The translations under genes and the position numbers were made by a program. This document shows positions 1-32,072 of a DNA stretch of 32,072 nucleotides, in pieces. The notes below the pieces were generated by a model. That model was not told the DNA's origin, made no database searches, and worked only from the letters and a program-made list of their open reading frames with translations. The stretch lies in the NCBI GenBank assembly GCA_021848965.1, contig JAJZTL010000013.1:1-32072 (forward strand), given 5' to 3'. The DNA is from Pseudomonadota bacterium (GTDB taxonomy: Bacteria; Pseudomonadota; Gammaproteobacteria; Legionellales; Legionellaceae). Position 1 is the first letter of the stretch, and each line of letters starts with the position of its first letter.

Positions 1-209
1 GGTTTGAGACCTACCCCTGAAGGTCGATCTCGGTGGGCCTACCACCATCTTTCCTATAGCTTTACACAATCCATGTCCTTTCCTTAGAACATTTCTCTGC
101 GTGCCTGCGGCACACTATCCCCAAGATCTGTGGAAAACTTTATAATACCGTCTAATGAGTTTTTGTTACAAAAATGTAAATATTACCTTTTGAACCGTGA
201 ATGTAAAAT
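1..209. other. Gene-free left edge of the window
   Basis: I see no coding gene here. The first 120 bases are less AT-rich than what follows and hold two short GC-rich hairpins: GGTGG/CCACC (32-36 with 42-46) and GTGCC-TGC-GGCAC (101-113). Neither is followed by a T run, so I do not call a terminator. A TGTGGAAAA at 129-137 fits a relaxed DnaA box on the minus strand. TTTGTTAC at 162-169 is a copy of a motif also found at the repressor promoter near 4190. The stretch could be the tail of an unseen upstream module or part of the origin. Confidence 0.4.
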
Positions 210-546
210 ATTTACCACACACCTTATTGACTACCAAATAGACCGCTAATTGACCGCTATTACAATATATTCTTGATGTTACTTTTTAGCAAGACAATAC
301 AAGATATCTCATAAATTTGACTGCTAATTGATGTCTAATTAATGGATAACAAGAAATCAAATAAGCCATTTATAATAATGGCGATATAAGAAATTTTATT
401 AAATTGCTGAATTTTAATATTTGTATTTCAGACTGCCAATAGACTGCCAAATAGACTACCAAATAGACTGCTAATTTATTTTAAATAATAGCTGATAAAG
501 TTATCAAAGGCTTATATCGCTTGACTGCTAATTTGACCGCTAATAG
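210..546 (+). repeat. Left arm of a large iteron-bearing inverted repeat
   Basis: This arm is the reverse complement of 903-1216. By hand alignment the arms differ at about five single bases and by two insertions in this arm, one of 11 bp near 236-257 and one of 12 bp near 442-465. It carries about ten copies of the iteron in reverse orientation (GACTGCY, GACCGCT, GACTACC), starting at 229, 241, 252, 319, 431, 442, 454, 466, 523 and 535. Spacings inside clusters are 11 or 12 bp, one helical turn, as expected for an initiator or partition-protein binding array. The outer end is at ATTTACC (210) and the inner end at CTAATAG (546). Confidence 0.85.
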
Positions 547-902
547 CATCTAACTATAACACGCCATTGGCAAGTAAATAATATAATCGTTCATACGCCT
601 TTTGAAAGTGTGATTATCTTTTCATTAATCGAGTTATTTTGAATATCAGCGCATAACTAAAAAAGTTTTTATTTATTGGGCGGTACTATTTTGCCACCTG
701 TGCAAATACATTGATACTGAAAATTATTTTTGGCGCCATATTTCAAACTGCTCATATGTTTTTTGAATTATCTTTGCAGACGGTCGAGTTAATTGTCGCA
801 CAATATAGTTCGTACTATCTTAACGCTAATCACGAACAATGCGGACATAACGCAGCTCGCCCAGTAAAGAACCGTGTTCCGCGCGCAGACTTTTCGCTTA
901 AT
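547..902. other. Spacer between the inverted-repeat arms
   Basis: This is about 356 bp without a convincing gene. An 85-codon open frame (711-968) runs from here into the right arm, but it has no recognisable domain and its end lies inside the repeat, so I do not call it. The spacer contains one copy (766-799) of a roughly 34-bp element that recurs at 1358-1392, and a small hairpin, ATAGT-TCGT-ACTAT, at 805-818. A spacer flanked by inverted iteron arrays fits a replication origin or a cruciform-forming locus. Confidence 0.5.
766..799 (+). repeat. Direct repeat copy A (AATTATCTTTGC ... TTAATTGTCGC)
   Basis: Both ends match the element at 1358-1392: AATTATCTTTGC on the left and GAGTTAATTGTCGC on the right, with a diverged, one-base-shorter middle. 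Unlike copy B, this copy is not palindromic at its left end. Its role is unknown; a recombination/resolution site or a protein-binding site would both fit. Confidence 0.55.
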
Positions 903-1216
903 CTATTAGCGGTCAAATTAGCAGTCAAGCGATATAAGCCTTTGATAACTTTATCAGCTATTATTTAAAATAAATTAGCAGTCTATTTGGTAGTCTATTG
1001 GCAGTCTGAAATACAAATATTAAAATTCAGCAATTTAATAAAATTTCTTATATCACTATTATTATAAATGGCTTCTTTGGTTTCTTGTTATCCATTAATT
1101 AGACGTCAATTAGCAGTCAAATTTATGAGATATCTTGTATTGTCTTGCTAAAAAGTAACATCAAGAATATATTGTAATAGCGGTCAATTTGGTAGTCAAT
1201 AAGGTGTGTGGTAAAT
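903..1216 (-). repeat. Right arm of the large iteron-bearing inverted repeat
   Basis: Reverse complement of 210-546, shorter by two whole iteron units (11 and 12 bp). It carries about eight iterons in forward orientation (AGCGGTC, AGCAGTC, GGTAGTC, GGCAGTC). The near identity of the arms means either a recent inverted duplication or continuing gene conversion between them. Length change by single iteron units points to slippage or unequal recombination within the arrays. Confidence 0.85.
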
Positions 1217-1352
1217 TATCAACATCACAAGAACAACACCAACAAACCAAAATAATTTATGTATACCAAACCCATATAACACATTTAATTTTTTTCATAT
1301 GTAAGACCACTTAGCAAAGTAATTACCGCAAGATACGTGAAATCGATGTCCT

Positions 1353-1392
1353 GCGACAATTATCTTTGCCGGCCCGTAGAGTTAATTGTCGC
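1353..1392 (+). repeat. Palindromic repeat copy B with GCGACAATTA / TAATTGTCGC arms
   Basis: The arms GCGACAATTA (1353-1362) and TAATTGTCGC (1383-1392) are perfect inverted repeats around a 20-bp centre. The part from 1358 onward repeats 766-799. The size (10-bp arms, about 20-bp core) is larger than a Xer/dif-type site, whose central region is usually 6-8 bp, so I do not assign it to that class. Confidence 0.55.
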
Positions 1393-1556
1393 GGAATAAA
1401 TTGACAAAAAAATCACAAGATTTTATAAAAAAGATCCTCTCATTTTTTACTTCAGTCAAAATTTCAATAAAAGAGTTTTTCTATTTATTATCAGATTTAA
1501 ATCATTAAAAACAAGAAACCGTAAACGATTTTTTTATTTAACAATAAAAGGCGTTT

Positions 1557-1574
1557 TTTCTTGTTTACAAGAAA
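1557..1574. promoter_or_regulatory. Palindrome TTTCTTGT-TT-ACAAGAAA, candidate operator
   Basis: Perfect 8-bp arms separated by TT. The half-site ACAAGAAA also occurs at 1511-1518, at 349-356 in the left repeat arm, and as TTTCTTGT at 1081-1088 in the right arm. Five copies within 1.3 kb of the origin-like region suggest a binding site, for example for the HTH of ParA or the winged-helix protein encoded downstream. The binding partner is inferred. Confidence 0.4.
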
Positions 1575-1596
1575 CATAAATTATTTCATAACAAAA

Positions 1597-1785
1597 AGCA
1601 GTCGGTAAAGCAGTCTAAATAGTAGTCAATTCAGCAGTCAGATTAATTAAATTAACCGTCAACTAGCAGTCACTTTAGTAGTCAATATTAAATACAATGC
1701 AATAAGGGTAATTGCTAAAATTATATTGAAGATAAAGGCTTGATTGATAAAAATATTACTCAAAATTAGCGGTCAATTAGCAGTC
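1597..1785 (+). repeat. Third iteron array, direct orientation
   Basis: Cores at 1597, 1609, 1621, 1633, 1665, 1677, 1768 and 1779 read AGCAGTC, AGTAGTC or AGCGGTC, with a degenerate AACCGTC at 1654. Neighbouring copies are 11-12 bp apart, so they lie on one face of the helix. The array sits just upstream of the parA promoter. It is a candidate initiator-binding array or a centromere for the partition complex, and could also mediate autoregulation. Confidence 0.75.
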
Positions 1786-1914
1786 TAATTGGCTATTAGT
1801 AGTAGTAGAGAATTTATTAACAATAACTACTACATCTTATATTGAACTTCAAATGCATTTTTTTAATTTAAAACATCGTTGCTTTTCTGTAAATTAAAAT
1901 TTAGTAAAAAACTA

Positions 1915-1943
1915 TTGACTTCATGTTTTTTGTATTTTAAAGT
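1915..1943 (+). promoter_or_regulatory. Candidate sigma-70 promoter for parA
   Basis: TTGACT (1915-1920) and TAAAGT (1938-1943) are separated by 17 bp. The -35 matches the consensus at five of six positions and the -10 at four. Transcription would start near 1950, which favours an internal ATG (1992 or 1995) over the TTG at 1950 as the ParA start. In such AT-rich DNA chance matches are common. Confidence 0.35.
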
Positions 1944-1991
1944 TAATGCTTGAAAATGACGTTTAACTTGAAAATGGTGAAAATGATTTTT

Positions 1992-2969
1992 ATGATGAAT
2001 CCAAAAGTACTTATATCTGAAGCCGCTGAAATACTTGGGGTTACACCCAATGCTGTTCAGTACCAACTGAAAACTAAAAAACTTCAACATTCGAAATTAA
2101 AAAATAGAGTTTATTTTGAACACGAAGCTGCTTTACATGTATTTGAAAAATTCAAAACAAAATGTAAGGTTTTTGTTTTTGTTCTTGTAAAAGGTGGAGT
2201 AGGGAAATCAACGCTATGTAGGGAGGTTGCCATTAGATCAACTTTAATGGGGAAAAAGACATTAATTATAGAGCTGGATCACCAAGGTAACTTAACTAAG
2301 TCATTTGATATTGATGCTAATCAAACACCTGTATTAATTGATCTGTTAGAAGATAGTTCATTACCTGTAGAAGATGCTATTGTGAACGTTATGCCAGGGT
2401 TAGATATTATTCCAAGTAGATATGATAATTCTGTTTTAGATAATTTTATTATGTTAAAAGCTATTCCGCTTCAAAAAGTCTTAAAAAGCAAGATAGATTC
2501 GCTAAGAAGCAAGTATGATTTAATACTGATCGATTGCCCGCCTTCTCTAGGGCAGGGCGTTGCTTCTGCGGTTCTGTGTGCTGATGAGATTTTGCTTCCA
2601 ACTACTCCATGCGATTTTAGCGATTCTGGTATAGAAACTACAGTAAAAGAAGTAAACAGAATGATGTCTGACCATGATGCTGGTAAAATCCCTATGAAGA
2701 TTGTACTTAATCAATATGATCATAGAGAAAAAGACTCCCGTGATACACACACAGATCTCTCTAAACACGAAGAATATAGCAAAATGTATGTTAATTTTTA
2801 TATAAGGACATGTAAGGATATTGAAAAATACAGAAGAAGAAAGTCTTCTGTTTTTGAAAGTACAGCAAGTTGTTATGGAAGAGAAGATATTGATATTTTA
2901 ACAAGAGAGCTATTGCAAATGAATTCCAAGCCAGAATTTGATTCTATTAATAGCGATAATAAAGAATGA
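1992..2969 (+). CDS. parA: ParA-family partition ATPase with N-terminal HTH
   Basis: A deviant Walker A ATPase of the ParA/Soj family, which drives plasmid segregation on the nucleoid. The reading frame is open from a TTG at 1950; residue numbers here count from that TTG. A MerR-like helix-turn-helix covers about residues 20-65 (ISEAAEILGVTPNAV). The Walker A motif KGGVGKST starts at residue 81, the A' motif IELDHQGN near 108, and Walker B LILIDCPPS near 191. I chose the ATG at 1992 because it lies after the candidate promoter and about 11 bases behind a GGTGA; 1995 and 1956 are alternatives. An HTH on ParA is typical of type Ia systems, where ParA also represses its own operon. The next gene, 28 bp downstream, would be its partner. 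Confidence 0.9.
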   Translation: MMNPKVLISEAAEILGVTPNAVQYQLKTKKLQHSKLKNRVYFEHEAALHVFEKFKTKCKVFVFVLVKGGVGKSTLCREVAIRSTLMGKKTLIIELDHQGNLTKSFDIDANQTPVLIDLLEDSSLPVEDAIVNVMPGLDIIPSRYDNSVLDNFIMLKAIPLQKVLKSKIDSLRSKYDLILIDCPPSLGQGVASAVLCADEILLPTTPCDFSDSGIETTVKEVNRMMSDHDAGKIPMKIVLNQYDHREKDSRDTHTDLSKHEEYSKMYVNFYIRTCKDIEKYRRRKSSVFESTASCYGREDIDILTRELLQMNSKPEFDSINSDNKE

Positions 2970-2997
2970 TTTACTTATATAACTAGGGCTATATTTT

Positions 2998-4152
2998 ATG
3001 AGTCAAGATGCTGTAGTTAAAAAATTTGTCCCAAAAAGAAGAACGCCGTATCTAATGCAAGAAGAAGTTATTAGAGAAAGAGAACGTTCTGATGCTCAAT
3101 TAGATAATAAAACTGCTTTAATTTCTCTTGACACTGAAATTAGCAGTCAATTAGTAGTCAAAAAGGAGTCAATTAGTAGTCACGCTAATTTTGATACTTC
3201 ATTAACGAAAGTTAATTTTCATGACGAAGTTTTATTGTTATCTGGGTTGCAAAAAAAAATAGCTCAATTTCTTGTTAAAAAATGTATCGAGCGTAATAAA
3301 AATGATACAGGGATCGTTACATCTGAAATGTTAAGTTTTGCTGGAGGCACAACACAAAAAACTATTAAAAAAATTCTAGAAAGGATGCTAGAAAAAAAAC
3401 TATTCAGCAGACTTAAAGGAAAGCCTGGGAAAGGCGGCTTTTCCATATTTTTATTGGAAGAAGAATTTATTAAAATTGTAAGGTTACAGTTGGAGATGGA
3501 AGCAGGCTTTTCTGCAATAAATACACCAATTAGTAAAAGAAACCTTCAGCAACGCACTAATACTAATTCATTGCCAGCGGATTGGAATAATATTGATTTA
3601 AAAGCTATTACCGATGCTTTTAGAAATTGTATAAACGAAAATACGCAATTTTTCGGAAAAAATCAATTAAGGCTAATATATAATTCAGCTGGTGATGCTT
3701 TAACCTGTGAGGACGTTCAAAATTCTATTAATGCCTTTGCATTTGGATTAAGAAAATTTGAAGATCAGGAGCCTTATTCAAAAATGAATAATCCGGCGGC
3801 TGTATTATTTGAAACTTTAAAAAATGGTGAGAAATGGGAAGAAAAGAGGTATTTATCTCAAGAAGAGGAAGGTTTGCTTGAAGAGTACATATATTTATCA
3901 GAAGCTCTGCAAAAGAATATGAAGAAACACTACGAAGAATGGAAAAATATCGATAGAGACCAAAAATATAAAGCGTATCAGAAGAACATACGTTCCAATG
4001 AATATTATGGAGAAAGAACCTTCGAAGAAAAGGCTTGGGAAGACTATAGTAAAAATATATGGAAAAATGAAAAAAATAGAATATTAATGGAAAATATGGG
4101 GATTGATCAAAATCTCCTCAAAAAATTTGAAGCCATTTCTAAAAGACAATAA
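2998..4152 (+). CDS. Winged-helix plasmid replication or partition protein
   Basis: 384 residues. Residues 78-165 look like a winged helix: a helical LSGLQKKIAQFLVKKC segment, a recognition-helix region around TTQKTIKKILERMLEKKL, and a basic glycine-rich wing (KGKPGKGGFSIF). This layout is familiar from plasmid-encoded DNA-binding and Rep proteins. The C-terminal part (about 195-345) has an NPAAVLFETLKNGEKW segment reminiscent of Rep/DnaD-like helper domains and ends in a charged, Lys/Glu-rich tail. Residues 49-62 are encoded by four iteron copies. Its place after parA fits a ParB-type partner, while the winged helix and nearby iterons fit a replication initiator; I lean to initiator without being able to decide. 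Confidence 0.6.
   Translation: MSQDAVVKKFVPKRRTPYLMQEEVIRERERSDAQLDNKTALISLDTEISSQLVVKKESISSHANFDTSLTKVNFHDEVLLLSGLQKKIAQFLVKKCIERNKNDTGIVTSEMLSFAGGTTQKTIKKILERMLEKKLFSRLKGKPGKGGFSIFLLEEEFIKIVRLQLEMEAGFSAINTPISKRNLQQRTNTNSLPADWNNIDLKAITDAFRNCINENTQFFGKNQLRLIYNSAGDALTCEDVQNSINAFAFGLRKFEDQEPYSKMNNPAAVLFETLKNGEKWEEKRYLSQEEEGLLEEYIYLSEALQKNMKKHYEEWKNIDRDQKYKAYQKNIRSNEYYGERTFEEKAWEDYSKNIWKNEKNRILMENMGIDQNLLKKFEAISKRQ
3142..3181 (+). repeat. Four iterons with exact 11-bp period inside a coding sequence
   Basis: Cores start at 3142 (AGCAGTC), 3153 (AGTAGTC), 3164 (AGGAGTC) and 3175 (AGTAGTC). The spacing is exactly 11 bp, which is out of phase with codons, so this is not a protein repeat. The motif is the same as in the upstream arrays. 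The likely function is binding by the element's own iteron protein, for autoregulation or handcuffing with the origin. Confidence 0.75.
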
Positions 4153-4166
4153 TGAAATTATGTAAT

Positions 4167-4210
4167 TAAATTGCAAAAAACGACATTTTTTGTTACAATT
4201 TAGCAATTTA
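4167..4210 (+). promoter_or_regulatory. Repressor-operon promoter with nested palindromes
   Basis: TTGCAA (4171-4176) and TACAAT (4194-4199) with a 17-bp spacer form a good sigma-70 promoter. Two inverted repeats overlay it: TAAATTGC (4167-4174) with GCAATTTA (4203-4210) enclosing the whole promoter, and CAAAAAA (4174-4180) with TTTTTTG (4186-4192) filling the spacer. TTTGTTAC (4189-4196) is also present. The encoded repressor binding here, to shut off its own operon, is the natural reading. Transcription would start near 4206. Confidence 0.6.
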
Positions 4211-4211
4211 T

Positions 4212-4898
4212 TTGAAACAATATCAATATTTCTTGGGACGTACATTGGCTAAACACTATTTTAATCTCAGTAAAGTGCTTAAAAATTTATTAAGTAAAAA
4301 AAATATGCGTCCGGCTGACTTGGCAAATGCTGTTAACTTGCCAAGACCAACAATTCATAGATTATTAACTGGAAAATCAACTAGACCTCATAGTTCATCA
4401 TTGCAACCTATTGCTGATTATTTTTCTGTTAATATTGATCAATTACTTGGGGAAACACCCTTAACGGGTGCCGAATCTTCTACATCTGTTGATAAAGCTA
4501 ATGTGGATGTTAAATATGTTCCATTAATTCGGTGGGAATCTATAATTCAGACAATCTCATTAGACACAAAAGATAACAATAACTACATCCCTTTTATTGG
4601 AAATATTAGTGAACATGGTTTTGCGACAGTCATGCCTGATACGTCTATGGAGCCATTTGTACGAAAAAATTCAATTTTGATATTTGATCCGAAAAAACAG
4701 TTCAAAGATAGGAGTTATGTATTAGTAAAAATAAAAGGAGTTCAGTTACTGTTTAGGCAAATACTTTTTGATTTAGAAGATAAATATTTAAAAGCATTAA
4801 ATGGTGATTTTAAAGAGTTAGGTATGAGATTACTAAGTGATGAAGACTCTATTATTGGAACTCTTCTGGAGTCAAGAATAAATTTTGAGGCAGAGTAA
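4212..4898 (+). CDS. XRE-family repressor with S24 (LexA/CI-like) domain
   Basis: An N-terminal HTH (about residues 20-60, with LANAVNLPRPTIHRLLTGKS as the recognition region) is joined to a C-terminal S24-type domain. MPDTSMEP (residues 141-148) holds the expected nucleophile Ser145. The strand that normally carries the catalytic lysine reads VQLLFRQI, so the Lys seems replaced by Phe or Arg, and I see no Ala-Gly cleavage site in the linker. It may therefore be a dimerising repressor that does not self-cleave in the SOS response. There is no early ATG: the frame starts at a TTG (4212), and a TTG at 4245 behind GGGACG is an equally good start because the mRNA would begin near 4206. First gene of the cassette operon; comparable phage-type repressors are found upstream of Legionella transfer regions. 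Confidence 0.8.
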   Translation: MKQYQYFLGRTLAKHYFNLSKVLKNLLSKKNMRPADLANAVNLPRPTIHRLLTGKSTRPHSSSLQPIADYFSVNIDQLLGETPLTGAESSTSVDKANVDVKYVPLIRWESIIQTISLDTKDNNNYIPFIGNISEHGFATVMPDTSMEPFVRKNSILIFDPKKQFKDRSYVLVKIKGVQLLFRQILFDLEDKYLKALNGDFKELGMRLLSDEDSIIGTLLESRINFEAE

Positions 4899-5648
4899 AT
4901 GATTAATTTAAAAAAATTACTTGGTAAAATTTTAGGTTATCCAGCCTATAAGGTAGCAGCTATAGATCAAGATGAAAACTCTAATTATGTAATTACTGTG
5001 CAAATTACAAGAAACGGGTTGTGTTTTCCCTCTACACCAGAAAAAATTTTATCAAGCGATCGATTAACAGATAAATTTTCACAAAGAGATATAAGAACAC
5101 TTACTTATTTGGGATACTTAGAAATAAATAGTCCAAAATACAAAATAATGGCAAAAAAGCTTGCTGAAAATGACAAGCTTCTCTTAGTTCTACATGAAAA
5201 GAAAAAAAATAAATTGGAGACTAGATCAGCGTCAGATATAGCAAAAGACGAAGATGCTATTAAGCAATTTGACTCATCAGATGCCCATTTCATAGGGTAT
5301 ATGCAAGCCATGGAAGATTTAGAAAATGAAAAACTTAAATTAAAAGAAAAAAAATTAATTAATACTCAAAATTACCAAATGAGACTTCTTATCGAAATTA
5401 GTGAAAATTCTAAAGAATTACTAATGCTGGATTTTATTATAGATAACGAAATTATTAAATACAAAATAGCCAATATGCAAGATGCTGAGTTTTCGGTTCT
5501 CGAAGGGGATATGTCAGTAAAAAATGGTGAATTATATAGGGCTATTGTAAATAATAGCGCAACGGATATAAGTATATCCAATAAGAAAAATATATTAGAT
5601 CAGGTATCAAAAAAACATTTAATAAAACTAATGAATAAGGGTGCATAA
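4899..5648 (+). CDS. Unknown protein in the repressor/AfsA operon
   Basis: 249 residues; I do not recognise a family. The N-terminal half is mixed alpha/beta, with RNGLCFPSTPEKILSSDRLT near residue 38. A lysine/glutamate-rich helical stretch covers about 145-160, and a C-terminal part (about 165-240) looks like beta strands. There is no signal peptide or membrane segment, so it is probably cytosolic. It starts directly after the repressor stop codon, with GAGG about nine bases upstream, and its own stop overlaps the next start by one base, so it is translationally tied to both. Such tight coupling to the repressor suggests a role with it (co-regulator or sensor), but that is only context. Confidence 0.7.
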   Translation: MINLKKLLGKILGYPAYKVAAIDQDENSNYVITVQITRNGLCFPSTPEKILSSDRLTDKFSQRDIRTLTYLGYLEINSPKYKIMAKKLAENDKLLLVLHEKKKNKLETRSASDIAKDEDAIKQFDSSDAHFIGYMQAMEDLENEKLKLKEKKLINTQNYQMRLLIEISENSKELLMLDFIIDNEIIKYKIANMQDAEFSVLEGDMSVKNGELYRAIVNNSATDISISNKKNILDQVSKKHLIKLMNKGA

Positions 5649-6604
5649 TGATAATAGTAAAAGTAAAACATTATCTTAATTCAGAAGGAATTAAATATTT
5701 CCCTGTTTGGTTTGAATACTTAAAAAATTATCTTACCAAAAGAAAAGGTTTTATGGATATCGGATACTCTATTGAACAAGAAGAAAGCTTTTGCAAAATA
5801 GTTTTACTTTTTGATTGCAATGAAAATTTAAATGTTTGGGCAAAAAGCGATGAGCATATGAGAATCATTGGCAAATTAGATGAATACAGAACTCAACCGT
5901 GGACAGCAAAAAGACACCATGCGTCGAGTTATCACGAGTTAAATTTACCCGAGAAAGAAATTGAATTAATAGGGTATGAGCTCTGCCCATTTACTCAGAG
6001 AATTCATATCATATTGACCGAAAAAAATGTTCCACATAAAACAACCTATATTGATATATTTAATAAGCCAGAGTGGTTTAATACTGTTTCACCATTAAAA
6101 GAAATACCCATATTAAAATTTAATAATAAGGTGATTTTTAAATCTAATGCTATTTGTGAGTTTATAAACGATATATTAGCTTTAGAACTTTATCCACAAG
6201 ATATTTTTGAACTTGCAAATAGTCGAGCTTGGATTGAATTTGGACATTCTTTAATAATGGACATTTATAATATGTCGATTTCTCAAAATAAAAAAGAATA
6301 TTCTGATAAATATGATGAAGTTTATAAGAAATTAGAAAGAATAAACAATGAGAAAACAAAACAACCATATTTTTATGGGAATTTTTTTTCGATGATCGAT
6401 GCTTGCTATGCAACAATATTCATTAGGCTTAATTCATTAGATGAAGCTTATAAAACAAATCTTCTGAATAATTTTGAAGACTTACAAATATGGGATAAAG
6501 AATTATCAAAGAAAACCAGTGTATCTTCTTCAATTATTGATGGTTATTCAGAAAAATTACATGATCTCTTAATGAAGAAAAATGCATATATTGTTAACAA
6601 ATAA
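5648..6604 (+). CDS. ABM-like domain fused to a glutathione S-transferase
   Basis: 318 residues in two parts. Residues 1-85 resemble a dimeric alpha/beta-barrel (ABM-type) domain and match the separate 105-residue protein at 8678-8995 (shared HYLN..GI.YF..WF, YSI, W..S.EH, L.EY). Residues about 104-310 are a GST: the thioredoxin-fold half has CPFTQR at 113-118, as in glutaredoxin-like (omega/DHAR/CLIC-type) GSTs, a cis-Pro region KEIPIL near 151-156, and SNAICEFI for glutathione gamma-glutamyl contacts. The rest is the helical C-domain. An N-terminal Cys suggests thiol transfer or reduction rather than classic conjugation. Inferred role: tailoring of the small molecule made by this operon, or protection from it. 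Confidence 0.75.
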   Translation: MIIVKVKHYLNSEGIKYFPVWFEYLKNYLTKRKGFMDIGYSIEQEESFCKIVLLFDCNENLNVWAKSDEHMRIIGKLDEYRTQPWTAKRHHASSYHELNLPEKEIELIGYELCPFTQRIHIILTEKNVPHKTTYIDIFNKPEWFNTVSPLKEIPILKFNNKVIFKSNAICEFINDILALELYPQDIFELANSRAWIEFGHSLIMDIYNMSISQNKKEYSDKYDEVYKKLERINNEKTKQPYFYGNFFSMIDACYATIFIRLNSLDEAYKTNLLNNFEDLQIWDKELSKKTSVSSSIIDGYSEKLHDLLMKKNAYIVNK

Positions 6605-6615
6605 CTGAGAAATCT

Positions 6616-7299
6616 ATGAATAAAATTGAGCACAAAGGTTATAAGTTTTTCCCTACACTGGTGGCTATTTACGTTACGTTAGGCGTAACTTCTGTTGCGT
6701 TAGGATATAAAATTATACCGATTGCTCATACTATTATTTCAGGAGCTGCTTTAATTTTGCCACTTAGGTATCTAGTTGGTGGGCTTATGGCTGATATTTA
6801 TCCATTGCATCTTGCAAAAAGACAAATGTGGAACCTATTACTTTCATGTTTTATTTTTTCAATTATATCAAGAATAATTATTGATTTGCCTTCACCTAAT
6901 GATTGGAATAACCAAGAAGCATACGAATTTGTGTTGGGAAATAGTTTGCGTATAACCATGGTGGCTGCATTGGGGATGGTGATGGGGATATCAATAAATA
7001 TTTTTATAGTAAAGAAACTCGGGTTGTTTTTTAACCAAAAAATGTTTGGAATGAGAGTTTTTATTGCAACAGCTTGTGGAGAGTTAGTTCAATATGCAAT
7101 TGCTTTGCCAATGATATTTTGGAATACCCTTTCTATTTACAAAATTCTTATGCTAATTATGTCTGATTTTTTAATGCAACTTTGTTTGGTTGCAATTTTT
7201 ATACCATTTTTTTCTGTTGCAAGATATTTTATCAAAGAATTAGAGAAGAATGTTATTCAAGATACAAAGATCACTTTTAATCCTTTTAAGATCAATTAA
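6616..7299 (+). CDS. VUT/YhhQ-family (queuosine-precursor-transporter-like) membrane protein
   Basis: 227 residues with about six hydrophobic segments. Family-like signatures are GAALILPLRYLVGGLMADIY (about 39-61), a basic loop HLAKRQMWN, and the late RVFIATACGELVQYAIALP segment (about 149-167), which matches the conserved R..(S/T)..GE..Q region. Known members import queuine-type deazapurines. Here no queuosine genes are nearby and it sits between a GST fusion and an MFS exporter, so it may carry a different small molecule. The stop codon overlaps the MFS start (TAATG). Transporter class is fairly secure; the substrate is not. Confidence 0.75.
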   Translation: MNKIEHKGYKFFPTLVAIYVTLGVTSVALGYKIIPIAHTIISGAALILPLRYLVGGLMADIYPLHLAKRQMWNLLLSCFIFSIISRIIIDLPSPNDWNNQEAYEFVLGNSLRITMVAALGMVMGISINIFIVKKLGLFFNQKMFGMRVFIATACGELVQYAIALPMIFWNTLSIYKILMLIMSDFLMQLCLVAIFIPFFSVARYFIKELEKNVIQDTKITFNPFKIN

Positions 7300-8672
7300 T
7301 GATGAAATCATTTGATATTGCCATTATAAAAAAGTACGGATTTAATCCGATGAGCTTGCCTTATATATTAGGAAGTATAATGTTCATGGAGTACTTTGAT
7401 GGGGCTGCACTTAACTTAATTTTTCCAGAATTAGCATCATCATTCAATGTTTCTCCAATATTTATGAAAATAAGTTTAACTGTTTATTTAATAACAGAGG
7501 CTATTTTTATTCCTGTTTGTGGATATTTATCACATAAAATAAATTTAAAAACGTTACTACAGGTAGGTATCATATTATTATTTATTGGGTCAATTGGATG
7601 TGTTTTTAGCAACAATATCATATCGTTTATAATTTTTAGAAGTTTTCAAGGAATATCAGCCGCCTTTATTACTCCGATATGCAGATTATTTGTACTTAAA
7701 AAATTTAATAAAGACAATAGATTAGAAGCCATAAATAAAATTATGGGAATAGCTTTGATTGGATTAGTGATGGGGCCATTTTTGAGTGCTTTTTTAGTAA
7801 TATACTATAGCTGGAAACTGATATTTGTTATGTTTGCAATCTTTTCAGGAATATCCTTATTTATTACATGGTTAGTGATTCCAAGCTATAAAGATGAAGT
7901 TAATGAAAGGTTCGATATTATAGGGTACTTGGTTTTATCTTTGGCTTTAGTGTCATTTTTTGCATTTTTCAGCATGACAATAAATGATAATCAAAATTAT
8001 ATTCATGTTGTTTTTTTAATTGCTTCAATTTTATTATTAAAAATATATTTTGTGTTTTCAAGAAAGAATAATACTGCAATTATTTCAAGAGAGCTTATTG
8101 AAGACAAACAATTTTTAATGGGGCTTTTGAGTAATTTTATTTTTCGAGTGTTGTTTGGTGGTGTGATTTTTGCCTGTTCTTATATGTTGCAGATATATTT
8201 AAAATACCCATTAATAAAATCAGCGATATGTTTGTCCTTATACGGTATGGGAATGATCCTTGGAAAAATACTTGTCAAACCTATCACATTGAATTATGGG
8301 TATAAAAAATTACTTGTATATAATAGTCTTTGTTTGGCTTTATTGACCTTATTAATATCAATCGAAATGATATTTAATTCTTTTTATATTCTTTATCTAA
8401 CTTTATTTATTTATGGATTATCGGCGACTGTACAGTATTCAGGGATGAACATAGTCAGTTTGAATGAAATTAAAAACTCGCTACATGCAAAGGCAAATGT
8501 AACTCTAAATATTGTACGATTACTTGGCACAAATTTTGGTATTTCCTTGTCAGCTTTGTTCCTCGGAATGCAAAATGTTAAATTTCAGTATATATTTTTG
8601 CTGATCTTTTCTGTGTATGGCGGCATTGGGTTGGTAGGTTCTGGATTATTTAAAAAAATGAATATAGGGTAA
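7299..8672 (+). CDS. MFS transporter, DHA2 (EmrB/QacA)-like drug or metabolite exporter
   Basis: 457 residues, almost wholly hydrophobic, with 12-14 predicted membrane helices. The first helix region reads MEYFDGAALNLIFPELASSF, as in EmrB-type drug:proton antiporters. A motif-A-like GYLSHKINLKTLL follows helix 2, and a motif-C-like GLVMGPFLSAFLV lies in helix 5, a signature of export. In an operon with biosynthetic-type enzymes and an AfsA-like protein it most likely exports the product. Simple antibiotic or toxin resistance is the alternative. It is one base into the preceding gene and five bases ahead of the next. Confidence 0.85.
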   Translation: MMKSFDIAIIKKYGFNPMSLPYILGSIMFMEYFDGAALNLIFPELASSFNVSPIFMKISLTVYLITEAIFIPVCGYLSHKINLKTLLQVGIILLFIGSIGCVFSNNIISFIIFRSFQGISAAFITPICRLFVLKKFNKDNRLEAINKIMGIALIGLVMGPFLSAFLVIYYSWKLIFVMFAIFSGISLFITWLVIPSYKDEVNERFDIIGYLVLSLALVSFFAFFSMTINDNQNYIHVVFLIASILLLKIYFVFSRKNNTAIISRELIEDKQFLMGLLSNFIFRVLFGGVIFACSYMLQIYLKYPLIKSAICLSLYGMGMILGKILVKPITLNYGYKKLLVYNSLCLALLTLLISIEMIFNSFYILYLTLFIYGLSATVQYSGMNIVSLNEIKNSLHAKANVTLNIVRLLGTNFGISLSALFLGMQNVKFQYIFLLIFSVYGGIGLVGSGLFKKMNIG

Positions 8673-8677
8673 ATATT

Positions 8678-8995
8678 GTGGTTATTTTTCATGTAAGACA
8701 TTATTTGAATAAGAGTGGAATTAATTATTTTGATAAATGGTTTAACAACCTAGTTATGGCATTAAATAATTATGCTGAATTTATTTCAGCCAAATATTCG
8801 ATTGATAATGAAAATAAAATTATTAATCTGTTTTTAGAATTCGAAACACTAGAATCCCTTCAATGCTGGAGAGAATCGACGGAGCATAAAAAAATTAAGT
8901 TACTTCTGAGTGAATATCAAGTAAGTAATTATTGTTCAGATGTATATCAAATAAATAATTTTTCATATGCATCAAAGTTGGAAAAAATATTATAA
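8678..8995 (+). CDS. Stand-alone ABM-like (dimeric alpha/beta-barrel) protein
   Basis: 105 residues, GTG start, with AGGG about nine bases upstream (8665-8668). The whole protein aligns with the first 80 residues of the GST fusion at 5648: HYLN.(S/K).GI.YF..WF, then YSI..E, a hydrophobic strand, E.L..W..S.EH and L.EY. ABM-type proteins are small cofactor-free oxygenases, cyclases or haem-oxygenase-like enzymes acting as dimers. I cannot identify catalytic residues. Two such modules in one operon suggest successive steps on one substrate, or a heterodimer. Confidence 0.65.
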   Translation: MVIFHVRHYLNKSGINYFDKWFNNLVMALNNYAEFISAKYSIDNENKIINLFLEFETLESLQCWRESTEHKKIKLLLSEYQVSNYCSDVYQINNFSYASKLEKIL

Positions 8996-9011
8996 TGTGG
9001 AGAATGGCTTT

Positions 9012-9737
9012 ATGAATTTTATTATTGTTGGCGATAAATTTAATAAAATTGCTGATGATGAAAATATAATAATTGCCAAAAATTTTATTAAAAACATCAA
9101 TGAAGGGGCTTACTCTTTTCAAAATGATATAGTATTTCTTGGGCAGGGGATTAAAAAATCTGATTTAAATACTATGGTTGAATTTTTTGTAGCCAATAAT
9201 ATTGGTTACTCGACCTGTATGGGTGCAAATAAGAAAGAAAACAAAAGATTTGTCCATAAATTAAAAGCTAAAAATGTTGTAATAACAAAACCTAATGCAA
9301 TAAATGCTGTTAATTTCTCAAGTATGCTATGTTTTTCTGATAATTGTGAAATACTGAATGACCATGTAACTGGATTGCATTTACAAGGCGTGCTGATCGT
9401 TGAGGCAGCAAGACAAATGATGCTTTCAGTGGTTGAAAATTTTTTTCTAAAAGACAAAGAGAGATTTAATAAAAGGTTTACAATTCTCAATATTAGCTCT
9501 AATTTTAATCAATTTTTGTTTCCTTTTTCTGTTGAAATTGTAGCCAATATAAAAATCTTATCAAGCAATAAGAATAAATCAATTGCCGAGATTTATTGTG
9601 ATTTTATACAAAATGAATGTGTTTGTGCTACGGTGATTATTAAATTTTATACTCATAATGAAGAATTTATTATGGAAAGGGAAGATATGTTAGCTAAAAA
9701 AGTTATTAGTCAGATAGCAAAAATTGAAAATATGTAG
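9012..9737 (+). CDS. AfsA-like hotdog protein (A-factor biosynthesis family)
   Basis: 241 residues from the ATG at 9012, which has GGAG nine bases upstream; the frame is open back to 8967, but that start would overlap the previous gene by 29 bases. Residues 117-135 read DHVTG..L.GVLIVEAARQM, the hallmark of the AfsA/ScbA hotdog family (DH...G..L.EAARQ). In Streptomyces AfsA couples a beta-ketoacyl chain to dihydroxyacetone phosphate, the first step to gamma-butyrolactone signals. That enzyme has two hotdog repeats; here only the C-terminal one (about 85-225) is clear and the N-terminal 80 residues are not recognised. Last gene of the operon. A related hotdog condensation or thioesterase-like reaction is the alternative. 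Confidence 0.75.
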   Translation: MNFIIVGDKFNKIADDENIIIAKNFIKNINEGAYSFQNDIVFLGQGIKKSDLNTMVEFFVANNIGYSTCMGANKKENKRFVHKLKAKNVVITKPNAINAVNFSSMLCFSDNCEILNDHVTGLHLQGVLIVEAARQMMLSVVENFFLKDKERFNKRFTILNISSNFNQFLFPFSVEIVANIKILSSNKNKSIAEIYCDFIQNECVCATVIIKFYTHNEEFIMEREDMLAKKVISQIAKIENM

Positions 9738-9866
9738 CCAGAATTCTGTTTCATATTTAATGGTTAAAGCTTTCTTTCTCAAGGCGTCAAAGGTCTAAGG
9801 AAATTAACAATTCCAGCCTGTTTTAAATAATTAATTAATCTATTAAGAGCGTAGCCAATAAAAAAC

Positions 9867-9947
9867 GTAACAAATTTAGTAACAAATGTTGACGTCAATC
9901 AAAAAATATGTAACAATATTTGAAACTATATAAGAAATTGTTTCTTA
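9867..9947 (+). promoter_or_regulatory. Candidate promoter with repeats and a palindromic operator
   Basis: TTGACG (9889-9894) and AACAAT (9912-9917) lie 17 bp apart. Two GTAACAAAT copies (9867 and 9879, 12 bp apart) precede it and GTAACAATA (9910) overlaps the -10. Just downstream, TAAGAAA-TTG-TTTCTTA (9931-9947) is a perfect 7-bp-arm palindrome. The GTAACAAA core also lies, reversed, in the promoter of the repressor at 4212. Control of this promoter by the same repressor is therefore plausible, which would link the cassette with the csrA/tra side. Confidence 0.4.
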
Positions 9948-9960
9948 ATATGGTTGATGA

Positions 9961-10032
9961 ACCACAGAAAAGTGCCTCGAAAACATAATTTCTGCGGTTC
10001 GATTAGCTTATTAGACAGTTGAACTAACCGCA
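9961..10032 (+). promoter_or_regulatory. Mutually exclusive hairpins in the leader region
   Basis: ACCACAGAAA (9961-9970) can pair with TTTCTGCGGT (9989-9998) with one G-U. TGCGGTT (9993-9999) can instead pair with AACCGCA (10026-10032). The two stems share 9993-9998 and so exclude each other, as in attenuators or small regulatory RNAs. No downstream U-run makes an obvious terminator, so the role is open. Confidence 0.3.
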
Positions 10033-10396
10033 ACCACTAATAAACAGATGAAATGTAACATATTTTGTTTCATTTTTAAACCTGTTTTTTGTTTGTCTTT
10101 TGTTCAGTCTAATTTTTCACGAAGTTTGGATAGATTAGGTCATGAGACAAAAACTTAAAATCAATATATGGGCAACCGCTATAACAGTGCCTGCTTGCCC
10201 GTTAGCAAGTTTCAACTCAATACTTATTCAACCATCTTACAATCAATCTGTTTTCAAAAAATATCTTTTTAATTTAAGTTTTCTGACAGTTAAAGGGCGC
10301 TTGCTGATTTTAAATATAAGATGGGCAAGAGTTCGATGTTTTTTTTATGATTGGATAAGTCTGACCTCCTTTTTTACTTGTCAAGGAAATCAATAT

Positions 10397-10618
10397 ATGT
10401 CAAATAAAACAGTTATCGAGTTACAGCTTGGTGAAAAATTTCAACTTGATGAATCCAGCAGCATGATAGTTCATTCTGTGAAGGATTATGAAACAGTCCG
10501 TCTTGCCTTTAATGCTCCTAAACATGTGAAAATTTTTACGGAAAGAACCTACAGAAAATTATTAAATGAATTTTATTTAGAACGGAAACTCAAAAAGGGA
10601 GAAATTGAACCATGCTAA
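10397..10618 (+). CDS. CsrA-like protein A (conserved C-terminal strand region)
   Basis: 73 residues from the ATG at 10397, nine bases after AAGGA. The segment VRLAFNAPKHVKIFTERTYRKL matches the CsrA beta-4/beta-5 and helix start (consensus [20 protein letters not shown]). The N-terminal strand is poorly conserved: the LTRR expected there is replaced by ELQL. Arg44 of CsrA, a key RNA contact, is Thr here. CsrA proteins bind GGA motifs in mRNA leaders and block translation. Legionella conjugative elements carry csrA paralogs (csrT, lvrC) beside their secretion systems, which fits this position. The stop overlaps the next CsrA-like gene by seven bases. Confidence 0.75.
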   Translation: MSNKTVIELQLGEKFQLDESSSMIVHSVKDYETVRLAFNAPKHVKIFTERTYRKLLNEFYLERKLKKGEIEPC

Positions 10619-10875
10619 TTCTCACACTTAAAATTGGACAAAGATTATATGTTAGTCAATCAGCAGGATTTCGATTAATCGTTGAGGTGGTTGATGTTGT
10701 TCGCCATGACATAAATCATATTAGTGTGAGATTTGAGATCAAAACTCATTCATCGAGAAAGATTTACAAAAAATTATCATCAAAAAAATGCAGTGATAGA
10801 TTAATTAATGCAGCAAGTGCAGAAAAGTCCAATGAATACCTCGCGCCAGGATGTTTTGATGAGGTATTTAAGTAA
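10612..10875 (+). CDS. CsrA-like protein B (conserved N-terminal strand)
   Basis: 87 residues. It opens with MLILTLKIGQRLYV, close to the CsrA start MLILTRRVGETLMI, and a VRF strand follows at the expected place, but the NAPKEVAV segment is missing or replaced (VRFEIKTHSSRKIYKKL, about five residues shorter). A tail of about 30 residues follows. So this protein keeps beta-1 and loses beta-5, the reverse of its neighbour. The start lies inside the end of the upstream gene, giving equal, coupled production. A regulator that works with protein A is the simplest reading; a degenerate CsrA is the alternative. Confidence 0.65.
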   Translation: MLILTLKIGQRLYVSQSAGFRLIVEVVDVVRHDINHISVRFEIKTHSSRKIYKKLSSKKCSDRLINAASAEKSNEYLAPGCFDEVFK

Positions 10876-10905
10876 ACAAACAATAAATTTAACAGGATAT
10901 ATCTA

Positions 10906-11373
10906 ATGGTGAATCAATATAAAAACAATCAGAGCTTATACAATAAGGTATTGGTGAATAAATCTCAAAACCCTTGTTCAGAGTCGCTTGTGTCAAGTCT
11001 GTTGAAAGATATGCATTTTAAGCTTGATATGTCATTACCTGAAGATTATTTAAATTTATTAAGACATACAGACGGTTACAATGATGGTCAATTGGAGATA
11101 TACGCTTCAAATACTATTTTCTGTAAAAAACAACGGCGATTAATTCATGGATTACTAAGCATGAATGAGTATTTTCAGAATTATTTTTCTGAGCTAGTGA
11201 TAGGAGAATGGAAGAATGAGCTTATAGCATATAACTACGAATCAAATCGATATCTATTAATGAGAACAGATGGAGTGAGAGATTCCCATTTTTCTTCTCT
11301 TCTTGAGCTGTTAGTAATGATTGTAGATGGCGATCTTAATGCAAAAAATATTAAACGAGAATCTCTAAAATGA
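10906..11373 (+). CDS. Small protein, possibly SUKH (SMI1/KNR4)-like
   Basis: 155 residues, starting nine bases after AGGA. The segment LPEDYLNLLRHTDGYNDGQLEIYASNTIF (about 44-72) resembles the SUKH opening, a helix with LP.(D/E)Y...L....G followed by strands. SUKH proteins are often immunity proteins against contact-dependent or conjugation-associated toxins, but others are regulators. No toxin gene is visible beside it. There is no signal peptide or membrane helix. Its stop overlaps the next start (ATGA), so it belongs to the same transcript as the small genes that follow. The family call is tentative. Confidence 0.55.
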   Translation: MVNQYKNNQSLYNKVLVNKSQNPCSESLVSSLLKDMHFKLDMSLPEDYLNLLRHTDGYNDGQLEIYASNTIFCKKQRRLIHGLLSMNEYFQNYFSELVIGEWKNELIAYNYESNRYLLMRTDGVRDSHFSSLLELLVMIVDGDLNAKNIKRESLK

Positions 11374-11654
11374 ACAATTCCATAAAGCAGTGCGAACAAA
11401 TTGATCCTTTTTTGGCAAAACTTTCTAGTGATGTCCATGCAAAGCAAATGTCAATGATCAATTTAATTGGCGAGCTACGCAGTCAACTGATTGATTTATC
11501 TGACAGAAAACAGTTTTTAGAAGAAAAAATAGCGAGTGATGAAAGTTTTAATGAGAAAAAAACCCTTGTTTTTTTAGTAAGCGAGTATCAAAAAACGTTG
11601 AATTATGTTTTTGCGCGCATTCGCGTACTGTTGAATAGAGAGGTTGACGCATGA
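11370..11654 (+). CDS. Small helical protein 1 of a tandem family
   Basis: 94 residues, unknown function, predicted mostly alpha-helical with heptad-like LIGELRSQLIDLSDRKQFLEE (about 32-52). The C-terminal part (SDESFNEKKTLVFLVSEYQKTL... to LLNRE) resembles those of the genes at 11651 and 12098: a Ser/Glu start, FL, Tyr, Leu, then RI/RL and RE at the end. Start overlaps the upstream stop by four bases and its own stop overlaps the next start. Cytosolic; possibly a regulator or accessory factor of transfer. Confidence 0.6.
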   Translation: MNNSIKQCEQIDPFLAKLSSDVHAKQMSMINLIGELRSQLIDLSDRKQFLEEKIASDESFNEKKTLVFLVSEYQKTLNYVFARIRVLLNREVDA

Positions 11655-11914
11655 ACTTTTTATACGATACATCACCTGTAGATATTTTTCCTGCGCCGCA
11701 CGTGTCTTCATTGTCGATGCAGCGGTTGTGTGATGGCCTCTTTTTAGAAATGCTTTCACTGAAACGCGCCATCAACAACGTCGATAAAAAAGTGAGTCGT
11801 GCCTCCAGTGAAACAGAGCGTCATGCCTTTGAATGGTTGAGTCAGCAATATCAGCAAACTTTTCAAGGCATTCAATCCCAATTAAGCCAATTACAACGGG
11901 AGATTAGCCCATGA
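11651..11914 (+). CDS. Small helical protein 2 of a tandem family
   Basis: 87 residues, unknown function. After a non-conserved N-terminus (NFLYDTSPVDIFPAP) it is helical: LFLEMLSLKRAINNVDKKVSRA, then SSETERHAFEWLSQQYQQTF and QSQLSQLQREISP. The last 35 residues align with protein 1 and with the protein at 12098. Four-base overlaps on both sides make co-translation likely. Confidence 0.6.
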   Translation: MNFLYDTSPVDIFPAPHVSSLSMQRLCDGLFLEMLSLKRAINNVDKKVSRASSETERHAFEWLSQQYQQTFQGIQSQLSQLQREISP

Positions 11915-12114
11915 ATATGTTTATCGTCACCCATCAACCTTCACCGCTTTTGGTAGAAGCCATACAGCGAGAGGTGCTAGGTAATAGCGGTAAGTTTTTT
12001 AAACTTTTTCGTGAGCGTTGTGAGAAGAAGGGGCCTTTTGTCTCACAACTTATTTCACGCTTTGTCTTCGGTAGGTATTTTGTCAAAAAGGTGTGTGATG
12101 ATGCAAACGTGTAA
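11911..12114 (+). CDS. Small basic protein of unknown function
   Basis: 67 residues, starting on an ATGA overlap with the previous gene. It is basic, with FKLFRERCEKKGPFVSQLISRFVFGRYFVKKV making up the second half, possibly an amphipathic or nucleic-acid-binding helix pair. I do not recognise it. Its last 17 bases overlap the start of the next gene. Coupled starts on both sides support it being real despite its size. Confidence 0.5.
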   Translation: MNMFIVTHQPSPLLVEAIQREVLGNSGKFFKLFRERCEKKGPFVSQLISRFVFGRYFVKKVCDDANV

Positions 12115-12334
12115 AAAAACTCCTGAAGTACTGAAACAAACGATGAGCACTTCACTGAATTTTTTGGTGTCTCAGCAAAAAGAAGCGATGAGTACAATGC
12201 TTTTTAACAAGCATCAGGCATTAAATGCCACGAGCCTTGAAGACAAGCAAGCATTTTTAGCACAAGCGAGAGCCTATAGTGAATTACTTGATTGGCTCCG
12301 TAAGGGACTTCGTCGACTATCGCAAGGGTTTTAG
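12098..12334 (+). CDS. Small helical protein 3 of a tandem family
   Basis: 78 residues from ATG 12098 (or 12101), six bases after AAGG. The frame is open back to 12011, but that would overlap the preceding gene by about 100 bases and add an unlikely N-terminus. The C-terminal half (ATSLEDKQAFLAQARAYSELL... GLRRLSQGF) aligns with proteins 1 and 2. Unknown function; last gene before the tra leader. Confidence 0.55.
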   Translation: MMQTCKKTPEVLKQTMSTSLNFLVSQQKEAMSTMLFNKHQALNATSLEDKQAFLAQARAYSELLDWLRKGLRRLSQGF

Positions 12335-12562
12335 GAGATAAAAAATAAGCAACCATGAGGTTAAATAATCTCATGACTCAATGTCTGGAGCATTTAAATA
12401 GGGGATGAGACAACATCCTTAGCATTGAGAGAATTTTTAGGATAATTCAAGTTAGTGATAACGATTTTTTTCATGGTGAAAAAAACAGGGAATGTTAACA
12501 AGGCACGGAATAACCATCAGCGGTTATTTGAATAGTTAAGTGTAAATTTCAGAGGATAAACC
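12335..12562 (+). promoter_or_regulatory. tra operon leader with candidate promoter, hairpins and GGA motifs
   Basis: A promoter-like TTAGCA (12419-12424) with GATAAT (12441-12446, 16-bp spacer) would start the tra mRNA near 12452. Hairpins: CATGAG/CTCATG (12354-12375), GGGGATG/CATCCTT (12401-12420, with two G-U pairs) and AATAACC-ATCAGC-GGTTATT (12509-12528). GGA motifs, the core of CsrA sites, occur in the leader near 12490 and 12507 and in the Shine-Dalgarno (GAGGAT, about eight bases before the traA ATG). This arrangement suits translational control by the CsrA-like pair, which is inferred. Confidence 0.4.
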
Positions 12563-12883
12563 ATGAAAAAAGAGAAAACATACCATCATCTCATCCGTTA
12601 CTTTTGGAGCGGAGTAAAAAGAATAAGTGCAGCGATGAGCACAGCCAGTCTTCTGCTGTATGTCAATTTAGCTCAGGCAGGTTCTGACCCTTTAAGTGGC
12701 GTGATTGAAGAGAATATTACACCAGCACTGGGTACAAGTTCTACCTTCTTCAAACTGTTGTGTTTGGCCGAAATTATTGGGGCGATTGCGGCTTTTTTTG
12801 CCACTAAAAAATATTCCGTTTTGGCGGGTGTCGTTTTTGTGGCCCTGTTTTTTGATATCGCTTACGCGCATTACGTGGGATAA
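12563..12883 (+). CDS. traA: F-type conjugative pilin TraA
   Basis: 106-residue prepilin. A long leader ends at LAQA (cleavage after residue 39), leaving a mature pilin of about 67 residues. The mature part matches the F-pilin plan: a short polar start, helix 1 (FFKLLCLAEIIGAIAAFFAT, like KWVVLAEVL in F), a basic loop TKKYSVLAG, and helix 2 ending in a small C-terminal tail. It is inserted in the inner membrane and polymerised into the pilus. GAGGA provides the RBS. First gene of the tra operon. Confidence 0.88.
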   Translation: MKKEKTYHHLIRYFWSGVKRISAAMSTASLLLYVNLAQAGSDPLSGVIEENITPALGTSSTFFKLLCLAEIIGAIAAFFATKKYSVLAGVVFVALFFDIAYAHYVG

Positions 12884-12895
12884 GGGAGAGGCAAC

Positions 12896-13213
12896 ATGAG
12901 CAGCTTAAATCCGTTGTACTATGATTTTTACCAGCGGCTGGGGGAATCGAAGAAAGTGTTTAATATTCCAGTGGTGGAATTCTTCTTTGGTGTTGGCATC
13001 TTTTTCTTTTTGATGCTCAAAGGCCATCTTCTTTTTGGCATACTTTTGAGCATCAGTTTTTTGGTGTTGTTAGGTATTATCAAACAAGGCAAGGGGCCTA
13101 AATGGTTGATTGTTTTAAGCTACTGGTATTTACCTGATTTTGTCTTGCCGCTGTGCTTTTTTAAAGTGCTTTCTGTGACACCCTTATCTTATCAGCGAGT
13201 GTGGTTATCATGA
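12896..13213 (+). CDS. traL: Pilus assembly protein TraL
   Basis: 105 residues, with two hydrophobic stretches (about 28-62, probably a helical hairpin, and about 72-95). The NPLYYDFYQRLGESKKVFNIPVVEF opening and the YWYLPDFVLP segment fit TraL of F-type systems, an inner-membrane pilus assembly component (VirB3-like role). It is 12 bases after traA and overlaps the traE start (ATGA). Confidence 0.85.
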   Translation: MSSLNPLYYDFYQRLGESKKVFNIPVVEFFFGVGIFFFLMLKGHLLFGILLSISFLVLLGIIKQGKGPKWLIVLSYWYLPDFVLPLCFFKVLSVTPLSYQRVWLS

Positions 13214-13773
13214 ACGAACAACACGCCAAAGGTGTTTTGCGCCGTGCGCAAGAAAAATTGAATCTCATGACCGTTCTGGTGTTAGGGCTTCTCTTAAGTA
13301 ATATTATCAATGCGAGTCTTTCTTGGTATGCGTATCTGCATGAAAAACGTATGGTGACCCCGTTTCATGCCAACACCTCTTATGTCACCTCTGACAGCCA
13401 GGTAGATGCCAAATACCTCGACCTCATGAGCATGAATCTCTTGGATGCGCGTTTTAATGTCTCACCGGAAACCATCGTTGAGCAAAATGCGCTGTTATTG
13501 TCGTATGTGTCCTCCGGCAGCTATGCAACCTTCTTAAAAGCACTGAACAACGAAGCTCAAGTGGTTAAAAAAGAAAAAATGTCGAGTATTTTTTACCGAA
13601 AGACGTTGCATTCCGATCCTTCGAAATTGATGACGGTGGTAACCGGTACATTAAATCAATGGGTGGGTTATCGCGCGTTAAAATCGGTCAAAAAAACCTA
13701 TGTCTTAACGTATCGCTATGATGGTGGTCGTTTAACGTTGACTGCCTTAAAGGAGATTGCTCATGCGACTTAA
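13210..13773 (+). CDS. traE: Pilus assembly protein TraE
   Basis: 187 residues; VirB8-like inner-membrane component of F-type systems. A short cytosolic tail, one membrane helix (about 17-37, LMTVLVLGLLLSNIINASLSW) and a periplasmic domain with the family-like YLDLMSMNLLDARFNVSPETI and TLNQWVGYRALKSVKKTYVL segments. The ATG at 13210 overlaps the traL stop and is preferred to the GTG at 13201. Confidence 0.9.
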   Translation: MNEQHAKGVLRRAQEKLNLMTVLVLGLLLSNIINASLSWYAYLHEKRMVTPFHANTSYVTSDSQVDAKYLDLMSMNLLDARFNVSPETIVEQNALLLSYVSSGSYATFLKALNNEAQVVKKEKMSSIFYRKTLHSDPSKLMTVVTGTLNQWVGYRALKSVKKTYVLTYRYDGGRLTLTALKEIAHAT

Positions 13774-14455
13774 TTGGATTTTACCCTTAGTGATATTGGT
13801 TTTGCCGGTGGCCGTCATGGCGCAAACGGCAGAACCTTTAGTGTTCAATGACAATGAGTCACTATCGCTCAAACTGTCGGACACGAACATTAACCGCCTT
13901 TTTGTGACAAAAGACGCCATTGTGGATTTTTACGCCCCGGAAGGTTACACGCAGGCCGAAGTGGACAGCCAAGGGGCTTTGTATATTCAACTGCAACACA
14001 CCCAACCTTTTACGGTGTTTATCAGCACCGAAGATGGACACAACGTGGGCTTAACGCTTGTGCCGGTTCGCTCAAGCGGTCACAATGTGCATCTCATGCC
14101 ACGCACCGCTACCGATAAAGCACGTCTTTGGGAAGAGAAGAAAGATTATGAATCGGGCCTTATGCGTCTCATGAAAGCCATGATGCAAAATCATGTGCCG
14201 AAAGGATATGGTGTGGAAGAAGTGAGCAATGCGCCGAAACGCTTTGATAGCCATGGGCAGTTGCGTCTTAAAGTGATTTACAACGGCATTCATTTCAAAG
14301 GTAAAGTTTATACGTTGTATAACGAAGGCCAAGCGCCAATATATCTGCAAGAAAAGGATTTTTATCACGAAGGTGTGGAAGCCGTTGCTTTCTCAACGGA
14401 CACCCTGGAATCGTGTCAAACGAGTCTTATTTATGTGGTGGAGAAACAATCATGA
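13763..14455 (+). CDS. traK: Secretin-like outer-membrane complex protein TraK
   Basis: 230 residues from ATG 13763, seven bases after AGGAG. The signal peptide MRLNWILPLVILVLPVAVMAQ is followed by a beta-rich domain (FNDNESLSLKLSDTNINRLFV). TraK is the VirB9 counterpart and forms the outer-membrane core with TraB and TraV. It overlaps traE by 11 bases and traB by four. Confidence 0.9.
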   Translation: MRLNWILPLVILVLPVAVMAQTAEPLVFNDNESLSLKLSDTNINRLFVTKDAIVDFYAPEGYTQAEVDSQGALYIQLQHTQPFTVFISTEDGHNVGLTLVPVRSSGHNVHLMPRTATDKARLWEEKKDYESGLMRLMKAMMQNHVPKGYGVEEVSNAPKRFDSHGQLRLKVIYNGIHFKGKVYTLYNEGQAPIYLQEKDFYHEGVEAVAFSTDTLESCQTSLIYVVEKQS

Positions 14456-15792
14456 GTTTAGGAAAGTATTTTAAAAATCCGCTACGCCGTAAGCAATATC
14501 TTTATGGATTAGGCGGTACCGTGGGGGTTGCTATGTGTTACCTCATGTTTTCATGGGTTTTTCTAAGCACACCCGAACCTACTAAAAAAGAAGCCGAAAC
14601 GCTGGATGTAACGGGTATTACGGGAACGGAATTTACCGAAAAAAATACGGAGAGCGCATTAACGTCCCAACAAGATGAGTTATCCACGTTATCGCAACAA
14701 TTAAAAAAATTAAACGATACACTGACGACGATGCAATCGTCTCAAACACGTGTGGTGGAAGATATTGCGGCCCTTCAAGCCAACCAAGAAGGGATGGAAA
14801 AACGTACCGACAATCTTGAAAACCACGTCATCTCTGCTAATGAAACACAAGAAAAAGCGCAAGTGTCGAGCATGATGCGGGGAACAAATGGCCGTGTACA
14901 ACCCTATCCGCCGAGTGAGAGTGGGTATGCCGCTCAATCTTCTTCCATGTATAGTGCTTCGGGCCGCATGGTACACTTTTCTTTCCGCGACAAGACCATT
15001 GTCAAAAACAATGATACTTATGTTCCTGCGACGACTTATGCCAGGGCCGTGGTTATTGGTGGGGCAAATGCAAACGCGTCAGTTACTGGCACCAAAGATC
15101 AAAAGCCTATTATTTTGAAAATTATAGATGACGGAGTGCTTCCAGGTGGTGGACATTCTCATTTGAGGGAATGTCGTTTAATTTCTGGAGCATGGGGAGA
15201 TATTTCGTCCGAAACGGCAGAATTGAGATTAAGTCACATCAGCTGTCCAAATCCTTTGGATAAAAATAGCATGATTGAGGAGGACGTTGAAGGTTGGGTA
15301 TGGTATCACGGCAAGGAAGGTATCAAGGGCGTGCCGCTCATGCGGGATGATAAAATTCTCACGTGGGCTGGTTTAAGTGGCATGTTGGCAGGTTTTGCTA
15401 ATGCGGCGCAATATGCGCAAACCGACCAAAGCGTGTCAGCGCTTGGAGCAGTGAATACCGTTGCTCCTAGCAGTATTGCGGCTTACGGTGCATTAGGTGG
15501 TGCATCCACTGCCATGAATAACCTTTCCAACTATTATATTAAGCGCGCAGAGCAATACCATCCCATTATCCAAGTGGGTGCAGGCAATGAAGTAACTGTC
15601 GTATTTGAAAAAGGCTTTTTCATCGTGCCGCATGATAAGAAAAATGGACAAGATGCGCCCATTAATACGTCAACACCCCATGGCATTCCCTCTAATCTCA
15701 TGCAAGAGGTACAACAAAAACAAGCACTCATTCAACAACAATTACATCAAAACCCTGGCTCGTTAGGGCGCACGGTTGGAGTTCAATCATGA
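14452..15792 (+). CDS. traB: Transfer channel scaffold TraB (VirB10-like)
   Basis: 446 residues from ATG 14452, behind GGTGGAG; the frame is open to 14413, but that start would sit deep in traK. One membrane helix (about 18-38), a coiled-coil stretch (about 65-130, with LSTLSQQLKKLNDTLTTM), then a beta-barrel domain with VVIGGANANASV, KPIILKIIDDGVLPGGG and ELRLSHISCP. It spans from the inner membrane to the outer-membrane ring. The 14-base spacer to a downstream RBS is absent: TraV starts on the stop codon. Confidence 0.92.
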   Translation: MSLGKYFKNPLRRKQYLYGLGGTVGVAMCYLMFSWVFLSTPEPTKKEAETLDVTGITGTEFTEKNTESALTSQQDELSTLSQQLKKLNDTLTTMQSSQTRVVEDIAALQANQEGMEKRTDNLENHVISANETQEKAQVSSMMRGTNGRVQPYPPSESGYAAQSSSMYSASGRMVHFSFRDKTIVKNNDTYVPATTYARAVVIGGANANASVTGTKDQKPIILKIIDDGVLPGGGHSHLRECRLISGAWGDISSETAELRLSHISCPNPLDKNSMIEEDVEGWVWYHGKEGIKGVPLMRDDKILTWAGLSGMLAGFANAAQYAQTDQSVSALGAVNTVAPSSIAAYGALGGASTAMNNLSNYYIKRAEQYHPIIQVGAGNEVTVVFEKGFFIVPHDKKNGQDAPINTSTPHGIPSNLMQEVQQKQALIQQQLHQNPGSLGRTVGVQS

Positions 15793-16172
15793 TTAAAAAA
15801 AATTCATCTTATGGTTTTTCATGGAGTCGTGTTGCTTTAAGCCTCGTGTTTTTGAGTGCGTCGACTGCGTGTACACCCATCAATTCACAATTCAGTTGTG
15901 ACGCAACCGCAGGAGATGCTTGTTTAAATGTAGAGGAGGCAGATAACCTGTCTAGTCAAGGAATAACGTTGGATAAGCTCCAACAACAAAAAAACAGAGG
16001 AAGCCAACAAGCTCCCACGAATGTGGCCGCGGACCCCAATGAAACACAACGCATTTGGGTAGCCCCTTATACGGATGATCATGGTCAATACCATGATGGC
16101 CATTATGTTTATATCAGCCTTAACCCTACGGTTACAACCGTGAATGCTAATCCCAGCGGAGTGATATCATGA
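15789..16172 (+). CDS. traV: Outer-membrane lipoprotein TraV
   Basis: 127 residues, VirB7-like. Lipobox SASTAC puts the lipidated Cys at residue 28. After two more Cys (SCDATAGDAC) comes a linker, then RIWVAPYTDDHGQYHDGHYVYI, the conserved TraV end. It anchors the TraK/TraB ring in the outer membrane. Four-base overlaps with traB and traC. Confidence 0.9.
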   Translation: MIKKNSSYGFSWSRVALSLVFLSASTACTPINSQFSCDATAGDACLNVEEADNLSSQGITLDKLQQQKNRGSQQAPTNVAADPNETQRIWVAPYTDDHGQYHDGHYVYISLNPTVTTVNANPSGVIS

Positions 16173-18763
16173 GTGAAGGGCTAATCGATCATTTTCACAC
16201 CTGGGCCGAAAAGTTACGTCGTCTGCTGCATGACACGGAGATTGACCACGACCCCAGAACCAATCGTGGCACTAAAGTTATAGCAGATAACACCTTTTCC
16301 GATCCCGATATGCTTTTTAAAAAAATGCCGTATCAACTGTTTCATGACGATTGCTTTGTGAATAAAAAAAGTGTGGGCTTGGGATGGATTTTGCAGCCAC
16401 TATGTGGTGCTGATGAAGCCATGATGTTAACGCTCGCCAATCTTATTAAAAACAAAATTCCGCCGACGGTGGAAGTTCAATGTCTGTTACTGGGACATCC
16501 TTGGGTAGGTGGACAACTCAACCGCGGTATTCCGGGGCTTTCAAGCGAACACCCTCTGTTTCGAGCACTGGCCCAATCAGCCCTTAATTACCACGAGAAA
16601 GCCATTTTTGACGGCTATCCCAATCCCCGAAAAACACCCGCCACCTTACGTGACTACCAAGTGTTTTTCTTTTTGTCGCAAAAGAAGGGACGGCTTGAAC
16701 ACACCTTAAGTCATTTAAAAAACGTCAGAGAAGACATCGAGGCCGAATGGCAAGCCGCACACATGGGTTTTCAACGCATGCCGTTACCCACTTTTTTACG
16801 CCTGGTGCAGCGCCTCACTACACCCCATCGTTACACGACAGATTGGCCCGAAGGTGAGGTGGAGCCTGAACTGACCCTCAACCATCAATGCCTGGAAAAG
16901 GGAAGTGCTGTGACAATCGAAAAAGATTATCTGGATGTTTCCTATCCTTTATCACCACTTAACAGTGAGACAAAGACCACCCGCATCGTGAGCTTAACCC
17001 TTGCCAAACCACCCAAAACCTTTGCGCTGTGGATGACGCCAGACAATTTTAGCAATGTGTTTGATTCACAAAAAGGCATTACCTGTCCTTTTGTGTTGAA
17101 TGTCATTTTTAAAGTCAAACCCTTAAGCCAATCCAAAGGGGCGGCGAACAGTGGTTCACTTATCGCGAGTCACATGGCAAGCTCCGCCAAATACAAACAC
17201 TTTACCGGTGCGTTTGAAACCGACCAAGAAAAGCAACAACACAAAGATTTACTCAATGATGAAAAGACGGTGGACTGTGAGCTTTTTTATAGCTTAACCC
17301 TTTTCTCCACGCCTGAAACCGCTAAACGCGACACCGCGCGGGCCTTAAGTGCGTTTCGTGCTAATGGCATGAACCTGTATGTGCCACCGATGCTGCAAAT
17401 GCCCCATTATTTGGCAAACCTGCCGTTTTTAAGCTCGGAGGGACTTTTCACGGAATTGAACCATTTTGGCCTGACACGCAAGAAACTAAAACATTTCAAT
17501 GTCGCCAATCTTTTACCTCTTGTGGCGGATTTTAAAGGTTGTCCCAAAGGCATGCTATTGCCCACTTTTCGCCATCAAGTCCATTTTTTTAATAATTTTG
17601 ATGATAAAGCCTTGCCTATCACCAATTACAATCAGTTCGTGGTGGCGTCTCCTGGTTCGGGTAAATCCGTTTTTTGTAATGACATGATTTTAACTCAGTT
17701 AAGTCAAGGTGTTCAGGTATTTGTGATTGACTTAGGCGGCTCATATAAGCATCTATGCGAATTGGTCGGCGGCGATTACATTGATGCATCCACTTTGACA
17801 TTAAATCCGTTTACGCTCTTTGACGTCGAAGATGTTGAGATAGAAAAGGGTGGAAAAATGGAAATCATCAGCATGAATGAAGCGGTAAAAAATCTGCTTG
17901 GGGTGATGTCTAACCCAGAAGGGGCTTTATTACCTGTGCAATCCAATTGGCTTTTAAAAGCGGTGTCTGCGGTGCGCGCCCTAAAGGGGCGAAAAGCTTG
18001 TGTGGATGATATTGTTGCTTATCTTGAAACCATTAGGCTTGAAAGACCTCAAGACGAACGTTTGTATGATTTAATACTCAGCTTTGATTCATACACGACA
18101 CAAGGAGATTTTGGCCACATTTTTAATGGCGAAGCGTCAGCTTTCAGCAAAAAGCCCTTAGTGGTGCTCGAAATGCAGGCATTTGAAAAAATAAAAGATT
18201 TATCAAAAATTGTCATGTTTGTGATGATAAGCCTCATTCAAACCGAATTTTATCACTCACCGCGCAATCAATGCAAAAGTTGTTTTATTGATGAAGCCTG
18301 GCGATGGCTCTGTGAAGGCAATAATACCATGGCGGCGGATTTTATTGGTGCGGGTTACCGTACCGCACGTAAACACCGCGGGAGTTTCACCACCATTGTG
18401 CAAAATATCGAGGCTATCGAACAATCGTCGCAGGGGCTTGCGATTAAAAGTTGTAGCGACATTAACATTGTCTTGCGTCAAGGTAAATTTGATGAGTATG
18501 TTGAAAAACACCCCAAAGCATTTAACGCCTTAGAGCAAACGCTCATTAGAAACTTTGGCGAGGCGAAAAACAATGGCTATTCTGAAATGATGATTAAAAC
18601 GGAAAAGTATTCCAGTTTTCATCGCCTGTTTTTACATCCTTTTGCCAAAGTCTTGTACTCCTCCGATGGGGAAGAATATCAAGCGGTTGAGCATTATCGT
18701 TTGCAAGGATACCCCATTATTGAAGCGGTCAAAAAAGTCGTGGAGGAACGTTATGGTGTTTAA
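16169..18763 (+). CDS. traC: Conjugation ATPase TraC (VirB4-like)
   Basis: 864 residues, close to the F protein. Walker A SPGSGKS begins at residue 494 and Walker B CFIDEAW at 705; TraC drives pilus assembly from the inner-membrane face. The N-terminal half is the TraC-specific domain (ALWMTPDNFSNVFD near 288, SLIASHMASSAKY near 330). Starts on the TraV stop (ATGA). Confidence 0.95.
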   Translation: MSEGLIDHFHTWAEKLRRLLHDTEIDHDPRTNRGTKVIADNTFSDPDMLFKKMPYQLFHDDCFVNKKSVGLGWILQPLCGADEAMMLTLANLIKNKIPPTVEVQCLLLGHPWVGGQLNRGIPGLSSEHPLFRALAQSALNYHEKAIFDGYPNPRKTPATLRDYQVFFFLSQKKGRLEHTLSHLKNVREDIEAEWQAAHMGFQRMPLPTFLRLVQRLTTPHRYTTDWPEGEVEPELTLNHQCLEKGSAVTIEKDYLDVSYPLSPLNSETKTTRIVSLTLAKPPKTFALWMTPDNFSNVFDSQKGITCPFVLNVIFKVKPLSQSKGAANSGSLIASHMASSAKYKHFTGAFETDQEKQQHKDLLNDEKTVDCELFYSLTLFSTPETAKRDTARALSAFRANGMNLYVPPMLQMPHYLANLPFLSSEGLFTELNHFGLTRKKLKHFNVANLLPLVADFKGCPKGMLLPTFRHQVHFFNNFDDKALPITNYNQFVVASPGSGKSVFCNDMILTQLSQGVQVFVIDLGGSYKHLCELVGGDYIDASTLTLNPFTLFDVEDVEIEKGGKMEIISMNEAVKNLLGVMSNPEGALLPVQSNWLLKAVSAVRALKGRKACVDDIVAYLETIRLERPQDERLYDLILSFDSYTTQGDFGHIFNGEASAFSKKPLVVLEMQAFEKIKDLSKIVMFVMISLIQTEFYHSPRNQCKSCFIDEAWRWLCEGNNTMAADFIGAGYRTARKHRGSFTTIVQNIEAIEQSSQGLAIKSCSDINIVLRQGKFDEYVEKHPKAFNALEQTLIRNFGEAKNNGYSEMMIKTEKYSSFHRLFLHPFAKVLYSSDGEEYQAVEHYRLQGYPIIEAVKKVVEERYGV

Positions 18764-19127
18764 GCATTGGGATTTTAAACTGAATAGCGTATTGAATCGT
18801 TATCACGTCGTGTGTGGACTATTGATGCTGCTCGTTATTGTGTTGATAAGCGTGATTCTCTTGCGTCGTGAACCTATCGTGGTTACCTATAACGTCAATC
18901 ATACACTCACTCTGTTCAGTCAAACGGTGGCTAAAAAATCACTCACGCCAGCCGAACTCAAAGCGTTAACCCATCGTTTTAGTCAAACCTTATCGCGCAC
19001 GGTTAATGCGTATGCGGCCTCCCACCACGTCATTATCGTGAAAAGTTCTGCCATAGTGGCAGGAAGCCAAGATATTACCTCACTGATTGAACAACAATTA
19101 AGTCAAAATATGAAGGAGAAAAAATGA
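18753..19127 (+). CDS. trbI: TrbI-like inner-membrane protein, copy 1
   Basis: 124 residues from ATG 18753, seven bases after GGAGG; the frame extends upstream into traC but that is not needed. A membrane helix (about 20-37) is followed by a periplasmic domain with LTPAELKALTHRFSQTL and AYAASHHVIIVKSSAIVAGSQDIT, as in TrbI of F, which sits after traC and affects pilus retraction and length. The overlap with traC is 11 bases. Confidence 0.82.
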   Translation: MVFKHWDFKLNSVLNRYHVVCGLLMLLVIVLISVILLRREPIVVTYNVNHTLTLFSQTVAKKSLTPAELKALTHRFSQTLSRTVNAYAASHHVIIVKSSAIVAGSQDITSLIEQQLSQNMKEKK

Positions 19128-19783
19128 AATATTTACCCAAAAATCGTCAAGCGATACCGGTGATAGGTGCGCTTTTTCTCGGTATCGCGCTTGGATGGAG
19201 TATAGCCTCACCCTATACCAAAGCCCCTTGCTCGGCTATTCCTATTCATTCCCATAAAAAAGTGGAGAAACAAGTAACCGTCGAACCCGTGCCACCGCTT
19301 TCATTCGTGAGCGTGGATAAAGCAGCACTGTTCGATGCGCTGAGAGCGTCAATTTTACTTGACAATCAGTTGCCAGCTGAGAGCAAAACGATGATTTTGC
19401 ATGATGTGGAAGATAAATCTCAAGCGATTATGCAAGCCTATGCGACATCACATCACGCCATTATTTTAAGCAATAAAGTATTAATTGCGGCACCCAACCA
19501 AGATATTACGCCAAACATCAACGCTTCCTTAACTCAAGCCATTCAACAAGAAGAAGAGGCGGAAGGGGTGAGCAATCTCCCTGATTTAGCGTGGGCACAC
19601 TATTGTCAAAGCCCTGAATTTGAGGCCCGTCAAGCCAGACACGAACAAACAGTAGAAGAGTCGAGAAATTGTTTTCGGGTGCTGACCTCAATAACCGCAC
19701 AAAAAAACTTTGATCTCGCTTTGGATATTACTGTGCCTGAATTTGCCCATCAAAAAGAAGCAGCCAAGGAGAAAAAGGCATGA
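19124..19783 (+). CDS. TrbI-like protein, copy 2, with C-terminal extension
   Basis: 219 residues. A membrane helix (about 11-29) is followed by LPAESKTMILHDVEDKSQAI and AYATSHHAIILSNKVLIAAPNQDIT, which align with the gene just upstream (AYA.SHH.II, QDIT, L.QAI). So it is a second TrbI-like protein. An extra 70 residues follow, with two Cys (HYCQSPEF, RNCF) and a charged end. I know of no such doublet in F; duplication with divergence is the likely origin. Confidence 0.65.
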   Translation: MKYLPKNRQAIPVIGALFLGIALGWSIASPYTKAPCSAIPIHSHKKVEKQVTVEPVPPLSFVSVDKAALFDALRASILLDNQLPAESKTMILHDVEDKSQAIMQAYATSHHAIILSNKVLIAAPNQDITPNINASLTQAIQQEEEAEGVSNLPDLAWAHYCQSPEFEARQARHEQTVEESRNCFRVLTSITAQKNFDLALDITVPEFAHQKEAAKEKKA

Positions 19784-20226
19784 AAATAAGACAAGCCATT
19801 ATAGCGATTTGGCGTGATGTTTATCCTTTCATGATGTCAGTCATGATTGCGGCTGTCTGTTTGTTTTTTCTGGCCTATTTTGCGCATACGGCCCATATGA
19901 TGACAGAAAATGAAACCACGTTAACCCCAACCTTAACGTGGGCAATAGGATTTGTTGAGCTTCTTTGCATGGTGCTTTATGGTCGTCTTTTTATTAATAT
20001 GATTGATTGGATTAAGCAAAAAATTGCTGGCAAAAGTAAGCAACGACTCTGGCATGTGATGTCTCTTGTTTATCTGTTTCTTATACAACTCAGAGAACCT
20101 TTACCTGAAACGTATGGCTGGGTGGTCAATACCTGCATTGTGGCTTTATTTTTTATCGATGAAATACCTTTTTTTCACGAGACAAAAGCAATCTTAGCAA
20201 AAGCATGGAAGGATCTTGTTAAATGA
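19780..20226 (+). CDS. Unknown inner-membrane protein between trbI-like genes and traW
   Basis: 148 residues with three or four hydrophobic segments (about 14-36, 48-70, 87-100 and 116-132) and basic loops (KQKIAGKSKQR). I do not recognise the family. ATGA overlaps on both sides place it firmly in the tra operon. Membrane location suggests an accessory role in pilus assembly. Confidence 0.65.
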   Translation: MKIRQAIIAIWRDVYPFMMSVMIAAVCLFFLAYFAHTAHMMTENETTLTPTLTWAIGFVELLCMVLYGRLFINMIDWIKQKIAGKSKQRLWHVMSLVYLFLIQLREPLPETYGWVVNTCIVALFFIDEIPFFHETKAILAKAWKDLVK

Positions 20227-20867
20227 AACGATTGAACGTGTGCCTTATGATGTGTTGTTGGTTTTTGGCAGCCATTGCGGTTGCCGATAATTTAGGCACG
20301 CAAGGGGAGACATTTCCTATTGTCGAAACTGATTTTTTAGACTTCATCGCGCACCGTTTACAAACCATGCAGGCCAATGGCGAATGGGCAAGGCTCAACG
20401 GACAATGGATGAGGCAGGTAAAGTCCAGCATGGTAAGACCCAATCCCGTCCATTTGACGCCTACCATGACCTCAACACAATACCATTATGACCCCACGTT
20501 TATTGCTTCACGGGACATTTTCAATGCCAATGGTCAAAAGGTGGTTTTTACAGGCCAACAGGTGAATCCTCTAAACTATTTGCCTTCCTTTCAACAAACG
20601 TTACTGTTTTATAATGATGATGATAAGCAGCAACGCGCCTTTGCACAGCATTACCTTGCCCGTCACAGTGCTGATATCATCAAGCCTATCCTCATTCAAG
20701 GCAACATCAAACACGCCTCAAAAGCGCTTAACCAACGCGTCTATTTCGACCAAGAAGGACGCTTGACGCAAAAGCTCCACATTCATCATGTGCCTGCCAT
20801 CGTTACGCGTGATAATGACCGGTTATTGATTCGCCTTATTGGGCAGGAGGATTTGAAGGATGATTAA
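20223..20867 (+). CDS. traW: Pilus assembly protein TraW
   Basis: 214 residues. Signal peptide ending near AIAVA, then LGTQGETFPIVETDFLDFIAHRL, PTFIASRDIFNANGQKVVFTGQQVNPL and a VPAIVTRDNDRLLIRLI end, the usual TraW blocks. A periplasmic protein needed for pilus assembly; it acts with TraU and TrbC. Overlaps TraU by eight bases. Confidence 0.9.
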   Translation: MKRLNVCLMMCCWFLAAIAVADNLGTQGETFPIVETDFLDFIAHRLQTMQANGEWARLNGQWMRQVKSSMVRPNPVHLTPTMTSTQYHYDPTFIASRDIFNANGQKVVFTGQQVNPLNYLPSFQQTLLFYNDDDKQQRAFAQHYLARHSADIIKPILIQGNIKHASKALNQRVYFDQEGRLTQKLHIHHVPAIVTRDNDRLLIRLIGQEDLKDD

Positions 20868-21834
20868 AGCACTTGTAAGCCTTTTGTTATGGGGAGTGAG
20901 TATCACGCCTGTTCTTGCTTCAGGCCCTTGTACCGGTCATTTTATCAACCCCATTACTGATGTGTGTTGGTCATGCTTATTGCCGATTACGATTGGCAAT
21001 ATTCCGGTAGCACACGGCAGTCTTCCTGATACGCCCAATCCTTCATCACCGGTGGGTGTTTGCCCCTCAGGCTTATTTTTCAAAGTGGGCTTGAACATGG
21101 GGTATTGGGAACCTTTTGCCGTAACCGATGTGACACCTACACCTTATTGCATGGTTAACATGGGTGGCATCACGATGGATTTAGGGTTTGATGTGGGGCA
21201 AGGTGGCCCAGGTGGTGAGCCACACAATGATGCCTTTTATTCGGTGCATTGGTATAACTATCCGTTGATTTCGTGGATGAATCTCATCACGGCCAGTGGT
21301 TGTTTGCAATCAGGCGAATTTGATATTGGCTGGTTTTCCGAGATTGACCCCACGTGGCAAGACGATGAATTAACGGCCCTTTTAAACCCCGATGCTTTTT
21401 TATTTGCCAATCCCGTTTCACAAACCGCTTGCAGTGCGGACAGTATCGCGGCGAGCAGTGGGAGCCTTCCCATGGATAGCCTTTTTTGGTGCGCAGGCAC
21501 TCAAGGAGCCATGTATCCTTTGAGTGGTCACGTCGGTGAGGTGTCCAGTCCACTGGAAGCGGCCATTTTATTGGCGGAGCGCATGGATTTTAAATTGCAC
21601 CGCGAAGGGCTGATTAATGATACGGACAGCAGCAATCTTTGTCATGAAACCTGGTATGAAACCATGCCAAAATCACGCTATCGCTATCAGTTGGTGAATA
21701 CTATTGCGGATGCGAGCCATTGCTATCCGTTTGGACATACAACACTGGATTGGGAAGCGGGTAACTTAAATCCTGCGGACGCGAATAATTTTGGCTTTTT
21801 GATATGGAGAAAAAGAAATTGCACCTATTATTAA
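20860..21834 (+). CDS. traU: Conjugal transfer protein TraU
   Basis: 324 residues, signal peptide ending at LASG, then a Cys-rich periplasmic domain beginning CTGHFINPITDVCWSCLLPITIGN, the conserved TraU start. Around a dozen cysteines imply several disulfides, likely made by the TrbB-type oxidoreductase downstream. The C-terminus overlaps the trbC start by 31 bases. Confidence 0.93.
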   Translation: MIKALVSLLLWGVSITPVLASGPCTGHFINPITDVCWSCLLPITIGNIPVAHGSLPDTPNPSSPVGVCPSGLFFKVGLNMGYWEPFAVTDVTPTPYCMVNMGGITMDLGFDVGQGGPGGEPHNDAFYSVHWYNYPLISWMNLITASGCLQSGEFDIGWFSEIDPTWQDDELTALLNPDAFLFANPVSQTACSADSIAASSGSLPMDSLFWCAGTQGAMYPLSGHVGEVSSPLEAAILLAERMDFKLHREGLINDTDSSNLCHETWYETMPKSRYRYQLVNTIADASHCYPFGHTTLDWEAGNLNPADANNFGFLIWRKRNCTYY

Positions 21835-22376
21835 AAAATAGCTTGGTGGTTTTTGCGGCGATTTTTCTGGGGTATGTTACCTTTATGGCATTGCCGTCTT
21901 GTGCCGCCAATACGCAAGATTTTGCTGTGACAGAAGCTAAGGATGCGTTAGAAAAAACACGAACCCTGTTACCCGAATCATGGGGTGCGTCAAATGCAGT
22001 CTCCTCTGCGCCACAAGCAACCGAACCTCAAGGCCCACTTCTTTTTGTGAGTCTCGGCATGCCCGACAGTCTTTTGCAATCCCTGCTAGAGCAAGCCAAA
22101 GCCTTACAGGTAACCGTGGTGATTCGTGGGCTTTATCACGATTCCTTCGATGCCACATTAAAACGGCTGACAGAACTTTTCCCCAAAGATGAGGCTGACA
22201 AGTTTCAAGGCATTGCCATTAATCCTTTATGGTTCAAAACCTATCACATCGACGCGGTGCCTGCGGTGGTGGTACCCCATACGCAGGATAATGATTTTGA
22301 TGTGATTTTTGGCAATCTCACACTTTCTGATGCATTAGAGAATGTTCAACATCACCATCAAGGAGAGGCAGCATGA
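21804..22376 (+). CDS. trbC: F-type TrbC
   Basis: 190 residues. Hydrophobic start (about 10-30), then LLFVSLGMPDSLLQSLLEQA, VVIRGLYHDSFDATLKRL and INPLWFKTYHIDAVPAVVV...FDVIFGNLTLSDALENV, the thioredoxin-fold TrbC pattern without a CxxC. The ATG at 21804 has no good RBS. A TTG at 21819 has GGAGA upstream and may be the real start. Confidence 0.88.
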   Translation: MEKKKLHLLLKNSLVVFAAIFLGYVTFMALPSCAANTQDFAVTEAKDALEKTRTLLPESWGASNAVSSAPQATEPQGPLLFVSLGMPDSLLQSLLEQAKALQVTVVIRGLYHDSFDATLKRLTELFPKDEADKFQGIAINPLWFKTYHIDAVPAVVVPHTQDNDFDVIFGNLTLSDALENVQHHHQGEAA

Positions 22377-23311
22377 AAATCGTCAGGCGAGCGTTCAGCT
22401 TATGTGTCTTTTTTTCACTCACCAATTTTGCCTATGCTGCCACGGAACAACAAGCCTTTGATGAGGGTTCAGCTTTTGGGTCATCCCAAATCAGTAGTGC
22501 AATGAATACACTGCAAAGCTTCGATACAACGAGTATTCCCGCCACCGCGCCCGATGCCAGCTCACAGGCAGAGTCTGCGTTCACGCAATCGCTTAACAAC
22601 AATGCCAGCGTGGATAACAGTATCGTCAATGGAGGTGAAGCGATTGCATCAAATGCAGAGCAAATCGTTAATGAAAGTGGCGCTTTCTGTGCTTCAGGGG
22701 ATTGTAAAGACACCCACACCACACCGAGTGATGACTTTGATGAAGGCGGCTCTGAACTATCGGGTGTATCGAGTGGCGCGGAAGATGTCAAAAAAGAACA
22801 ACAAAATGTACACGTGAAGAATGCGCAAGTGGCGGCGATGCTACCCGTGACGTCCTTCGGCGGCAGTTCCGTTACCTGCTCTTATGATTCCGTCTCCTTT
22901 AAAAATTGCTGTGCGCAAAAAGGCTCCGGCATTTCTATTGGACTCAAATGCTCCAGCACCGAAAGAAACTTGGCTAAAGCGGTACAAGAAGACCGTGCGA
23001 TTGAGGTGGGGATCTATTGCGATAAACGGGTGCCTTTAGTGGGATGTGTGTCGCACCGCAAAGTATATTGCCAGTTTGGTTCACTCCTTGACCGTATTAT
23101 TCAATCCGATGGACGTTCGCGCCAGCTCCATATTCCGTTTGGCCCGGTGGATGATGACCACCACGACGCCAATTGTCGCGGATTATACCCGGATGAAATT
23201 GACCGCGTGGATTTTGACCAGTGCGATAGTAACCATCCCGCACCCAATTGTATTGACTATACGCCTTACTATGCGGAGTTAGAGGCAGACATGACGGTGC
23301 CTGCATCATGA
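22373..23311 (+). CDS. traN: Short TraN-like mating-pair stabilisation protein
   Basis: 312 residues, about half of F TraN (about 600). Signal peptide ends at AYA (residue 23). The N-terminal third is Ser/Asn/Ala-rich. The Cys-rich end is TraN-like: CSYDSVSFKNCCAQKGSG, EVGIYCDKRVPLVGCVSHRKVYCQFGSLLDRIIQ, then NCRGLYPDEIDRVDFDQCD. The extracellular tip domain, which in F-like plasmids recognises recipient outer-membrane proteins, seems absent. Reading frame is intact, so this is a short form, not a broken gene. Confidence 0.85.
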   Translation: MKIVRRAFSLCVFFSLTNFAYAATEQQAFDEGSAFGSSQISSAMNTLQSFDTTSIPATAPDASSQAESAFTQSLNNNASVDNSIVNGGEAIASNAEQIVNESGAFCASGDCKDTHTTPSDDFDEGGSELSGVSSGAEDVKKEQQNVHVKNAQVAAMLPVTSFGGSSVTCSYDSVSFKNCCAQKGSGISIGLKCSSTERNLAKAVQEDRAIEVGIYCDKRVPLVGCVSHRKVYCQFGSLLDRIIQSDGRSRQLHIPFGPVDDDHHDANCRGLYPDEIDRVDFDQCDSNHPAPNCIDYTPYYAELEADMTVPAS

Positions 23312-24057
23312 AAAAAAGCGTGCTATGTTTTATGTTTTTATTGATTTTTCCCTTGGTAAGTCTCGCGTATGTGCCGCGTGGCTGGCTTTGGCATGATGAA
23401 ACCATGGTGGAGCCTCAAAAAAAATCACCCGAAAAGCCACTGGATTTCAATGCCCTTTCTGCCACAGACCAAGTGGAAGCATTGAAAGCGGTGACGATGG
23501 AGGCCATTCATGCGTGGGATTTAGAGCCCACGACCGAAAATGCTAAAAAAGCCGCCGAATGGATAGACTACTGGAGTAATCAAGCATCGAGTGTGGCGAG
23601 CAGTTATCGCGCCATGCTCATTCAAAATCCTGAGCTTGATTACCATTTAACTCACCCCACGGAATCCGCCGCTTTATCGATTACCAAACAATTGGAAACC
23701 ACCAAAACAGAAAGTGCGATTCGCGCTCTATCCGAACGTTTCGGTGTGTTTTATTTCTATCAGGGTAATGACCCTTACGAAAAAGCGATGTCACCAGCGA
23801 TTCAACATTTTTCCGATAAGTATGGGGTATCGATTGTACCGATTTCCGTCGATGGGGTAGTGGATGAAAATTTTGCCAATAGCCGCATCGATAACGGCCA
23901 AGCGGCACACTTAAACGTGACCCATTTCCCCGCACTCATGTTAGTTGACCCAATCACAGGGAAAGCGCAACCCTTGCACTATGGGTTCATTACCGAAGAC
24001 GCCCTTGCCGAGCAATTTTATTTTGTCGCGAGCCATTTTCTGGAGGCAAACACATGA
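23308..24057 (+). CDS. traF: Pilus assembly protein TraF
   Basis: 249 residues, signal peptide ending near SLAYV, then RGWLWHDETMV, a helical middle, and a thioredoxin-like domain (about 145-245, FYFYQGNDPYEKAMSPAI, ALMLVDP). The CxxC position reads GNDPY, so it has no redox pair, as in F TraF. Acts in the periplasm in pilus assembly. Four-base overlaps both sides. Confidence 0.9.
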   Translation: MKKSVLCFMFLLIFPLVSLAYVPRGWLWHDETMVEPQKKSPEKPLDFNALSATDQVEALKAVTMEAIHAWDLEPTTENAKKAAEWIDYWSNQASSVASSYRAMLIQNPELDYHLTHPTESAALSITKQLETTKTESAIRALSERFGVFYFYQGNDPYEKAMSPAIQHFSDKYGVSIVPISVDGVVDENFANSRIDNGQAAHLNVTHFPALMLVDPITGKAQPLHYGFITEDALAEQFYFVASHFLEANT

Positions 24058-24575
24058 AAATTTTACCATTAAGTCTCTGCGTTTTATTGCTAAGCACCCT
24101 GATAAATGCGAACGCGAATACGACACTCGACCAACTCATGAACCTTGAAGCCAATAAAAAAAGCAGTGTGACAACACAAATGACGTCAAACATCACTCCA
24201 ACCACACCCGCAACGGCAGTATTCAATCAAACCCATGCCTTGGTTTTTTTCTTCAGCAGTACCTGCCACTTTTGCCAAGGATTTGCACCCGTCATTCAAG
24301 AATGGGCGACAACACACAACATGCCGTTGCTTGCTTATACCACTAACGGTGAAACTCTTCCCCATTTGCCCCAAGCGCTGCCGATAGATGCGGAACTAAA
24401 AAATGCTTTTTTTGGGCAAGTGCCGGTGCGTGTTCCCGCCTGTTTTGTGTTAAATGTCAACACCCATCAAGCGTATCCGGTAGCGAGTGGCGCGTTGACT
24501 GCCACGGAACTGAACGAGCGGATGAACACTTTAATACCCAAAATTGAGTCTTACGAAAAAGGAGAACACGCATGA
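24054..24575 (+). CDS. trbB: Thioredoxin-fold disulfide isomerase TrbB
   Basis: 173 residues, signal peptide ending near NANA, thioredoxin fold with the redox motif CHFC at residues 71-74 (FFFSSTCHFCQGFAPV) and a cis-Pro region VPACFVL. It probably shuffles disulfides in Cys-rich TraU, TraN and TraH. Directly after traF, which lacks a CxxC. Confidence 0.87.
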   Translation: MKILPLSLCVLLLSTLINANANTTLDQLMNLEANKKSSVTTQMTSNITPTTPATAVFNQTHALVFFFSSTCHFCQGFAPVIQEWATTHNMPLLAYTTNGETLPHLPQALPIDAELKNAFFGQVPVRVPACFVLNVNTHQAYPVASGALTATELNERMNTLIPKIESYEKGEHA

Positions 24576-24838
24576 AACGAGTACTCATAATCGCGCTGGC
24601 ATGGCCACTCATGAGTTTTGCTCAAACATCAGTAGATTTAAGCCAATATTTTGATGAAAAATCCTTGTCAATCGATGACAGTAAACCCAAAAAAACCGTG
24701 CATTGCGATGAGCATTCATCGTATTACCCACCATGCGACGGCGGTGTCAAATTGGGGTTAGATTTACCCCGTTTGTCTGGAGGAAACAGTGGTATTACCT
24801 CGTACGACCCACCTAAAACAACCAAGGAGACCTCATGA
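24572..24838 (+). CDS. Small secreted protein of unknown function
   Basis: 88 residues, signal peptide MKRVLIIALAWPLMSFAQ, then a short mature chain with two Cys (HCDEHSSYYPPCDGG) that could form one disulfide. No family recognised. In F several small trb genes sit between trbB and traH; this holds that position without obvious similarity. ATGA overlaps with both neighbours. Confidence 0.6.
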   Translation: MKRVLIIALAWPLMSFAQTSVDLSQYFDEKSLSIDDSKPKKTVHCDEHSSYYPPCDGGVKLGLDLPRLSGGNSGITSYDPPKTTKETS

Positions 24839-26220
24839 TAGCAAGATATCTTTATATCATCGGATTGTTAAGCCAGCTCTTCTATCCCATGACAAGTTTT
24901 GCCAATGTGCAAGGGGATTTAAACGGCTTTTTTGATTCACAAGGCTATGAAGGCAACGTCTCCTCATCGCGTGCGTGGGAAGCGCAAGAGGCAGGTTATT
25001 ACACTGGAGGTTCGGCTTATCTTCGTAACCAAGTGCGCAACGTGCAGCTTATTAGCCTCGATACGCCAAGTTTCAAAGGCGGCTGCGGTGGTATTGATGC
25101 TTATCTGGGTGGCGTGTCTTACATTCAAGGTGAAGCGTTAACGAATCTCGCTAAATCCATTATGCAAGCTAGTGAATCCTATGCCTTTGATTTAGCGTTA
25201 GAAACCACTGTACCGCAAATCAAAACCGTGAAAGATTTCTTGGAAAAATTAGAGCAAGAAGCCAACAGCAGTCTCATTAATTCCTGCGAAACTGCCCAAG
25301 ATTTAGTGGGTGGTGTTTGGCCAAAGACACAAGCCAGTCAACAACGGATTTGCCAAGACGTCGGCACAAAAAATGGCATTTTTTCGGACTTTGCCGCGGC
25401 CCGTCAAGGTTGCGCGGATGCTTCCAGTGGTAAATTTGATGAGGCGATGAGCAAAGCCGCCAGCGACCCCAGCGTTAAAGACCAAGTGATTGTGAACAAG
25501 AATCTCGTGTGGGATGCCTTAAAGACGCAAGCGTTTTTAAGTCCGGATGAAGAACTCAGTGAATTGGTGATGAGTTTAACCGGCACCCTAATTTTTAATG
25601 ACGATGGCAAAGCGCAAAATGTTCCTTCGCTCATTCAAAGCAAAAGCCTGATGAAAACCTTGATGCAAGGCGGACAGTCACCGATTTGGAAATGCGATGA
25701 AACCGATAAATGTTTACATGTCTCGGAAGGACAGGTGACGGTCGATACCGAAGATGCGCTGATAGGCCAAGTTTCCGACATGTTAATTGAACTCGTCAAT
25801 GCGGTGAAAAATGATACGCCACTGACTGACCGCGAAGAGGGCTTCATCAACAGTACAACCATACCGATTTTGAAATTCATTGAGACACTGGCACAAAGTG
25901 CCGCAGGCGCATCGCCCACGAATGTGCTCCCCTATGCGGAACTTATCGCTGAAGATTTATTAGAGCAATATTTATCGGAGCTTTTGAAAGCAGAGAAAAG
26001 TGCCTTCAGTGGTAAAAGTTATCCCGAAGAGTTACAAGCGGCGCTCATGGAGCGCATCAATGAAGCGCAAAAAGTGGTAGCAGAATTGAGCGTGAATACC
26101 CAACAAAAAGCACAAAGTAACATTGACATGATTACCCAAATGCAAACCATCGAAAAAATGGTTTCCGCGGATTTAAGTGCTAACTTAAAACCCGATTTAG
26201 CCGAAGGAGGAGCACAATAA
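24835..26220 (+). CDS. traH: Pilus assembly protein TraH
   Basis: 461 residues, near the F length. Signal peptide ends at SFA. The SFKGGCGGIDAYLGGVSYIQ segment (about 77-96) is the TraH signature, followed by helical regions and a Cys cluster (SCETAQD, ICQDVG, GCADAS). A late coiled-coil stretch (about 390-450). A periplasmic/outer-membrane component working with TraF, TraW and TraU. Stop overlaps traG start by one base. Confidence 0.92.
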   Translation: MIARYLYIIGLLSQLFYPMTSFANVQGDLNGFFDSQGYEGNVSSSRAWEAQEAGYYTGGSAYLRNQVRNVQLISLDTPSFKGGCGGIDAYLGGVSYIQGEALTNLAKSIMQASESYAFDLALETTVPQIKTVKDFLEKLEQEANSSLINSCETAQDLVGGVWPKTQASQQRICQDVGTKNGIFSDFAAARQGCADASSGKFDEAMSKAASDPSVKDQVIVNKNLVWDALKTQAFLSPDEELSELVMSLTGTLIFNDDGKAQNVPSLIQSKSLMKTLMQGGQSPIWKCDETDKCLHVSEGQVTVDTEDALIGQVSDMLIELVNAVKNDTPLTDREEGFINSTTIPILKFIETLAQSAAGASPTNVLPYAELIAEDLLEQYLSELLKAEKSAFSGKSYPEELQAALMERINEAQKVVAELSVNTQQKAQSNIDMITQMQTIEKMVSADLSANLKPDLAEGGAQ

Positions 26221-29042
26221 TGCTGACGATGTATGTGATAGCCAATGGAGATTTGGTGCGCGAAGGACTCAATGCGTTGGTGACATTTTTAGGTGAAAAT
26301 AGTTTTGGGAGTCTTACGCGCATTGTCACAACTTTTGGGATTTATGGCGTTATTCTTGCTTTCATCAAACATCGCGACGTTACGGAAATGATCAAGTGGT
26401 TTGCGATGATGGTGTTTTTTAGCAGTGTGATGATAGCTCCCAAAACGGAACTGGCGATTTATGACAGCAGCAGTCCAGGCAGTGCATTAGAGGTGGATAA
26501 TGTGCCTGTGTCGCTGGCCCTGATAGCTTCAACGTTTACGTCGATGAGTTATGGCGTGACCACTGCTATTGAAACGGCGTTTCATTTGCCTGATGAATTG
26601 CAATACAGTAAAACGGGAATGCTTTTTGGTTCAAAGCTTTTTCAAGCTTCACATGATTTTCGCATCCTTGACCCTGATTTACATGCGGAGATGAATAGCT
26701 ATGTGCAAAACTGTATTTTAGGCGACATCAAAATCAATCAAAAATATACCTATGCGGAACTTAAAGAAAGTGAAAGTCTATGGGATACGACAAGCCAAAG
26801 CCCCAGCCCCGTTCGGCGCATGACGTTAGCTAATGGCACGACGTTATCGTGTGTAGATGCCAAACCGGTGTTATATCAAAATTTAACGCAATACATCAAT
26901 GACAATGCGTTTGTGCTGTATGGTAAAAAACTTTTTGGAACCAACAGTCAATCTTATGAAAATCTCTTCAACCAATACTTATCACCCAGCTACAATTTTC
27001 TTTTAGGGGGTTCTCAAACAGCAAGCAATATTTTCATGCAAGCCATTCTCATTAATGCCATGAAAGAAGGCATACGCGATTACGCCTCGTTAAGTGATGC
27101 CACCGCCGGTCTTCAAGATTACGCGATGACGAAATCAGAAATTCAAACCGAAAGCACTTGGGCGGTGACGGCGATGGAAGCCAGTTACTTCTTGCCACTG
27201 ATTCAAACACTGTTACTGCTGATTTTAATTTGCCTCTTTCCTTTTGTGGCGGTGTTATCTCTTCTACCCAGTGGTTTTTCGCAATGGGGTAATTATTTAC
27301 GTTCATTTGCCTATCTTGGCCTATGGCCGCCATTATTTGGTGTCATTAACATGGCCATGAACTATTATGTAGAAAGTCATACGAGTGTTTTTACCGGTAT
27401 TTCCATGAATAATTTCGACACGCTAACCCAGATGAACTACAGCACAGCTGCCATCGCCGGTTATTTAAGTTTATCGGTACCTTTTCTTTCCTACGGATTA
27501 GTGAGCAACCGTCTGTTACACGCTATTGGCGCACCGGTGAATCAACTTTTATCGGGCTTGCAAGGCAGTGTGAGTCAAGCTACCATGGAAACAACGACAG
27601 GTAACATGGGGCTAGGCAATGCAAGCTACCGTAACTTCAGTGGACAAAACATGAACATGAATAAGCATGATACCGATATCACCGATTTTCATGGTACCTA
27701 CACCGAGCAAATGTCGTCCGGTGTCATGAAAACCACTACTGAAAACGGCCAAGCGGTTTACAACGTATCGCCTGGACTTTCGAATATTGCACAAAGCTTG
27801 AATTTAGGGTCGCAATTAAGTCAAACGTTGAGTCAATCGGCTGAAACAGCTCGGCAAACGGCGCTTACCGAGTCTGATAATGTACAATCCAGTATTAGCC
27901 ATGCCTCCAGCCGCTTTTTACAACTGGGAAACTCACTATCCCATGATGACAGAGATAACGATCACGTGTCGAGTGGATTATCCGCCAGTGAAAATCGGGC
28001 GTTGAGCTTTTTGGATTCCAAAGCCGATGAAATTTCAAAAAATGAACATATCTCTAAAAGTGAGGCATATAAAATATTGGGTACTATGGCCTATAGTGGG
28101 CATGTTGGTGGTGGTTTAGATACCGGTGGTGCTGTTGCTCAAATCACAAAAATACCTGTTGGGGCTAAAGCGAATATCGGTGTTGATGTGAGTTATGCTA
28201 AAAATAATGTGTCTGAACATATTGACACTTATAATCGTAGTGATACTCATGGCTTAACTTCACGCGAGGCACAAGAAGTGAGCCAAGCTTTCCACACTAT
28301 CGCTTCACATCAAAGCACACAAAGTAATGATGTGAGTGATTCTCGCTCACGCGCACTGGTTGATAATTTGGCGAGTGATTTACGACAGGCAGAAACTTCA
28401 TCGCATAATCGCGATGTGAGTTTCTCTCAATCTGAACGTTTAAGCACAATGGCAACAACAGCGCAATCTCAATCAGCTTCAGTAAACAGCAACTTAAATC
28501 AAGCCTTCGTAAATTATGTGCGTGCACAAGAAGGGGATGCTTATGCCGATAGCTTATTCAGTAATCCTGGGGCATTAAGCAGTCAGGCACAACTTAATAC
28601 GCTAGCTCAATCCTTTGTGCATCAAGAGGCCAGTAGCATGATGAAAGGTGAAGCTCAAGATTTTATGTCTACTGTGAACCCCGAACAAATGTATCATCAA
28701 CGGGCTGCTACACAACAGGGAGTGACTAGCAACCTATTGAAAGCAAATCAAGAAGCAAATGAATCCATATTAAATGAAAAACGTAATTTTCAAACAACGA
28801 ATGGTGTTAAAAATGAAATTCGAGAAAACGTCAGTCAAAATTTAAATGCGGCTGAAGCACGCGTGAGTAGTCAGGTAATTAATCAAAGTTGGCAAGAACA
28901 TCAACAAGAAAAAGCTAAAATGGAAGATGCGTTAGACAAAGGCAGTATTGAAGCGACACAATGGACACTGCCTGTCTCGCGAGACTATTTAGACGGGCAT
29001 AAGCGAGTAGATGCTGTAAAAATTGAACAACATAATAAATAA
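26220..29042 (+). CDS. traG: TraG: pilus assembly and mating-pair stabilisation
   Basis: 940 residues, as in F. The N-terminal half has membrane segments (about 30-65, 320-350, 360-385, 410-435, including LPLIQTLLLLILICLFPFVAVL) needed for pilus assembly. The C-terminal half (about 455-940) is Ser/Gln/Asn-rich and helical and is expected in the periplasm. In F this part mediates mating-pair stabilisation and is the target of entry exclusion by TraS. The next gene starts 12 bases downstream. Confidence 0.92.
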   Translation: MLTMYVIANGDLVREGLNALVTFLGENSFGSLTRIVTTFGIYGVILAFIKHRDVTEMIKWFAMMVFFSSVMIAPKTELAIYDSSSPGSALEVDNVPVSLALIASTFTSMSYGVTTAIETAFHLPDELQYSKTGMLFGSKLFQASHDFRILDPDLHAEMNSYVQNCILGDIKINQKYTYAELKESESLWDTTSQSPSPVRRMTLANGTTLSCVDAKPVLYQNLTQYINDNAFVLYGKKLFGTNSQSYENLFNQYLSPSYNFLLGGSQTASNIFMQAILINAMKEGIRDYASLSDATAGLQDYAMTKSEIQTESTWAVTAMEASYFLPLIQTLLLLILICLFPFVAVLSLLPSGFSQWGNYLRSFAYLGLWPPLFGVINMAMNYYVESHTSVFTGISMNNFDTLTQMNYSTAAIAGYLSLSVPFLSYGLVSNRLLHAIGAPVNQLLSGLQGSVSQATMETTTGNMGLGNASYRNFSGQNMNMNKHDTDITDFHGTYTEQMSSGVMKTTTENGQAVYNVSPGLSNIAQSLNLGSQLSQTLSQSAETARQTALTESDNVQSSISHASSRFLQLGNSLSHDDRDNDHVSSGLSASENRALSFLDSKADEISKNEHISKSEAYKILGTMAYSGHVGGGLDTGGAVAQITKIPVGAKANIGVDVSYAKNNVSEHIDTYNRSDTHGLTSREAQEVSQAFHTIASHQSTQSNDVSDSRSRALVDNLASDLRQAETSSHNRDVSFSQSERLSTMATTAQSQSASVNSNLNQAFVNYVRAQEGDAYADSLFSNPGALSSQAQLNTLAQSFVHQEASSMMKGEAQDFMSTVNPEQMYHQRAATQQGVTSNLLKANQEANESILNEKRNFQTTNGVKNEIRENVSQNLNAAEARVSSQVINQSWQEHQQEKAKMEDALDKGSIEATQWTLPVSRDYLDGHKRVDAVKIEQHNK

Positions 29043-29054
29043 TGGGGAAACGTC

Positions 29055-29789
29055 ATGAATCACACAGAATTAAAAGAAAAAATAGCGCGCGATATGGAAA
29101 GATTGCCGACATTAGAGGTGAGGATTTTAGAAAAGCATGAATTGTATCCTGAGGTCAAGCATATACTAAAACAAAGTTATCAACGCTTTTTGTACAGTTT
29201 TTTTATTTGGGTGATCCCCGCATTATTGTTTCATGGTGAAATCTTCAGTGTCTTTCGTTTGACAGGTTCGTTTATTGCTGTGGCCATTTTGGGAGTGATC
29301 TTACATGCATTCGCTCTTCCAACAGTTTCTCAATATATCATCTTAAAAAAGACGGTTTTTCCTCAATTGGAAATGGGCGATTTTATACTGCAAAAAATTA
29401 ATGACTGGATAAAGGGTGTTGGAAAATTTGTATGGGTAATTTTTTTAGTCTGGACATTTATTTTTTGGGTGTTTGGTGTCGATGTGGAGCATAGCTACAC
29501 TGATCCAATGAAATTTGTCGGTGTTTATATAATTTTCATGTTACTGCCAACAGCATTTTTTGCGGCAATTTATATTCGAACAGAAGTGAATCGCTTAGGT
29601 GTTAGTGCTTTTTTTACACTGTTGCAAGCCGTGATGAAAAGAAGTTCTTCAGGTTCGAAAAGTGAACAAGAAAGCGTCATTAGCAGTGCCAGTGATGACA
29701 ATCGATATAATGTAACACATCCAAACCATCCTATGAACCCTGCAAACCCAGCGAGTCCACTTTATCACAGCTCCACCGATCGCTATTAG
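29055..29789 (+). CDS. Four-helix membrane protein in the traS position
   Basis: 244 residues. An N-terminal charged cytosolic part is followed by four hydrophobic segments (about 46-65, 69-90, 121-142, 154-175). The tail is Ser-rich, then NHPMNPANPASP. I recognise no family. In F, traG is followed by traS, an inner-membrane entry-exclusion protein of about 150 residues. By place and topology this could be a functional counterpart, but no sequence similarity is visible. Confidence 0.6.
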   Translation: MNHTELKEKIARDMERLPTLEVRILEKHELYPEVKHILKQSYQRFLYSFFIWVIPALLFHGEIFSVFRLTGSFIAVAILGVILHAFALPTVSQYIILKKTVFPQLEMGDFILQKINDWIKGVGKFVWVIFLVWTFIFWVFGVDVEHSYTDPMKFVGVYIIFMLLPTAFFAAIYIRTEVNRLGVSAFFTLLQAVMKRSSSGSKSEQESVISSASDDNRYNVTHPNHPMNPANPASPLYHSSTDRY

Positions 29790-29801
29790 GAGATTTAAAA
29801 A

Positions 29802-31121
29802 ATGGCAGAACTTTTTTTAGTGAATCGCTATAAGATAGGGGAGAAAATAACAGTTTTTAGGAGGCTCTCAACGGAAGAGGTCCTAGCATTGCAACATGTT
29901 TTTATAGAAAAAGAATATGATAATAAAGATTCGGATATAGCCCTATCTTTAGCAGATACTATACGAGGAAAGGTTTGGTTATCTTGTGCTTGCAATCCAA
30001 CGAATGCAGCTTTAATGACCATTGGCCTGAGTGAAAAGAACCATTTTTATTTACAGCGAATGAATTCGCGTGGCGCGCATCAAAAAGAGTGCCCTTTTGG
30101 ACAAACTAAAACAGCATATTTTGATATAGCTTCGGTAACAGAGCCTTTTAAAGCGAAAAAGATACTGGGCTTATGCCGTAGAGGTAAAATCAACGAAACG
30201 AATGATCAAAAAGCAAATAAGAATACTCGACGGCGAGCAAGTATCCCTATGTATAAGTTGTCAAGATTGCTTTATAGTCTGATTGAATTATCGGAACTAA
30301 ATATAATAGATGGTCATTTTCCAGCAAGTTATGATTATCATAAAAATTTTGAAAAACTCATAGAAAAGACAAAAGATTTCTTTTTAGACAAAAAAATATC
30401 ATTAAAAAATTTTTTTTGGAAATTTCCCAATATCGATGAAATGGTGCAACGGCTAAACGCTGCGTACTATTGGCCAAAAACCAGTCGGCCTCATGCTGTT
30501 TGTGTTGCGATTGCGCAACGCATTCAAGAAAATAAAATTTATTTTTTCAAGGAATCTTTAGAGGTAAAAATTAAAGGAGAAATCAAGCAGTCATCGGGAT
30601 ATTTAACAGAAAACAGCGGTCCTTTTCTTGTGATCTTTGTTGTGACTGACACGGAAGAAGAGGCGGGTATTTTTTTACCAAGACAAGCTTTTTATGTGCC
30701 AACCTATTCAGGTAATACTTTTTTACCGGTGGATAGTACATACGAACGAAAGGTGTTATCTCAATTAATAGCGATTGTCCAAAACTGTAAAAAGCTTGGT
30801 TATCATGTAACAATCAAAAAGCCATTGTTTATTGAAAAGAAGGTAATTAATGGCGATCTTCAATTTTACAAGCCCGATTTTGAAATACAAACACCAACAC
30901 TGCCTATTTATATCGAAGTAATGGGATTGAATGATGAAGCCTATAAAGAAAGAAAAAAGAAAACAATTGCCTGCATGGAGGAAGCCGGAAAAGTTGTTAT
31001 ATTTGACGCCACAGACTCAAATAACTTTGATCAAAACTTACGTGAACTTAAAGCGAAACTAGAGAGTCTAATCAAACAATCTTATAACAAAACAGGAGAT
31101 AACAGATGTTTCAACTCATAA
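29802..31121 (+). CDS. DUF1173-like protein with a PD-(D/E)XK-like C-terminal domain
   Basis: 439 residues, AGGAG RBS. The N-terminal part has Cys motifs (WLSCACNP near 57-64, KECPFG near 93-98) with HFYLQRMNSRGAHQKEC, as in DUF1173-type proteins found near conjugation genes; zinc binding is possible. The C-terminal 100 residues read QFYKPDFEI ... PIYIEVMG, the strand-turn-strand of PD-(D/E)XK nucleases, with the usual Lys of E-x-K replaced by Met (EVM). So it may be inactive or use another residue. Lower GC than the tra genes. Confidence 0.55.
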   Translation: MAELFLVNRYKIGEKITVFRRLSTEEVLALQHVFIEKEYDNKDSDIALSLADTIRGKVWLSCACNPTNAALMTIGLSEKNHFYLQRMNSRGAHQKECPFGQTKTAYFDIASVTEPFKAKKILGLCRRGKINETNDQKANKNTRRRASIPMYKLSRLLYSLIELSELNIIDGHFPASYDYHKNFEKLIEKTKDFFLDKKISLKNFFWKFPNIDEMVQRLNAAYYWPKTSRPHAVCVAIAQRIQENKIYFFKESLEVKIKGEIKQSSGYLTENSGPFLVIFVVTDTEEEAGIFLPRQAFYVPTYSGNTFLPVDSTYERKVLSQLIAIVQNCKKLGYHVTIKKPLFIEKKVINGDLQFYKPDFEIQTPTLPIYIEVMGLNDEAYKERKKKTIACMEEAGKVVIFDATDSNNFDQNLRELKAKLESLIKQSYNKTGDNRCFNS

Positions 31122-32072
31122 ATGATGATGAATACAAGTTATTTTTAACAGAAATCAAACATCAATATCGTTCGTCACAATTAAAAGCAGCGTTATCAGT
31201 CAATACTGAAATGATTCAATTTTATTGGTATTTGGGTAAGCGCGTGGTAGAAAAACAGCAAGAAGTCACGTGGGGATCAAAGTTTATCTCTCAATTGTCT
31301 GATGATCTTCGGCGAGAGTTTCCAGGAACACAAGGATTTTCCACAAGAAACTTGAACTATATGCGACTGTTTTTTAACACTTATCCTAATTTATATCCTG
31401 CACAAACGACGCAAGCATCCTTAATTGTGCAACAGCCTGTTGCACAATTACCGTGGGGTCATATTGTGTTGTTGATGGAAAAAGTCAAAGATCCTGATGC
31501 GCGCGCATGGTATGCGCAAAATATTCTAAAAAATGGCACGGCACGTGGTGTTCTGATGATGCAAATTGAGCAGAATCTATATGAGCGACAAGGAAAAGAT
31601 ACACATAAAATTACCAATTTTGCTCATACGTTACCTCAACCTCAATCAGATTTAGCCAGACAATTATTTAAAGATCCTTACGATTTTCGTTTTCTTCCTG
31701 TGACGGACGAGGCGAATGAATTAAAAATTGAACACGCACTGGTAAAAGATATTCAGAAGCTCTTTTTGGAGCTTGGCAAAGGGTTTGCCTTCATGGGCAA
31801 TCAATATCCCATCACCGTAGGGGAGTCTGATTTTTTCTTTGATATGCTCTTTTATAACGTCCATCTTCATTGCTATTTCATCATTGAAATAAAGGCTACT
31901 GAGTTCAAACCTGAGCATGCCGGTAAGCTAAATTTTTATTTAGCTGCTGCCGATCGCTATCTCAAATCGGAGAAAGATAATGCCAGCATTGGGCTTTTGC
32001 TGTGCAAGAAAAAAGATAGAACCGTGGCTGAGCTTGCATTGAATCATTTGGATGGTGCTATGGGTATAGATC
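31106..32072 (+). CDS. DUF1016 (YhcG-type) PD-(D/E)XK nuclease, cut by the window end
   Basis: The ATG at 31106 follows AGGAG and overlaps the previous gene by 16 bases. At least 322 residues are present with no stop before the window end. The N-terminal domain has QFYWYLGKRVVEKQQEVTWGSKFISQLSDDLRREFPGTQGFSTRNLNYMRLF, typical of DUF1016_N. The C-terminal domain has DFFFDMLFYN...YFIIEIKA, the PD-(D/E)XK core with D, E and K in place. Known relatives occur on mobile elements and in defence-related loci; exact role is unknown. Confidence 0.88.
   Translation, partial: MFQLINDDEYKLFLTEIKHQYRSSQLKAALSVNTEMIQFYWYLGKRVVEKQQEVTWGSKFISQLSDDLRREFPGTQGFSTRNLNYMRLFFNTYPNLYPAQTTQASLIVQQPVAQLPWGHIVLLMEKVKDPDARAWYAQNILKNGTARGVLMMQIEQNLYERQGKDTHKITNFAHTLPQPQSDLARQLFKDPYDFRFLPVTDEANELKIEHALVKDIQKLFLELGKGFAFMGNQYPITVGESDFFFDMLFYNVHLHCYFIIEIKATEFKPEHAGKLNFYLAAADRYLKSEKDNASIGLLLCKKKDRTVAELALNHLDGAMGID

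Follow-up and report, generated by a model that had tools for sequence, protein, structure and literature searches.

The iteron plasmids F, P1, RK2 and R6K and the origin ori2 of Vibrio cholerae are characterized by short direct repeats that serve as initiator sites, by DnaA boxes and an AT-rich stretch, and by a further array next to the origin; when an iteron origin gains initiator sites, this is rarely inconsequential. Repeat arrays upstream of parA are also typical of type Ib partition sites. For V. cholerae ori2, extra iteron arrays have been described that regulate via titration and handcuffing (PMC6090056). In phage lambda, the coding sequence of the initiator O itself contains the iterons (PMC7466680), and in repABC plasmids, which are confined to Alphaproteobacteria and whose origins have neither iterons nor DnaA boxes, the initiator sites are located within the initiator gene (PMC6090056).

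The locus described here is part of a 32,072-nt contig of a Legionellaceae bacterium that was analyzed over its whole length (the window), and it resembles each of these systems in part. With the iteron plasmids and ori2 it shares short direct repeats that are putative initiator sites, DnaA boxes, an AT-rich stretch and an additional array beside the probable origin. However, no significant match of the Rep_3 type was obtained for its candidate initiator, ORF2, an inverted, near-identical copy of 0.3 kb forms the extra array, and iterons are also present inside the candidate initiator gene. As in the lambdoid phages (O and ori-lambda), a winged-helix candidate has iterons within its own gene, and several relatives of ORF2 have a weak similarity to Phage_rep_O, below the Pfam cut-offs; in contrast to lambda O, most of the in-gene iterons are in the linker that precedes the winged helix, further arrays precede parA, and the C-terminal domain of ORF2 has no clear relative of solved structure. 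As in repABC (RepC), a parA-type gene precedes a candidate initiator whose DNA-binding domain is MarR-like and whose gene contains sites, whereas the absence of a ParB-type gene between parA and ORF2 and of a RepC match sets the locus apart from repABC. It also differs from a type Ib partition locus, in that ParA has a weak N-terminal HTH_17 match and ORF2 comprises 384 aa. The closest relative, plasmid p_A of Candidatus Cardinium (CP101109.1), shares ParA (69.8% identical), ORF2 (33–37% identical) and the same iteron sequence upstream of parA, but its iterons are arranged one-way and without an inverted duplication.

The inverted repeat and its iterons

The features of the locus are compiled in Table 1. 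The sequence-only reading, made without any comparison to other genomes, had described two arms that are reverse complements with about five substitutions, separated by a spacer of 356 bp, and had proposed that the arms be aligned. The alignment of the left arm with the reverse complement of the right arm reproduced the repeat at these coordinates and with this spacer length: it has 314 columns with five substitutions (window positions 332, 357, 362, 380 and 382), equivalent to a substitution divergence of 1.6%. In addition, it revealed two gaps in the right arm that had not been listed before, one of 11 bp near 238–248 and one of 12 bp near 433–445 (23 bp in total), each of about the size of one iteron unit. 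The E-value of the inverted blastn match (3.7e-149) shows that the similarity of the arms is not due to chance. All five substitutions are located inside a single iteron-free stretch of 50 bp (P = 0.002 for random placement), and this clustering outside of the iterons suggests that the iteron parts of both arms are held alike by selection or conversion.

Table 1. Coordinates of the features at the parA-ORF2 locus (window positions)
Feature	Position	Strand	Properties
Group II intron, 5' end	1–115	−	GTGTG start at 115; runs off the contig end
Paired inverted DnaA-box-like element	116–137		TATCCCCA..TGTGGAAAA; intact on contig C150 as TTATCCCCAAGATCTGTGGAAAA
Left arm of the inverted repeat	210–546	+	10 iterons; alignment, pattern scan
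Spacer between the arms	547–902		356 bp, 36% GC; no convincing gene
Right arm of the inverted repeat	903–1216	−	8 iterons; alignment, pattern scan
AT-rich stretch	1400–1600		21% GC; between the right arm and the third iteron cluster
Third iteron cluster	1605–1785	−	7 units, several degenerate
parA	1995–2969	+	ParA-family ATPase with N-terminal helix-turn-helix; listed ORF start TTG 1950
ORF2	2998–4152	+	384 aa, candidate replication initiator; family alignment, weak matches of relatives, models, fold searches
In-gene iterons	3138–3181	−	4 units (3 exact) in the ORF2 coding sequence, 11-bp period, TRF score 62

The iteron unit is about 12 bp long, with the sequence GACTGCTAA and the consensus TTGACTGCTAATT. 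Altogether, 29 units were listed, in which GAC is invariant, as is the C three bases further on. They are distributed over four clusters, i.e., the left arm (10 units), the right arm (8), the third cluster (7) and ORF2 (4). The units of the left arm, all on the plus strand, are at 229–262 (three), 319 (one), 431–476 (four) and 523–545 (two); four groups were counted in each arm, in line with the three or four that had been proposed. The window was scanned with the pattern GACYRCYAAWT, allowing at most one mismatch, and compared with 100 shuffles. It contains 28 matches, 25 of them between 229 and 3181, compared with 8.1 ± 2.9 in the shuffles, none of which reached 28. Exact matches number 17 in the region from 229 to 3181, and the rest of the 2.26-Mb genome has scattered matches only, showing that the iterons are concentrated at one genome locus. 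Such a direct-repeat array, with DnaA boxes and an AT-rich region nearby, is among the features of iteron-type theta origins.

A genome-wide search with the arms and the spacer yielded no other copy, except for an overlap with a contig end and a partial repeat of about 40 bp at 1358–1398. Therefore, the repeat is not a dispersed transposable element, a possibility that had been raised together with the first description. A search of plasmid nucleotide sequences with positions 1–2000 of the window retrieved as its sole match the 65-bp intron end, in Sinorhizobium. An open reading frame called mechanically in the spacer region (711–968) found no support, and a two-micron-like flip amplification appears unlikely, as the spacer lacks a convincing gene. 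A palindromic element of 40 bp is present at 1353–1392 (GCGACAATTATCTTTGCCGG / CCCGTAGAGTTAATTGTCGC), and the spacer contains another, degenerate copy of it (761–800); exact matches to its core GAGTTAATTGTCGC are confined to these two places in the whole genome, and the element is possibly a recombination site. Another near-perfect palindrome, of 29 bp, is located near the contig end at 31422–31450.

The contig starts at base 1 of the window. Two other contigs of the same genome overlap the window by exactly 126 bp, i.e., C150 (13350–13475) at 116–241 and C135 at 31942–32067, which suggests that the assembly word was about 127. Exact matches between the two arms extend over at most 97 bp, less than this overlap, so the arms should be resolved by the assembly graph, and an assembly error is unlikely to be the source of the second arm. 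A linear-plasmid telomere at the contig start was ruled out because C150 continues beyond window position 116. C150 also encodes a serine resolvase.

DnaA boxes, intron and gene order

The layout of the locus resembles that of a plasmid replicon: the paired DnaA boxes are followed by iterons, the AT-rich DNA, a further set of iterons, parA and the unannotated ORF2. The AT-rich stretch is a candidate unwinding element. Paired elements similar to the DnaA-box pair of the window are found 650–1020 bp upstream of parA in L. israelensis and in the genomes G040, G153, G149 and G151; in 240 shuffles, no element with three or fewer mismatches arose. In the window, the element is at about −1860 relative to parA, roughly 0.9 kb further out than in the relatives, and the left arm and the spacer (together 693 bp) explain most of this extra distance. 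The boxes of the window are imperfect and split by the group II intron (Rfam RF01999 match at 1–46, minus strand), which sits in the first DnaA-like box of the pair. C150 ends with an intron-free junction of the flank that is identical to positions 116–241, and hence the intron-bearing and the intron-free state are both represented in the assembly.

Further downstream of ORF2, genes for F-type conjugation proteins follow (TraK, TraC, TraH and TraG). The region in between (4212–9737) carries cargo genes, i.e., for an S24-type repressor, a GST-like protein, a Vut_1 transporter, an MFS transporter and an AfsA-type hotdog protein.

The parA-ORF2 module in other plasmids

ParA has a match to PF13614 (E 1.8e-31) and a weak match, just below the cut-off, to HTH_17 (E 5.9e-5) in its N-terminal extension. 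Apart from the Cardinium protein, relatives with 33–43% identity were detected within the same order, where 15 of the 142 other genomes have one, and further relatives in Piscirickettsia, Caedibacter, Megaera, Bandiella and a PVC symbiont of Bugula; a search of viral contigs yielded one match (32%). For 24 loci, including the window, the gene following parA was analyzed as ORF2. The parA-ORF2 module is found in Legionella (family members include L. israelensis and L. septentrionalis), Piscirickettsia, Cardinium, Bandiella, Caedibacter and the PVC symbiont. In the window, the two genes are 28 bp apart, with no repB between them.

The motif repeated inside ORF2 is the same as that upstream of parA in the window and at two loci of P. 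salmonis (NVI 5692 and p2PS6). In Caedibacter, Bandiella, the PVC symbiont and a locus from the viral collection (L130), the gene contains repeats without a clear match upstream, and in several Legionella relatives the sharing of upstream and in-gene repeats was weak or absent in a shared-8-mer test. The number of iterons differs widely among the family members. In Caedibacter taeniospiralis pKAP298, the beginning of the gene after parA consists of in-frame repeats, about 18 in number and most of them 33 bp long. Upstream of parA, 38 copies of a unit with 12-bp spacing are present in one orientation in genome G132 (locus L050), and an iteron array of more than 30 copies in G169 (L052). Contig C8 of G153 (75.4 kb) carries two parA copies (2045–2968 and 63805–64728, 61.76 kb apart) of equal score and with identical downstream ORF2 DNA, and could be a replicon that was duplicated or a circular plasmid that was over-read.

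ORF2 as a candidate initiator

ORF2 of the window consists of an N-terminus of the KKFVPKRR type, a disordered linker, a winged helix (aa 74–152) and a helical C-terminal domain. An alignment of 18 ORF2 proteins revealed the short conserved N-terminus, a linker of variable sequence, the winged helix and, in most of them, the C-terminal helical domain; the in-gene repeats are located in the linker DNA. The window protein has no match in Pfam, NCBIfam or PHROG, including the RepC family and Rep_3, for which one relative only has a sub-threshold Rep3_N match (E 0.007). In contrast to the window protein, 7 of 18 relatives have weak matches to Phage_rep_O (best E 0.0011, below the Pfam gathering score), and the PHROG matches of the relatives include several replication-initiation families. 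A search with the ORF2 alignment A3 retrieved one relative.

The structural model of the window ORF2 has a pLDDT of 60, with values of about 80 for the winged helix and the middle helices. For the winged helix, the fold matches are to regulators, among them MarR and ArsR, and to a plasmid centromere-binding protein, that of pNOB8 (4rs8; Z 8.8, 2.6 Å over 81 residues). The matches to viral folds, all with low TM-scores, include the N-terminal part of lambda gpO, a replisome organizer and replication initiator proteins. The C-terminal domain (3568–4149 in the window), which was modelled alone from a relative (L057:6697–7197), is predicted to be helical with a pLDDT of 89.6, and a search of solved structures yielded no significant match for it (best Foldseek E 2.7, best Z 4.2). 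This domain is common to the Legionella, Piscirickettsia and PVC plasmids, and the p2PS6 plasmid of P. salmonis encodes it in ORF2. It is lacking from the short ORF2 of some relatives, in one case beside a gene for a DnaA-N-domain protein; the domain is absent both from the gene after the short ORF2 of P. salmonis and from the DnaA-like protein of Megaera.

In a study of P. salmonis plasmids, no Rep was found for three of four plasmids (PMC6963756). We found no other annotated replication initiator in the P. salmonis plasmids of 31,951 and 50,681 bp or in the plasmids of L. israelensis and Bandiella. ORF2 is probably the initiator that the work on the Piscirickettsia plasmids could not find.

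Position of the probable origin and emergence of the inverted layout

The distributions of GC skew were analyzed for ten complete or near-complete plasmids of the family, including the G153 contig with its two parA copies. In five of them, the skew minimum is at most 0.41 kb from the start of parA, corresponding to 0.0038–0.0107 of the half-length. With uniform positions, the chance that at least five of ten are at or below 0.0107 is about 4e-8, a value that has to be read with the influence of gene orientation on skew and the incomplete independence of the plasmids in mind. The minima of four plasmids disagree with parA, and one is intermediate. When C150 was joined to the window from position 242 onward, the minimum was at −319 bp from parA, i.e., at about window position 1673, close to the third iteron cluster and the AT-rich stretch, and outside of the arms rather than between them. 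Taken together, the proposal of a putative origin is supported by the iterons beside parA, the DnaA boxes and the skew minima of half of the plasmids, but not by those of the four that disagree; the region is a probable plasmid replication origin with iterons. However, bidirectional initiation from the two arms, as suggested by the sequence-only reading, is not supported, because the minimum is located outside of the inverted repeat.

It had further been proposed to search for the same structure beside parA in other Legionellales plasmids. The DNA preceding parA was scanned for inverted matches at 22 other loci where it comprises 200 bp or more, and no inverted repeat of 0.3 kb was detected; some of these stretches are short, two of the loci are from one contig, and the closest relative (ParA 70% identical) was among them. 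As none of these related loci has it, the inverted layout is not a property of this replicon type and cannot be needed for initiation in the parA-ORF2 family. In Cardinium p_A, all iterons point the same way as those of the right arm and opposite to those of the left arm. Because the same iterons are one-way there and none of the 22 loci has the inverted repeat, the left arm appears to be the derived inverted copy. Most simply, it is a recent, lineage-specific inverted duplicate of the right arm, which probably has the ancestral orientation.

Discussion

With moderate confidence, we favor the explanation that the inverted repeat represents two mirror copies of a block of iterons to which the initiator would bind, located at the origin of a conjugative plasmid from a member of the Legionellaceae, with ORF2 as the initiator and a regulatory role of the left arm. 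ORF2, the winged-helix protein encoded right after parA, is most likely the initiator and would bind the iterons of about 12 bp, both upstream of parA and within its own gene. DnaA would probably join at the paired DnaA boxes, and the AT-rich DNA would be opened near 1400–1700. The left arm, which would have emerged when the right arm was duplicated in inverted orientation, would now most likely be an extra, non-essential iteron array that titrates the initiator or pairs with other arrays (handcuffing). The result would be copy-number regulation by the extra array, i.e., a lower copy number or added incompatibility, as in other iteron replicons. Intramolecular handcuffing between the two arrays, as suggested from the sequence, is possible; in the literature on inverted iteron arrays, we found no paper directly on point.

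The main rival to a regulatory role is that the left arm is a neutral scar, i.e., that a template switch or a fold-back inverted a piece of the origin without consequence, because the arrays are redundant. The absence of the inverted repeat from all related loci examined, the substitution divergence of only 1.6% and the wide variation in iteron number across the family all fit such an event. However, the confinement of the five substitutions to one iteron-free 50-bp stretch (P = 0.002) suggests selection or conversion, and extra initiator sites at an iteron origin seldom remain without effect, which makes this reading doubtful. Somewhat less probable still is that the iterons are a centromere, with ORF2 as the ParB-like partner, the arms as two partition sites and another gene as the initiator. 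ORF2 indeed directly follows parA, at the usual place of parB, its winged-helix fold matches 4rs8, and type Ib sites typically have such arrays in front of parA. Nevertheless, the relatives of ORF2 match phage replication-initiation families and not ParB families, ParA carries an N-terminal HTH, unlike in type Ib, paired DnaA boxes adjoin the arrays, the skew minimum is at the locus, and for several of the related plasmids no initiator other than ORF2 is a candidate from the annotation.

Two further readings concern the repeat as such, and both are highly improbable. The arms might be active structurally, as a cruciform, as a single-strand fold-back that loads the replisome, or in recombination that flips the spacer, and a single strand is predicted to fold over the whole arm length (−367 kcal/mol with DNA parameters). 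However, cruciforms nucleate from short centres, and the much longer spacer of 356 bp makes extrusion from duplex DNA, as envisaged by the sequence-only reading, unlikely; moreover, the structure is absent from the relatives, the skew minimum is outside of the arms, and the spacer has no convincing gene. Slightly less probable again would be an assembly artefact with a single real arm. The contig start falls inside a group II intron and overlaps C150 by 126 bp, which marks a branch point, but five substitutions and 23 bp of indels separate the arms, and no exact match between them exceeds 97 bp, which is shorter than the overlap of 126 bp.

The inverted duplication of the iteron block is a variant within the known kind of iteron origin. 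More interesting is that the candidate initiator gene of the parA-ORF2 module contains iterons; in this, ORF2 recalls lambda O as well as RepC, but it falls into neither family in the searches. It is conceivable, though rather less than probable, that parA-ORF2 plasmids form an undescribed replicon class of intracellular bacteria from several phyla, with a winged-helix initiator that has a new C-terminal domain and binding repeats both in its own gene and upstream of parA, and that in the present plasmid the arms have become an intramolecular handcuffing device.

From the comparisons across genomes, the parA-ORF2 system seems to be widespread but unannotated, with an initiator gene that carries the same repeats in its coding sequence, and the inverted copy looks like a private, recent duplication in that system. 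For the Piscirickettsia plasmids, which were reported without a recognizable replication gene (PMC6963756), the parA-ORF2-iteron module offers a candidate initiator and a candidate origin, and the same holds for related plasmids from Legionella and from further bacteria with an intracellular lifestyle. Nature has set up an experiment with the inverted copy, in which two near-identical arrays are present in opposite orientation, in contrast to the one-way arrangement of the Cardinium relative. The effect of array orientation on handcuffing would thus be directly testable with this plasmid and its Cardinium relative.
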